Shown one piece after another: positions 1-41,458 of a DNA stretch of 41,458 bases (positions within the stretch are counted from its first letter, which is position 1; the number at the start of each line of letters is the position of its first letter). Below the pieces are notes generated by a model. That model did not search any database, was not told the origin of the DNA, and saw nothing but the letters and a program-made list of their open reading frames with translations. The stretch comes from a virus. The stretch is from positions 1-41,458 of IMG/VR virus record IMGVR_UViG_3300045257_000156. One strand, written 5' to 3'. The translations under genes were made by a program, and so were the position numbers.

Positions 1-127
1 TGAAGACGAAGGACAAGAAGTCGTGGATTCGCTACCAGACGCCGCAAGCAATCGGGCGTGAAATCGTGGCGTTTGACCGAGCGTCCCAGTTTGAACCGGG
101 TACGTATCGGCTCACGGCCACAACGCC
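1..127. repeat. Terminal direct repeat, left copy (circular contig overlap)
   Basis: Bases 1-127 are identical to 41332-41458. An exact 127-base match at both ends of a contig is what assemblers leave when a circular or circularly permuted molecule is assembled with a 127-base k-mer. The reading frame runs cleanly through the join, so the repeat is an assembly overlap and not a separate element. Confidence 0.95.
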
Positions 128-251
128 TACGCAACGCTTGGGGCAATACAAAGGACCATCTACCAGAAAGAACGGTGGGGCGCGCAATCGTCCGCGCCAT
201 ATCACTGCCAACGTGCGCGAATCGGCGAAGCCGACGAAGGGTCGATCATGA
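1..251 (+). CDS. 3' part of a gene spanning the circular join (152 aa in full), unknown function
   Basis: This is the C-terminal part of the protein that starts at 41124. Joining 41124-41331 to 1-251 gives one 152-codon frame without a stop. The protein is basic and ends in a Lys/Arg-rich tail. A central stretch reads GHCAAANAAKRL, a pattern I associate with small phage proteins of unknown role. Its stop overlaps the start of the next gene (ATGA). No enzymatic motif is visible. Confidence 0.8.
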   Translation, partial: KTKDKKSWIRYQTPQAIGREIVAFDRASQFEPGTYRLTATTPTQRLGQYKGPSTRKNGGARNRPRHITANVRESAKPTKGRS

Positions 252-472
252 CCGGCCCCCTAGACGACGGCGGGCCGCGCAAGATGACGCCTCGGGATAC
301 AGCCGTTGTGCTCTTGAAACGGCTCTTGGATCACGTGCATCACTCGCTGTCCGAGGACCTGATCGACACGCTGATCCCGCAAGTGGTGGACGCGATCCTT
401 CTCGCGGCGAGGGAACGGCCGCCGCTGGATCTCGCGCAACTCGACGCCGACGTGGAGAAGTTGGACAAATGA
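248..472 (+). CDS. Small hypothetical protein (74 aa)
   Basis: Starts with an ATGA overlap on the preceding gene and ends in an ATGA overlap with the next, which supports the frame. The protein looks mostly helical and acidic toward the C-terminus, with no cysteines or membrane segment. Family not recognised. Its place in the run of tiny coupled early genes is all the context available. Confidence 0.7.
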   Translation: MTGPLDDGGPRKMTPRDTAVVLLKRLLDHVHHSLSEDLIDTLIPQVVDAILLAARERPPLDLAQLDADVEKLDK

Positions 473-681
473 ACACCAGATGCGCGCTCCGTTCCGGGCA
501 CTCCGGCCATTGCCTCTGGACGCGGACGACACACCCGACGCCGATCCTCGGAGAGTGCTTGCTGCGTCCTGAGACGAAGCCGCATCGGATCAAACTGCCG
601 AGTCCACAGCCCCCGCCGCCGCCGCTGACGGACGAGGACAAGGTGTGGCTGGACGCGATTGATGAAGGGTGGGGACGGTGA
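469..681 (+). CDS. Small Cys/His protein with RCALRSGHSGHC motif (70 aa)
   Basis: Near the N-terminus is a Cys-x7-Gly-His-x-Gly-x-Cys-like motif (RCALRSGHSGHC), which recurs in this genome as CERPRGHTGPC in the protein at 10482. Such motifs are common in small phage proteins and may bind zinc. A run of prolines follows and the C-terminus is acidic. The start is set by the ATGA overlap with the upstream gene. Function unknown. Confidence 0.6.
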   Translation: MNTRCALRSGHSGHCLWTRTTHPTPILGECLLRPETKPHRIKLPSPQPPPPPLTDEDKVWLDAIDEGWGR

Positions 682-896
682 GCTTATATCTCATCAACCA
701 CAACGAGACGGAGTACTACGTGGAAGCGGCCACGATGCCGGATGCGATCCGCGCGTGGCATGACGCGGACAAAGCGGAGTGGGGGAACGAGGCGACGGCT
801 GACGATCCGCAATCGTGCCAGCTGATTTATGACGGCCCGGTCATTCGTGACCAACGCTTCGGCCTGCCGCAACCAGAACAAGGCCGGATCGCATGA
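678..896 (+). CDS. Small hypothetical protein (72 aa)
   Basis: I chose the GTG at 678 because it overlaps the upstream stop (GTGA) and has a purine-rich stretch before it. A GTG at 669 in the same frame would add three residues. The protein begins MSLYLINHNETEYY and has no cysteines or membrane segment. Family not recognised. Confidence 0.65.
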   Translation: MSLYLINHNETEYYVEAATMPDAIRAWHDADKAEWGNEATADDPQSCQLIYDGPVIRDQRFGLPQPEQGRIA

Positions 897-1079
897 CCGC
901 CCGCACGCGCGACGGCGGGAGGGATCAGCCATGAGCGCGACACCTATGCCAGCCAGTGCGGGCGTGCATGAAGATCAACAACGCTGTCTTGGCGAAGCCG
1001 TGCGATTGCTGCACCGTGCGGGCTGGCATGACGACCCCACTTTCCGACGACGGGCGAGTGGTTCCAAGCTGCCCAGACG
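893..1079 (+). other. Short overlapping frames; possible frameshifted 5' end of the next gene
   Basis: No single convincing gene covers this stretch. An ATG at 931 has a good ribosome binding site (GGGAGGG) but opens into an arginine-rich frame that loses protein-like composition. An ATG at 968 opens a frame beginning MKINNAVLAKPCDCC, which looks natural for about 28 codons. The frame of the zinc-finger protein at 1080 is open back to 1032 without a normal start (GEWFQAAQ before its GTG). One explanation is that 968-1301 was a single gene now split by a frameshift, natural or from assembly. Confidence 0.4.
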
Positions 1080-1301
1080 GTGCAAGCCGAGGCTCGCCGA
1101 CGACGGCTCGAGGCGGACCCTCCAATCGACCTCGCGCGCTACGAGTGCGACCGGTGCCAGGACACCGGCTCGGTGTATATCGCGTGTCCCGGCGATGCGC
1201 GATGTGGTCGGACGCATACCCACGCGCCGCACCCGTTCGTCTGCGTCTGTGCGTGTCGACCGACGAATCGCACGTTTCAGCGCAATCGCCATGAAGTCTG
1301 A
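1080..1301 (+). CDS. Zinc-finger protein, DnaJ-type Cys pattern (73 aa, start uncertain)
   Basis: The protein carries CDRCQDTG, a later Cys-x4-Cys region, and CVCAC near the C-terminus, together a treble of Cys pairs like the DnaJ-type zinc fingers found in small phage replication-linked proteins. GTG at 1080 is the only standard start in frame, but protein-like sequence continues upstream to 1032, so the true N-terminus may lie in another frame (see 893-1079). Role unknown; probably binds nucleic acid or protein. Confidence 0.55.
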   Translation: MQAEARRRRLEADPPIDLARYECDRCQDTGSVYIACPGDARCGRTHTHAPHPFVCVCACRPTNRTFQRNRHEV

Positions 1302-1319
1302 GCGAGGCAAGGACACCCC

Positions 1320-1445
1320 ATGACCGAACAGAAGCAGGCGGCGTTTGATGGCTGGGCCATCGTCGACGTGATGGGGCACCAGCGCTACGTCGGGTACGTG
1401 ACGACGGAGGCGTACCGACAGATTTCACGAACAGGAGCTGACTGA
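1320..1445 (+). CDS. Truncated member of a common GWAxVxxMGH family (41 aa)
   Basis: The N-terminal half reads [19 protein letters not shown], the signature opening of a widespread small hypothetical family in bacteria and phages whose members, as I recall them, are usually roughly twice this length and end in a TPTTEE-like segment. Here the protein stops after 41 residues, exactly where the DUF6745-type pair begins (ATG at 1445 overlaps its TGA). This suggests the accessory pair was inserted into or beside it and removed the 3' half. Function of the family is unknown. Confidence 0.6.
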
Positions 1446-1798
1446 TGAACATTGTGACCCGATCTGCCCACGCGCGCGACCTTCGAGAAGGCGGGCGCAT
1501 CATCCTCGCGCACGGCGAGGTCACCGGCCACGCGCACGAGCTCGTCGACGTCGACGAGACGATGCTCGCGATCCCCGCGGCTGATTTCTTCGAAGAGCCA
1601 GACGGTCGTCGCATCCTGCTCGTCACCAGGCCCTGCGTGCTGCGGCATCAGGAGCACGCGGCCATCGCGCTCGACCAGGCGAACCCGGTCCAGGTGCGCC
1701 AGGGCGACGTGCTGCTGCAGCCGATTGGCGCCGGCGCCTGGGAGGTCATCAGGCAACGGGAGTACAGCCCCGAAGCTATCCGGAGCGTCGCGGACTGA
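1445..1798 (+). CDS. GEVTGHAH-type conserved protein, partner of DUF6745-like gene (117 aa)
   Basis: Motifs [15 protein letters not shown] (about residues 19-33), [11 protein letters not shown] (about 66-76), VRQGDVLL and a C-terminal [17 protein letters not shown] place it in a conserved bacterial family of unknown function. From memory of annotated genomes, this family sits directly upstream of DUF6745-domain genes, as it does here (3-base gap). Paired histidines in GHAHE and HQEHAA could bind metal, but that is inference. The ATG overlaps the upstream stop. Confidence 0.75.
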
Positions 1799-1801
1799 CA
1801 C

Positions 1802-2845
1802 ATGGCGACCGTGGTCATCGGCGACGCCGCGCAACGCATCATCGACCGCCTCGCTGCGGCGAGCGCTGCGGCTCCAACCCTCGATCGCGGGCGCGCTGAA
1901 CGCGCGCTCGCCGATCATTTCCGCGCGCTCGGCCTCGAACCGCTGCCGGTCGTCTGGGTGACCGACGCCGAAGCGGCATGGATGCACGTATTCCGCGCCG
2001 CCTGGAGCGCCGCCGAGAGCGCCGCCTGGAGCGCCGCCTGGAGCGCCGCCTGGAGCGCCGCCAGGAGCGCCGCCAGGAGCGCCGCCTGGAGCGCCGCCTG
2101 GAGCGCCGCCTGGAGCGCCGCCTGGAGCGCCGCCGAGAGCGCCGCCGAGAGCGCCGCCAGGAGCGCCGCCAGGAGCGCCGCCGAGAGCGCCGCCTGGAGC
2201 GCCGCCTGGAGCGCCGCCTGGAGCGCCGCCTGGAGCGCCGCCGAGAGCGCCGCCGAGAGCGCCGCCTGGAGCGCCGCCTGGAGCGCCGCTGTCGAGAAAT
2301 ACATCGGCATCTGGCTGCCGTTCGTCGACGCGTACGAAGCAGGCTTGTGGCTGTTCTGGGTGACCAGCGCGGAGGTCGTCGCGGTGCCGCGTCCCGTGCT
2401 GCGCCTCGAGGGCGAACTCCTTCACAGCGCTGAGGGGCCGGCGGTGCAGTGGCCGGGCGGTGCGGCGTACTACTTCTGGCGCGGTGTGCAGGTACCGGCC
2501 GAGATCATCCTGCACCCGGAGCGCATCACGGTGAAGAAGATCCTCGGCCAACCCAACGTTGAACTGCGGCGCGTGATGCTCGAGCGGTACGGCCACGGCC
2601 GTTTCATGGTCGACGCCGGCGCCGCGGTCCTGAATCGTGACGCCGTCGGCGTGCTGTACCAGATGCCCATCGAGGGCGACGAACCGTTGACGATGGTCGA
2701 GGTCGTGAACAGCACGCCGGAACCGGACGGCCGTCGGAAGACCTACTTGCTGCGGGTACCACCAACGATCCGGACGGCGCGGGCCGCCATTGCGTGGTCG
2801 TTCGATGTTCCGGTGAGGGCGTATCAGCCTGCGGTGGAGACGTAG
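1802..2845 (+). CDS. DUF6745-like protein with an inserted Ala-Ala-X-Ser repeat (347 aa)
   Basis: Residues 1-65 form an N-terminal domain, 66-161 are 24 perfect tetrapeptide repeats AA(W/E/R)S, and about 162-347 form the conserved C-terminal domain with [25 protein letters not shown] and [11 protein letters not shown], which I recognise as DUF6745-like. That domain's function is not established. The repeat should form a long alanine helix with Trp, Glu or Arg at every fourth position. All repeat units use one 12-base template with changes only in the third codon, so the array probably grows and shrinks by slippage. It lies in an accessory block with the GEVTGHAH gene and a zinc-ribbon gene. 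Confidence 0.75.
1997..2284 (+). repeat. 24-copy tandem 12-bp repeat inside the DUF6745-like gene
   Basis: The unit is GCCGCC-NNN-AGC, where NNN is tgg (Trp), gag (Glu) or agg (Arg). By reading, the order of X over 24 units is W E W W W R R W W W W E E R R E W W W W E E W W. Alanine and serine codons are invariant. The unit is a multiple of three, so all six frames stay open. This explains long shadow frames on both strands, including a collagen-like Gly-Ala-Pro frame on the minus strand. Confidence 0.95.
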
Positions 2846-2847
2846 CC

Positions 2848-3039
2848 GTGAAGGCCTGGACGCGCGCACTCGTCGACTGTCGCTGTGGTGCCTGTGGGCA
2901 GGAGGTCCGGCGCGGCGCCGCCCTGCTCCTCGTCCGCTTTCCCGGGTCACGGCTGAGGGTGACCAAGCTGCGGTGTGTCGGGTGCGAAGGCCCGGCGCCG
3001 CCACTCGACGCGCCGGACGGACGCCGGGGGACACCATGA
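2848..3039 (+). CDS. Small zinc-ribbon protein (63 aa)
   Basis: Starts at a GTG two bases after the previous stop. CRCGACG near residues 12-18 and CVGC around residues 44-47 make a four-cysteine ribbon separated by a basic hydrophobic strand region. It ends in an ATGA overlap with the next gene. It may belong to the DUF6745-like cassette because of the tight spacing and similar high GC. Function unknown. Confidence 0.6.
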
Positions 3040-3227
3040 GCGACCACGAGACACCTGACCACGCCACTATTCTGAGGCGCATCGTCATGGCGTGGGATAC
3101 CGACGACTCGTTGGAATTTCTCGCCGGTCTGCACCACGCCCGCCTCGTCTTGGGTTTGAAACGCGCCGATACGCGCGAGGAAGCGGAAGACATCGCCGTC
3201 TTGAAGGCGAACGGCTATCAGCCATGA
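3036..3227 (+). CDS. Small hypothetical helical protein (63 aa)
   Basis: ATG overlaps the upstream stop (ATGA) and its own stop overlaps the next small start. Predicted to be mainly helical, with a His/Asp-rich N-terminus ([16 protein letters not shown]) and an [10 protein letters not shown] segment. No cysteines, no membrane segment, family not recognised. Confidence 0.65.
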
Positions 3228-3271
3228 CCTGGCTCGCCTACCTGCTCGGCGGGATCGCAGGGGCGGCATGA
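3224..3271 (+). pseudogene. 15-codon remnant of the small membrane-protein gene at 4257
   Basis: ATG to TGA encodes [15 protein letters not shown], nearly the same as the start of the protein at 4257 (MTWLFYLLGGICVAGV). The first 33 bases of the two sites differ at only about five positions. Each copy has an ATGA junction, one just before the methyltransferase gene and one at its end. The methyltransferase gene therefore lies between two copies of one gene start, as expected after insertion or duplication. Confidence 0.7.
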
Positions 3272-4260
3272 CGGTGGGGAGTTTATTTGCGGGGATCGGC
3301 GGGTTCGATCTGGGCTTCGAACGGGCCGGGTTTGAGATTCGCTGGCAGGTAGAAATCGATCCGTTCTGTCGGGCGGTGCTGGCGAAACATTGGCCGGAGG
3401 TGAGGCGGTACGAGGATGTCCGACAAGTTGTGGTCGACGCCGACGCGGGGCGACTCGTGGGCACCGTCCACGCCAGCGAGCGAGCAACGCGAATGGAGCA
3501 AGAACAACCTGCGGGGTGTGGCGGCAGCGGACATCGAGATCGACTCGAGCCAGTTGACGTTGTTTGCGGAGGCTTTCCCTGTCAACCGCACTCGCTCGCT
3601 GGCCGACGACTGGGTGCCGCCGACGAACGCGACCTCTGGCCCGAGTGTGCTCGATTGCTTCGCGAGCTTAGGCCCCGATGGGCGGTTTTTGAAAACGTAC
3701 CCGGACTGCTCTCCGCAGATGCTGGACGGTTCTTCGGAGGCGTTCTCGGAGACCTGGCCGCGTGCGGGTATGACGCGGAGTGGGATTGCTTACCAGCGAG
3801 TGCCTTCGGCGCCCCTCACCAGAGAGATCGCGTCTGGCTGGTTGCCTACCCCAACGGCGAGCGATGGTACGACGGGGCAAGTTTTGAACGACTCGACGGA
3901 GATCCGATGGTTGCCCTCGGGAAACCCCCGGAAGATCAGCAATCAAGGCGTGGATGGATCGGTGGGCTTAGCGCGGCATGTGCTGTTGACGCAGTGGCCA
4001 ACGCCGAGTGCGCAACAGCAGAGCGGCGGGACGACGGGACTGAACGGCGGCAGCGGGGCACGGGCGAAACTCCGCGCCTTAGTTGGACGCGAGGAATCCT
4101 TGCTGATGGCTGGTGGGCAATTGAACCCGACGTGGGTCGAGTGGCTCATGGGGTATCCGCTCGGGTGGACCGTCTGCGAGGCTTGGGCAACAGCATCGTC
4201 CCGCAGATCGCGGAATGGATCGCCCAGCGCATCCTCCAGGCGGAAGGGCTAGCCGCATGA
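3268..4260 (+). CDS. DNA cytosine-5 methyltransferase (330 aa)
   Basis: Transfers a methyl group from S-adenosylmethionine to cytosine C5 in DNA. Visible motifs in order: I, LFAGIGGFDLGF (6-17); IV, GGFPCQPHS with catalytic Cys105; VI, FENV (141-144); VIII, QRDRVW (185-190); and X, GNSIVPQ (307-313). The target-recognition region between VIII and X is short and unusual. The stretch between motif I and motif IV also seems longer than typical. Both unusual regions lie over a second long frame (3416-4252). The likely role is protecting phage DNA from host restriction. ATG overlaps the upstream remnant's stop, and the end overlaps the next gene. Confidence 0.9.
   Translation: MTVGSLFAGIGGFDLGFERAGFEIRWQVEIDPFCRAVLAKHWPEVRRYEDVRQVVVDADAGRLVGTVHASERATRMEQEQPAGCGGSGHRDRLEPVDVVCGGFPCQPHSLAGRRLGAADERDLWPECARLLRELRPRWAVFENVPGLLSADAGRFFGGVLGDLAACGYDAEWDCLPASAFGAPHQRDRVWLVAYPNGERWYDGASFERLDGDPMVALGKPPEDQQSRRGWIGGLSAACAVDAVANAECATAERRDDGTERRQRGTGETPRLSWTRGILADGWWAIEPDVGRVAHGVSARVDRLRGLGNSIVPQIAEWIAQRILQAEGLAA
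3416..4252 (+). CDS. Out-of-frame overlapping gene inside the methyltransferase: GMTRSG / LNPTWVEWLMG family (278 aa)
   Basis: This frame lies wholly inside the methyltransferase gene, shifted by one base. It carries signatures of a phage and prophage protein family often seen beside cytosine methyltransferases: GMTRSG (118-123), PTPTASD (144-150), WPTPSA (194-199) and LNPTWVEWLMGYPLGWT (236-252). ATG at 3416 follows GGAGGTGAGG at 3396-3405, a plausible ribosome binding site. Random shadow frames do not carry a full ordered set of family motifs. Function unknown; a link to DNA modification is inference. It might also be a relic of a methyltransferase whose end lay in this frame. Confidence 0.6.
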   Translation: MSDKLWSTPTRGDSWAPSTPASEQREWSKNNLRGVAAADIEIDSSQLTLFAEAFPVNRTRSLADDWVPPTNATSGPSVLDCFASLGPDGRFLKTYPDCSPQMLDGSSEAFSETWPRAGMTRSGIAYQRVPSAPLTREIASGWLPTPTASDGTTGQVLNDSTEIRWLPSGNPRKISNQGVDGSVGLARHVLLTQWPTPSAQQQSGGTTGLNGGSGARAKLRALVGREESLLMAGGQLNPTWVEWLMGYPLGWTVCEAWATASSRRSRNGSPSASSRRKG

Positions 4261-4439
4261 CGTGGCTCTTCTATCTCCTCGGCGGGATCTGTGTAGCGGG
4301 GGTGGTGCTGGCGCTCACGATCTGGGGGAGTCAGCCGCCGAAGGGTGAGAGGCTAGACGACGACGAAGACCTCTATGCGCGCGTGGACAGACGCGGGAAG
4401 TCCCCTCGCTTCGGTACCGCAGGGAAAGACAAGGGGTGA
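4257..4439 (+). CDS. Small single-pass membrane protein (60 aa)
   Basis: The N-terminus is one hydrophobic segment (MTWLFYLLGGICVAGVVLAL) followed by a charged tail with DDDED and a basic C-terminus. A truncated copy of its start lies at 3224. ATG overlaps the methyltransferase stop. Possibly an inner-membrane accessory; function unknown. Confidence 0.65.
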   Translation: MTWLFYLLGGICVAGVVLALTIWGSQPPKGERLDDDEDLYARVDRRGKSPRFGTAGKDKG

Positions 4440-4443
4440 TCTG

Positions 4444-4722
4444 ATGCCGTCGTTCAGAAAGAAACCGGTCGTGATTCAGGCCGAGCAATTGATCATCGGG
4501 TCGGATTCGTTGGCGATGTACGTCCCCTACGGCGTGAACTTCGGCCAACCGAAAGACGCCGACGACAGGTCCACTCATCCACTTGACGGCAAGTACTGGG
4601 TGCAGACCTTAGAAGGACCGCTCATCGCATCAGACCGCGACTGGATTATCACCGGCGTCCAAGGCGAGCACTATCCCTGCAAGCCGGACATCTTCGCGGC
4701 AACGTACGAGCCAGTGGAATGA
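4444..4722 (+). CDS. Conserved phage protein of the FRKKPVVIxA...GDWII type (92 aa)
   Basis: Begins SFRKKPVVIQAEQL and contains RDWIITGVQGEHYPCKPDIF before a YEPV ending, the hallmark of a very common small phage protein family (PGDYG-like) of unknown function. Length matches the family. The ATG follows a GGGGTGATCTG stretch with a usable ribosome binding site. Confidence 0.8.
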   Translation: MPSFRKKPVVIQAEQLIIGSDSLAMYVPYGVNFGQPKDADDRSTHPLDGKYWVQTLEGPLIASDRDWIITGVQGEHYPCKPDIFAATYEPVE

Positions 4723-4732
4723 GTGTGTTCCG

Positions 4733-4897
4733 ATGACCTGTACCACCCTCTTCTGGTTAGGGATGGGGATCAATCTCTGCTGTTGGATCGGGGCGGCGGT
4801 GTACTGGGCGATCCAGCCAAAGCGGGAACAGACACGGCTTGAAGGCATGGATCGGCTCGTCCCACCCAAGCTGCGAAAAAGTTCAGGAGATCAGTAA
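4733..4897 (+). CDS. Small membrane protein (54 aa)
   Basis: Has a hydrophobic N-terminal segment (FWLGMGINLCCWIGAAVYW) and a short charged tail ending KLRKSSGDQ. Its TAA directly precedes the next ATG. It resembles the neighbouring 4257 protein in layout, though not clearly in sequence. Function unknown. Confidence 0.6.
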   Translation: MTCTTLFWLGMGINLCCWIGAAVYWAIQPKREQTRLEGMDRLVPPKLRKSSGDQ

Positions 4898-5161
4898 ATG
4901 GAATTCGTGTTCATCGTCAGTGAGCGCAAGGAAAAAGTCGGCAGCGTGGAAGTCACGCTCCGGCCTGAGGGCGTGCGGTTTTTCAACTGGATCGTGTTGA
5001 CAGAAGACACGGACCCCAGCATTGCGCGGTGGAAGCTGAACGACCGGATTTTCGTCCATATCGAACGTGAAGAGGTACAGGAGCCGAATCCAGCCGAGGA
5101 ACAACTGCCCTTAGGCGTGGGCCGCATCCACCCGGCGCCGATCGGCGGGGCGGCGATCTAA
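4898..5161 (+). CDS. Hypothetical protein (87 aa)
   Basis: Follows the preceding stop without a gap, behind a usable GGAG site. Predicted strand-rich N-terminal half (MEFVFIVSERKEKVGSVEV) and a Pro/Gly-rich tail. No recognised domain or cysteines. Its last base overlaps the next start. Confidence 0.65.
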   Translation: MEFVFIVSERKEKVGSVEVTLRPEGVRFFNWIVLTEDTDPSIARWKLNDRIFVHIEREEVQEPNPAEEQLPLGVGRIHPAPIGGAAI

Positions 5162-5364
5162 TGGCGAAGACCACCGTTCTGGAGAAGCTGATTGCCCATG
5201 CGCAAGCGGCGCGTGACGAACTCGCCGCCCAGCACGAGGTTCTGCAGCAGCAATTACGCGGCTTCGATCTGGCGCTGACTGAATTACGGAAGCAGCAGAA
5301 GGACCGCAAACCGAAGTCCACACGGAAGTTAGCGGCCGTGCCCGACCAGAAAGAGAGCGCGTAG
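5161..5364 (+). CDS. Small coiled-coil protein (67 aa)
   Basis: Residues about 5-45 form heptad-like helical sequence (LEKLIAHAQAARDELAAQHE) followed by a lysine-rich tail. No catalytic motif. Directly adjacent to its neighbours, so probably co-translated with them. Function unknown. Confidence 0.65.
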   Translation: MAKTTVLEKLIAHAQAARDELAAQHEVLQQQLRGFDLALTELRKQQKDRKPKSTRKLAAVPDQKESA

Positions 5365-5760
5365 ATGTTGTTGAACTACCACACGCAACGGCGGTGCGAA
5401 GCCTGCGGATATCCGGCTACCCACATCTGTAGTGGTTTAGATACGCCAGTTGTGTATTTCTGCGACAAGCACGGCAGACAACACGAGGCCGATCAGGTCT
5501 GCAATGGTCAGCTTACACGCATGGGCGCCCAGCCCACATCCTGGTGGCCCACGCCAGCGGAACTCCTTCGACATATGGAGTTGTTCCGCGATCTGAAAGC
5601 TGCCGTTGAGGGACTGGATCCCGCTGCGGCCGACACCGCGCCGTATGCCGAATGGGATGCGGCGAAATGGCGGGTGTTCAATGCTGCAGTTCGATTAGTG
5701 AAAGAAACGGTCCAGCCTGACTCTGACGCCGCCGTGCCCGCGCGGCAGACGGGGGCCTGA
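5365..5760 (+). CDS. Zinc-ribbon protein (131 aa)
   Basis: An N-terminal CEACGYPATHIC and a later CDKHGRQHEADQVC give a Cys/His-rich zinc-binding domain over about residues 11-46. The remainder is helical with several tryptophans (WWPTPAELLRHMELF). Start follows the upstream TAG directly. One of many small zinc-ribbon proteins in this genome; function unknown. Confidence 0.65.
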   Translation: MLLNYHTQRRCEACGYPATHICSGLDTPVVYFCDKHGRQHEADQVCNGQLTRMGAQPTSWWPTPAELLRHMELFRDLKAAVEGLDPAAADTAPYAEWDAAKWRVFNAAVRLVKETVQPDSDAAVPARQTGA

Positions 5761-6102
5761 ATGGATGGCTATTCCCGCACACGCGAAGTCGAGAAGCCGA
5801 TCCCGACCGCGATCTGGAAATTCGATCTCTCGCTGTCGGGCGTGACGGTGCTGCGGATGCCGGCAGGTTCCCGTCTACTGGCGGTAGGCGTGCAGCGGCG
5901 CGAGACAGACACCGAAGTCCCGGTGTTGTGGGCGCGTGTTCGTACCGATCGCGTCACGCCAGTCACACGGCACGTGCTCGTCTACCCGACCGGCGTGCCA
6001 GTCGGTGAGATCGGCGCGTTTATCGGGACGTTCCAGATCAACGAAGGCGAGTACGTCGGGCATGTGTTTGATTTGGGCGAAGACGTGAAGACGGGGGCCT
6101 GA
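5761..6102 (+). CDS. Conserved phage protein, IWKFDL...VxMPAG type (113 aa)
   Basis: Contains IWKFDLSLSGVTVLRMPAGS and a later FIGTFQINEGEYVGHVF, a strand-rich layout shared by a small phage family of unknown function (DUF7352-like, from memory). No cysteines or membrane segments. It ends one base before the next ATG. Confidence 0.65.
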   Translation: MDGYSRTREVEKPIPTAIWKFDLSLSGVTVLRMPAGSRLLAVGVQRRETDTEVPVLWARVRTDRVTPVTRHVLVYPTGVPVGEIGAFIGTFQINEGEYVGHVFDLGEDVKTGA

Positions 6103-6303
6103 ATGGCCTATGACGACTGGAAAACTCGCGCACCGGAGGATGACGAGGCCCGCTGGCAACCGACGCGCGGGGTCGAGCGGACGTGTTGCGAGTGTGGGCG
6201 ATCCGTGTGGATCCACAAGACTGAGCCGTATCTGATCCATGTCGCGTGTGAGGCGTGCGTGCGGAAACAGCAACCAGAAAGACGAACCGATGCCCCAGTC
6301 TGA
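6103..6303 (+). CDS. Small zinc-ribbon protein (66 aa)
   Basis: Two Cys pairs, TCCECGRSVW and VACEACVRK, form a classic ribbon. It overlaps the start of the recombinase gene by 14 bases. Arg/Lys-rich C-terminus. Its position next to the ERF gene hints at a DNA-related role, but nothing proves it. Confidence 0.6.
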   Translation: MAYDDWKTRAPEDDEARWQPTRGVERTCCECGRSVWIHKTEPYLIHVACEACVRKQQPERRTDAPV

Positions 6304-7132
6304 CGTGATTACGGAGTATGCGGCGGCGTTGGCGAAGGCGCAGGCGGAATTTCTCGTGCCGAAGAAATCGCGCACGGCCAAAGCGGGCACGTTTTCGTAC
6401 AGGTACAGCACCTTGGACGAACTGATCGAGGCCACCCGGCCGGCCCTCGCGAAGCACGGGCTGAGCGTGCAGCAGGATGTGTTTTGCGGGCGGGTGGACG
6501 CCCAGAGCGAGATTGAGGTGTGCGTGACGACGCAGATCACGCATAGCTCTGGGCAATGGTGGCGCTCGACGCCGTTTGCGCTGCCGGCCGGAACGACGCC
6601 GCAGAACGCGGGCGCGGCCTGTACGTACGCCCGTCGGTACTCGCTCGGGGCGGCCCTGAACGTCGCGGCCGAAGAGGACACTGACGCGCAGACGGTCCAG
6701 CCCGCCAAGAGCAACGGGAAAGACCTCCACACGGCCCCTGCGGCAGTCCCGCCGAAGGACCCGGCCAGATCCGACCGGGGCGCCTCAGCTCGGGGAGAAC
6801 CTGGGGCGCCTTCCACGCCTGCGGTTGAGGCGATGTCGCCCAGCGGCACGCATGTGGTGAAAGTCGAGTCGGAGAAGCCGGATGGCAAGAATTACACGCG
6901 CTACGTCGTGACCTTTCGCGACGGCCGCGTGGCGAGCACGATTGCTACGCCGCTGGGTCGGAAGGCGGAAGCCGCGCGAGACGCGGGGACGCTCGTCACG
7001 CCCGTGATCAAGCCGGGAAAGTTTGGGAAGTTTGACCTAGACCGGCTGGATCCGCCGACGCGCAAGCCCCCGGTCATAGACCCGGAGGACCAAGGGCCAC
7101 CGCCGTGGATGGAAGAAGAGGGGCAACGCTGA
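6290..7132 (+). CDS. erf: ERF-family single-strand annealing recombinase (280 aa)
   Basis: ERF proteins anneal complementary single-stranded DNA in phage recombination and genome circularisation. Residues 1-130 carry the family features: FSYRYSTLDELIEATRPAL (about 35-53), HGLSVQQ, QWWRSTPF and CTYARRYSLGAALNV (111-125). The C-terminal half has a Pro/Ala-rich linker and a separate small basic domain (about 195-265). ATG at 6290 was chosen over earlier in-frame starts because the conserved domain begins there. The HNH gene follows with an overlapping stop and start. Confidence 0.85.
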   Translation: MPQSDVITEYAAALAKAQAEFLVPKKSRTAKAGTFSYRYSTLDELIEATRPALAKHGLSVQQDVFCGRVDAQSEIEVCVTTQITHSSGQWWRSTPFALPAGTTPQNAGAACTYARRYSLGAALNVAAEEDTDAQTVQPAKSNGKDLHTAPAAVPPKDPARSDRGASARGEPGAPSTPAVEAMSPSGTHVVKVESEKPDGKNYTRYVVTFRDGRVASTIATPLGRKAEAARDAGTLVTPVIKPGKFGKFDLDRLDPPTRKPPVIDPEDQGPPPWMEEEGQR

Positions 7133-7629
7133 TGGTGGGCCAGACGTGTCCGACGTGCGGACGATCGTTTTGGGTATATCCGTCCACACTTGCACGCGGG
7201 CATGGCAAGTACTGCTCGAAGCCCTGCCGTCCGTATCGTGCCGCGGGAAATCCGAACTGGCGCGGAGGGCGAGTCCTCGAGAAACGTGATGGACGGGTCC
7301 GACTCTATGCACCTGACCACCCTAACGCCACGGCGCTCGGCTATGTCTACGAATATCGTCTCGTGGCGAGTCGTACGCTTGGGCGTCCACTTTTTGACCA
7401 TGAAGTGGTGCATCACATCAATGGCGATCCGACCGACAACCGGCCCGAAAACCTTGAGGTCATCACGCCGACTGATCATATCAATCGTCACCGGCACGAG
7501 TTGACGACGAGCGGGGCCACGAATCGCGCTGCGGCCCTGAAGGCGCTGAACGAGAGACTGACCACTGCGCAACGGAAAGCCGCTTGGGTCAAGCGAAAGG
7601 AGGCGCGGCGTGCAATCTCTGGTGTTTGA
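7132..7629 (+). CDS. HNH endonuclease with N-terminal zinc ribbon (165 aa)
   Basis: N-terminal CPTCGRSF and YCSKPC form a zinc ribbon. The core VVHHINGDPTDNRPENLEVI is an HNH motif of the type found in phage homing endonucleases, and a lysine/arginine-rich C-terminus follows. It overlaps the exonuclease start by 20 bases. It may be a free-standing homing nuclease inserted between erf and the exonuclease gene, or a recombination partner. Confidence 0.85.
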   Translation: MVGQTCPTCGRSFWVYPSTLARGHGKYCSKPCRPYRAAGNPNWRGGRVLEKRDGRVRLYAPDHPNATALGYVYEYRLVASRTLGRPLFDHEVVHHINGDPTDNRPENLEVITPTDHINRHRHELTTSGATNRAAALKALNERLTTAQRKAAWVKRKEARRAISGV

Positions 7630-8263
7630 TACGGAAGCGGTTGCGATTGACGGCGCGGCCGATTTCCTCGAGCCGGTGATGGCCCCGTCGAACTACGTCA
7701 AGGCGGAAGCGATTGCGGCGTACATCGAAAAGGCGCAGCGGGAGCAGTTAGCGAAAGCGGCGCTCGATATGGACCTCGCGCGGATTGTCTGCCTGGGCGT
7801 GGTCCTCGGGGCCAGTGAGCCGGACGTGCGCCTCGCCAAAACCGAGGATGAGGAACGGGCGCTGCTGCAGTGGTTCTGGACCTCGTGTGTCGGGACGTCG
7901 ATGCGCCGGCCATTGCTGATTGGATTTAATTGTCTGGGGTATGACTTGCCGTTGCTGCTGCGGCGCTCGCTCTACCTTGGGGTGCATACCCCACGACTCC
8001 CGATCAATCGCTATCGGCATGAAGGCATCGAGGATCTGCTATTGACGTTGTCGTATGACGGGGCGCAGAAGATGCGCGGGCTGGCGTTCTATTGCAAACG
8101 CTTCGCGATCGACGTGCCGGATGCGACGACGGGCGCGGACATCGCTGGGTTGGTGGCTGAGGCGAAGTGGGATCAGGTGGCGGCGCACTGTCGGGCCGAC
8201 ATTCTGCGAACGGTGCAACTCGCGGCGAGACTCGGTGTGTTGCAGGGTGAGGCGGTGTTTTGA
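7610..8263 (+). CDS. DEDD-type 3'-5' exonuclease (217 aa)
   Basis: RNase H-fold exonuclease signature: Exo I FDTE (D7, E9), Exo II GFNCLGYD (N107, D112), and Exo III H193-x3-D197 in AAHCRADILRTVQL. Resembles the predicted PolB-like 3'-5' exonuclease group found in phages. GTG start at 7610 follows AAAGGAGG, one of the best ribosome binding sites in the window. Probably trims DNA ends for the ERF pathway or proofreads, which is inference. Confidence 0.8.
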   Translation: MQSLVFDTEAVAIDGAADFLEPVMAPSNYVKAEAIAAYIEKAQREQLAKAALDMDLARIVCLGVVLGASEPDVRLAKTEDEERALLQWFWTSCVGTSMRRPLLIGFNCLGYDLPLLLRRSLYLGVHTPRLPINRYRHEGIEDLLLTLSYDGAQKMRGLAFYCKRFAIDVPDATTGADIAGLVAEAKWDQVAAHCRADILRTVQLAARLGVLQGEAVF

Positions 8264-8421
8264 TGAACCTGAGCGGCCTCGGTCTCGGCAAACTGCATCA
8301 CTACGGCCCGCGAGGACAGCCTCGAGTGCCGCAGTTATCGAAGCAGGCGAAGCTGCGGAAACGTCAGCGTGTGCAACGCGCACGACGCGCAGCCTATGAC
8401 GTAAAACAACAGCCGAGCTGA
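8263..8421 (+). CDS. Small very basic protein (52 aa)
   Basis: ATGA junctions at both ends support translation. Rich in Arg, Lys and Gln (KLRKRQRVQRARRAAY), so it probably binds nucleic acid. Family not recognised. Confidence 0.6.
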   Translation: MNLSGLGLGKLHHYGPRGQPRVPQLSKQAKLRKRQRVQRARRAAYDVKQQPS

Positions 8422-8846
8422 TGCCGTTCAATCTCCCAACTCTGGCAGAAGTCCAAGCTTCACGGGCTGGTAAACCCATCCCGAAAGGGAAGACGCGCCT
8501 GGAGGAAATTGCTGAAGCTCGGCCCTTGACAAAGGTCGACGAGAAAGCCTTTCGGGCCGAAGTCATCGCGCGGGATCACAACCGCTGTCGGTGTTGTGGC
8601 CGGAAGGTGCTGCAGACGCTCGCCCGAGTCCCGGAGCGGCGCGAAGTCCATCACTGCCATGGGCGAGCGGGGGATCTTCGCTTCGACGCCCGAGCGGCCA
8701 TCGTGACGTGCCTGGAGTGCCATTGCAGGCTGACCGGAAAAGTGAACACTCACAAGCTCATGGCCATCCCGACGAAGACCTTTCAGACCAAGCAAGGCAC
8801 GTTCACGGATGCCCGATTTCCGATCGTGTTCAAAGAAACGACCTAG
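8421..8846 (+). CDS. HNH endonuclease (141 aa)
   Basis: Has VIARDHNRCRCCGRKV (about 48-63), EVHHCHGR (about 75-82) and AIVTCLECHCRLTGKV (about 93-108), the ordered Cys pairs and histidines of an HNH nuclease with structural zinc. ATG overlaps the preceding stop. Could be a homing nuclease or a Holliday or branch nuclease in the early replication block. About 36 bases without a gene follow before the initiator-like gene. Confidence 0.8.
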   Translation: MPFNLPTLAEVQASRAGKPIPKGKTRLEEIAEARPLTKVDEKAFRAEVIARDHNRCRCCGRKVLQTLARVPERREVHHCHGRAGDLRFDARAAIVTCLECHCRLTGKVNTHKLMAIPTKTFQTKQGTFTDARFPIVFKETT

Positions 8847-8882
8847 AGGAGGCGACGACATGACGAGCGGCGAGACGGAGAC

Positions 8883-9662
8883 ATGGCCTGGGTACGTTTA
8901 GACGATCAAGCCCCACGAAATGAGAAAATTTTACGAGCGGGACCTGCGGCGTCTTGGCTCTGGGTGTGTGGGATTGCCCACGCGCAAAGCCAATTGACCG
9001 ACGGATTTATTTCAGAAGTGGCCCTCCCCCTGATTGGAGTCAAGGGCCACGCATTGGCAAAACGGCTCGCGGAGGACCTCGTGGCCGCCGGCCTATTTGA
9101 CCGTGCTGACAGTGGTTACCTGGTTCATGACTATCTCGACTACAACCCGTCGAGGGCAGTGGTGTTTGCGAAACGCGCGGAGGATGCCGCGCGGAAGCGG
9201 TTCACGGACTCCACGCGGACTCCGGCCGGAATCCAACCGGACTCCGGCGGTCCCCGCGCGCGCGTCCCATCCCATCCGATCCGTACCGTACCAAAGAACA
9301 CAGAAGGGCCGACAGAACCGGCCCGGCCAGTGGTGTCTGCAAACGGCAATGGGAAAAAAGCCCCCGTTGAGCCGATTGCAGCGAAGCAGTTTTTGCAGTG
9401 GTTTCAGGAGGAATACCGGCGCAGCCGGTTCGGTGCGGATTATCTCGTGAAGTGGGACAAGGACGTGCCGCTCGTCAAACGCATGCTGGCGGCGACGACG
9501 CTCGAACGGCTGAAGAAATACGCCGAAATCCTACTGAATCCGGCGACCGATGATGAGTGGATTGCCACGACGGACCGGGGCATTGGCGTCTTGTCCTCCC
9601 GGTTCAACTGGCTCTCGGAGCGGTATGCCGAGTGGGAAGCGACGCACGGGCGTGAGTCATGA
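8883..9662 (+). CDS. Replication-initiator / replisome-organiser-like protein (259 aa)
   Basis: N-terminal winged-helix-like domain (MAWVRLDDQAPRNEKIL through DYLDYNPS, about 1-82) resembles phage replisome organisers. It is followed by a Pro/Arg-rich linker and a C-terminal helical domain (FLQWFQEEYRRSR onward). This two-domain plan is typical of phage proteins that melt the origin or recruit host helicase. It is the only replication-initiation candidate here. Identification is by layout, not by a diagnostic motif. Confidence 0.55.
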   Translation: MAWVRLDDQAPRNEKILRAGPAASWLWVCGIAHAQSQLTDGFISEVALPLIGVKGHALAKRLAEDLVAAGLFDRADSGYLVHDYLDYNPSRAVVFAKRAEDAARKRFTDSTRTPAGIQPDSGGPRARVPSHPIRTVPKNTEGPTEPARPVVSANGNGKKAPVEPIAAKQFLQWFQEEYRRSRFGADYLVKWDKDVPLVKRMLAATTLERLKKYAEILLNPATDDEWIATTDRGIGVLSSRFNWLSERYAEWEATHGRES

Positions 9663-10180
9663 GCGACAACGATCAGACGCGCATCGATCAGGCAATGGCG
9701 GAGCTGTTCAAGCTCCGTGCCGCGGCACGCGCCGCTCGTCGGAAGGCGTCGCAGCAGTGGGGACCCCTCGTGCAATCGTTCATGCAGGGGATGAAGTTTT
9801 GGGAGGACGAGAAAGCGCAGGGGGTGAGTCTCCCGGATCGGGTGAGCCATCTGGCGACGATTCTGCGCGCGAGTTGGCCGTTTCAGCGGGAATGGCATTA
9901 CGTCTGCGAGCAGTGCGGCGAGACAGGCCTCGTCATGGCCGTCTGTCGGAAAGGCGCCCGTTGTAATGGCATTTCCACGCGCACGGACTTCGCTGGACAA
10001 ACGCCGGGAAAATACAAGCGCCTCTGCTGGCAGCATCCCGATTCGGACTACGAGCACGACTATGGGATGCCGTGCTGGTGCGAAAAGGGTGAGCGGTTTC
10101 GTGTGGTGGCGAAGGCGGCTGAGAGTTATGCGACAGCCGGGAAGTCCAAGAGTAAACCGATGTCGAGAATAGGCCGATGA
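9659..10180 (+). CDS. Cys-rich hypothetical protein (173 aa)
   Basis: A helical N-terminal half (AMAELFKLRAAARAARRKAS) precedes a Cys-rich half with CEQCGETG, CRKGARC and PCWCEKG, likely one or two zinc sites. ATGA overlaps at both ends. Located between the initiator-like gene and VRR-NUC, so a replication accessory role is plausible. Family not recognised. Confidence 0.6.
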   Translation: MSDNDQTRIDQAMAELFKLRAAARAARRKASQQWGPLVQSFMQGMKFWEDEKAQGVSLPDRVSHLATILRASWPFQREWHYVCEQCGETGLVMAVCRKGARCNGISTRTDFAGQTPGKYKRLCWQHPDSDYEHDYGMPCWCEKGERFRVVAKAAESYATAGKSKSKPMSRIGR

Positions 10181-10485
10181 GCCAACCCCTCCGGACCCGC
10201 GGCCGTCGCGACAGCAACGAAAAGGCTGTCGTGCAGGCGCTCGAAAAGGCTGGCGCGCTGGTGCTGCGGCTCAGCGCGAAGGGCGTCGGGGATTTGCTGG
10301 TGTATCGGCGCGCGTGGGGCCGTCCGGATTTAACGCTGCTGGAGGTCAAGCGCCCGAAGCTCCGAGGCCAACAAGCCGGCACGCCCACCAAAGCCCAGCA
10401 GCAGGCGCAGCAGCAGGGGTGGCCCGTGGTGCGCGTCGAGACGCCGGAGCAGGCCTTGGCGGCGATTGGCTGTGTGACGCGATGA
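10177..10485 (+). CDS. VRR-NUC domain nuclease (102 aa)
   Basis: VRR-NUC proteins are PD-(D/E)xK nucleases, often stand-alone in phages. Visible are the N-terminal helix with NEKAVVQALEKAG, GVGDLLVY (catalytic Asp39), LLEVKRP (Glu56, Lys58) and TKAQQQAQQQGWPVVRVET, the usual Gln-rich helix and final strand. Length fits the family. Probably processes recombination or replication intermediates with ERF. Confidence 0.85.
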   Translation: MSQPLRTRGRRDSNEKAVVQALEKAGALVLRLSAKGVGDLLVYRRAWGRPDLTLLEVKRPKLRGQQAGTPTKAQQQAQQQGWPVVRVETPEQALAAIGCVTR

Positions 10486-10781
10486 ATGAAAAGGCGCCGT
10501 GTGGACTGATTGTGCGGACGGGCACGGGCTCGACGGTCTGTGAACGACCGAGAGGACATACGGGGCCGTGCTCTAATGTCGGGCCGCCTCGCTGCACCTG
10601 TGAGACGTGTTCGATGTGTAAGGGGCAAGGCACCTATTTCGTGGACATGCGCGGCCGATTCAGCCCCTACAACGACGGCTTGTGCGACATGGAACCGTGC
10701 GAGGAATGCGGCGGCAGCGGGATCGTGTGGGAGTGCGCGTCCTGCGCGTTTCAGCGTGAGTGTGACGAGGATCAGCCATGA
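10482..10781 (+). CDS. DnaJ-type zinc-finger protein (99 aa)
   Basis: First an CERPRGHTGPC motif, then CTCETCSMCKGQG, CEECGGSG and ECASC, the Cys-x2-Cys-x-Gly-x-Gly pattern of DnaJ zinc fingers. It may bind DNA or act as an adaptor. Overlaps VRR-NUC by an ATGA junction. The first motif is shared with the protein at 469. Confidence 0.7.
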   Translation: MNEKAPCGLIVRTGTGSTVCERPRGHTGPCSNVGPPRCTCETCSMCKGQGTYFVDMRGRFSPYNDGLCDMEPCEECGGSGIVWECASCAFQRECDEDQP

Positions 10782-10909
10782 GCAGTATCACGATCAAGAT
10801 GAAAGACGGCACGGTGCGCGACTTTCCCCTTAGCATGAGGGCGATCGCGCGTCCTGGGGGCGCGCAGACGGGTAGAATGGGCATCCAGCGCGAAAGGGGG
10901 ACCGCATGA
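10778..10909 (+). CDS. Very small basic protein (43 aa)
   Basis: ATGA overlaps on both sides keep it in the coupled chain. Begins MSSITIKMKDGTVRDFPLS, a strand-turn-strand look, then a Gly/Arg-rich tail. Not recognised. Confidence 0.55.
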   Translation: MSSITIKMKDGTVRDFPLSMRAIARPGGAQTGRMGIQRERGTA

Positions 10910-11448
10910 CCGTGACGGAAGGCTTGGCGGAACTGAAAACCTTGCAGAAGCGCATCGAGAAGAAACGCGAGTACGTCGGTGGGCTCCTGCTCCGCTCCGA
11001 TGGCATCCGCGATCCGGTCGAGAAGGATGGCGGGTCGGTCGAGGTCGTGAAGCGGGAACGGCAAGCGATTGCGGACCTGGAAACGCGGCACGTCGCCATT
11101 CGAACGGCGATTCAGCGGATGAATCACGCGACGCCGATCACGGTGAGCGAGGTCACGAAAACGATTGCCGAGTGGTTGACGTGGCGGAAGGAAATCGCGC
11201 CCGGGCACGGGGCGCATCTCCAGAAGATGCGGCAGAGTATTCTGAGTGCGCGCAGTCAGGCGCAACAAAAGGGCTGGGGGATGCGGACGGCCACGGAGGT
11301 GAACACGGCCGCGCAAATGACCGACGTGTTGGTGAACGTGGATGAAGCGGCGCTGGCCAAAGAGACCGAACAGCTCGAAACGATTCTCGGGACGCTTGAC
11401 GGGCAACTCTCGCTTCGCAATGCCACCGTGATGATGGACATCACGTAG
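10906..11448 (+). CDS. Coiled-coil protein (180 aa)
   Basis: Long helical stretches (LAELKTLQKRIEKKREYVGG and VKRERQAIADLETRHVAI) with heptad spacing suggest a coiled coil. The order of helices is faintly like DIP1984-type proteins, but I am not confident. It ends convergently with the minus-strand HNH gene, overlapping it by 8 bases. Function unknown. Confidence 0.65.
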   Translation: MTVTEGLAELKTLQKRIEKKREYVGGLLLRSDGIRDPVEKDGGSVEVVKRERQAIADLETRHVAIRTAIQRMNHATPITVSEVTKTIAEWLTWRKEIAPGHGAHLQKMRQSILSARSQAQQKGWGMRTATEVNTAAQMTDVLVNVDEAALAKETEQLETILGTLDGQLSLRNATVMMDIT

Positions 11449-11845
11449 GGCCGTAGGTGCGTTCTCGATGGCAATTGGCACACACGACGTCGCACTTGGC
11501 GATTTCGGCGAGGATTTTAGAGATGGCGATCGTCGTGTGTGCCATGCGACCGATGAGGTACGTCTTATCGTGTCGATGATCGAAGTCCATCACATAGTGC
11601 GGAAAGCGGCGGCCGCAGTCGGCGCACGGTTTGTTCTTGGCGCGGCGAACAAGCGCGAGGCGACTGGCGTGCCCACGCCGCCGATGGCCGCGGATCCAGC
11701 CTTTCATCTTGTCGGTGTTCGCGGGTGTCTGGAGCCACCGGCGGACGCGAGCGCGACGACATTCCCGGCAGACGATTTTGCCGTCGCTGCGTTGATGCGT
11801 ATTCGCTGGGGTGCGGATGTGACCGCGTCGGCATCGTGGTGTCAT
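11441..11845 (-). CDS. HNH endonuclease, minus strand (134 aa)
   Basis: Reading right to left, CADCGRR (C74, C77), YVMDFDHRHDKTYLIG (85-100) and ILAEIAKCDVVCANCHRERT (111-130) match a well-known phage HNH family. An N-terminal CRRGH and CRECRR form an extra zinc ribbon. Start set at 11845, where the protein-like sequence begins; the open frame continues to 12004 with poorer composition. One of only two confident minus-strand genes, both HNH, which is typical of invasive homing-type nucleases inserted at gene ends. Confidence 0.85.
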   Translation of the reverse strand: MTPRCRRGHIRTPANTHQRSDGKIVCRECRRARVRRWLQTPANTDKMKGWIRGHRRRGHASRLALVRRAKNKPCADCGRRFPHYVMDFDHRHDKTYLIGRMAHTTIAISKILAEIAKCDVVCANCHRERTYGPT

Positions 11846-12177
11846 GCGGCATTTTATACCGAACGGAAGGAAAGAACGCGAGGAATCAACGCGCCTTCGG
11901 CGGCGAAGTGAGAACAATGCGCAGGAACCCTTGCCGGGGTGAAAACCGGCTCCAACTGGTAATAACGGCCTGCTGCGCCGTTTGTGGTTCAACTCCACGA
12001 ACATTCCTCAGAAGCTTAGCGTTGAACGAGGAACGCTCAGATTTTGAACGAGGAACGCTCAGCGGGAAAAGTTGGTGGAAAGCCATCGGTTCGCTGACTG
12101 ACCGCGCAATCGGTCAGACGCCCATCTTGTGCGGGGCGATCTCAGGCGGGTGGCTGCTGTGCGGAGGCGTCTCTTCT
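11846..12177. other. Intergenic region between HNH gene and tRNA
   Basis: No convincing gene on either strand; frames here are short or lack protein-like composition. It contains a 19-base direct repeat (separate entry) and separates the early DNA-metabolism genes from the tRNA. A promoter or regulatory site is likely, but none could be assigned with confidence. Confidence 0.5.
12022..12062. repeat. Two 19-bp direct repeats, 22-bp period
   Basis: The sequence TTGAACGAGGAACGCTCAG occurs at 12022-12040 and again at 12044-12062. Its right part, AACGCTCAG, recurs at 12834-12842. Paired repeats one or two helical turns apart in an intergenic region look like protein-binding sites (operator or iteron). 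Confidence 0.75.
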
Positions 12178-12259
12178 GGAGAGTTGGCTGAATGGTAAAG
12201 CAGCGGCCCGCTAAGCCGTCGCGTCTTGACGCGTGCCGGTTCGATTCCGGCACTCTCTC
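12178..12259 (+). tRNA. tRNA-Ser (anticodon GCT)
   Basis: Folds by eye: acceptor GGAGAGT / ACTCTCT (first pair G-U), D arm GCT...AGC with GG in the loop, anticodon stem GCGGC / GCCGT around loop CCGCTAA, a long variable arm CGCGTC-TT-GACGCG, and T arm GCCGG-TTCGATT-CCGGC. The long variable arm and GCT anticodon mark it as serine, reading AGC and AGT. No CCA is encoded. The base before the anticodon is C, where nearly all tRNAs have U33. Confidence 0.85.
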
Positions 12260-12323
12260 CGCTTGTACTGCCCATGAAGCCCCTCGCCACGGTTACCCCG
12301 TTCTCCCACTGGAGATTCCCGCG

Positions 12324-12548
12324 ATGAGTGCCGACGCGAAAGTCTGGCAGGACGGCAACTGGTGGCACGGCGTCCACGATGGCGCGTGCGCGGCGGGTCC
12401 ACACGAAGCCCTTGACCTCGCCGTGGTGCTGCAGGACGTGGCCGCTTGTCTGCAGATGCGGTTCCTGAAGTGGGAATTTCGTCAGTATGTCGCCTTGGCG
12501 CCCGAAGAACGCGTCGGCCTCGTCGGCTACATCGCGGGTGGCGCATGA
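12324..12548 (+). CDS. Small hypothetical protein (74 aa)
   Basis: ATG follows GGAG with good spacing. Has a Trp/His-rich N-terminus (WQDGNWWHGVHDG) and a helical C-terminal half. No recognised family. Overlaps the helix-turn-helix gene by four bases. Confidence 0.65.
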   Translation: MSADAKVWQDGNWWHGVHDGACAAGPHEALDLAVVLQDVAACLQMRFLKWEFRQYVALAPEERVGLVGYIAGGA

Positions 12549-12727
12549 AACCTTTAGCCACCGTGACGCCTCATTCCCGCTGGGTGAGTCTCAACCAGTA
12601 CGCGGTTTTATGGGGCATTTCCCGCAGTACCGTGCGGAAATGGAAAGCCCAAGGGATGCTGGAGACGTATCGGACCACGAAGCAACTCCTACGAATTCGG
12701 AATCAACCGCCGAAAGGGGCCGCGTGA
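12545..12727 (+). CDS. Helix-turn-helix DNA-binding protein (60 aa)
   Basis: WVSLNQYAVLWGISRSTVRK is a MerR/excisionase/AlpA-like helix-turn-helix, followed by a short wing. At 60 residues the protein is nearly all DNA-binding domain. Lying between the early and packaging genes, it could be a late-gene switch or a terminase-associated protein. No integrase is present, so excision is unlikely. Confidence 0.7.
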   Translation: MKPLATVTPHSRWVSLNQYAVLWGISRSTVRKWKAQGMLETYRTTKQLLRIRNQPPKGAA

Positions 12728-13016
12728 TGCAGCGACGCGGGTTTCTGGGGTGTGCACCTTCCGGGTTCGTGAAATGTCTAAGGATTCGGTGTCCATTTTC
12801 GCTCAGCCGTTCCGCCAGCTCAGGCAAGTGAATAACGCTCAGCCGTAGCACGCCGTCAGTCCCCCTCACTGCGCGTCAGTCGCCGTCTCTGCCAGCACCC
12901 TCTTGTAACTCTCTCAGAATGTGCTATTTCTCGCTGCAGCAGGTTTCAGATAAAGTCCGCGTCAGCGCACCACGCTCTAGAGCTGCAACCGGGACGAACG
13001 CATCGAGGACGAGCCG
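12728..13016. other. Leader region upstream of the small-terminase-like frame
   Basis: A 24-codon frame at 12774-12848 (MSKDSVSIFAQPFRQLRQ start) ends in TAG and is in the same frame as the terminase-like protein downstream, but stops at 12846, 12951 and 12978 separate them. The 11-base repeat CGCTCAGCCGT lies at 12800-12810 and 12836-12846. Another short frame starts at 12919 (MCYFSLQQVSDKV) and ends at 13020. The region may hold a promoter, operator or broken 5' end; nothing is certain. Confidence 0.4.
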
Positions 13017-13535
13017 CTGACCCACGAGCTGGAACAACTCGCCGACGAAATCAGCCAAGCCTACCGACCACCACCTAGTGGCCGACCGAGCGATATCGCC
13101 AATCCAGAAACCCTCCTGCAATTCTTTACGCACCTCGAAGCCGGCAATTACTACGACGACGCCGCGCATGCTTCAGGTTTAGCCTACGAAACCTACCGCA
13201 CTTGGAACAAACGCGGAGAAGCTGGCGAAGCGCCCTTCGACCGATTTGCTGCGGTCTGCAAAAGGCTCGTCGCTCGAGCCGCCTGCGATGCGGTCCGTAA
13301 AGTGCGCAAAGCCGGTGAGTTACCGCAGTTCTGGGCCGCTGAAATGACCTACCTGGAGCGCCGATTTCCCGAGAAGTGGGGACGTCGCCAAGACAGCCAA
13401 GACGGCCCCAAGGTGGTGGTGCAGATCGGGGTCAGGGACAGTGATGTCCGGGTGCAGATCGCGGAATCGCCAGCAAAGACAGGCGAAAGCGAAGTGCGAT
13501 TCGAAGGGGACCTTCGCTTGGGGCTGAATCCCTAA
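13017..13535 (+). CDS. Small-terminase-like protein, start codon uncertain (about 172 aa)
   Basis: Protein-like sequence is open from 12981 to 13535. The core (LLQFFTHLEAGNYYDDAAHA, ETYRTWNKRGEAGEAPFDRF, FWAAEMTYLERRFPEKWGRR) matches the helix-turn-helix and helical region of phage small terminase subunits, which recognise the packaging site. Its place two genes before the large terminase agrees. No ATG, GTG or TTG occurs before GTG 13302, which would remove the DNA-binding part. CTG at 13017 preceded by GAGG at about the right distance is the best candidate start; a frameshift or upstream exon are alternatives. Confidence 0.6.
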   Translation: MTHELEQLADEISQAYRPPPSGRPSDIANPETLLQFFTHLEAGNYYDDAAHASGLAYETYRTWNKRGEAGEAPFDRFAAVCKRLVARAACDAVRKVRKAGELPQFWAAEMTYLERRFPEKWGRRQDSQDGPKVVVQIGVRDSDVRVQIAESPAKTGESEVRFEGDLRLGLNP

Positions 13536-13885
13536 CGATTACCCCTGAGTCTGATAATAGCCATTCTGGTTACCTGAGCCATAGAACCGTAATCGGTTGG
13601 CGGTCAGTGCGTTAGGCAGGCACGAGCGAGCAGGCCGTGAGCATAACACGAACTGCGGAGGAAGGCCACCGGGGCCTCGGCGCGGGAACCCCCGAGGGAC
13701 CCAACCCGGCGGCGGCGGCCCGACAGGCTGGATGATTTTCTCTCAGTCTGACACGCGGCTGAGCTGACGGCTGATCGGGCGGCGGGGCAAGAAAAAAGGG
13801 GCAGGCTCGGGACGGTGAACGAATGAGCCTTTGCCGAGTGAATGGGCGCTCTTCTAGATTGGCGACAGGACGTAAACAGGAGCGA
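13536..13885. other. Gene-free region before the late genes
   Basis: No convincing frame. It contains small inverted repeats: CGATTAC with GTAATCG around 13535-13595, and a GC-rich hairpin CCTCGG / CCGAGG near 13675. An inverted copy of the CGCTCAGCCG motif (CGGCTGAGC at 13756-13764) is also present. Position between small and large terminase genes makes it a candidate for the packaging site or a late promoter. Confidence 0.4.
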
Positions 13886-14395
13886 ATGATGGACCTAGTC
13901 ACAGAGATACAGGAGCGAGTGGCGAACGATCCGAAGAATGAGGGGGTGGCGCATTCGCTGCTCTCGAGGGCGGCGGGGGAGATCAGCCGGTTACGCAGCG
14001 TGTATGAGAAGGACGGGGTGGTGGATCCGTGGACGGGGACCTGGTGTCCGGACGGGAAGTATCCGGTCCCAGATGCCACACATGACCAGCACGGGAGACT
14101 GGTGGCCGCGGACGCGGTGCATCCGGAGACGGGGGCGAAGGTGGTGCCGACGCACGCGGTGACGGCGAGTGGGATCTATGTGCCGGTGCAGCCACCCCTG
14201 CCACCAGGACCGGCCCCGCACTACGTGGACGGTGTGCCAGTGGCGAGTGAGCCGGTGGCGCCGACGACGCGGGGCTGGGAGGGGTGGCCGGCGACGAGTC
14301 CGGTGGCACCGTCCCCGCGAGATCAGACAGTGGAGTCGCACGAACGGTACCCGAATCCGCAGGGCGGGCATCCGACGGGAACGGATCGGGCGTGA
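13886..14395 (+). CDS. Hypothetical protein with Pro-rich C-terminus (169 aa)
   Basis: Two consecutive ATGs at 13886 and 13889 follow AGGAG. The N-terminal half is helical (EIQERVANDP, SLLSRAAGEISRLRSVYEKD), then a CPDGKYPVPDATHD segment and a long proline-rich tail. Overlaps the next gene by GTGA. Not recognised; possibly structural because it opens the late block. Confidence 0.6.
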   Translation: MMDLVTEIQERVANDPKNEGVAHSLLSRAAGEISRLRSVYEKDGVVDPWTGTWCPDGKYPVPDATHDQHGRLVAADAVHPETGAKVVPTHAVTASGIYVPVQPPLPPGPAPHYVDGVPVASEPVAPTTRGWEGWPATSPVAPSPRDQTVESHERYPNPQGGHPTGTDRA

Positions 14396-15123
14396 AGCGG
14401 CTGCGGATGGCGGTCGTCGGGCTGAGTCTGCTGCTCGGAGCCGTGGGAGTCGCGGCGCAGCAGCCAGACTTACAGTCGATGCTCAATACGTTCCTCGTGA
14501 ATTTGTACGCGGGGAAGGTGGGGATTACGACCGGGGGCACCAGCGGCGTCGCGCTGACGACGGCCAAGGTAGCGTTCGGCAGTGCGGGCGTGCTGGGCTG
14601 GACGGCGACAAACGAGGCAGCGGCGCTGGATAGCGGGATCAGCCGCACGGCTCCTGCCACCTTAGCCGTGGGGAATGGGACGCAGGGAGATACAACCGGG
14701 AATCTGACCCTCAATGGCATCACACAATTAGCGGGATCCACCACCAACCTCGGGGCGCGGATTCTCTTGAATAGTCCCGCGGTGGGGCAATACGACATTC
14801 AAAACAACAGCGTCTCGATGGGGGCGATGATTAATGTCTCGGCCCTGCCCACCATCGCCTCAGGCTTTGGCACCGGTCCCGCTGTTACAGCAGGCTCGAC
14901 GCCGTTTGCCGGATCGCTCAACGTCGGCACGGTGACCCCCGGAACCGGTGGCGTCGTGAACTTCAACGGCACGGCTTTCCCATCGGCGCCCTTCTGCATG
15001 TGCCAGGACGATACGACGCTGCTCGCGATTCGGTGTACGACCACGACGACGCAGCTCACCGTGATCGCGACCGCCTTGACCGCGAGCGATATCGTGACGT
15101 GGATGTGTGTCAGCTCGAAATAG
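14392..15123 (+). CDS. Secreted or exported phage protein with signal peptide (243 aa)
   Basis: The GTG start at 14392 overlaps the upstream stop and gives a textbook signal peptide (KRLRMAVVGLSLLLGAVGVAA, cleaved near residue 22). The mature part is Gly/Thr/Ser/Ala-rich with short repeating strands (GNLTLNGITQL, GGVVNFNGTAF), like fibre or beta-helix proteins. Four cysteines lie near the C-terminus (CMCQDD, IRC, WMC). A signal peptide on a phage protein next to packaging genes is unusual; it could be a periplasmic or surface factor rather than a virion part. Confidence 0.65.
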   Translation: MKRLRMAVVGLSLLLGAVGVAAQQPDLQSMLNTFLVNLYAGKVGITTGGTSGVALTTAKVAFGSAGVLGWTATNEAAALDSGISRTAPATLAVGNGTQGDTTGNLTLNGITQLAGSTTNLGARILLNSPAVGQYDIQNNSVSMGAMINVSALPTIASGFGTGPAVTAGSTPFAGSLNVGTVTPGTGGVVNFNGTAFPSAPFCMCQDDTTLLAIRCTTTTTQLTVIATALTASDIVTWMCVSSK

Positions 15124-15137
15124 ATGTAGGAGTCTGT

Positions 15138-15434
15138 ATGCCCTTTCCCCTGCGTCCACCAGCCGGGTTACCCTCTGGAGCAGGCACCGGCAATCGCTCG
15201 TCGCTCATCCGCGAAGCCATCCTGAGCAAGTTGAAAGCGGCCAGTGGTGCCCCGACCCCAGGGAATGCGATGGGGCCGCAGATGCTGCCTCCCGGTGGGC
15301 CCCCACTGGGCACGCCCCCGATCCCGAGTCTGGCCCCATCGGTGGGCCATTCCGCGCAGCCGGGCTTGTCGCGGAGTCTCCCGCCGGGGCTCCCGCCCCC
15401 AGGGTTGCGGAAACCGCTGTTTGGCCGCCGATGA
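15138..15434 (+). CDS. Pro/Gly-rich small protein (98 aa)
   Basis: ATG follows AGGAG. Very rich in proline, glycine and leucine (GPQMLPPGGPPLGTPPIPS), probably disordered. A short helix (SLIREAILSKLKAAS) is the only ordered part. Four-base overlap with the terminase gene. Function unknown. Confidence 0.55.
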   Translation: MPFPLRPPAGLPSGAGTGNRSSLIREAILSKLKAASGAPTPGNAMGPQMLPPGGPPLGTPPIPSLAPSVGHSAQPGLSRSLPPGLPPPGLRKPLFGRR

Positions 15435-16438
15435 TCGATCTCGACCTCGCGCCGATCGGCACCCCGCACGCGACGAGCACGTGCTGCTGGTGTGGCGCCG
15501 CGCTGGTGGTGGGGCAAGTCCTGAACTTGCGCTGCTGGCTCTGTCCGATCGACTGGCGCCGACAGGCCAACGTCGCGGTGACCTCGCAGTTTAAAGGGAA
15601 AGCCCCGCAGTGCTTCCACGTCCCGCTGCCGAGTCAGACCGCCATCGAGGAATCGACCGCCCGCAATCTGCTCTGGGGCGGGCATGCCGGTCCAGGGAAG
15701 TCAGTCGGGATTCGGCACTGGCTGTACCGGCGGTCGATGCGCGTGCCAGGCCACGAAGCCTTGCTCCTGCGCGAAAACTGGGACCAACTCGATAAGACAC
15801 ACCTCCGGCAGATGGAACGCGAAGTCCCGTTGCTCGGTGGGAAGTTCTGGAAATCGGATCGCAAGGTGTCGTTTGGCGCGGGGTCGGACGAATCCATCAT
15901 CGACTGCGGCCACATGGCGGAAGCCGACGCGATGTCCCGGTACATGGGCACCGACTACGGCGCGATCGTGCCGGATGAAGCGAGCCTATATCCGCTGAAC
16001 GATGATGGCGTGCCGATGCTGGCGGAACTCTCGACGCGGGCGCGGAAAGCCTACAAGGATCGCCAGGGCCTCCGCGTGGAGCCCCGGTTTATCCCGGTGA
16101 CCAATCCAGGCGGTCCCTCGGCATTCTGGCTGCTCGACATGTTCATCGACCATCGACCAGACTGTGAGAAGTTCCCCGCGCTGCAGCCGGTGTTCAACGC
16201 GGCCGGCGAACAGACCAAGGGCTATCGGCCCGAACAGTGGGCCTTCATTCCGGCCAAACTGCAAGACAATCCGTACATGCGTGACGACTACCGGGATACC
16301 GATCTGGCGGTCTTGAGTGGCACGCGCTATCGGCAACTCGCCGATGGCGATTGGCGAGTCTTCGCGGGACAATTCTTCAGCGAGTGGCAGGAAACCAAGG
16401 ACGGTCAACCGTGGCACGTGCGGGAGCTGGCCGCATGA
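15431..16438 (+). CDS. terL-N: Large terminase, ATPase subunit (335 aa)
   Basis: This is the motor domain that drives DNA packaging. Walker A is GGHAGPGKS (83-91), Walker B is AIVPDE (178-183), and a C-motif-like VTNPGG follows. An N-terminal zinc ribbon (C18, C21, C35, C38) is an unusual addition. The protein ends where the nuclease domain would normally continue in the same chain; that domain is encoded by the next gene, overlapping by ATGA. Confidence 0.85.
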   Translation: MIDLDLAPIGTPHATSTCCWCGAALVVGQVLNLRCWLCPIDWRRQANVAVTSQFKGKAPQCFHVPLPSQTAIEESTARNLLWGGHAGPGKSVGIRHWLYRRSMRVPGHEALLLRENWDQLDKTHLRQMEREVPLLGGKFWKSDRKVSFGAGSDESIIDCGHMAEADAMSRYMGTDYGAIVPDEASLYPLNDDGVPMLAELSTRARKAYKDRQGLRVEPRFIPVTNPGGPSAFWLLDMFIDHRPDCEKFPALQPVFNAAGEQTKGYRPEQWAFIPAKLQDNPYMRDDYRDTDLAVLSGTRYRQLADGDWRVFAGQFFSEWQETKDGQPWHVRELAA

Positions 16439-17049
16439 GAGCCTTCGGATCGCTCGACTGGGGGTTCAATTCGCCGGGCTGCTTTCTACTCTGGATGGTG
16501 CTCTTGGATGGGCACTATCACATCTGGCGCGAGATGAAATTTCAACACACGCCTGTGTGGGAAGTGGGCCAGCGCATCAAGGCGGACCTCCAGGCCCTTG
16601 GGCTGAAACTGGATTACCTCGTCGCGGATCCCGCGTGCTGGCAGCACACGGGCGCTGGGAAGGGTGAGGCGATCGGGGAAACCTTACAACGCTGCAAGTT
16701 ACCGATGCGCAAAGGCGACAACGATAGAAAAAATGGGTGGCAACGCATTCACGAACTCCTGCGGACCGCGCCCGATGGCCTCCCGTGGCTGACGGTGGAC
16801 CCGAACTGCCGGTATCTCAGGCGCACGATCGCGGCCGGCATCAGTGACAAGCTCGACGCGGACGACCTCGACACGAAGATCGACGATCACGCACTTGACG
16901 CGCTGCGCTACGGCGCGATGAGTCGGCCGCCCGTGGGCCGGACGATCGTGGAACAGGCACAGGCAAAACCCTGGACGCTGGCGTGGCTCAGTCAGCAATC
17001 CAAGAAGCCGACCGGCCTCTTAGCGGGACGGGAGATCCGCGTTGCCTGA
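16435..17049 (+). CDS. terL-C: Large terminase, nuclease subunit (204 aa)
   Basis: RNase H-like nuclease domain of a large terminase, which cuts concatemers. Motifs: FGSLDWGF (D8), YLVADPACW (D65) and the closing KIDDHALDALRYGA (about 149-161). ATG overlaps the ATPase stop and has GGGAG upstream at suitable spacing, so it has its own translation start. Together with the ATPase gene the length (539 aa) equals a normal single large terminase, so this is a split gene. Confidence 0.85.
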   Translation: MRAFGSLDWGFNSPGCFLLWMVLLDGHYHIWREMKFQHTPVWEVGQRIKADLQALGLKLDYLVADPACWQHTGAGKGEAIGETLQRCKLPMRKGDNDRKNGWQRIHELLRTAPDGLPWLTVDPNCRYLRRTIAAGISDKLDADDLDTKIDDHALDALRYGAMSRPPVGRTIVEQAQAKPWTLAWLSQQSKKPTGLLAGREIRVA

Positions 17050-19015
17050 CCCGCAGACCCAGCTCACGATGAGCGACGACGATCAGGCCATGTGGAAGGT
17101 GCGGATTGGCAAGTCCCGCGACATCCGCAAAATCGTCATGACCTGGGCGGAAGAGAATCTGAAAAAGTACGCCCCCAGCGTGAGCGATGATCCGACCACC
17201 TACGGCCTCGAAGTCAACACGAACCGGGACTTCACGTTGGTCGAGCGCAAGAAAGCCGATCTATTTTATCAACGCCCCGACGTGACGGCACTGGTAACCC
17301 CGCTCTTTACCGGCAAGGAATCCCTGCTCGAAACCCACAACGCGATTCTCGATGAAAAGCTGGGCATCCAAGGGGTGGACGCCAAGGCCCTCGTCCATCA
17401 GGTGCTGTTCGATATCCTCTGTACCACCGGGACGGGCTGGACGGTCATGGGCTACGAATCGGCGACGATTCCGACACCGATGGACCCCGGCCCCACGCAA
17501 CCCGGCGCCGTCTTGGGTCTGAGTCAGCCGCCGCCGCAAGTCGCCCCCGTGCCGGTCTTCGAGCACGTGTTTTGGACATGGTTTGGCCCCAAGCAAGCCT
17601 TAGTCCCCCATGACGTGCACACGACGAAGGCGGATAGCTGGCCCTGGATCGGGATGGAGTTTGAAATCCCGGTCAGAGCGGCGAAGCGCAAGGGCTGGGT
17701 GCCTGATGACTTCACCGGCAGCGCGAGTAACACGGAACTGTACTTCGACACGGGGACGAGCAATACCAGTGCGGGCGATGCGGTGTGTCACGGCGTCCTG
17801 ATCGAATGCCAATCAGCCTTGTTCAGAGATGACATCGTGCACCCCCAGCACGTGACGCAGATCGTGTTCATCGAAGGCGTCGAGGATCCGGTGGAGTACA
17901 AAGACTCCCCGCACCAGACCTTGGATCAGTCCGGCAAATTGACGCCCGATTCCCTCATCGGCTACACGTTTCACCCGGCCACCTTGCGGGTGATGAGCGA
18001 TTCCGCCTTCGTGCCGAGTGATTGCACGATCTCGCGACCGACCGTCAATGAATTGAACGTGTTCCGCAAGCAGATGATCAACATTCGCGATGCGAACGCG
18101 CTCCGCTGGTTCTATAACACGGATGTGCTGCCGCATGACGCGCTCGACAAGATCGTGCGCTCCCCTGACGGCGGCATGATCGGGATCCCAGGCGAGGCAT
18201 TTACTGGGGATGGGCCATTTAAGCCGCTCCCGAATGGCGCCTATCCGCGCGAAAACTTTCAGATGCAGGAGATTTTCGATCAGGATCTTGCGCGGACCCA
18301 TGCGCTGGACGCGGAGCAAGCCGGGGCGGATGCGAGTCCGAGCCAAACGGCAACGGAAAGCCAGATCAAGCAGAACAACGTGAACGCCCGGCTTGGTCTG
18401 GAGCGTGGGGTGCTGCTCGACTGGTATCTCCGAGGCGTCACGAAGTTTTCCACGCTGCTGCAGCGGTATTTGCCGGTGACGGATGCCGCCGCGATTGTGG
18501 GGCAGGCAGACGCGCAGACGTGGGACGGCTGGCGGCACACCATCCCGGCCGCGATGGCGTTTACGGCACTCCCCGATTCGCAGCTCCGGACGGACTTGGC
18601 GAGTGTGCGCCAGCGGACGATGACTGATTACACCTTCCTCGTGAACGATCCCTACATCAACCGCGAAGTGTTGTTGCAGGAGATGCTGCCGAAGATGGGG
18701 TACAGCCAGAAGATCATCAACACGCAGCCCCCGCAGCCGAAGCCGAAGGAAGCGGCGATCTCGCTGGCGATTGCGAGCGCGAGTCTTAATCCGATGCTGC
18801 CCGAGTACGCGAACCTCTATCAGATTTTGACGCAGCAAGGCGTGACGGGACTGACACCGCCGAATCCGCAGGCGATCCTGAATCAACCCGCGCCACCGGG
18901 ACCGACCAATGGGCAAGTGCCGCACGGCGGGAAACTGCCGCAAGCGGAGGGCCTGTCTAAGCACGCGAGCGAGATTACAGGTGGGATGCCAGGAACGGGA
19001 CAGGTGGTGCAATGA
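17042..19015 (+). CDS. Portal protein (657 aa)
   Basis: The portal forms the dodecameric ring through which DNA enters and leaves. Recognised by its size, its place between terminase and scaffold/capsid genes, and features such as the N-terminal helical KIVMTWAEENLKKYAP, a mid region with DANALRWFYNTDVLPHDAL, and a long Pro/Gln-rich C-terminus (QPKPKEAAISLAIAS). Start is TTG at 17042 behind GGGAG, overlapping the nuclease gene by 8 bases. The last bases form half of a direct repeat. Confidence 0.8.
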   Translation: MPDPQTQLTMSDDDQAMWKVRIGKSRDIRKIVMTWAEENLKKYAPSVSDDPTTYGLEVNTNRDFTLVERKKADLFYQRPDVTALVTPLFTGKESLLETHNAILDEKLGIQGVDAKALVHQVLFDILCTTGTGWTVMGYESATIPTPMDPGPTQPGAVLGLSQPPPQVAPVPVFEHVFWTWFGPKQALVPHDVHTTKADSWPWIGMEFEIPVRAAKRKGWVPDDFTGSASNTELYFDTGTSNTSAGDAVCHGVLIECQSALFRDDIVHPQHVTQIVFIEGVEDPVEYKDSPHQTLDQSGKLTPDSLIGYTFHPATLRVMSDSAFVPSDCTISRPTVNELNVFRKQMINIRDANALRWFYNTDVLPHDALDKIVRSPDGGMIGIPGEAFTGDGPFKPLPNGAYPRENFQMQEIFDQDLARTHALDAEQAGADASPSQTATESQIKQNNVNARLGLERGVLLDWYLRGVTKFSTLLQRYLPVTDAAAIVGQADAQTWDGWRHTIPAAMAFTALPDSQLRTDLASVRQRTMTDYTFLVNDPYINREVLLQEMLPKMGYSQKIINTQPPQPKPKEAAISLAIASASLNPMLPEYANLYQILTQQGVTGLTPPNPQAILNQPAPPGPTNGQVPHGGKLPQAEGLSKHASEITGGMPGTGQVVQ

Positions 19016-19101
19016 GGCTAGCGCCATGACGTATCGCTTCATCGCGTCAGATTCGAATCGCTTGCTGGGCTTTAGCTCATGGACAACAGGTGGTGCAATG
19101 A
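19000..19101 (+). repeat. Direct repeat flanking a short duplicated tail-gene fragment
   Basis: ACAGGTGGTGCAATGA is at 19000-19015 (end of the portal gene) and again at 19086-19101. The 70 bases between them include 19032-19085, whose 18 codons (YRFIASDSNRLLGFSSWT) match 14 of 18 residues of the tail protein at 26859-26912 (YRFIAADQNRLIGFGSWT). Confidence 0.85.
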
Positions 19102-19277
19102 CGAACCGTAAGATGACGTATTGGCAAGCCGTGCGAAGTTTCTGTCGTGGCGCGGATGGGCTGACGGCGATAGAGCAAATCGACCGGAACATTGTGGTGA
19201 TTAAAGGCAACGTGAAGCTGGCTGTGATGTTCTGGACACTTGTCGCGTTTGCCACGATTGTAAAGATGGTCCAATGA
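19026..19277 (+). CDS. Small membrane protein with an N-terminal tail-protein fragment (83 aa)
   Basis: From ATG 19026, the first 20 residues copy part of the tail protein at 26034. From ATG 19098 (59 aa, preceded by AGGTGG) the sequence is unrelated: a helical segment, IEQIDRNIVVIKGN, then one membrane span near the C-terminus. Either start is possible; the shorter form may be the original gene. Function unknown. Confidence 0.55.
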   Translation: MTYRFIASDSNRLLGFSSWTTGGAMTNRKMTYWQAVRSFCRGADGLTAIEQIDRNIVVIKGNVKLAVMFWTLVAFATIVKMVQ

Positions 19278-19540
19278 TCTGCGAGACGTGTCATGGAGAG
19301 ATTCGCGTGGGGGATTGGCCGTACTGCCACGGCGATCCGTCCGCGCACACGCCGCCGTCGCTGGTCGTGGTGGACGATACGATCGACTTCTGGCAGCAGA
19401 ACTTCGGGCCAGAACCCGAGCACTTCACCAGCAAGCAGAAAATGGCGAAGCGCGCTGAACAGCTCGGGTTGCGGCCATTCGTGCGGCATATCGGGAAGCC
19501 GGGATCAGATCGCAGCGATAAAACGCAGAGGTTTATTTAG
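19274..19540 (+). CDS. Conserved phage zinc-binding protein, CETCHGEIRVGDWPYCHG type (88 aa)
   Basis: The N-terminus CETCHGEIRVGDWPYC is a pattern I know from many phage genomes, with two Cys pairs. It is followed by an acidic linker and a basic helix (SKQKMAKRAEQLGLRP). ATGA overlap with the upstream gene. Function unknown. Confidence 0.7.
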   Translation: MICETCHGEIRVGDWPYCHGDPSAHTPPSLVVVDDTIDFWQQNFGPEPEHFTSKQKMAKRAEQLGLRPFVRHIGKPGSDRSDKTQRFI

Positions 19541-19542
19541 TT

Positions 19543-19797
19543 ATGGCGATGGGACTGGTCGACGGACGTGGCCGTGAGGTTACGAGCGAACGCACCGAGC
19601 AGCGCTTGCCCGTTGAGTACATGCGAATGCTCACTGCGTTTGCGCTGCACTCGAATGACCTGGATCTCGGGTTGTATTGTTCGCGGTGTGGCGTGAATCT
19701 CTCTGGGAAAAACGCCAGCGTGGATAATCGTTTCCTGATGGAATGCGCCTGTCGGACGTTCATCGGCGCGAATCCGCTGGGGCACACGGGATCATGA
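19543..19797 (+). CDS. Zinc-ribbon protein (84 aa)
   Basis: Carries LYCSRCGVNLSGK and MECACRTF, four cysteines in ribbon order. The N-terminal half is helical. ATGA overlap with the next gene. Function unknown. Confidence 0.6.
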   Translation: MAMGLVDGRGREVTSERTEQRLPVEYMRMLTAFALHSNDLDLGLYCSRCGVNLSGKNASVDNRFLMECACRTFIGANPLGHTGS

Positions 19798-20186
19798 AGG
19801 AATACGCGCTGAACACGACAGGGCTGACCGAGGCGCAAGTGGACGCAGCACATAAGAAATTCACAGCCGAAGATGACGTGCTGACGCAGATTCGCGCGTA
19901 TCTCGCTGGCGATGCTGATGCCGCCGCGGGTCTTGCGCTTTTGCCAGCGGCGGCACTCGAGATTGGGCGTCTCCGTGGCGAGATTGTCATGGCCCAAATA
20001 ACGCCGGATGAATATCTCAACCTGAGCGGATCGCTGCGTCTGTCGCGGAACCAAATGGAAGCGGCGATCGATCCGCAGATCGTGCTTGACCAGCACGGCG
20101 AGAACATGGGCCACAGTTTCGCGTACGAAGCCGCGATGGAAGTCCAGCGCAAGGGCTGGCGCGTCCAGTTCGGAAAGGTCCGATGA
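19794..20186 (+). CDS. Hypothetical helical protein (130 aa)
   Basis: All-helix look (LTEAQVDAAHKKFTAEDDVL, AALEIGRLRGEIVMAQ) with no cysteines. ATGA overlaps on both sides. Not recognised. Confidence 0.6.
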   Translation: MKEYALNTTGLTEAQVDAAHKKFTAEDDVLTQIRAYLAGDADAAAGLALLPAAALEIGRLRGEIVMAQITPDEYLNLSGSLRLSRNQMEAAIDPQIVLDQHGENMGHSFAYEAAMEVQRKGWRVQFGKVR

Positions 20187-20299
20187 AGTCGTGTCCCTGT
20201 GCGATGCCGGATCCGCAACTGAAGCCGAGCGGACTGATCTATTGCGCGACGTGCGGCGGGGCGATCCCGATCGTCGCACCCAAGCGAGAACGTCCATGA
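20183..20299 (+). CDS. Very small Cys-rich protein (38 aa)
   Basis: MKSCPCAMPDP and YCATCGGAIPI form two Cys pairs, enough for a single zinc ribbon. ATGA overlaps both neighbours. Confidence 0.55.
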   Translation: MKSCPCAMPDPQLKPSGLIYCATCGGAIPIVAPKRERP

Positions 20300-20619
20300 C
20301 CCTGCGCTGTTCAAATGCGTGCGGGCGCGACGCGACGTTGAAGGGGGTCTGGCCTGACCGCCCGCCTGACGCGTGGGCGGCGTACTGCGCCACCTGCGGG
20401 CCAAAGATTCAGCGGATCGTCGCGGCGGGCGGCGGGACGCTGAACTTACAGCCCTTACCCCTAGACGTTGGGGCCAGAGCCATTGCGACGACCGTCGAGT
20501 GCGATGTCACGCAAGGCGAATTTGCCGTGATCTGTGCGGACACGATTATTTTTTGCCGGACCAACAGTGCGTCGTCAACTGATGCAGCGCGCGTGGTCGA
20601 GACCATCAACATGAGATAG
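20296..20619 (+). CDS. Zinc-ribbon protein (107 aa)
   Basis: N-terminal CSNACGRDAT and YCATCGPKIQRI make a ribbon over about residues 5-38. The C-terminal half is strand-rich. It is the last gene before a strong terminator. Function unknown. Confidence 0.6.
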   Translation: MTLRCSNACGRDATLKGVWPDRPPDAWAAYCATCGPKIQRIVAAGGGTLNLQPLPLDVGARAIATTVECDVTQGEFAVICADTIIFCRTNSASSTDAARVVETINMR

Positions 20620-20702
20620 ACGACTTGTTGCGACCACGCTAGCCCAGGCCTGGGCGAACACCGATCTCCCTGATCGGCGCGTGGCGACACAGGGGCGCAG
20701 TT

Positions 20703-20744
20703 AAGGGGTGTGCGATGGCTCTACCGAGCCGCGCCACCCCTTTT
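20703..20744 (+). terminator. Rho-independent terminator
   Basis: AAGGGGTG (20703-20710) pairs with CACCCCTT (20735-20742), an inner GGCTC / GAGCC stem has a TACC loop, and TTTT follows. It ends the transcript of the portal-side small genes and isolates the capsid block. Two other palindromes lie just upstream: GCCCAGGCCTGGGC at 20642-20655 and CCGATC / GATCGG at 20661-20677. Confidence 0.85.
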
Positions 20745-20827
20745 CTGTTGCCCTCACGAGCTTGGAAACGCCTACGCGCCATATGCGGGGCAACGGGTAG
20801 CCCGACCACACAGGGCAGCAGGTAGTT

Positions 20828-21841
20828 ATGCCAGAAGCGACCCTCACGCCGAGTGCCGGAAGTAGCAGCGAGAGCGCACCCGCCAGTACTGCGGCTAGTG
20901 GCTCGCCGTCTGCGACCCCGACGCCCAGCGAGCGCCCGACCTTCGCGCAAGCGTTTGCGTCGGACGCCGCCAGTCCAACCACCTCCACGACTCAACCGGA
21001 AGGGGCGACCACACAGCCCGTCGCGGAGAGTGCGCCCACTGGTGAGACACCAAACCCCAGCACTGAAGGGCCGATTCCCTTCGCCGTCCACAAGCAATCC
21101 CTGGACAACGCCCGCGCCAAAGAGCGCCAAGCCGTCGAAACCCACTACCAGGGCTTGACGACCCAGCTCCAGGCGTGGACGCCGATCGCCCAACGCATGG
21201 TCGAGGATCCGATCGGGTTCATGCGCGACTACACCGCGGAACTCGCGCAACGGGACCCGACCCTCGCCACGCAAGTGCGATCGGAAGCTGCCCGCACCCT
21301 GGGGGCGCGACAACCTCAGGGACCTCCACCGCCCGATGTGCAGATCGTGAACGAACGCGGGGAAGTCACCGGCAGCACCTATTCCGAAAAGGGGCTGCAG
21401 GCGTATGCCGCGTGGCGCGATCAGCAGTTGCTCGCGAAGATGCAGCAGGAGTTCGCGCCATTCAAACACGAGCGGGACCAGCGCATCCAGAACGAGCAGC
21501 AACGGCAACTTACGGCGCAAGTCGAGAGCGCGGCGGATAGCGTCATGGCCGAAGTGAGCGAGATCCTGGATATCGGGGACCTCGGGAAACTGACGCCAGA
21601 CGAACAGGGCCTTTTGTCCGAAGTGGCGGCGCAGATGGAAACCGGCCTGTCGGCGCATAAGGCGGCGCTGGCCGTCCGGAAGGCGAAGATTGCCCCGCAG
21701 GCGCAGCAGAAAGCGCAGGCGGCGGTGCTGGATTCATTGAACAAAAAAGCGGCGGCCAACGGGGTGAACCCGAGCGGGGCCGCCGTGTCCTCCACCAAAC
21801 GGCCGACGTCGTTCAACGACCCGAGCCTGAAGTGGAATTAG
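20828..21841 (+). CDS. Capsid scaffolding protein (337 aa)
   Basis: Sits directly before the major capsid gene. The N-terminal 90 residues are Ser/Thr/Pro-rich and disordered. The rest is helical and highly charged (KERQAVETHYQGLTTQLQAW, KMQQEFAPFKHERDQRIQNE), with a basic C-terminal tail, as in scaffolds that guide prohead assembly and leave. Called by layout; no diagnostic motif. Confidence 0.75.
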   Translation: MPEATLTPSAGSSSESAPASTAASGSPSATPTPSERPTFAQAFASDAASPTTSTTQPEGATTQPVAESAPTGETPNPSTEGPIPFAVHKQSLDNARAKERQAVETHYQGLTTQLQAWTPIAQRMVEDPIGFMRDYTAELAQRDPTLATQVRSEAARTLGARQPQGPPPPDVQIVNERGEVTGSTYSEKGLQAYAAWRDQQLLAKMQQEFAPFKHERDQRIQNEQQRQLTAQVESAADSVMAEVSEILDIGDLGKLTPDEQGLLSEVAAQMETGLSAHKAALAVRKAKIAPQAQQKAQAAVLDSLNKKAAANGVNPSGAAVSSTKRPTSFNDPSLKWN

Positions 21842-21852
21842 GAGCGCGGTAA

Positions 21853-22821
21853 GTGGCCAACCCGAACGTCGGGCAAAGGGTCACAGCCAACTGGGAAGTC
21901 GTCGTCGGCAAAGGGCCGATGGACAACATCCATGACGACTACTGGTTCTTCAACCAGATGTCGCAAGGCGATGGCTTCCTCAGTCTCAATGGCGGTGACT
22001 TCATCGCGATTCCCTTGGAATACGCGATCAATACGACCGTGTCGTCCTACAGCGACACGGACACGATCAGCACGACCCGCGTGGACGTGTTTGATCGCGC
22101 AGAAGCGCAGTGGAAGGAATACGCGGGGACGGCGATCATGTCCGACCTCGAAGCCGATCGTAACGATGGCGACGGCACCGTGTTTCCCTTGCTGCCGGCG
22201 AAGCTCGAAAACGTGCGCAACTCGATGAAGCGGATCATCAATCAGGATTCCTTCTCGGATGGCTCGGGCAACTCGAGCAAGGTCATCGGCGGGATGCAGT
22301 ATCTCGTCGCGACGGCGCCGACCTCCGGCACGGTGCTGGCGATCAACCGGGCCAACTTCGCGTTCTGGCGCTCGCAGCAAACGAGTGGCGCGAAAACCAC
22401 GACCGCCTTCGACAACCTGCGGGCGACGATGCGATCCATCTACAACCTGTGCTCTAACGGCATGGGCGATCAGCATCCGACCACCGCGACGACTGACCGT
22501 GCGACCTTTGAAGGCTTTGAAGGCTTGCTCCTCGCGAACGAGCGCTTCACCTCGAAGGCGGAAGCGGATGGCGGGTTCAAGAACGAAGTCCTGAAGTTCA
22601 AGGGCGCAAAACTCAGCTACGACTACGCGTGTCCCGCTGGGAACCTCTACTTCTGGAATCCCAAGTTCCTGAAGCTGGCCTACAAGAAGGGCAGCTGGTT
22701 CAAGATGGAAGACCCCATCCGGCCAGCCAACCAAACGCTGACGGTCTATCCTGTCCGGACAATGTGCAATCTGATTACAACCAACGCCAGACGGCTCGGC
22801 GTAGTCAGCGGTGTTACGTGA
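21853..22821 (+). CDS. Major capsid protein (322 aa)
   Basis: GTG start after GGAG. Features such as NWEVVVGKGPMDNIHDDYW near the N-terminus, NGGDFIAIPLEYAINTTV, and NLYFWNPKFLKLAYKKG with a closing ITTNARRLGVV fit an HK97-fold shell protein of podovirus-like phages. Position after scaffold and length agree. The minus-strand HNH gene overlaps its 3' end by 8 bases. Confidence 0.8.
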   Translation: MANPNVGQRVTANWEVVVGKGPMDNIHDDYWFFNQMSQGDGFLSLNGGDFIAIPLEYAINTTVSSYSDTDTISTTRVDVFDRAEAQWKEYAGTAIMSDLEADRNDGDGTVFPLLPAKLENVRNSMKRIINQDSFSDGSGNSSKVIGGMQYLVATAPTSGTVLAINRANFAFWRSQQTSGAKTTTAFDNLRATMRSIYNLCSNGMGDQHPTTATTDRATFEGFEGLLLANERFTSKAEADGGFKNEVLKFKGAKLSYDYACPAGNLYFWNPKFLKLAYKKGSWFKMEDPIRPANQTLTVYPVRTMCNLITTNARRLGVVSGVT

Positions 22822-23266
22822 GATGAACCCATTGCCACGTTTTACGGTGGACGATCAGCGAGATGGCTGGATGACTGAGGCCAAACGCACGCGCGAGTGC
22901 GTTCACGCCTTCGCCATTGGCATATCTCGCACGAATCGCGCGCACATCGTCTGCCGTAAGCGTGGTCTTGCCTCGGCCTCGTTGCTTAGCGGCCATATCG
23001 CTCAAATTGTCTGCTTGTGTGCCGAGGAAGAGGTGGGACGGGTTCACGCAGAGCGGGGTGTCGCAACGATGGAGCACGGACGCACCGTCGGGAATGGCCC
23101 CGTGTGTCAACGTCCACGCAACGCGATGGCTGCGCGCCATGTGATTGCGGCCGATGTTGAACGCCCCATAGCGATTGTTTACGGCGCCGGTCCACAACCA
23201 GCAACTCCGTGTTTTGGTGACGTGCGACCAGAAGCGTGGAGCGAGTGGGCCGATAGGACGCGCCAT
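22814..23266 (-). CDS. HNH endonuclease with C-terminal helix-turn-helix, minus strand (150 aa)
   Basis: Right to left: RFWSHVTKTRSCWLWTG, RSHRVAWTLTHG, VLHRCDTPLCVNPSHLFLG (about 64-82) and ADNLSDMAAKQRG form the classic phage HNH homing nuclease. A helix-turn-helix (VNALARAFGLSHPAISLIV, 121-139) follows. ATG at 23266 is where the conserved part begins. The gene is inserted immediately after the capsid gene and faces the wrong way, as expected of a selfish homing element. Confidence 0.9.
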   Translation of the reverse strand: MARPIGPLAPRFWSHVTKTRSCWLWTGAVNNRYGAFNIGRNHMARSHRVAWTLTHGAIPDGASVLHRCDTPLCVNPSHLFLGTQADNLSDMAAKQRGRGKTTLTADDVRAIRARYANGEGVNALARAFGLSHPAISLIVHRKTWQWVHLT

Positions 23267-23387
23267 CGCGCATGAGGTTACACCAAGAGAGCGAGAAAAA
23301 GAAGCGACAGTAAACCGAGTGGAAGCCGTGCGCGCGCGTTCATTCTGACGCCGCGCACGCACCACTAACGAGTAGAAAGAACATCTC

Positions 23388-24131
23388 ATGCCTGGAATGG
23401 TCGGAATCCCGATCGCGGTTGGCTCTGACGGCTTTCAGACGTCGGCCACGCAAGTCCACGCGCTTGGCACCTTGGGCTTTACCAAGGACGGGCGCATCTA
23501 CCGCTACTGCAAAGCGGGTCTGGTCGATCTGGTCGCGGGGAATGTGATTCAAAGTCCAGCGATCACGCCGAATCATCTCGGCGCGGTGTCCCCGGCGGTT
23601 GCGCTCGGCGCGGTGGCGTTCACGTTTACCCCCGGCGGTACGCTTGGGACGGCAAATCAGTATGCGGAAGGCTATCTGCAAGTCGACACCACGCCCGGCA
23701 ACGGCTACGTGTACGGCGTGTCGGGGCATCCCGCGTTCGCGACGTCCACGGCGTTTCCGTTGACGCTCAAACTGGATGATCCGATTCAGGTCGCACTCAC
23801 CTCGTCGTCGCGGCTCGGCCTCTTGATGAATCCCTGGAACGGGGTCATTCAGAGTCCGATCACCACGGCGACCGGACTCGTCGTCGGCGTCGCGCCCTAT
23901 ATCGTCTCGGCCAGTCAGTACGGCTGGATCCAGGTGTCGGGGATGGCCTCGGCGCTGGTGAACGGCACCCCAGCCCTTGGGACGATCGTGATCGGCACGA
24001 GCGGGACCACGGCCGGTGCCGTGGATGTGGCAACGGCTGCGCCCCTGTTGACGGGGCAGGCGATCGGCGCGATGGCCCAAATCGGGGTATCGGGAAAGAA
24101 TAACTTCGTGTTCCTTCGTGGGCTTCTGTAA
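23388..24131 (+). CDS. Head decoration or minor head protein candidate (247 aa)
   Basis: Follows the capsid gene after the HNH insertion. Strand-rich and Gly/Ala/Thr/Val-rich (ALGAVAFTFTPGGTLGTANQ), no cysteine pair or enzyme motif. A GKNNFVFLRGLL C-terminus. Proteins at this position are commonly capsid decoration or fibre proteins; I could not match a named family. Confidence 0.6.
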   Translation: MPGMVGIPIAVGSDGFQTSATQVHALGTLGFTKDGRIYRYCKAGLVDLVAGNVIQSPAITPNHLGAVSPAVALGAVAFTFTPGGTLGTANQYAEGYLQVDTTPGNGYVYGVSGHPAFATSTAFPLTLKLDDPIQVALTSSSRLGLLMNPWNGVIQSPITTATGLVVGVAPYIVSASQYGWIQVSGMASALVNGTPALGTIVIGTSGTTAGAVDVATAAPLLTGQAIGAMAQIGVSGKNNFVFLRGLL

Positions 24132-24138
24132 CTCGCCG

Positions 24139-24165
24139 GGGCGGCAGGTAAGTCCGCCCTTGTTT
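24139..24165 (+). terminator. Candidate terminator after the decoration gene
   Basis: GGGCGG (24139-24144) pairs with CCGCCC (24154-24159) around a 9-base loop, followed by TTGTTT. The T-run is interrupted, so termination may be partial, lowering expression of later genes relative to capsid. Confidence 0.5.
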
Positions 24166-24183
24166 CTCAGAACGGAGTCAGGA

Positions 24184-24399
24184 ATGGCGAGAACGCTTCG
24201 CGGACGGACGACCGGGCACGACAATATTGCGGTGGGCAGTGTCAGCGGGCAGGAGCGCACGATCAGCGGCGCCGCCCCGCCGGCCGAAAAAGTGGGCGGC
24301 CTCGACAACGTGGCGGCGGGTTCGGCGTTTCCGACCTCGGTCATTGCCGATGACCAGCAGGCCGGGGTCACGACCATGCTGATTGAGCGACGAAGCTAA
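24184..24399 (+). CDS. Small hypothetical protein (71 aa)
   Basis: ATG follows AACGGAGTCAGGA. Gly/Ala/Ser-rich with basic N-terminus (ARTLRGRTTGHDN). Between head genes, so probably a minor structural protein. Not recognised. Confidence 0.55.
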   Translation: MARTLRGRTTGHDNIAVGSVSGQERTISGAAPPAEKVGGLDNVAAGSAFPTSVIADDQQAGVTTMLIERRS

Positions 24400-24402
24400 G
24401 CC

Positions 24403-25062
24403 ATGCCGTTTCAAAAGAAAGCCGCGAGTGTCGCGGATCCAGAAGGCGTGCCCGCGGAATTGCCGGACGCCGACGAGCCAGAGTCCGACACGCAAACGAT
24501 GCTGGCGCAGCTTGCCGCCTTGCAGCAGCAAGTGCAGGCCATGCAGATGGCGCAAGCGGCCAGTGGGGGCATGACGCCCGCGCAGCTCGAAGCGATCCTC
24601 CTGCGGGTAGCGGAAGCGACCGCGGCGGCGCAGGAGCGGGCCGCGAATCCGTCGAACAAAACACACCCGGCGATCAGTGCATTCAGTTACCCAGAAGGAG
24701 ACGTGGCTCGGCCGAAACCGCCGTTCAAGTGCGAGATGTTCTGGGTTGGCTTTCCGCTCGAAATCGAGATGCTCACACCCGAGGAAGTCATCCTGTTCAA
24801 TCTGGCGGTGCCGGGTGAGTTTCAGTTCGCGCGAATCGGGGACCAACCAGGCATCAAGTCCGGGAAATTGACCATCACCGGCACGACCGCGGCGGATGGC
24901 AAACTGGCGCGGCTGGAGTTTATCTTTCCGTGTCGCGGGGATGAAAAGAATCTCCTACCGGGCATGGTGAGCATGTTGCGTGATGCGGTGGGCCTGCCGA
25001 CGAAGGCCGCTGAACTTGAAGCGGAAGTCGCGATGTTGCGGACGTTGGTGGGGCGCGCATGA
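24403..25062 (+). CDS. Head-region protein with coiled coil (219 aa)
   Basis: N-terminal coiled coil (TMLAQLAALQQQVQAMQMAQ and ILLRVAEATAAAQE), then a strand-rich domain (PPFKCEMFWVGFPLEIEMLT), and a short C-terminal helix (AAELEAEVAMLRTLVG). ATGA-type overlap with the adaptor gene. Probably virion-associated. Family not recognised. Confidence 0.6.
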   Translation: MPFQKKAASVADPEGVPAELPDADEPESDTQTMLAQLAALQQQVQAMQMAQAASGGMTPAQLEAILLRVAEATAAAQERAANPSNKTHPAISAFSYPEGDVARPKPPFKCEMFWVGFPLEIEMLTPEEVILFNLAVPGEFQFARIGDQPGIKSGKLTITGTTAADGKLARLEFIFPCRGDEKNLLPGMVSMLRDAVGLPTKAAELEAEVAMLRTLVGRA

Positions 25063-26033
25063 ACCTTGCCGCGATGCAAGCGGATCTGTTTCGGCGGCTC
25101 GTCTATCCGGCGGCGCCCTCCACGCCGACGACGACGCGGCTCACCAGCTTCCTGAACGACGGCTTACAGGAAGTCCTGGGCGAACCCGGCCTCGGGGAGT
25201 GGTTCACGCAGAACGATCCGGCCATGACCTTTGCCTCCGTGGCGAGCCAACCCGTCTATGCGCTCTCCTGGGCCGTGCAGCGGATTGACGCGATTGTCGA
25301 CCGGACGAATCTCCGCAAACTCGAGATGCGCCCCTTGTCGTGGTATCGGCAGACTGAGCCCGATCCCACGATCCGATCGGGGATTCCCTCGGTCTGGATC
25401 CCGCTCGGCTTTGAAGCGGTGCAGGTCCAACCCTCGGCCGCCGCGGCGATCTTTATCAAGTCGACCAGCGCAGGCGAGACGGGCGCCGCGTATCTCGAAG
25501 GCATCCGGACGGGCGGCTACCCCGCGAGTGCGACGATCACCAACATGACCGGCGTGACCGCCGTGCAGTTCGGGACGCTGAGTGATGTGATCCAAATCAC
25601 CAAGGTCTATCTCGCCGTCGCCGCGGTGGGCACGGTCACCGTGACGCAGATTTCTGGCGCGGGCGCCGTGCTCGCGACCATCCCGATTGGGGAGACGTTC
25701 GCGCGGTACCAGAGCCTGGCGTTGTGGCCGACGCCCGCGACGATCCTGACGTACACCGTGGACGGGGAACGATCGCTGCCGCTGATGGTGAATGCGACCG
25801 ATGAGCCCCCGTTCGCGCCACGCTTTCACAAAGTCCTGGTGGATTACGCCTTGTGGCGCGAGTTCGAGAAAACGGCCGATAGTCGGGCGCCCGAAGCCCG
25901 GAAGAACTACGAGCGCGGGGTGAGCCATCTGCGCTACTTCGTGACGTGTCCGCCCGATGATCTGCCGAGCCGGTCACGCCGACCGGCGGGGATGAGTCGC
26001 TACGGCGCGATGTTCCCCGTGGGGCGCGGGTAA
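25059..26033 (+). CDS. Head-tail adaptor / tail tubular A-like protein (324 aa)
   Basis: The start MNLAAMQADLFRRLVYPAAP with RLTSFLNDGLQEVL is shared by adaptor proteins of short-tailed phages, which bind the portal from below. A strand-rich middle domain follows (VFGT-like VTVTQISGAGAV), and the C-terminus has a helical FHKVLVDYALWREFEKTAD. Located directly before the large tubular protein, the usual order. Confidence 0.7.
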   Translation: MNLAAMQADLFRRLVYPAAPSTPTTTRLTSFLNDGLQEVLGEPGLGEWFTQNDPAMTFASVASQPVYALSWAVQRIDAIVDRTNLRKLEMRPLSWYRQTEPDPTIRSGIPSVWIPLGFEAVQVQPSAAAAIFIKSTSAGETGAAYLEGIRTGGYPASATITNMTGVTAVQFGTLSDVIQITKVYLAVAAVGTVTVTQISGAGAVLATIPIGETFARYQSLALWPTPATILTYTVDGERSLPLMVNATDEPPFAPRFHKVLVDYALWREFEKTADSRAPEARKNYERGVSHLRYFVTCPPDDLPSRSRRPAGMSRYGAMFPVGRG

Positions 26034-27983
26034 ATGGCGCAGGGGACGCCCATGGTCATCGCGGATCTGTCCGGGGGACGGAATGGGGCGGACAGTCCGC
26101 TGTCGCCCGCGTTTGGGCCGACGCAGTGTGTCGATGCGGTGAATGTGGACTGGTATCGCACGAGCTTCGCCCGCAAGCGGGACGGGTCCACGAATATCTC
26201 GATGTCCGGATCGGCCATGACCGGCGTCGTCTCGTTTTTGGGGCGGTTCGTCCCGGGCACCGATGAATCCGCCGCGCAGCTCTTTGTGCTCGATGATGAA
26301 GTGTCGTTCCCGACCTTCTACCGGCTCGCGGCGGGCACGACCTGGGCGACGTTCGCGCAGATCGGCATTCCCACCGGCGCCTTCTGGGAAGTGACGGGCG
26401 TCTCCTTTGATGGGAAATACTTCCTGAGTTACCAGAGCGGGACGCCCCGGTTGCATGTGTTTGATCCGGCGACCAATACGATCCGGGCGACGGGGATCGC
26501 GACGACGGCGGCGCCGACGATCGCGGACTTCGGGGCCGGCGCCTACCCGGCCACGCTGCGGTATTACCGCATCCGGTATATCACGGCGGCGTATGTGCGG
26601 ATCGGCGAAGCGACGCCCAGTGTGAGCTTTACGCCCTCGGGGACCGGGACCGCCGCGCGGATCACGCGCCCCGCGGCGCCGGGGGAAGGCGAGACGTTCT
26701 GGCAGATCGAAGCCTCCACGGATAACGTCACGTTTTACGTGATTCTGACCCAAAACATTGTCACGGCCACGATCGATGACACGATTGCGCCCGCGACGTA
26801 TAGCGGCGGGGCGTTCGCGGTCACGAAAGCGACGGGCCGCTTCACCTTGCAGAAGTCCTATCGCTTCATTGCCGCGGACCAGAATCGGCTGATCGGGTTC
26901 GGGTCGTGGACGGCGAGCGACAAGCAGAACCGGCTGGAATTTGGCGCGGTCCTCGGGAGTCTCGACCAGAACGACAGCGAGCGTGTCGATACACAGACCA
27001 ACTGGTATCTGGACCTCGATGAGAACGCCAGCGATGTCCCGACAGGCCTCATCGGGCCGATGTTCGGGAGTTTCTTCGCGTTCAAGTCCCGGTCGATCTA
27101 CGAACTGAGTCCGACTGGATCGACCACGCAGCCGTACACCAAGACGCGGATCAGCGGCGTCGTGGGATCGGTCGGCGGTCATGCGGCCTGTGTCGGCGAA
27201 GATGTCCACGGGGCGCCCTGTCTCTACTTCATGACGCATCGGGGGATGTATCGCTACGGGGCCAGCTATCAGTACGGGGTGTCGGGCCTCACCTATATCG
27301 GGCGCGGCATCGAAGATCTGGTCCTCGGGCCGACCTCGGTCATGAACATGGCGGCCACGCATGTGATCGCGCACTGCGTCTATCACGCGGATTTGCGGCA
27401 AGTGTGGGTCTGGTTTGCCACGGGCGCGAACAACGATCCGGACACGCTCTGTAAGCTCGACGTCATGACGAACGGCTGGAGCCGGTTTACCGGACCCATC
27501 GCGGCGGCGCGGTGCTCGTGCCTGTTTGCGAAGAGTCTCGGGGCGTCGATGGGCTTCCAGCTCGTGCCGTATATCGGCTCGTCCACAACGGTCAATCGCG
27601 TCACGCGGTGCGCCGACAGCACGATCACGACGGACGGTGGCACGAGCTTTCAGGCGACGATCACGACCAAGCCGCTCGAGCCTGGCGGCGCGGGGTTCAA
27701 CGGGCGCATGAGCGATTTGCTGCTCACGGCCCCTGTGGCGACGGGGGTCACCATTACGGGAACGGCTACGCCGGATTTTGGCGCCAGTCCGGTGAAAGTC
27801 GGGACGGCGCTGTTGACGGCCTCGGGCAGTGAATCGCGGGTGATTGTCGAACTCGAAGACACGGAACTCGCCGGGGCGCAGTATCTGCAAGTCACGATTG
27901 GCGACGGGGCCGCGGTGGCGAATGCGTGGAGTCTCGATCGGATATCGCTGGTGACCTATCCACAGGAGCCGGTGGTCGCATGA
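26034..27983 (+). CDS. Large tail tubular / stabilisation protein (649 aa)
   Basis: Length, strand-rich composition and position after the adaptor match tail tubular B-type hub proteins of podovirus-like phages. Begins IADLSGGRNGADSPLSPAFG, a common opening of this family (a short grip on the N-terminal region). Residues 276-293 (YRFIAADQNRLIGFGSWT) are the source of the duplicated fragment at 19032. Starts directly after the adaptor stop and ends in an ATGA overlap. Confidence 0.75.
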   Translation: MAQGTPMVIADLSGGRNGADSPLSPAFGPTQCVDAVNVDWYRTSFARKRDGSTNISMSGSAMTGVVSFLGRFVPGTDESAAQLFVLDDEVSFPTFYRLAAGTTWATFAQIGIPTGAFWEVTGVSFDGKYFLSYQSGTPRLHVFDPATNTIRATGIATTAAPTIADFGAGAYPATLRYYRIRYITAAYVRIGEATPSVSFTPSGTGTAARITRPAAPGEGETFWQIEASTDNVTFYVILTQNIVTATIDDTIAPATYSGGAFAVTKATGRFTLQKSYRFIAADQNRLIGFGSWTASDKQNRLEFGAVLGSLDQNDSERVDTQTNWYLDLDENASDVPTGLIGPMFGSFFAFKSRSIYELSPTGSTTQPYTKTRISGVVGSVGGHAACVGEDVHGAPCLYFMTHRGMYRYGASYQYGVSGLTYIGRGIEDLVLGPTSVMNMAATHVIAHCVYHADLRQVWVWFATGANNDPDTLCKLDVMTNGWSRFTGPIAAARCSCLFAKSLGASMGFQLVPYIGSSTTVNRVTRCADSTITTDGGTSFQATITTKPLEPGGAGFNGRMSDLLLTAPVATGVTITGTATPDFGASPVKVGTALLTASGSESRVIVELEDTELAGAQYLQVTIGDGAAVANAWSLDRISLVTYPQEPVVA

Positions 27984-28243
27984 TCGTCCCGTATCGCGCG
28001 CAGCTCGAGCAGCAGGAGGGCGGCTATTGGCTCGTCCTGGCTCTCCAGCAGATCGTGAACGCGATCAGCGTGACGCCGATTAGTGTCGGAGACGCCCGCA
28101 TTCATTCGGGGAACGGCTCGCCACTCAATGTGCTGGTGGGGAACCGCGGGGATCTCTACCTGCGACGGGACGGCGGAACCACGACCACACTCTACGTGAA
28201 GGAAGGCGCAGACTTTACGAGCGCCGGTTGGGTGCCTAAATGA
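27980..28243 (+). CDS. Small virion-type protein ending in GDLYLRRDGG...VKEGxxxTSAGWV (87 aa)
   Basis: The C-terminal half (RGDLYLRRDGGTTTTLYVKE, then AGWVPK) is a domain seen at the ends of many phage tail and fibre proteins. Here it is almost the whole protein, after a short helical start. Probably a tail accessory or fibre attachment piece. Confidence 0.65.
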   Translation: MIVPYRAQLEQQEGGYWLVLALQQIVNAISVTPISVGDARIHSGNGSPLNVLVGNRGDLYLRRDGGTTTTLYVKEGADFTSAGWVPK

Positions 28244-28407
28244 TCCCACCTGATGTGAAGGTCGAGCACGACGAGACCGCGAATCTGACGACGTGGACAC
28301 GCGGGACGGTGAAGGTCTCGTTCCACCCGTCGCCGGATCCAGTGGTCCGCGCCGCGCAGGAAGCGGATCTCGCGCGGCATCTCGATCAGCGGACACAAGG
28401 AGCCTGA
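28240..28407 (+). CDS. Small hypothetical protein (55 aa)
   Basis: ATGA overlap with the upstream gene. Strand-rich start (PPDVKVEHDETANLTTW) and an amphipathic C-terminal helix (VRAAQEADLARHLDQR). Not recognised; probably structural by position. Confidence 0.55.
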   Translation: MIPPDVKVEHDETANLTTWTRGTVKVSFHPSPDPVVRAAQEADLARHLDQRTQGA

Positions 28408-28408
28408 C

Positions 28409-29563
28409 ATGGCGGGACCGGGATCGTACCTGAGCACGGACACGCAACCCACGGACGGGACCGATCCGAACGATCCCGCGGTCCAGGCGCGCGTCCGGGC
28501 GAAACTGGCGAATCCCGCGGCGCCTCCACCCGCGGCGCCCGTGGGGGTGAACCAGAGTACCGGCAGTGGCGACGATCCGTATGCGCCGGGGCCGACGCTG
28601 GATCCGCCACCGGCCGACACGCCGCCCCCGGTGAGTCCGGCCGTCACCCCGCCCGTCAGCTCGACGGGTCCAGGCAGCAACCGGCAGTACTACCCGGACA
28701 GTCCACCCGTGAGTACCGCGGGACCTGTGGCGACGGCGCCGGGGCCGAGTCAGCAACCGGGCGTGCCAGATGCCGGGACCGGTCCAGCGGGCAGCAGTGC
28801 GCCGCTCGGGTCCTTTGCGCCCGGCATGTCCGACGACGCGGTGCGGGCCTTGGCCAATCAGTACATCGACAAGGGCGGGGCGAAGAACATCGACAACGGG
28901 CAGTACTGGGTCGATGCGTACCATCGCATGGACCCCGGCTATTTGCAGTCGCGGCTCCAGCAAGGCGTGAGCGATCAGGCGGGGTACAACGGCGCGTTTG
29001 GGGCCGCGCATCAAACCCCAGGACCGTCAGGGGACGTGGGCAGTTGGACGAGTGGCGCGGGGATGCCCCCTCCAGCCGATGCCGGCGCCTCGAGCGCGTT
29101 CAACGCGCAATTGCGGCAGATGCTCCTGGACCGGATGAAAGGCGACTCGGCGACGGTGAACGAGAGCGACCCGTACATCAGTGCCCCGTTGCAGGCGGCC
29201 CGGGATGAAGCGGCGCGGAATCAGGACACGGAACGGAGCGACCTCGCCGAACACCTCGCCGCGACCGGGCAATCCGGCTCAGCCGCCTTGGGGCAAGGCA
29301 TCCAGCAAAGTGCCGAGCGGAACGCGATGGGCCTCTCCGGCTTGCGGGCGAAGCTGATCACGGGTGAGTTGCAATCGAGACGGGCAGACTTGCAGGACGC
29401 GTATCACACGGCCGTGGCGTCTGGCGACAGTGAAGCTGCGCGACAACTGCAAGGGCAGATGGCGTTGCTCGATGCGCAACTGCGACGCGAGGCGATTGGC
29501 GCAAATCTCGGCATTGACCAAGCCAACCAAAACGCCAATGCCAATAAGTTTCTGACGGGATAA
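28409..29563 (+). CDS. Candidate internal virion protein with Pro-rich N-terminus (384 aa)
   Basis: Residues 1-150 are Pro/Gly/Thr-rich and disordered. A helical middle has DDAVRALANQYIDKGG and YWVDAYHRMDPGYLQSR. The last third is a long helix (SGLRAKLITGELQSRRADLQ and onward). Such unsolved, low-complexity proteins after the tail hub often are ejection proteins carried in the head. Role inferred from position only. Confidence 0.55.
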   Translation: MAGPGSYLSTDTQPTDGTDPNDPAVQARVRAKLANPAAPPPAAPVGVNQSTGSGDDPYAPGPTLDPPPADTPPPVSPAVTPPVSSTGPGSNRQYYPDSPPVSTAGPVATAPGPSQQPGVPDAGTGPAGSSAPLGSFAPGMSDDAVRALANQYIDKGGAKNIDNGQYWVDAYHRMDPGYLQSRLQQGVSDQAGYNGAFGAAHQTPGPSGDVGSWTSGAGMPPPADAGASSAFNAQLRQMLLDRMKGDSATVNESDPYISAPLQAARDEAARNQDTERSDLAEHLAATGQSGSAALGQGIQQSAERNAMGLSGLRAKLITGELQSRRADLQDAYHTAVASGDSEAARQLQGQMALLDAQLRREAIGANLGIDQANQNANANKFLTG

Positions 29564-29567
29564 GCCC

Positions 29568-30431
29568 ATGACCATTCACATGGATCAGTTCGGCAACCAG
29601 ATCGACAACACCGGGGGCGGCTACGTCGATCCCGACTCCGGGCAATGGATCGATACCTCGGGCGGTCAAGCGCCACAGGGCAGCACCGGCAGCAAGATTC
29701 TCGACACGGCCACGAGTCTCGGGAACTTCGCGGGTGATCTCGGCGCCGGACGCGCGGCGGGACGGCAAGCGGCGGGGCAAGCCAATCAGGCCCAAGCAGG
29801 CGTCGCCAACACGTTGTACGGCACGCAGATGGGGAATGCGCTCAAAGGCCCGACCGAGAGCGCGCGATCGACCGCCCTCGGGGACACGATGGCCAACATC
29901 ACGCCGTTCAGCTACGGCGGCACGAAGATGGTGGGCAACATCCCCGTCGTGCAATCGAGTGGCGGCTTGAACCCGTCGAACTTTGGCCCGAACACCCGCG
30001 CGGCAGGACGGAACCTGTCGAGTCTGTCACTCAGTCGCGTGACGGATCCCCGGTTCAACTTACCGACGCCGCCAGTCTTGCCCGGCTTGCCGCAAGCGAC
30101 CGGGTTGGACAAGGGGTTGAGTGCCGCGAGCACGGTGGCGGGGTTGCTGAAAGCCGGAGGGGGTGGAGGCGGATCGGGCGGGACGGTGAATTACACCGAC
30201 ATGGCCAAGAGCTTGATAAACCATTTCGGCACGGACCACCCGATCAGTGGCGGCCAGAACGCGGATCCGAACAATCCCGAGACGGACCCGAGTCTGAATC
30301 CGATGTATGGCCCGCAACCCGATCAACAACTGACGCCGGAGCAGCAGGCGTATCTCGATCAGATCAACAACCCGCAAGATCCGACGCAACAAGGCGGCGG
30401 CGGCCCGGATGGCAGTGACGGAGGCTGGTGA
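29568..30431 (+). CDS. Candidate internal virion protein, Gly/Gln-rich (287 aa)
   Basis: Opens with MDQFGNQIDNTGGGYVDPDS, then Ala/Gly-rich helices (GAGRAAGRQAAGQANQAQAG), and ends Gln/Asp/Gly-rich (QQGGGGPDGSDGGW). No known motif. It sits in the same run of disordered proteins between tail and lysis genes. Confidence 0.55.
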   Translation: MTIHMDQFGNQIDNTGGGYVDPDSGQWIDTSGGQAPQGSTGSKILDTATSLGNFAGDLGAGRAAGRQAAGQANQAQAGVANTLYGTQMGNALKGPTESARSTALGDTMANITPFSYGGTKMVGNIPVVQSSGGLNPSNFGPNTRAAGRNLSSLSLSRVTDPRFNLPTPPVLPGLPQATGLDKGLSAASTVAGLLKAGGGGGGSGGTVNYTDMAKSLINHFGTDHPISGGQNADPNNPETDPSLNPMYGPQPDQQLTPEQQAYLDQINNPQDPTQQGGGGPDGSDGGW

Positions 30432-31756
30432 TGGCCGATCCCTCGGATGTCATGGGCCTTCAGGGCAGCTATGGTGCCCAAGCTGTCACGCAAGGGCTGC
30501 GGCAGCGGATCATCGACCAACTGAATCAGCAGCAGCAGATCCAGAACATGGACTTGCAGCGGCAGAGTGCCGCCCAGCACGCGGCGGAATTTGCGCAAAA
30601 TCAGCAGGACCGCCAAGCCGCCGCCGCTGAGACTCGTCAGAAGAATCTCGAGAGCGCGGCGGAGCACGCGGCCAGTACCTACAGTCCGGGGCAAAGCCTG
30701 ACGCCCATCAATGCGCGCAATCTGCGCATGACCTCGCAGGCGTCGAATGTGAACGACGGCGGCGCGGATAATCCCGCGCTCGCGCAGCCGCCGGCGTCGA
30801 TCATGAGCCAAGGCGGTGAACAACCCGACATTCAGCCTGGGAGCCAACCAGGAGCGGTGTGGAGTGGAACGGATGCCCAGCGCACCGCACAAAAGCAAGA
30901 GGCGGGATTGCAGGCGATGGGGAACGATCCCAGCACCCCGGACAACATCAAGCAATGGATCCGGTTGCGCGGGAACTTGGTGAAGGGCGAGAATCCGCCG
31001 CCTGCGGGACTCTTCGACAACCCGAACAAGGCGGGCGCGAAAAACATCCCGGTCCACACTGTGGAAAACGGCGTGCCGGTGGTCAAGTACCTCTCGCAAG
31101 AGGACGTCGCGAATCAGACGTATCCGGAGTATCAAGCGCCGAAGGAAGCCAAGCTGCCGACTGAACACTACCAACTCCAGCCCGTGATCGATCCAGCCAC
31201 GGGCGCGCAGACTGGGCAGTACAAAGGCTTCAACACGACGACGAATCGGTTTGAAACGGTCGGGGGCGATCTTCCAGGCGCCACGAAAGCCGCGCCGGGA
31301 GCACAGCAGGCGGCGACGTGGGACGCGAAAAAGACGGATGCGGTCGGCGTGATCGACCAGGTCGACAAGGCGATTGACGAGGCGAAGGACCTGATTGGCC
31401 CTGGAGCGGGTCGCTATGCCTCGTTCCAACAGATCATCGGCAGCACCGACCCGAAGGTGTCGGCCCTCAAAACGAAGCTGCTCGGCATGAAGGCCAAAGT
31501 GGCGAGTGCGATGACGCCCGCGAATCGGCAACCGAGCGCCGCGCTGATGCAGCAGATGGATGAACTGCTCGGCACGCAAGTCACGGGCGAGGACCAGCAC
31601 GCGGCCACGAAAGCCTTTCGGGAGATCATCGGCCCGCCGCAACGACGCGCGAATGACAACACGGTGGTGTTTGCGCGGGACGCTTCGGGCAAGCTCCATC
31701 AAGGCACGGCGGGCACGCCCCTCCCGGCCGGGTGGACCTTGGAGCCGAAACGCTAA
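30431..31756 (+). CDS. Candidate internal virion protein with coiled coil (441 aa)
   Basis: N-terminal Gln-rich coiled coil (LRQRIIDQLNQQQQIQNMDL to about residue 75), a disordered middle, and a helical C-terminal region (GVIDQVDKAIDEAKDLIGPG). ATG at 30431; a GTG one codon earlier overlaps the upstream stop. No enzyme motif. Probably enters the cell with DNA or packs inside the head, by analogy of position. Confidence 0.6.
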   Translation: MADPSDVMGLQGSYGAQAVTQGLRQRIIDQLNQQQQIQNMDLQRQSAAQHAAEFAQNQQDRQAAAAETRQKNLESAAEHAASTYSPGQSLTPINARNLRMTSQASNVNDGGADNPALAQPPASIMSQGGEQPDIQPGSQPGAVWSGTDAQRTAQKQEAGLQAMGNDPSTPDNIKQWIRLRGNLVKGENPPPAGLFDNPNKAGAKNIPVHTVENGVPVVKYLSQEDVANQTYPEYQAPKEAKLPTEHYQLQPVIDPATGAQTGQYKGFNTTTNRFETVGGDLPGATKAAPGAQQAATWDAKKTDAVGVIDQVDKAIDEAKDLIGPGAGRYASFQQIIGSTDPKVSALKTKLLGMKAKVASAMTPANRQPSAALMQQMDELLGTQVTGEDQHAATKAFREIIGPPQRRANDNTVVFARDASGKLHQGTAGTPLPAGWTLEPKR

Positions 31757-33036
31757 TGCCGCAGGGATGGACGCCGGTCGCGGAACCCACGGGCTGGACG
31801 CCGGTCGCGGATCAACCGCTGTCGGATGAACAGGTCAAGGCTGGTCTTGCAGCGGGCCAAGGCGACACGATCACGTCAGACGCGAAGGCGCAGGAGGGTC
31901 CGGTCAGTCGGTTCATGGGGAACGTGGCGAAGCATTCCAATGACCCTGGCGTGAATACCGCCGTGATGGCGATGGGCGCATTCGGCCCAGCCATCGCGGA
32001 AGGTGCGGCCAGTCGGCTCGCGCAGGGGGCTCGCGCCATTCAACTCCCGTCAGCTATGGAAGCGACAGGGGGAGCTATCACGAAAGCGAGTGTTAACGCG
32101 CAAAACTCCTCGCTACTTGCTGGTGCCCTTACCGCCGCGACGAGCCGGCGTCCGTTGCTCGGGGCGGTCGTTGGAGGTGCTCCCTACGTGGGCGAGTACG
32201 CGGGAAAAGCCCTCAGCGGTGCGGGCCGTTTGCTCGGTCGAATGATCGCGCCGAGTGAGAGCGCGACCGCTGATGCGCTGCGCCCATCCTCTGTAGCCAC
32301 GCCGTCGGCCTCGGGGCTTACGCCAGCCGAGCAGACGATGCTCGATCAGATCACGGCGAACAATGCGCGCCTGGACGCGAAACCCGCGCCGCTCAAGGGC
32401 ACGCTCCGGATGAAGCCTCCAGAACCGCCCGTGTCCTCGCCCGCGCATCCGCCGTTACAGGTTGATGCCTCCGCGCTCCCAGACGTCCCCGCCACATTCG
32501 GCCCTGACGCGTACACCGCAGACCGACGCGTCACGACGGGACAAGGCCCTGGCGGAATCGATCGGCGCTCGATGACACCGATGGAAGCGGTTCAGCAAGC
32601 CTTGAGACAGGACCCGAGTCTAGCCCAGCGGGCGGATGCGATGAAAGCGGGCGGCGTTCACTTTCCCGCGAGTGGAACGCCGATCTTGGATGCCGCGACG
32701 AGGTTTTCGACCGGACGACCCATGACTGGTGAGGCTCCTGTCGCCAAGGTGCCAATTGCGGATATCGCGACGAAGTCCGGAAAGGACATCGCCCCGTGGT
32801 CGCCAGAGTTTACAGGGAACGATCTGTCAGAGGTTGGACTGAACCCGCAGGCGCGCGGCCGGATCACAGGGATGCGGCCGGACGTGAAACAGCAATTGAT
32901 GGCAAACCGGGCCGCGCGACACGGGGCATATCAGACGAACAAGGGCATGGATGCAACGGCGCGCGCCGCGACTGGGGCGCCGACTAGTGAAGAGATCCTG
33001 CGGGCTGCACTGGCATTTGAGCAGGCGAAGCAGTGA
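31756..33036 (+). CDS. Candidate internal virion protein with GWTPVA repeats (426 aa)
   Basis: The N-terminus has two copies of GWTPVA (MPQGWTPVAEPTGWTPVADQ). An Ala/Gly-rich, mildly hydrophobic stretch (SSLLAGALTAATSRRPLLGA) around residues 115-150 could interact with membranes. The C-terminal half is disordered then helical. The start overlaps the previous stop (TAATG). Ejection role inferred. Confidence 0.55.
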   Translation: MPQGWTPVAEPTGWTPVADQPLSDEQVKAGLAAGQGDTITSDAKAQEGPVSRFMGNVAKHSNDPGVNTAVMAMGAFGPAIAEGAASRLAQGARAIQLPSAMEATGGAITKASVNAQNSSLLAGALTAATSRRPLLGAVVGGAPYVGEYAGKALSGAGRLLGRMIAPSESATADALRPSSVATPSASGLTPAEQTMLDQITANNARLDAKPAPLKGTLRMKPPEPPVSSPAHPPLQVDASALPDVPATFGPDAYTADRRVTTGQGPGGIDRRSMTPMEAVQQALRQDPSLAQRADAMKAGGVHFPASGTPILDAATRFSTGRPMTGEAPVAKVPIADIATKSGKDIAPWSPEFTGNDLSEVGLNPQARGRITGMRPDVKQQLMANRAARHGAYQTNKGMDATARAATGAPTSEEILRAALAFEQAKQ

Positions 33037-33235
33037 CGGGATGGATCACGCGATACGCGGCAAGCGTGAGTTCAGCGATGAGGCGCTGTTCCTCGCTTTC
33101 AGGGACATCCGGCACAAGAACCCAGCGATATCCCGCAGGGGTGATGGGTTGGGCAGCGGCGCGAATCTCCCGACGAATCTCGCGCCACAGCAACCAGCCC
33201 AGCGCGCAGGACACCAGCGTCGTCAATATCGGCAT
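32984..33235 (-). CDS. Possible minus-strand small membrane protein (83 aa)
   Basis: Right to left the frame begins with a membrane anchor (MPILTTLVSCALGWLLWREI), then a basic stretch, then a soluble part (YRWVLVPDVPESEEQRLIAE). The composition is protein-like, AGAGG lies just before the ATG, and the + strand offers nothing between 33037 and 33280. It overlaps the end of the previous gene by 53 bases. If real it is the only non-HNH minus-strand gene. Confidence 0.5.
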   Translation of the reverse strand: MPILTTLVSCALGWLLWREIRREIRAAAQPITPAGYRWVLVPDVPESEEQRLIAELTLAAYRVIHPVTASPAQMPVQPAGSLH

Positions 33236-33312
33236 ACCTCTACCCTACAGGCTCCGGTCCAGCTTAGCGAGGAAAATCACATGACCCCGCGCGAATGTGT
33301 GCAGAACTGCTC

Positions 33313-33522
33313 ATGACCTTGGACTTCACCACGCCGAACCGCGTCACGGTCCCGGTGATCGATCGCCGGAAGACGCGCCGGCCGCACGCTGTCAACACGT
33401 TGGTCTGTCGCTGGTGTTTTCAGTCTGGGGCGCATCGGCACGCCGCGGACTGCTTACGGGCACTGGAGCGCAGCATTTACCGAGACGAACGGGACGCCGC
33501 AAGAGAACGAAGGGTCCTATGA
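33313..33522 (+). CDS. Small Cys/His protein (69 aa)
   Basis: Basic N-terminus (RVTVPVIDRRKTRRPHAVN), then CRWCFQSGAHRHAADC, a zinc-site pattern. An 11-codon frame at 33281-33316 (MTPRECVQNCS) with GAGGAAA in front ends in an ATGA overlap with this start and may act as a translational leader. Function unknown. Confidence 0.55.
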   Translation: MTLDFTTPNRVTVPVIDRRKTRRPHAVNTLVCRWCFQSGAHRHAADCLRALERSIYRDERDAARERRVL

Positions 33523-33776
33523 AACATGTTTTTGATGTCATTCGCGCCCACCCGGCCACGTTCCTGAACTTGGTCAGCACCTTCGCGGCCCATCCCGAAG
33601 CGGTCCCCGCGCTGGCCACCCTGCTTGAAACCGGGGACATCCTCGGCTTTGCGAAGGCCCATCAGGACGTGGCGATCAAGTTGTTTGTCCAACTCGCCGG
33701 GGAACTGCAGGCGCATCCGGATCTCCTGAGCTCGATGCTGGAGGCCGTGGCGGCGCATCAGACCGGAGCCGCGTAA
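33519..33776 (+). CDS. Small helical protein (85 aa)
   Basis: Almost all helix (VIRAHPATFLNLVSTFAAHP, HQDVAIKLFVQLAGELQAHP) with no membrane-spanning stretch. ATGA overlap with the upstream gene. Immediately precedes lysis-type genes. Not recognised. Confidence 0.6.
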   Translation: MKHVFDVIRAHPATFLNLVSTFAAHPEAVPALATLLETGDILGFAKAHQDVAIKLFVQLAGELQAHPDLLSSMLEAVAAHQTGAA

Positions 33777-33961
33777 TGCCGGAGCTGATTCTCGGGATTA
33801 TCGACGGCATCATCAAGCTCGCGATCGTGGTGCTCGCGGGCATTCCCCCGGAGATTCGCGCGCAACGGGAAGCGGAGTTCCAGGCGGATCTCGACTGGTG
33901 GCGCAAGGTGCTGAATCTGTACGTGCCAAATTTGCCGGCGCCGCCGCCGAAAGTCCCATGA
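33776..33961 (+). CDS. Holin-like small membrane protein (61 aa)
   Basis: One hydrophobic N-terminal segment (LILGIIDGIIKLAIVVLAGI) followed by a charged helix and Pro-rich tail. Sits directly before the SleB-like hydrolase and overlaps it, which is where holins are often found. One of several holin candidates in this genome. Confidence 0.5.
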   Translation: MPELILGIIDGIIKLAIVVLAGIPPEIRAQREAEFQADLDWWRKVLNLYVPNLPAPPPKVP

Positions 33962-34380
33962 CCGATCTAGAAGCCCTGTCCCTCGTGATCTACGGCGAGT
34001 CCCGTGGAGAAGTCATCGAAGGCAAGCTCGGGGTAGCCGCGGCGATCCGCAACCGCGTGCTGGAAGAATACCGCGGGGCCAAGAGTTACCTGGAAGTCTG
34101 TACCGCCCACGCCCAATTCTCTGCCTGGACTGAGGAAGCGGCGTCGATGGCCGACGCGAAAGCGCGCATGGAAAGCTCCTCGCGGCACATCGACGATCCG
34201 ACGCTGGATCTCTGTCAACAGATTGCCGCCGCGACGATCGCGGGGACGCTGCCCGATTGCACCAAAGGGGCGACCCACTACATTACGACGGAGCTGTACC
34301 ACCGGGCGCCTCCGTCGTGGGCGCGGAATGCGACACCGCTCTGCACCCTTGGCAACCAGACCTTTTTCCATGTTTCCTAA
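33958..34380 (+). CDS. SleB-like cell wall hydrolase (endolysin candidate, 140 aa)
   Basis: Hydrolase_2/SleB type lytic enzyme acting on peptidoglycan. Motifs: LVIYGESRGEVIEGKLGVAA with catalytic-type Glu14, AIRNRVLEEY, CTAHAQFSAW (48-57) and KGATHYITTEL. About the size of the isolated catalytic domain. No signal peptide, so it needs a holin to reach the wall. Confidence 0.85.
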   Translation: MTDLEALSLVIYGESRGEVIEGKLGVAAAIRNRVLEEYRGAKSYLEVCTAHAQFSAWTEEAASMADAKARMESSSRHIDDPTLDLCQQIAAATIAGTLPDCTKGATHYITTELYHRAPPSWARNATPLCTLGNQTFFHVS

Positions 34381-34391
34381 GGGTCTGCCCG

Positions 34392-34871
34392 ATGCCTCAT
34401 AAAGTCCTGCTCGGCACGGTGCTGTTCTTCCTGCTGTCGTCCACGCTCTGCGCGCAACCGGTGGCTGGAGATAGCTTGGTCCCACCTGGCTCGAGCCATC
34501 AGACGGCGGCGCTGATTGTCAGCGATGTCAGCGTGGCGATCTCGATCGCGAGCGATGCCTGGGTGAGCTGGAAGAGTCCCGATCGCAAACGGGCCTTTAT
34601 CATGCAAGGCTTCCGAGAGGGGACCGTGTTGATGTCCAGCGAGATCATCAAGCGACTCGTGCATCGCAACCGGCCCGATCTGAGCGATACGAAATCGTTC
34701 TGGAGTGAGCATACGGCGTTCTCCGCTTCGGCACTCAGAGGGCCACGGTTGGCGTTCGTGGTCCCGCTGGTGATTGGGACGGGGGACGCGCGCGTGCTTG
34801 CGAGGAAGCACTATCTTTCAGATGTTGTTGTCGGTGGGCTTGTCGGTTTTGGGGCCAGTTTCATTCGATAG
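34392..34871 (+). CDS. PAP2-type phosphatase with signal peptide (159 aa)
   Basis: N-terminal signal or membrane anchor (MPHKVLLGTVLFFLLSSTLC). Phosphatase motifs: IKRLVHRNRP (K87, R94-P95), a modified PSGH motif as WSEHTAFSA (S105, H107), and R134-x5-H140-x3-D144 in RVLARKHYLSD. PAP2 enzymes remove phosphate from lipid phosphates such as undecaprenyl pyrophosphate. A phage copy beside the hydrolase could alter the envelope during lysis or block other phages; that is inference. It is shorter than typical. Confidence 0.7.
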   Translation: MPHKVLLGTVLFFLLSSTLCAQPVAGDSLVPPGSSHQTAALIVSDVSVAISIASDAWVSWKSPDRKRAFIMQGFREGTVLMSSEIIKRLVHRNRPDLSDTKSFWSEHTAFSASALRGPRLAFVVPLVIGTGDARVLARKHYLSDVVVGGLVGFGASFIR

Positions 34872-34882
34872 GAGCAGTGGAC

Positions 34883-35134
34883 ATGACCAACACGTTTACG
34901 CAAGTGGCCTCCGGTGGCCAGACCCTCAGTGCGATCCAGGCCGCCGCTCCGGCCTCCGCGAAGCAAGACGCCGCGCACGTCGATCGCGAGTACACCGTCA
35001 TTTGGGGCTCGGGCGCGATGATCCAGTTCAACGAAGACGCGGACGGGCAGAACCTCGATGCGTGCTTCAACCAGATCGCGACGGATCATCCAGAGTCGGC
35101 GACGCGGCACTACACCGTGATCTGGGGGAGTTGA
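34883..35134 (+). CDS. Small protein with two YTVIWGS repeats (83 aa)
   Basis: Contains REYTVIWGS in the middle and RHYTVIWGS at the very C-terminus, an exact seven-residue repeat, which suggests two small strand modules. N-terminus is Ala/Gln/Ser-rich. ATG follows GGAG at 10 bases. Function unknown. Confidence 0.65.
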   Translation: MTNTFTQVASGGQTLSAIQAAAPASAKQDAAHVDREYTVIWGSGAMIQFNEDADGQNLDACFNQIATDHPESATRHYTVIWGS

Positions 35135-35247
35135 ATGCGCGTGCTGGCTGACAGGTTCAAACTGTCTGATGGGCCGGTTCCCCACCCGGTAGGCCAGCCT
35201 ACCGCTCGGGGTTCCCACACGAGGCGTGCAAGGAGTATAGCGAAATG
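35134..35247 (+). CDS. Possible 37-aa protein over a hairpin region (weak)
   Basis: ATG overlaps the previous stop and its TGA overlaps the next start, so the junctions look real. The sequence (MRVLADRFKLSDGPVPHPV start) uses codons rare in this genome (AGG, ATA), and a strong hairpin lies inside. It may be untranslated spacer instead. Confidence 0.25.
35180..35211 (+). promoter_or_regulatory. Strong RNA hairpin between genes
   Basis: CCCC (35180-35183) and GGGG (35208-35211) enclose a perfect CGGTAGG / CCTACCG stem with a CCAG loop (35187-35204). No T-run follows, so this is more likely an mRNA processing or stability element than a terminator. Confidence 0.5.
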
Positions 35248-35520
35248 ACGAATCAACTACAGCGACTCACGGAGAACTGGCAGGGTCAGGCCCAGAACGC
35301 GCAGACGGTGGGCGTCGTGGCGCAATTGAACCAGTGGATCCCGAATACCCTGCCGAATGTCTTTCCGCAAATCCAAGTGTGGCCACTCGGCCCGGTCGCG
35401 TACTGCTACGGCCACGTTCATGTCTTTGGGTGCGAGCACGCCACGACCTGTAAGTGCGGAGTGGCCTCGCGTCCCCTGCCGGTCAAGGTTTGTCCGACGT
35501 GCGGGAAGAAGGACGAATGA
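35245..35520 (+). CDS. Zinc-ribbon protein (91 aa)
   Basis: The C-terminal third has CYGHVHVFGCEHATTCKC and VCPTCGKK, a Cys/His zinc site. The N-terminal part is helical (LTENWQGQAQNAQTVGVV). ATG follows AGGAG. Function unknown. Confidence 0.6.
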   Translation: MTNQLQRLTENWQGQAQNAQTVGVVAQLNQWIPNTLPNVFPQIQVWPLGPVAYCYGHVHVFGCEHATTCKCGVASRPLPVKVCPTCGKKDE

Positions 35521-35783
35521 CGATCGAATACTGCTCCTTCCCGGCACTCTTCCCCGGACAACCAACGTGGCTGCACGGGACGCTCGACGCGATCGACAAC
35601 GGGGATTACGTCGTGCATACGGCCACAGGGAAACTGCTGTCAATCCAGGCGGACGGCCGGTTTGAAGAGCGCGAACCGACCGCGATCGGTTCGTGGGAAC
35701 GCTGCCGACCGGATCCGAACATCAACGTCTTGCGCTACCGGACCACCGTGGTGCCGTACGCGATTCCCTATCGGGCCGCGTGA
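35517..35783 (+). CDS. Hypothetical strand-rich protein (88 aa)
   Basis: ATGA overlap upstream. Likely a small beta-barrel (TWLHGTLDAIDNGDYVVHTA, then TGKLLSIQADGRF). No metal or membrane motif. Not recognised. Confidence 0.55.
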   Translation: MTIEYCSFPALFPGQPTWLHGTLDAIDNGDYVVHTATGKLLSIQADGRFEEREPTAIGSWERCRPDPNINVLRYRTTVVPYAIPYRAA

Positions 35784-35956
35784 TGACAAAAGAGACCTGT
35801 CCAGCCTGTCGAGGCACGTGCTACGAAACCGGCGACGGACCCGGATCGCAAATCTGTCGCGTGTGTGGGGGCTTTGGGTATCTGGTCCGTAGGTCTCCTG
35901 AAGAATCACGAACGCTCCTCGAAAGTTTGAGTCGCCTGATGCCAGGGAAACCGTGA
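35783..35956 (+). CDS. DnaJ-type zinc-finger protein (57 aa)
   Basis: CPACRGTCYETG and CRVCGGFGY are the repeated Cys-x2-Cys-x-Gly-x-Gly units of a DnaJ zinc finger. Ends with a short helix and overlaps the next GTG start. One of the smallest members of this genome's zinc-ribbon set. Confidence 0.6.
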   Translation: MTKETCPACRGTCYETGDGPGSQICRVCGGFGYLVRRSPEESRTLLESLSRLMPGKP

Positions 35957-36975
35957 CAAACAGCGAACTGCTCCTCCTGCTCGACGACGCGCCCCAGCGG
36001 GTGATCACGCTGAAGCCGCGGGGACCCTTGGGGCCGATGGATCCCGATGCGGACGGCTGTATGGCGCATCATGATCTCCCAGCCAATGCGCTGGCGGAAC
36101 TGGCCAAGGGGCGGGACAATCGGCGGTATCTGCGCGCGAACTTCTTCAGCGTGAGCGTACCCGGCCTCTCGTTCGTACCGGGCGGCAGCTCCGAGCGCCA
36201 TGACTTGTTCATGACGTGGTTCCTGCACCGGTACAACCCCGTTGAACAATTGCTGGCGTGTCAGACTTATGCGGAACGCGGGTACGTGGATTTCCTGCTG
36301 ATGATTGCGGATATGCAACGCGACGGCCTCTCGACGGCGGCCATCGTGGAACTCGCGCTGTTCGTGCAGTCGTTTGGGTTACGGGTGGTGGCCTCGCTGG
36401 GGTCGAAGGACATCAGCCCGAAAGATGACCGCGTGGACGGCTGGCCGATGCAGCAAGCCCTGCCGGTGCTTGAGGCGTTGATCGCCGCCCGCGCGGTCGA
36501 CAAAGCGATCGTCGGTTTCGAATTTTCGCTTTGGAACGATCCGCGCAATACCCAGAGCATTATCGACCTGTTCGCCTCGGTGTGTACGCCGGCGGATGTG
36601 TGGCTCTATATGCACTTCGCCAGCGATGGCGACTGGTGGTCGACCGATGCGAACCGGCGCGACTTCTGGCGCAAGCAAGCCGGAAAACTCCGTGGCGTGA
36701 TGAAGCAGCACGATCCGTGGAATGAATCGGTCGCGCTCATGCAAGCGCGGATTCACGAGGAACAGGTCATCTTTGCCGAGATCGGCGCGGTCGATGCGAA
36801 CGGACCGTTCGATGTCATCGCGTGCGAGTACGCCGCCATGCGGCAATTTCCGACGTACCAGTGGTCTGAGGATCGCGGCGATATGGTGGGGTACGAGCTG
36901 CTTTGCACACCTGGCGATCTGCCAATCATGGGCTTCGGAGGCGGTGCCCGCTATCCCGATGGACGGGTGCTGTAA
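35953..36975 (+). CDS. TIM-barrel glycoside-hydrolase-like phage protein (340 aa)
   Basis: GTG start overlapping the upstream stop (GTGA). Contains RRYLRANFFSVSVPGLSFVP, FLHRYNPVEQLLACQTYAER, GFEFSLWNDPRN and PIMGFGGGARYPDG, a pattern shared by phage proteins thought to have a TIM-barrel carbohydrate-active fold. Alternating strand and helix segments fit. Acidic residues such as in VGFEFSLWND and VIACEYAAM could be catalytic. It may depolymerise host surface polysaccharide; activity not proven. Confidence 0.6.
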   Translation: MTNSELLLLLDDAPQRVITLKPRGPLGPMDPDADGCMAHHDLPANALAELAKGRDNRRYLRANFFSVSVPGLSFVPGGSSERHDLFMTWFLHRYNPVEQLLACQTYAERGYVDFLLMIADMQRDGLSTAAIVELALFVQSFGLRVVASLGSKDISPKDDRVDGWPMQQALPVLEALIAARAVDKAIVGFEFSLWNDPRNTQSIIDLFASVCTPADVWLYMHFASDGDWWSTDANRRDFWRKQAGKLRGVMKQHDPWNESVALMQARIHEEQVIFAEIGAVDANGPFDVIACEYAAMRQFPTYQWSEDRGDMVGYELLCTPGDLPIMGFGGGARYPDGRVL

Positions 36976-36978
36976 TCC

Positions 36979-37218
36979 ATGACGGCTGACTTTCCGAACC
37001 CGTTGCGCGCCCATGTCATCAAGGCGATCAGTGATCTCGACGAGGAGCAATTTCTCTCGCTCGTGGTGACGATCACGCCGTATGTCAAAGTCCGCGGGGG
37101 GTTTGTGAATCAGGTCCGACTGGGGACGCTCGACACGGTGTGCCGGGAGTATTTGCAGCGGGATAGTCGGGTGGTGGAGCGGCGGGTCGTGGAACGTCGA
37201 GAGGAGGATGGCGCATGA
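36979..37218 (+). CDS. Small hypothetical protein (79 aa)
   Basis: Helical and basic at the C-terminus, which ends in two near copies of RRVVERR (VVERRVVERREEDGA). No membrane segment. ATGA overlap with the following membrane-protein gene. Not recognised. Confidence 0.6.
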   Translation: MTADFPNPLRAHVIKAISDLDEEQFLSLVVTITPYVKVRGGFVNQVRLGTLDTVCREYLQRDSRVVERRVVERREEDGA

Positions 37219-37697
37219 ACCTCACGGCCGCGCAGGGCTGGGTGTTGATCATCGTGACGATTGGCGGGCAGATTCTTGCCATCATGGGCCTGTACTACAA
37301 CTCCAAGCGAGGCACGGAGATCAAGGCGACGGTGGCGGCCGTGGCCGACAAGGCCGATCTCGCGGCCCAGCAAGCGACGACCGCCGTGTCGGTGGCCGTG
37401 GATCATGCCGCGCACGTCGAGGACAAGCTCAACGACATCGCGGCCACCTCGACGACGGTCATGAAGAACACCAACGGGCACCTGGATACGCTACGGAACG
37501 AGCTGCAAGGGACGCGGGACACGATTGCGATCCTGACGAACCTGCTCACGCTCAAAGGCGTGCAGATGCGAAAGGATGATTTCGAGCCGAAGCGCGCGAC
37601 GGATGCGGCGCCCGTCAAGGTGCAGATTGCGAACGTCGAGCCGATTGCGGTCACAACGCAGGGGCCGCTCTCCGATCCGTCGAAAGGGCTGGTCTAG
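37215..37697 (+). CDS. Membrane-anchored coiled-coil protein (160 aa), holin or spanin candidate
   Basis: One N-terminal membrane span (GWVLIIVTIGGQILAIMGLY) then a long helical region (VAAVADKADLAAQQATTAVS to about residue 115) and a disordered tail. Such layout fits an inner-membrane spanin or structural membrane protein near lysis genes. No further evidence. Confidence 0.55.
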   Translation: MNLTAAQGWVLIIVTIGGQILAIMGLYYNSKRGTEIKATVAAVADKADLAAQQATTAVSVAVDHAAHVEDKLNDIAATSTTVMKNTNGHLDTLRNELQGTRDTIAILTNLLTLKGVQMRKDDFEPKRATDAAPVKVQIANVEPIAVTTQGPLSDPSKGLV

Positions 37698-37699
37698 CC

Positions 37700-37825
37700 A
37701 TGACCGAGGACTGGTATTCCCGCGGCGTGGCGCTCTGGCTGCTGCTCCTGACGGCCCTCGTGCTGTTCCTCAGTGCGATCTATGCGGGCTTCGTGGGACT
37801 GGCGCGGCAAGGACGGGTGGTGTGA
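37700..37825 (+). CDS. Small membrane protein (41 aa)
   Basis: A single span (WLLLLTALVLFLSAIYAGFV) with a short basic tail (LARQGRVV). Overlaps the next gene by GTGA. Holin-like in size; function unknown. Confidence 0.55.
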   Translation: MTEDWYSRGVALWLLLLTALVLFLSAIYAGFVGLARQGRVV

Positions 37826-38019
37826 GCAACTGGACGGACGCGAAGGGCCGCAGTTGTCCTGAACGGCGCGCGCCCGATCCGACCGCCGCGTCGATTCGCA
37901 AAGGGATGGAGGAAACGATCCGCGAACTGAAAGCGACGCTCGCCGATCGGGACGCGGTGCTGGCCCATGTCCGAAACCAACTGCGGACGCTGCTGGATTC
38001 GCTGGCGCTGGTGAAGTGA
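37822..38019 (+). CDS. Small helical protein (65 aa)
   Basis: GTG start overlapping the upstream stop. The last 40 residues are one helix (EETIRELKATLADRDAVLAH) with coiled-coil spacing. Not recognised. Confidence 0.55.
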   Translation: MSNWTDAKGRSCPERRAPDPTAASIRKGMEETIRELKATLADRDAVLAHVRNQLRTLLDSLALVK

Positions 38020-38238
38020 ATGGCGCGCGATACGGGAGGGACCATGACAGGCTGGGAATGTCCGAAGTGCGGACGCTGCTACGGGCCGTCGGTCACGCAA
38101 TGTGCGTGGTGTGGGCCGGTGACGGCGGTGACGGGAACTGTTACCACGACCTATGCCTGCACCTGTGGCACATCGATTCGGTGCCCGACTCATCAACTGC
38201 CGCACACGTTCATCGTGCTAGGCGCGCGACAGAGCTGA
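38020..38238 (+). CDS. Zinc-ribbon protein (72 aa)
   Basis: CPKCGRCYG, CAWCGP and CTCGTSIRC give three Cys pairs. Starts directly after the upstream stop. Overlaps another Cys-rich gene. Function unknown. Confidence 0.6.
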   Translation: MARDTGGTMTGWECPKCGRCYGPSVTQCAWCGPVTAVTGTVTTTYACTCGTSIRCPTHQLPHTFIVLGARQS

Positions 38239-38426
38239 TGGCGCGCAAACCGCTGCATCCGCTGTCGATCTTTCCGCCACGAGACTGGCACACGCATCGA
38301 TGCCCGTCTGGGTTCGCTGCCTGTCCGCTCAAAGGCGGCTGGGTGTGTCCAGAGCGGGAGTGCCGCCGGGACACCCTGCGGATGTGCGAGGCGTGCTGGG
38401 CGCACCGCGACAAGGCGGCGCGATGA
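38238..38426 (+). CDS. Cys-rich protein (62 aa)
   Basis: CPSGFAACPLKGGWVCPERE and CEACWAHRDK carry six cysteines, enough for one or two zinc sites. Single-base overlap with the previous gene. Function unknown. Confidence 0.6.
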   Translation: MARKPLHPLSIFPPRDWHTHRCPSGFAACPLKGGWVCPERECRRDTLRMCEACWAHRDKAAR

Positions 38427-38432
38427 TCGATC

Positions 38433-38624
38433 ATGGCGGCGGATCATTTCACGCGCTTGCGGGAGTTGTATCGCCGCTTCGTGGCCCTCGGCGGGTTTCG
38501 ATCGGATCACAAACGCATTCCGACGCCGCAAGCCGAGCTGCGAAAGCTGGAGCAGCAGATCCGCGCGGAAGCGGATGCAATCGCGGCAGAGCAAGCAGCG
38601 GCTAAACAGAAAAAGGAGCAGTGA
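38433..38624 (+). CDS. Small coiled-coil protein (63 aa)
   Basis: Helical throughout (HFTRLRELYRRFVALGGF, then AELRKLEQQIRAEADAIAAE) with a lysine-rich end. No cysteines. Overlaps the next start by one base. Not recognised. Confidence 0.55.
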   Translation: MAADHFTRLRELYRRFVALGGFRSDHKRIPTPQAELRKLEQQIRAEADAIAAEQAAAKQKKEQ

Positions 38625-38839
38625 TGGACCTGATTGGCATTCTCATCGCGTTGATCATCATCGGCCTCGTCTTCTGGGCCGCTCGTGCCCTCCTGGCCGC
38701 CTTTGCTATTGGTGAGCCGATCGCCACGGTGGTGCAGGTGCTGCTCGTCGTGTTCGTGATTCTGTTCCTCGTGCAGAGCCTACGGGGTGGAGGAAACCTC
38801 GGCATCGGCCTTGGGAGTCCCGTGCTGCGGACGCGCTAA
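38624..38839 (+). CDS. Two-span membrane protein, Thivi_2564-like (71 aa)
   Basis: Two hydrophobic segments (MDLIGILIALIIIGLVFWAA and VVQVLLVVFVILFLVQSL) with a short hairpin. The order MDLIxxxxxLIxxGxxxW then VVxxxLxxFL resembles the Thivi_2564 family. It could act as a class II holin. Start at ATG 38624 (GTG at 38621 is in frame). Confidence 0.65.
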   Translation: MDLIGILIALIIIGLVFWAARALLAAFAIGEPIATVVQVLLVVFVILFLVQSLRGGGNLGIGLGSPVLRTR

Positions 38840-38940
38840 TGATCGCGGACCCGTCAGCACTCGAGCAGGGAATCTTCTTCCTCGTGGTGGCGGTGGTGGC
38901 GCTCCTGCTCCTCGGCTACCACCTGCCGCCGAAGCCATGA
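38839..38940 (+). CDS. Very small membrane protein (33 aa)
   Basis: A single hydrophobic segment (GIFFLVVAVVALLLLGYHL). TAATG and ATGA junctions at its two ends support translation. With the previous two-span protein it may form a holin-antiholin pair; inference only. Confidence 0.55.
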   Translation: MIADPSALEQGIFFLVVAVVALLLLGYHLPPKP

Positions 38941-39158
38941 CGTTATGGTGCTCCAGTTGCGGCGCCGAAACCACGCCCAGCGGCGCGGTGCTGACCGGCT
39001 GTCCGTCGTGTCGCGGGCTGGTCTTTTCGACGGCGCCGCCAGCACCCACGCGCGCGGTCTACGAACGAAACCGCGCTGTCTCCAAAGCCCCTGACTGGCT
39101 GACGGTGCATGATCGACGGTTCCTGCACTCGATCTGCATCAGCAGCGAGGATGTGTGA
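38937..39158 (+). CDS. Zinc-ribbon protein with SICISSEDV C-terminus (73 aa)
   Basis: CSSCGAETT and CPSCRGLVF form a ribbon. The C-terminal part, PPAPTRAVYERN...WLTVHDRRFLHSICISSEDV, is repeated almost intact at 39347-39478. It is the last gene before a hairpin terminator. The DRRFLxSICIS pattern is a common C-terminus of small phage proteins; function unknown. Confidence 0.65.
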   Translation: MTLWCSSCGAETTPSGAVLTGCPSCRGLVFSTAPPAPTRAVYERNRAVSKAPDWLTVHDRRFLHSICISSEDV

Positions 39159-39201
39159 CGCGAGGGGTAGACTGACGCGGCAAAGGAGGCGTACAAAACG
39201 C

Positions 39202-39223
39202 GGGAGGCCCGCCAAGGCCTCCC
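39202..39223 (+). terminator. Hairpin terminator candidate
   Basis: GGGAGGCC (39202-39209) pairs with GGCCTCCC (39216-39223) around a 6-base loop, and ACGC / GCGT can extend the stem. No T-run follows, so it may stop transcription only partly or from either direction. Confidence 0.55.
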
Positions 39224-39278
39224 ATTGCGTTCGATTGCGGTCGTAAACCAACCCTATCCTAACCCGGAATCCAACAGG

Positions 39279-39404
39279 ATGATTGCGCTGATTTTCGTGC
39301 CCATCTTCGCCGTGGGTGCCGCGATTGCCGTGTTTGGCTATGTCATGTGGCGAGGACTACGGCCCCGCCCGCGCCGACACGCGAGGTGTACGAGCGACGG
39401 GTGA
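39279..39404 (+). CDS. Small membrane protein (41 aa)
   Basis: Begins MIALIFVPIFAVGAAIAVFG, one span, then an Arg-rich tail (RGLRPRPRRHARC). AACAGG lies before the ATG. The tail overlaps the duplicated zinc-ribbon fragment in another frame. Low to moderate support. Confidence 0.45.
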   Translation: MIALIFVPIFAVGAAIAVFGYVMWRGLRPRPRRHARCTSDG

Positions 39405-39478
39405 AACCGCTGCCGTGGTTGACGCGACATGATGTGCGGTTCCTGGCCTCGATCTGCATCAGCAGCGAGGATGTGTGA
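39347..39478 (+). pseudogene. Duplicated C-terminal half of the zinc-ribbon gene at 38937
   Basis: The frame encodes TTAPPAPTREVYERR...WLTRHDVRFLASICISSEDV, matching the C-terminal half of the protein at 38937 and sharing an identical last nine residues. The zinc-ribbon half is missing. A GTG at 39347 could start a 43-residue protein, so it may still be expressed. It marks a local tandem duplication followed by loss. Confidence 0.7.
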
Positions 39479-39523
39479 GGCCGTGGAATTTTCAGAAGTC
39501 GTGGAATTTCAGGTTTTCGGATC

Positions 39524-39626
39524 GCGGTGATCCTGATCCGGCGTGAACCTCGCCGGACGACTTGTACTGAGTCGGGCCGATCGCGTGCGCGGGGTTGCGG
39601 GCGCGATCCGGCTTCAGGATCACCGC
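39524..39626. repeat. Module A: 13-bp closing stem with three inner hairpins
   Basis: GCGGTGATCCTGA (39524-39536) pairs perfectly with TCAGGATCACCGC (39614-39626). Inside are TCCGGCG / CGCCGGA (39537-39557, 7-base loop), CGACT / AGTCG (39558-39574, 7-base loop) and GATCGCG / CGCGATC (39579-39608). This is a cloverleaf-like four-helix plan, but it lacks tRNA features such as the T-loop sequence. Confidence 0.75.
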
Positions 39627-39670
39627 CCTTGAAGATGCGGAGCAGTTGTGATAGAAGCAGAGGGGAAAAT

Positions 39671-39845
39671 CCGAGCGAGACGGGGATCTCGCTCGGGTGG
39701 ATCAACGTCGTGGAACTGCACGACGGTCAGGCATCCGAAGATCCCTGACCCGCCTACAGTAGCCCACCTCGACGGTTCACCGCAAGTCATCCTCCACGCT
39801 GCGGCTTCTGGAGTGTAGAAGTGCGCTTGGGGCTTCGTAGGCGGG
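39671..39845. repeat. Module B: hairpins followed by a 9-bp long-range stem
   Basis: CCGAGCGAGA / TCTCGCTCGG (39671-39696, loop CGGGGA), CGTCGTG / CACGACG (39706-39725) and GTCAGG / CCTGAC (39726-39749) are followed by CCCGCCTAC (39749-39757), which pairs with GTAGGCGGG (39837-39845). Inside the long stem are AGCCC / GGGCT (39761-39834) and CTTCT / AGAAG (39805-39821, 7-base loop). Confidence 0.65.
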
Positions 39846-39914
39846 CCTCGCACGTTGAAACCGCCGACACGTACTGCGGGCTGGACTCCGAAAACGTACG
39901 GGGAAGTGCGCTGT

Positions 39915-40040
39915 CCCGGACATCTCGACCCTGAGCACAGGGTCCCTTCGCGCCCCGTCCCGTCATCGTCGTGCAGATGACGTGTGCTGGTTTCCGCTGG
40001 ACGCTCCCGAAAGAGCCGATGACGGAAAAAGATGTCCGGG
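39915..40040. repeat. Module C: 11-bp closing stem with three inner hairpins
   Basis: CCCGGACATCT (39915-39925) pairs with AGATGTCCGGG (40030-40040). Inside are GACCCTG / CAGGGTC (39927-39944, loop AGCA), CGTCATC / GATGACG (39961-39982) and TTTCCG / CGGAAA (39991-40028) with an inner GCTC / GAGC. The plan repeats that of module A: one closing stem and three hairpins. Confidence 0.7.
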
Positions 40041-40048
40041 TGTCGGTA

Positions 40049-40087
40049 CTGGCTTTTTGTACAGTTAGCGGTTACACTCAGGGCACT
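40049..40087 (+). promoter_or_regulatory. Candidate promoter / operator before the first early gene
   Basis: TACACT at 40073-40078 could be a -10 element (the -35 region is poor), and AGCGGTTAC at 40067-40075 is repeated before the next gene at 40240-40248. Transcription from here would start almost at the ATG at 40088. The motif pair suggests a shared regulator. Confidence 0.35.
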
Positions 40088-40231
40088 ATGTCCATGAAGA
40101 ACCCGGCGGCGGTCGCCTTGGGCCGCCTTGGCGGCTCGGTGTCCTCGCCCAAGAAATACCGCGCCACATTGAAAAGCCTCAAAAAGGCCCGGAAAGTTCA
40201 AGCCGAGAAGCGTCGAAAAGCGGCTGCTTGA
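40088..40231 (+). CDS. Small basic protein, ALGRLGG type (47 aa)
   Basis: Sequence SMKNPAAVALGRLGGSVSSP followed by a Lys/Arg-rich helix is typical of a short nucleic-acid-binding-like family common in bacteria and phages. No ribosome binding site is visible, so the mRNA may be nearly leaderless. A second ATG two codons later (40094) is also possible. It is the first gene after the structured block. Confidence 0.6.
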   Translation: MSMKNPAAVALGRLGGSVSSPKKYRATLKSLKKARKVQAEKRRKAAA

Positions 40232-40260
40232 CTTGTGCAAGCGGTTACTGTAAGCTCGTC
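40228..40260 (+). promoter_or_regulatory. Candidate promoter before the gene at 40263
   Basis: TTGACT (40228-40233) and TAAGCT (40251-40256) are 17 bases apart, a good spacing with a strong -35 and a weak -10. AGCGGTTAC at 40240-40248 lies in the spacer and matches the site at 40067. The start of transcription would lie near the ATG at 40263. Confidence 0.4.
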
Positions 40261-40262
40261 TC

Positions 40263-40448
40263 ATGTCAAACACGTCTCGCACGAGTCACCCGTTGCCGAT
40301 TCGCTTCACCGTCTGCGCGTGGCACACGTCCCAAGCCGATCTCGATGCCCTCAACCGGCAGTTTCCCGGCCAGGTGAGCCATTCGGCGTGTCCCGCCTGT
40401 GTCGCCAAGATCAATGCGGACCTCGATGCGGCGGGGTGCCCTCGATGA
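40263..40448 (+). CDS. Zinc-ribbon-type protein (61 aa)
   Basis: VCAWHTSQADL and CPACVAKI place Cys/His residues in ribbon-like order. The middle is helical (DLDALNRQFPGQVSHSAC). No clear ribosome binding site; see the promoter entry. ATGA overlap with the next gene. Confidence 0.6.
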   Translation: MSNTSRTSHPLPIRFTVCAWHTSQADLDALNRQFPGQVSHSACPACVAKINADLDAAGCPR

Positions 40449-40675
40449 GCGACTTCCCGATGCCCGAACACGGAAGCGTTAGCTATCAGCGCACGATCGA
40501 CGCGCTGATCGAGCGCATTCAGGCCCTTGGTCCCGTCATTCTGCCGCTGACCGACGCGTGGCAACTCTTTCAAGTGCCGGGCTTCCGCTGTGACGATCTC
40601 CAGCCAAGCATGGCACAGGCTGACACCGCGCTCGGTGCGGCCAAGAACCGTCTGCGGATGGAGGCCACCTCATGA
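40445..40675 (+). CDS. Small helical protein (76 aa)
   Basis: Helical (VSYQRTIDALIERIQALGP and SMAQADTALGAAKNRLRM), no cysteine pair, ATGA overlaps both sides. Not recognised. Confidence 0.55.
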   Translation: MSDFPMPEHGSVSYQRTIDALIERIQALGPVILPLTDAWQLFQVPGFRCDDLQPSMAQADTALGAAKNRLRMEATS

Positions 40676-41127
40676 CCCGGCTCGAGCTGCTCCGCCTCCT
40701 CTTGACGCCCGACCCGCCCAAGGATCCGAAGGGGCGTCACCACCGGAGGCGCCTGGCTGCCGCTGTCGTCTCTCTCAGCCTCTTTTGTGCGCCGGCGATG
40801 GCGGGAGAGCTGGTCCATAAGCTGGCGCGTCCCGCCGCCTTAACGCCCTTGCAGGCGCTGTTCGTAGGCGTGCAAGTGGGCGATCTCGTCAGCACGCGGA
40901 TGGCGCTGACCTCCGGCCATGCACGGGAAGGGAATCCCGCCATGACCGGGATGGCGAGCTCCACCCCAAAGCTGCTGGTCACCAAAGCAGCGCTGTCGGT
41001 GGGCACGATTCTGTTCAGCTCGCATCTCGCCAAAAAGAACAAGGCGGCGGCACTGGCCCTATTGATCGTGGTGGACGGGGTGTATGCGGGCGCGGTCCTG
41101 CAAAACGTCCATGCGAGGCGGCCATGA
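40672..41127 (+). CDS. Multi-span membrane protein, DUF5658-like pattern (151 aa)
   Basis: A basic N-terminus precedes a hydrophobic segment (LAAAVVSLSLFCAPAMAGEL). Then VGDLVSTRMALTSGHAREGN (Asp, then Gly and Glu-Gly-Asn-Pro) and two more hydrophobic stretches, the order of DUF5658-like membrane proteins. Function of that family is unknown. It sits just before the join-spanning gene in the early block. Confidence 0.6.
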   Translation: MTRLELLRLLLTPDPPKDPKGRHHRRRLAAAVVSLSLFCAPAMAGELVHKLARPAALTPLQALFVGVQVGDLVSTRMALTSGHAREGNPAMTGMASSTPKLLVTKAALSVGTILFSSHLAKKNKAAALALLIVVDGVYAGAVLQNVHARRP

Positions 41128-41458
41128 GTACACAGCGCAAGACACGCAAGCCCCATCTCTATAAGGGCCTCCCGCTGATCGATGCCCCACTCGGATCCGA
41201 CATCGTGCTGGAGGTGACGAAGGCGGATGTCAGCGGCGCCAGACGGAACGACCCCGGTCACTGCGCAGCCGCCAACGCCGCGAAACGGCTCTTCCATACC
41301 GACGTGGAAGTCCATCTGTCGCGGACCTACGTGAAGACGAAGGACAAGAAGTCGTGGATTCGCTACCAGACGCCGCAAGCAATCGGGCGTGAAATCGTGG
41401 CGTTTGACCGAGCGTCCCAGTTTGAACCGGGTACGTATCGGCTCACGGCCACAACGCC
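41124..41458 (+). CDS. 5' part of the gene spanning the circular join (continues at 1-251)
   Basis: ATGA overlap with the upstream gene fixes the start. Begins STQRKTRKPHLYKGLPLI, then LEVTKADVSGARRNDPGHCA. Bases 41332-41458 are the same as 1-127, so the real gene is 41124-41331 plus 1-251 (152 aa). Function unknown. Confidence 0.8.
   Translation, partial: MSTQRKTRKPHLYKGLPLIDAPLGSDIVLEVTKADVSGARRNDPGHCAAANAAKRLFHTDVEVHLSRTYVKTKDKKSWIRYQTPQAIGREIVAFDRASQFEPGTYRLTATT
41332..41458. repeat. Terminal direct repeat, right copy
   Basis: Identical to bases 1-127; see that entry. Confidence 0.95.

Follow-up and report, generated by a model that had tools for sequence, protein, structure and literature searches.

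The window analyzed here is the whole 41,458-nucleotide stretch of an IMG/VR virus record (IMGVR_UViG_3300045257_000156). The same 127 bases stand at both ends, forming an exact direct terminal repeat (positions 1-127 and 41332-41458), and the record is therefore probably a complete phage genome, either circular or terminally redundant. The features of the window on which the argument draws are the following:

1445..1798, plus strand: GEVTGHAH partner gene, 117 aa, of a small all-beta protein family
1697..1726, plus strand: displaced RQGDVL segment of the partner, located by alignment with homologues
1802..2845, plus strand: DUF6745 gene, 347 aa, beginning 3 bases past the partner stop codon
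1802..1996, plus strand: N-terminal region of the DUF6745 protein, with D-R-x-x-A-E and V-x-W-V motifs common to homologues (alignment A6)
1997..2284, plus strand: AAxS array of 24 tandem 12-bp units, GCC-GCC-(TGG/GAG/AGG)-AGC, with x in the order WEWWWRRWWWWEERREWWWWEEWW
2252..2842, plus strand: match to Pfam PF20530 (DUF6745), profile positions 12-206
3268-4260: C-5 cytosine DNA methylase gene, downstream of the pair
6239-7132: ERF-family annealing protein
7610-8263: PolB-exo-like 3'-5' exonuclease
12178-12260: phage-borne tRNA-Ser (gct) gene

Tandem Repeats Finder places the 12-bp array at 1995-2289 (24.6 copies, score 478), and it is the sole strong array in the window; the repeat did not arise by chance. 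Read in frame, it consists of exactly 24 units with invariant Ala-Ala and Ser codons, as an earlier note on this DNA had claimed. The variable residue is Trp in 14 units, Glu in six and Arg in four, encoded as TGG, GAG and AGG, respectively; all differences are confined to the first two bases of this third codon, and the other ten bases are invariant across all units. The same note had assigned the C-terminal domain to DUF6745, and the profile search agrees: residues 151-347 match PF20530 with an E-value of 1.2e-47 and 162.3 bits, against a curated cut-off of 27. In the AlphaFold2 model this domain is confident (pLDDT mostly above 90), and the array is drawn as a pair of long alpha helices, for which confidence is low to moderate (pLDDT of about 46-74). 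Foldseek searches of the PDB with the models of this protein and its partner returned no match at E ≤ 0.001, and VIA-align Z-scores reached at most 6.9, on the helical array, in one model and 3.2 in that of the partner, so that neither clearly resembles a solved structure. A literature search found no paper naming DUF6745 or DUF7666 and no published function for either protein of the pair.

The partner family has a clear signature, in which residues G11, D12, H48, H80, H83, E100 and D111 are invariant among 37 homologues. The conserved residues (E-x-T-G-H-x-H, H-x-E-H and a C-terminal Asp) are present in the window's partner protein, which has a final VAD, and the model of a canonical homologue (from locus L244) is all beta, with a mean pLDDT of 90.6. 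The RQGDVL segment is N-terminal in most partners and lies just before the last strand in the window protein and in those of loci L178 and L207. From the alignment, this displaced strand looks like a natural permutation of the small beta protein.

The pairing of the two genes is conserved well beyond the window, as the earlier note had stated for bacterial chromosomes. The locus collection comprised 79 bacterial and 32 viral loci, plus others found by DNA pattern; a locus was testable if its DUF6745 gene had at least 1.2 kb on both sides, and the search used profiles made from the first homologues. The partner was adjacent in 116 of the 120 testable loci, with both gene orders occurring: 37 of 39 viral loci, seven of eight from phage and plasmid records, and 72 of 73 from bacterial genomes, a set that the search patterns skewed toward Streptomyces relatives. 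When an even sample of 396 actinobacterial genomes was searched instead, DUF6745 scored above the cut-off in ten, and the partner was also present at most of those loci. The pair neighbourhood occurs in Streptomyces, Mycolicibacterium, Nocardia, Nonomuraea and a Mycobacterium abscessus prophage, and related genes are carried by a cyanobacterial phage and plasmid; in Microcystis phage LMM01, a GEVTGHKH gene is followed by one whose product aligns to DUF6745 proteins. Beyond the partner gene, no neighbour was widely recurrent across the loci.

Chromosomal PF20530 and GEVTGHAH pairs resemble that of the window in the C-terminal domain, the N-terminal motif and the adjacent partner, but most chromosomal actinobacterial members differ from it in their middle section, which is non-repetitive. 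The description of the array as inserted is loosely right. Four-residue arrays occupy this middle site in DUF6745 proteins of viruses, prophages, plasmids and some bacteria, and in many chromosomal relatives a non-repetitive section of about 100 residues joins the N-terminal motif to the C-terminal domain at the same place.

Across the family, 84 distinct arrays with 2,032 units were assembled, and their scaffold words are AAxS, QLxD/G, SLxD/A, NLxA/D, QVxA/D and AVxG/S, and many arrays have another switching codon besides x, which encodes D, G or A. At x itself most units carry GGG, TGG, AGG, CGG or GAG, and a smaller class has GAC, TAC, CAC, CGC, GGC or AAC. The restriction of the third residue to W, E and R therefore describes the window array but not the family, in which G is the commonest letter and one subclass uses D, Y, H and N; the overall letter counts are biased to W, R, G and E, since 26 arrays were found via C-terminal protein similarity, without selection on array DNA, and most of the other 58 by patterns favouring NGG or NRG. 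Similarly, a three-unit pattern beginning CTSNGGGMC had no match in the 396 actinobacterial genomes, but other or imperfect arrays are present in three of its DUF6745 genomes (L283, L285 and L286), so the lack of a single pattern does not mean that arrays are lacking. Arginine at the variable position is encoded by AGG in 46 arrays and by CGG in 22, and in none of these 68 do the two occur together, which argues that the letters spread by copying of units. Each array thus seems to have grown by the copying of a small number of founder units, with different arrays converging on the same residues.

The arrays differ between otherwise near-identical copies of the gene. Four M. abscessus prophage copies (L003, L104, L105 and L106), whose C-terminal DNA is 100% identical over 624-630 nt, have 46, 62, 19 and at least 21 units, respectively; L003 and L105 are 99.4-99.5% identical across several kilobases outside the array. 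Likewise, L095, L096, L098 and L100 have 600 identical nt in common and different arrays, and two Nocardia farcinica loci with 99.7% identity over 654 bases carry 15 units (L108) and a far longer array (L006). Two tandem DUF6745 genes in viral contig L268 (4059-6599) share 504 identical C-terminal nt and have different AAxS-type arrays. Many viral contigs break inside the array, so that lengths taken from short reads need caution and some of the differences may be assembly errors. The note's proposal of a hypervariable array accordingly stands for the relatives, in which copies with identical flanks differ, and would be an extrapolation at the window locus, for which a single-protein scan of viral contigs returned no close or near-identical relative. 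In L006 (400-1932; N. farcinica NCTC11134 plasmid 3), the DUF6745 gene is apparently split, with two frame changes in or before its QVxA array relative to L108, reflecting either sequencing error or real inactivation.

The order of the units within an array carries no detectable positional signal. Lag autocorrelation is about zero, Fourier analysis over 15 angles, one of them the 40-degree turn that an alpha helix would give each unit, yielded only scattered values of |z| near 2, and a signal at lag 9 (z of 2.1-2.8) was lost after correction for 12-20 lags. The earlier idea of a programmable stripe along the helix is therefore not supported, as the order is indistinguishable from a shuffled one. 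Repeated five-unit words do exceed those in shuffles (pooled z of 13.7), a modest block-copy signal in line with few multi-unit copying events per array. Simple one-unit slippage was considered and rejected: it predicts a correlation between neighbours, which is absent, and the data are matched more closely when a few block events are simulated in each array.

Arrays of the same kind occur outside the DUF6745 family. Proteins with a DUF7666 N-terminus, a GSH...DHPxC family, a KGCAIGC family and others also have AAxS arrays with the letters W, E and R, and unrelated phage families combining AAxS arrays with W/E/R codons are represented by L227, L229, L236, L243, L248, L261, L265 and L276. The DUF7666 and other AAxS families (L227, L229, L236, L243 and L276) share with the window the AAxS units and the variable codons TGG, GAG and AGG or CGG, and their scaffold codons are nearly fixed within each array; unlike the window protein, they have unrelated N-terminal domains and no DUF6745 domain. 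In one further array (L258, 1-1074), Ala, encoded by GCG, is a fourth letter beside W, R and E.

In the GSH...DHPxC family, the phrog_3416 members L265 and L269 are homologues of gp54 from mycobacteriophage Tweety; a search with the N-terminal part of L269 gave matches in 148 mycobacteriophage records, of which 97 have 80-90% identity. Tweety gp54 and its homologues Che8 gp57 and PMC gp51 have 48, 26 and 15 units, respectively, and the Tweety gene is apparently non-essential (PMC2884959). Pham et al. (2007) noted that third codon positions in the Tweety array are invariant and described the pattern as "consistent with selection for variation" (PMC2884959). According to two reviews, Tweety mutants that escape the defences of the Phrann or MichelleMyBell prophages have more or fewer gene 54 repeats, and the change in repeat number is said to "tune" counter-defence (PMC9262239, PMC8549241). 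Comparison of Tweety with KristaRAM shows the first 420 bases of the gene to be identical and the arrays to differ, giving proteins of 374 and 246 residues. In Mycobacterium phage Ardmore, the homologue gp46 (L299, 1501-2151) runs out of frame soon after its first AAxS unit, leaving a shortened protein with an altered C-terminus.

Like the window gene, Tweety gp54 has a 12-bp unit and a mid-protein Ala-Ala-x-S array between two constant regions. Its family also shows what is seen in the DUF6745 arrays: near-identical flanks with differing unit number, invariant third codon positions and mainly amino-acid-changing variation. However, the N- and C-terminal parts of gp54 have no sequence relationship to DUF6745. 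Apart from the array, the window protein has no significant similarity to gp54 (best E-value of 0.078, over 21 residues), and its weak phrog_3416 match is confined to the array, at residues 94-164. The two also differ at the fourth unit position, which is S or Y in Tweety and always S in the window, and, judged by annotation, the Tweety neighbourhood contains no GEVTGHAH-like partner. A looser parallel is variable region 2 of bbp36 from Bordetella phage BMP-1, likened here by its published description: this too is a repeat array in a phage gene, non-essential and differing in copy number between isolates, but its unit is 24 bp long, with spacers and a different sequence (PMC2884959).

Because Tweety gp54 has this same AAxS array as its tunable part, we favour, by analogy, the reading that the window gene encodes a recombination-tunable counter-defence protein that works like gp54 without being its homologue, and we give this a probability of roughly 0.45. 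On this proposal, the GEVTGHAH beta protein and the DUF6745 protein would form one conserved cassette, in whose phage-type copies a helical array of four-residue units lies in the middle of the DUF6745 protein. The length and letter content of the array would shift in frame-safe 12-bp steps, presumably by recombination between units; short-homology recombination of this kind could be driven by the phage's own ERF-type annealing protein. The pair would then act early and inside the cell, as a counter-defence or inter-phage conflict factor of which the array is the adjustable part, and gain or loss of units may alter how the N- and C-terminal parts are spaced or touch each other, retuning the protein to a new defence. 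We infer that the array folds as a helix, that recombination is the route of change and that the window gene acts in counter-defence; a recombination-tuned intracellular conflict protein is the simplest account of flanks that stay constant, length changes that keep the frame, the scarcity of synonymous changes, the convergent residues and the Tweety precedent. The note's suggestion of a role in conflict survives to the extent of this analogy, but membership of a known defence system is not supported, as none of the families modelled in PADLOC-DB 2.0.0 matched either protein. Moreover, array-free DUF6745 pairs are frequent in Streptomyces and related chromosomes, so the basic job of the cassette may be something else.

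Alternatively, the array could be a neutral rod, a GC-rich minisatellite whose expansion is tolerated in a permissive linker, with letters inherited from the founder units and no part in conflict. The random look of the unit order at the lags and helical periods tested, the existence of array-free homologues, the modest block-copy signal and the out-of-frame arrays of Ardmore and Nocardia L006 would all suit such a rod. Yet neutral drift should alter synonymous sites as well. In the 26 arrays found via the C-terminal domain, 114 alternative codons are non-synonymous and only five synonymous, against an expected synonymous share of 26% (p = 1.8e-10), which speaks against neutrality. Nor does an accident of founding explain why the letters W, R, G and E recur on different scaffolds and in unrelated families. 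We therefore regard the neutral rod as unlikely, though deserving serious consideration.

Only one or two positions in each unit vary, and nearly all of this variation changes the amino acid, which could point to a variable recognition surface. Here the letters along the helix would be a binding code for a variable partner, such as a defence protein, a competing phage or self, and both their order and their identity would matter. Nearly all NGG-type arrays retain three or four letters that differ widely in chemistry, and diversity is found between otherwise identical phages, as such a surface would have it. Conversely, the random unit order, in which not even the 40-degree helix step leaves a period, speaks against a strict positional code, and the escape changes reported for Tweety are changes in unit number (PMC9262239, PMC8549241). 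A recognition surface in this sense thus appears quite unlikely.

Variation in repeat length is typical of many surface proteins, and a virion or surface protein for host attachment might be envisaged on that ground. The window gene, however, lies near the DNA methylase, ERF annealing protein and exonuclease genes, related pairs adjoin replication or nucleotide genes, and no match to a tail-fibre or other structural family was found; the surface interaction entertained in the earlier note is thus left without evidence, and we consider this reading highly improbable. Least probable of all, to the point of being scarcely credible, is that targeted mutagenesis, for example by a diversity-generating retroelement, writes the variable codons: the variation does sit on fixed bases of the unit, but the window record has no match to a reverse transcriptase (PF00078), the codons are NGG/GAG or NRC rather than the adenine-derived NNY of such elements, and random writing of each unit would not keep AGG and CGG apart in all 68 arrays.

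To return to the proposed recombination-tuned conflict protein, arrays of this kind were already known, but their use in the DUF6745 pair and the recurrence of a W/R/G/E alphabet across families appear to be new. A tunable tetrapeptide array, obscure in its mechanism, had been described in one mycobacteriophage protein, and similar arrays with the same restricted letters are now found in a conserved cassette of actinobacteria and diverse phages as well as in other, unrelated phage families. It is possible, although on balance doubtful, that helices built from tetrad repeats, with few and convergent letters (W/R/G/E or Y/H/D/N/R/G), serve phages and other mobile elements as a general conflict module, portable and quick to be re-tuned, which is present in at least four unrelated protein families, with the GEVTGHAH/DUF6745 cassette as one carrier. 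Were this so, a single mechanism would let phages adapt to host and prophage defences through repeat number. The DUF6745 pair also brings with it a conserved partner protein that can be studied; no such partner is known for Tweety gp54. If the function is shared, a rapidly adapting conflict factor would be recognisable from its repeats alone, and many unexplained proteins would gain a testable role.

Follow-up and report, generated by a model that had tools for sequence, protein, structure and literature searches.

A phage C5-cytosine methyltransferase probably divided between two proteins encoded in overlapping frames on the same bases

A methyltransferase gene of a tailed phage almost certainly encodes two proteins on the same bases, here called alpha and beta. 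We consider it highly probable (roughly 0.88) that the locus specifies an M.EcoHK31I-type C5 methyltransferase built as a heterodimer. In the proposed arrangement, one C5-cytosine DNA methyltransferase would be encoded as two polypeptides: alpha would supply the AdoMet-binding and catalytic domain, with motifs I–VIII closed by motif X, and beta, which would begin inside alpha at its own Shine-Dalgarno sequence and ATG and be read in the +1 frame, would bring motif IX and probably the target-recognition region. Both would be translated and would assemble into an active enzyme, whose most likely role would be to protect the DNA of the phage from host restriction by methylating it.

The window, the whole stretch of DNA analyzed here, comprises the 41,458 bases of a virus record, and all positions given for this locus refer to its numbering. 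It carries genes typical of tailed phages, including a terminase large subunit, a major head protein, an endolysin, an Erf-like annealing protein and a replication initiation protein. An initial sequence-only reading had described an open reading frame of 278 codons, shifted by +1, within the methyltransferase gene, and both reading frames are present:

3268–4260, forward strand: alpha, C5 cytosine methyltransferase polypeptide, 330 aa (PF00145, E 1.6e-44; phrog_363, E 2.7e-80)
3283–3306, forward strand: alpha motif I, LFAGIGGF (from the translation; conserved in A2)
3396–3403, forward strand: candidate Shine-Dalgarno sequence of beta, GGAGGTGA (read directly; 12 nt before the ATG at 3416)
3416–4252, forward strand: beta, PHROG 1008 family protein, 278 aa, +1 frame (phrog_1008, E 3.3e-25; recoding tests; homologues in +1)
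3536–3829, forward strand: conserved N-terminal half of beta, residues 41–138 (overlaps alpha motifs IV–VIII; N-half recoding test)
3568–3588, forward strand: alpha motif IV with the catalytic Cys, GGFPCQP (P104, C105 and Q106 invariant in A2)
3691–3699, forward strand: alpha motif VI, ENV (E142 and N143 invariant in A2)
3823–3837, forward strand: alpha motif VIII, RDRVW (R186 and R188 invariant in A2)
3830–4120, forward strand: variable region of beta with PTP motifs, putative target-recognition region (hhalign to the VIII–X segment of single-chain actinophage enzymes)
3839–3865 and 3995–4012, forward strand: beta PTP motifs WLPTPTASD and WPTPSA, within the variable region
4121–4171, forward strand: motif-IX-like element of beta, LNPTWVEWLMGYPLGWT (near-invariant in 64 homologues; resembles canonical motif IX)
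4132–4176, forward strand: alpha VGRVAHGVSARVDRL (same bases as the motif-IX-like element of beta; conserved in A2)
4186–4206, forward strand: alpha motif X, GNSIVPQ (weak alignment with M.HhaI 300–318; the profile matches motif X of single-chain forms)

The shifted frame carries GMTRSG, PTPTASD, WPTPSA and LNPTWVEWLMGYPLGWT in the order first described. The last of these had been said to share its bases with the C-terminal end of the methyltransferase; it shares them with VGRVAHGVSARVDRL, and GNSIVPQ follows just downstream. Two claims had to be revised. The main frame had been credited with all core C5 methyltransferase motifs, yet alpha has no recognizable motif IX; it is the +1 frame that contains a motif-IX-like element. 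The beta family had been described as usually adjoining C5 methyltransferases, but it sits inside the gene and no free-standing copy was found; the PHROG 1008 profile had no match in 14 control genomes. The view of alpha as a complete methyltransferase with beta as its neighbor thus gives way to one in which beta resembles the portion of the enzyme that alpha lacks.

The methyltransferase motifs are split between the two frames. A profile of alpha aligns with residues 13–179 of M.HhaI (motifs I–VIII) and weakly with residues 300–318 (motif X), and gave no match to residues 180–299, which hold the recognition domain and motif IX. The C-terminal end of beta, LNPTWVEWLMGYPxGWT, is near-invariant among 64 homologues and resembles canonical motif IX, as in the LSPLECERLQGFPDGWT of locus L224; this match is short: of 24 ordinary enzymes, 12 had their best site where motif IX should lie, compared with an expectation of about 16%. 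Between their motifs VIII and X, single-chain actinophage enzymes contain a PTPxAxD region and the sequence LxPxFxEWMMGxPxGW, both within a single frame. The second half of beta aligns to this VIII–X segment (hhalign, probability 97.6, E 4e-12), and alpha, compared with the same part, aligns solely to motif X. A structural model of a single-chain enzyme aligned with M.HhaI over its length (Z 23.5, rmsd 3.1, 236 aligned residues), with the PTP region itself unmodelled. In L187, alpha ends after motif VIII and the +1 protein holds the PTP region, motif IX and motif X. No locus combines a main-frame motif IX with a full beta: the latter is present in none of the 21 loci with an in-frame motif IX, and beta is found in 131 of 132 loci with the RVAxG tail, the one left over being a scoring artefact.

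Searches with beta matched no Pfam family or solved structure, and its profile, run against solved structures, did not find a methyltransferase directly. The AlphaFold prediction of beta alone was poor (pLDDT 57.6, pTM 0.24). Since the PTP region was also unmodelled in the single-chain form, target recognition by beta is argued purely from position. Among mycobacteriophage-type loci, the PTP–IX–X module was seen in +1 or +2 (L274, L275, L277, L279) versus frame 0 (L249, L254), which suggests either that the module has switched frames or that the records contain frameshifts.

Selection acts on both frames. The recoding tests redistributed the codons of alpha among positions with an identical residue, so that neither the main-frame protein nor its codon usage changed, and then scored the +1 frame afresh. 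For cross-validation, a beta profile was built from 35 low-GC loci and tested on 50 others with 100 recodings each: the observed +1 frame scored above all 100 recodings in every one of the 50 loci (138 versus 37 bits). The +1 frame of the window reached 133 bits with this low-GC-trained profile, its 100 recodings having a mean of 37 and a maximum of 68. In a set of loci selected with alpha only, the observed frame exceeded all 60 recodings in 70 of 70, and bacterial alpha/beta loci gave 25 of 25 above every recoding. The signal extends along the protein, with the profile of the N-terminal half scoring above every recoding in 46/50 and 64/70 loci and that of the C-terminal half in 50/50 and 70/70. 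An intact methyltransferase paired with a broken shifted frame, the counter-evidence named at the outset, did not appear in the 70 alpha-selected loci, which have 0 stops in the beta frame against 4.5 expected. By comparison, 28 ordinary methyltransferases had no excess (median z about 0; stops 16.6 versus 17.7). Beta matches of 20–45 bits in ordinary bacterial methyltransferases were rejected as by-products, with a recoding z of about 0.

In the actinobacterial and actinophage loci L249–L266, L183, L201 and L236, motif IX is already in the main frame. Many of these single-chain enzymes keep a partial beta-like +1 frame with scores exceeding those under recoding (median z about 3). It may be left over from an ancestor with the overlap, or it may be a partial beta that is still used.

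Substitution patterns bear on the same question. Across 66 independent pairs, the divergence of alpha at fourfold sites was 0.486 upstream of the overlap, 0.299 inside it and 0.439 beyond it (p 3e-22 and 2e-6, with sites pooled and treated as independent). In the seven closest pairs, changes at alpha positions 1/2/3 numbered 12/4/50 before the overlap and 63/10/38 within it, a shift from alpha position 3 to position 1, which is position 3 of beta (p 9e-8). The window compared with 49 relatives gave rates of 0.62 before, 0.45 within and 0.46 in the short stretch after the overlap, these comparisons not being independent of one another; the single pair of the window and L011 showed no clear difference (6/17 versus 18/56). 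Together, the recoding tests and the depressed fourfold-site divergence in the overlap bear out the earlier proposal of a second, selected gene in the +1 frame.

Beta probably has an independent start inside alpha. The ribosome-binding sequence reported upstream of the shifted ATG is indeed there, at 3396–3403, with a rather long spacing of 12 nt. Start sites of this kind are enriched: 51 of 85 loci have a Shine-Dalgarno match of at least 5 nt ahead of an ATG or GTG close to where beta begins, and 17.5 are expected under recoding. Many low-GC loci have AAGGAG 7 nt ahead of an ATG, and four relatives of the window (L009, L011, L016, L018) have an ATG in the same context as its beta start.

The alpha/beta arrangement is widespread, being kept by hundreds of phages and by many bacteria, and is mostly missed by annotation; Lacticaseibacillus phage R23.9 is one phage with the pair. 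At eight annotated phage loci, from phages of Microcystis, Lacticaseibacillus, Paenibacillus, Acinetobacter, Mycobacterium, Bacteroides and others, the methyltransferase is in frame 0 and a relative of beta in +1 in all eight; the Moonbeam locus has just the first part of a beta relative in +1. Together with 80 loci from an IMG/VR scan with the shifted protein and the window itself, these make up 89 beta-selected loci, of which 87 have the +1 overlap. L026 and L038 looked like exceptions, but in each the two readings change frame close together, as if a single indel had disrupted the pair. Because this set had been chosen by the shifted protein, a second scan was made with the main-frame alignment alone; all 80 viral loci it returned have similarity to the beta family in +1. 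A few of the 80 are truncated, weak or broken; the selection test drew on the 70 that cleared stricter filters. The expectation that other phages would keep both families in this overlap was thus borne out. L141 had scored as an alpha without beta, an artefact of its two overlapping alpha/beta pairs in tandem (positions 133–1952 of that locus).

Bacteria of many phyla have the overlap in their genomes as well. Several of the records inspected, among them an E. coli prophage, annotate just one of the two proteins. Two E. coli prophages, L284 (3002–3739) and L285 (2503–3264), hold the pair, with alpha only annotated in RefSeq; the pair is intact in L284, and in L285 the alpha and beta frames are both broken at nearly the same place.

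Two features of the flanking sequence were also recorded. A 34-nt direct repeat, 85% identical between copies, flanks the methyltransferase gene at 3223–3256 and 4256–4289 and may be the footprint of a cassette insertion or duplication. The 15 residues and stop encoded by the upstream copy are an abbreviated form of how the downstream open reading frame begins, MTWLFYLLGGIC... The DUF6745 protein at 1802–2842 (PF20530, E 1e-47) has a long run of repeats before its domain, at about 1990–2300; these are 12-nt units, open in other frames too.

Three other explanations were weighed. In the first, the shifted frame is never translated and merely follows from the conserved sequence of the methyltransferase and the codons it uses. 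Recoded main frames do keep about 37–85 bits against the beta profiles, so this resemblance is partly forced by alpha, and chance open reading frames are longer at high GC. The by-product explanation is nevertheless scarcely credible: observed scores lie above every recoding in all full-length tests, the beta frame stays open in low-GC loci (0.44–0.50), ordinary methyltransferases have no excess, and the fourfold sites of alpha are depressed in the overlap only. Programmed ribosomal frameshifting, joining motifs I–VIII of alpha to the second half of beta, draws on the mycobacteriophages, where the same PTP–IX–X module occurs in frame 0 (L249, L254) or +1 (L274, L275, L277). We regard it as very unlikely, given that the first half of beta, absent from such a product, is conserved beyond what alpha imposes (the 46/50 and 64/70 loci above) and that start sites with a Shine-Dalgarno match are enriched; moreover, motif X is in the alpha frame, so that a single frameshift would lose it.

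A genuine overlapping gene could also have a separate function, for example as a methylation-linked inhibitor or an anti-restriction protein, beta then being no subunit of the methyltransferase. In keeping with this, beta matched neither a solved structure nor a Pfam family, and its N-terminal half has no known relative. Yet the second half of beta lies in frame inside single-chain methyltransferases and in an AquI-like split locus (L187), alpha lacks a recognizable motif IX, and the occurrence of the two is strictly complementary, which makes a separate function highly improbable. The heterodimeric methyltransferase is the reading that we retain.

On a broader scale, we lean slightly towards the dual-frame split C5 methyltransferase being an old, stable and very widespread phage architecture, found across many host phyla and interconverting with single-chain enzymes as the module of recognition region plus motif IX switches frame. 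If so, the architecture would be no oddity of one restriction-modification system. It is difficult to prove that a long stretch of one strand encodes two proteins that are both under purifying selection, and most demonstrations concern single cases; the rarity that the sequence-only reading attributed to double coding applies to dual coding in general, but not to the alpha/beta family. More than 160 loci constitute a natural experiment: the two products appear to be parts of a single active enzyme, and a change in one frame can therefore affect both. The origin and stability of overlapping genes thereby become testable with comparative data. As only one protein is annotated in several records, cloning of such genes may leave out an essential half.

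M.EcoHK31I is known as one laboratory precedent, and the spread of the dual-frame arrangement was not previously known. M.EaeI is likewise a two-polypeptide C5 methyltransferase. The small subunit of M.EcoHK31I is said, in work by Lee and co-workers from 1995, to be coded in another frame inside the gene of the large subunit; by that account the window is alike, with 3416–4252 under selection in +1 within 3268–4260. The larger M.EcoHK31I subunit holds motifs I–VIII and X and the assigned target-recognition domain, and the smaller one motif IX; in M.AquI, catalytic motifs are in one chain and motif IX is in the other (PMC3404938). Because alpha of the window has motifs I–VIII and X and lacks IX, and beta, with its motif-IX-like element, lies inside alpha, the locus matches the M.EcoHK31I kind both in how its motifs are divided and in how its two chains are encoded. 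The two differ in context, a phage here and a restriction-modification system there, and the apparent breadth is wider here. The recognition region also differs, being apparently in beta (L187 and the single-chain forms point to this) instead of the larger subunit, and beta has a further conserved N-terminal half besides its motif-IX part, relative to the description of M.EcoHK31I. L187 has the layout of M.AquI, with the same beta family as the window; in M.AquI motif X is in the beta chain, unlike the window, where it is in alpha, and motif X was found in the smaller polypeptide only in L187 and some actinophages. The single-chain actinophage enzymes (mycobacteriophage Moonbeam, L006, L249) have PTPxAxD and LxPxFxEWMMG elements homologous to the second half of beta, but carry all motifs in one frame, with a partial +1 beta-like frame that lacks motif IX. 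Among the papers searched, none dealt with dual-coded phage methyltransferases and none stated dual coding or a subunit role; some submitters and PHROGs do label both frames as DNA methyltransferase. The gene pairs of Paenibacillus larvae phages, both members of which are annotated 'DNA cytosine methyltransferase', belong to the same beta family, PHROG 1008, and have the same overlap as the window.

Follow-up and report, generated by a model that had tools for sequence, protein, structure and literature searches.

Very few large phage RNAs are known (PMC12286853). Among them, GOLLD and ROOL (Rumen-Originating, Ornate, Large) occur in phages and prophages, often near tRNA islands; they form RNA-only cages and their function is unknown (PMC12286853). 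A solved ROOL example measures 659 nt; GOLLD RNAs are in many cases longer than 800 nt and carry a conserved 3' region (PMC12286853). The locus compared with them here lies in IMGVR_UViG_3300045257_000156, an uncultured tailed phage whose record of 41,458 bases was analysed in full and constitutes the window of this study. The same 127 bases stand at both ends of the record, which therefore appears, as far as its letters allow this to be judged, to cover the whole of a circular or circularly permuted genome 41,331 bases in length. A first-pass annotation had proposed a tandem array of three multi-branched stem systems (modules A, B and C) covering about 520 bases near its right end. Modules A and B of this system are borne out and module C is weak, and the proposed structured element is now extended to positions 39471-40073 (~600 nt, two domains, drawn as RNA of the + strand). 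The predicted structure is real and unusual, and it most likely belongs to a structured RNA.

Predicted architecture and fold strength

The complete element (39471-40073) folds with a minimum free energy (MFE) of -280.4 kcal/mol, corresponding to z = -5.2 on the + strand and -5.9 on the - strand (20 shuffles each), and the stretch 39510-40065 gives z = -4.6 and -4.3, respectively. The fold z of the block, -4.8, is the best among the 520-nt windows tested genome-wide, and perfect inverted repeats of 13, 11, 10 and 9 bp are found within it. The sequences of its stems differ from one another, which makes repeated protein-binding sites unlikely and a single-stranded fold the better reading; selection appears to act on the pairing and not on a repeated binding motif.

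Module A (39524-39626, + strand, 103 nt) is predicted to form a four-way junction in which, as first annotated, a 13-bp stem (39524-39536/39614-39626) closes around three hairpins. Hairpin 1 (39537-39557) contains 7 bp and the loop TGAACCT (pairing probability, p, 0.97), hairpin 2 (39558-39574) contains 6 bp and the loop GTACT (p 0.99), and hairpin 3 (39575-39613) is built of 5+7+4 bp with the loop GGTT (p 0.88-1.00). In the predicted fold, zero unpaired bases separate the helices at the junction, and the helix pairing probabilities are mostly 0.97-1.00, with two at 0.88-0.89. The MFE of -71.0 kcal/mol compares with -43.9 +/- 3.0 for shuffled sequences (z = -9.0; 0/200 shuffles equal), and the use of ssDNA parameters returns the same structure as RNA parameters, at z = -9.9. 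In a composition-corrected energy scan covering 18 genomes or contigs of phages together with a single MAG contig, module A ranks as the second most extreme among 21,115 windows of 105 nt, the most extreme being a simple terminator-like hairpin in the relative G006. For a kissing interaction of the hairpin 1 loop with GGTTCAC at 39775, the loop complementarity is no higher than in shuffles. Three copies of the motif GyCGTGGAAyT flank module A (39480-39511, 39707-39720), and a longer version of this pattern does not clearly exceed chance. A purine-rich linker (39627-39668, + strand), mostly unpaired and of low or intermediate pairing probability, leads to module B.

Module B (39669-39843, + strand) folds at z = -4.0 against shuffles, and the 9-bp stem and three hairpins assigned to it initially are recovered. 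Hairpin 1 (39669-39698) comprises 12 bp (p 0.98), hairpin 2 (39707-39724) comprises 6 bp (p 0.80) and includes the third GTCGTGGAAyT copy, a direct repeat, and hairpin 3 (39725-39750) comprises 7+3 bp with the loop CGAA (p 0.96-0.97). The long stem (39751-39843) begins with a closing helix of 7 bp (p 0.99) that is followed by internal helices; the underlying inverted repeat (39749-39757/39837-39845) measures 9 bp and is reduced to 7 bp after the adjoining hairpin forms. Modules A and B are predicted to be enclosed by an outer helix between ATGTGTGAGGCC (39471-39482, + strand), which coincides in part with the TGA stop codon of a degenerate gene copy, and GGCCTCGCACGT (39844-39855, + strand). 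This helix has 12 bp including two G-U pairs (p 0.96), and by our own estimate a helix of this length with G-U pairs across such a span is insignificant by itself.

Domain 2 (39859-40073, + strand) consists of module C and outer helices, the outermost at 39859-39864/40068-40073 (p 0.87) and the inner one at 39865-39870/40040-40045 (p 0.58). The 11-bp closing stem of module C (39915-40040; stem 39915-39925/40030-40040) and one firm hairpin of 7 bp (39927-39944) were correctly described at first, while for the second and third hairpins the prediction is ambiguous: the CCGTCATC arm can pair either with a nearby partner (39962-39967/39976-39981, p 0.58) or with a distant one (39960-39968/40017-40025). 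Taken with the inner outer helix (39865-40045), the fold of module C is ordinary and barely beyond shuffles (z = -2.0; 5/200 shuffles equally good). A covariance model of module A misses module C at E <= 10, so that the two are not repeats, and 'tandem array' applies to them only as a likeness in predicted architecture; their sequence is not detectably shared.

The expectation that the folding energy would exceed that of shuffled sequence therefore holds for modules A and B and for the whole block, by far in each case. Energy alone is no proof of a functional RNA, because the stretch across the start of the capsid gene (21700-22080) reaches z = -7.2, among the strongest values in the genome, and has no conserved structure in a 13-sequence alignment. 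Since extreme fold energy can thus lack conservation, confidence in the RNA reading is held down. Structure-rich windows in relatives are mostly coding sequence, simple long hairpins or terminators, and not multi-branched modules. A long terminator-like double hairpin (GGGGCGCAG..AAGGGGTG..CACCCCTTTTCTG..GCCC) is also present at 20640-20770, ~1.2 kb before the capsid gene; because similar long hairpins precede this gene by ~1 kb in four relatives (G006, G015, G019 and G427), it may represent a conserved late-operon element.

Genomic setting and strand

The landmarks of the genome include genes for an Erf-like annealing protein (6239-7132), a replication initiator (8883-9662), the terminase (together at ~13.3-16.4 kb, with the large subunit at 15107-16438), the major head (capsid) protein (21853-22821) and an endolysin-like protein (33898-34380). 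The sole tRNA of the genome, a tRNA-Ser (12178-12260), is located ~13.5 kb from the block around the circle. Clustering of GATC within the block was rejected as a signal, as GATC is abundant genome-wide. The longest perfect inverted repeat of the genome (14 bp, 11476-11489/11531-11544) is found just 3' of a tail-fibre-like gene, within a smaller ORF. At 1995-2289, a 12-bp repeat (GCGCCGCCTGGA) is present in 24.6 copies within a 347-aa ORF, which probably encodes a low-complexity or collagen-like protein.

The block itself occupies ~680 nt without an assigned gene (39405-40087); its codon scores are zero or lower in most frames, and neither strand bears a coding signature. Several further stretches, 600-753 nt long, are likewise left uncovered by a crude codon-based gene model, which makes the block one of the largest gene-poor blocks and not clearly the largest, as had been claimed. 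On its upstream side, a 66-nt direct repeat (39096-39161 and 39416-39481, 85% identical) places a second, apparently degenerate copy of a small-gene tail (..SICISSEDV) directly before the structured block. A GUGYG group II start motif at 39472 was discounted because the duplicated gene tail carries it in its other copy as well. Downstream, the next gene (40088-40231, + strand) encodes a 47-aa basic protein (MSMKNPAAVALGRLGGS...), has a positive coding score and reads away from the block. The sequence AGCGGTTAC occurs at 40067-40075 and 40240-40248, each time shortly upstream of a small gene start and as part of a longer stretch of similarity (TTGTrCA..AGCGGTTAC), which could be a promoter or operator of the phage; when one mismatch is allowed, the 9-mer is not enriched genome-wide.

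Of the 61 genes predicted by the codon-based model, 60 lie on the + strand. The MFE structures contain 19 G-U pairs on the + strand and 8 on the - strand, and the 12-bp outer helix of modules A and B is intact on the + strand only, being split into shorter pieces on the other. Together, gene direction, G-U counts and the intact outer helix lend weak support to an RNA of the + strand. Against a firm choice of strand stand the similar z values of both strands and the strongest terminator-like hairpin nearby, which lies on the - strand (39224-39201).

Searches for relatives and known families

About 70 phage relatives were found through capsid and terminase, the capsid protein searches yielding 17 and then 75 viral loci in overlapping sets and the terminase search yielding 8. 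The nearest relative (L002/G001) shares 84% capsid identity and has structural genes in common with the phage, and no protein-level match to the right arm from ~31.7 kb onwards was obtained in five relatives compared. For the block, blastn gave no match in phage and plasmid DNA; its translated frames had no credible relative in viral and genome contigs, an exact 18-mer had no credible result in viral contigs, and no credible copy of its DNA was present in the records of the capsid and terminase relatives. Covariance models gave no credible match either, that of module A in the relatives and 298 genomes of the MAG's class and that of module B in the relatives, and the search for relatives of the neighbouring proteins found none. 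Two candidate hits were set aside: the best DNA match, of 20 bases to hairpin 1 of module A in G437, belongs to a record without a covariance-model match, and a module B match in G016 (E 0.0024) overlaps ORFs and has many broken pairs, which points to chance. Pattern-based scans detect close relatives only, the records include many fragments and some searches omit very near records, and absence here is for these reasons not absence in nature.

The only capsid relative found in the bacterial genome collection (L063, JALOOJ010000098.1; 57% identity) is located in a MAG of the Anaerolineae, on a contig of 18 kb, and offers the only hint at a host obtained for the phage group. A DNA search of this MAG and of 400 genomes of its phylum did not find the block.

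Among known RNA families, a cmscan of the whole record against 4227 families of Rfam 15 returned only the tRNA at gathering score, and the region 38900-40300 had no hit even at E <= 5. This agrees with the first-pass annotation, which claimed no match to a known family, and since Rfam provides no match, the element is not filed as GOLLD, ROOL, pRNA or intron.

Competing explanations and comparison with known phage RNAs

Modules A and B fold far beyond chance and the stretch is not coding-like. The account tentatively put forward is that of a large structured non-coding RNA, probably of the + strand, which would be of the general kind of GOLLD and ROOL and a member of neither family. It is favoured by the z values of module A, module B and the whole element, by the non-coding signature, by the differing stems and by the predominance of genes on the + strand; it is weakened because no homologue among the ~70 relatives provides covariation, and further because the z values of both strands are about equal, no sigma-70-like promoter was found, a terminator-like hairpin lies on the - strand and module C is weak. 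The initial interpretation as a large ornate non-coding RNA is supported in part, by fold energy and non-coding signature, and no known family matches it. We infer transcription of the block, from the + strand as RNA, into a single 600-nt molecule with some function; RNA in preference to DNA, the strand and any packaging role are likewise inferred. In the proposed mechanism, the block would be the gene for a structured RNA of ~600 nt, read on the + strand together with its neighbouring genes. The transcript would fold into two domains, the first combining a rigid four-way junction (module A) with a row of hairpins (module B), and, in keeping with proposals for other large phage RNAs, it would most likely serve the infection as a stable scaffold that acts in trans.

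It is unlikely that the block holds no selected structure and represents non-coding debris of recombination that folds well by accident, in a genome arm that is rich in GC and changes fast, perhaps with module A as the sole real element. The position of the block after the degenerate gene-tail copy, the right arm unmatched in the five relatives, the near-chance fold of module C and the extreme yet unconserved energy of the capsid-gene control would all fit such debris, but a z of -9.0 combined with linker-free four-way geometry is improbable by chance, and module A adjoins another strong module. Distinctly unlikely is a cis-acting RNA, that is, a structured leader (5' UTR) or an intergenic processing or attenuation region that would control expression of the small genes from 40088 or protect mRNA ends. 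The block does lie directly upstream of this run of small genes in the same direction, with the outer helix of domain 2 reaching 40073, 15 bases before the ATG; however, 600 nt and a four-way junction are large for a leader, a search for terminator-like hairpins followed by a T-run gave none on the + strand of the block, and no known cis-regulatory family was matched.

Even less should be expected of a DNA-level element whose stems form in single-stranded DNA at a replication, packaging or recombination site. The ssDNA fold of module A, the nearly equal folding of both strands and the identical 127-base ends, such as a circular or permuted genome would show, are compatible with it. Against it, the curve of cumulative GC skew does not turn at the block, the terminase genes and the replication initiator (8.9 kb) are distant, no tandem array or iteron was found within the block, and 13-bp arms around a 77-nt loop are not readily extruded from duplex DNA. 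Finally, a protein-coding block is barely credible: a 220-aa ORF on the - strand (39620-40282) is open through most of it, but antisense long ORFs are common throughout this GC-rich genome (ORF list), its GC3 is 0.58 vs 0.67-0.86 in confident genes, its coding score is negative, it has no Pfam match and peptide-pattern scans found no relative in viral or genome contigs. No protein-like reading was found to run through the block, which favours the first-pass interpretation.

To return to the large non-coding RNA, the element is at present a single-sequence candidate, and the lack of a homologue among the ~70 relatives limits its weight. If true, it would offer a compact model system, with a 103-nt module A that can be made and probed directly, and another such RNA of independent architecture would suggest that phages evolve large scaffold RNAs repeatedly. 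That it founds a new class of large, ornate RNAs in phages, without sequence relationship to GOLLD or ROOL, centred on a linker-free four-way junction and located in the variable arm of a little-known phage lineage, is doubtful.

Packaging RNAs of the phi29 type, suggested by the first-pass annotation, are likewise structured phage RNAs, but they measure ~174 nt and work together with the packaging ATPase, whereas the present element is ~600 nt long, is far from the terminase genes and has no Rfam match. With ORF-less group I and II introns it shares the multi-domain plan, a length of a few hundred nt and occurrence in phages, and it differs from them in its intergenic position, with no split gene seen and, for the conserved intron core (domain V, P3-P8), no Rfam intron match at E <= 5. 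GOLLD and ROOL are further marked by abundant transcripts and ordered homo-multimers. Proximity to a tRNA, frequent but not obligatory for GOLLD and ROOL, is absent here, as is an Rfam match to either family. Phage or prophage origin and a large, ornate form, here as a predicted fold only, are shared with GOLLD, of which many examples are longer (>800 nt), and with ROOL the element has in common its phage or prophage origin, a multi-branched structure, again as predicted, and a similar length.
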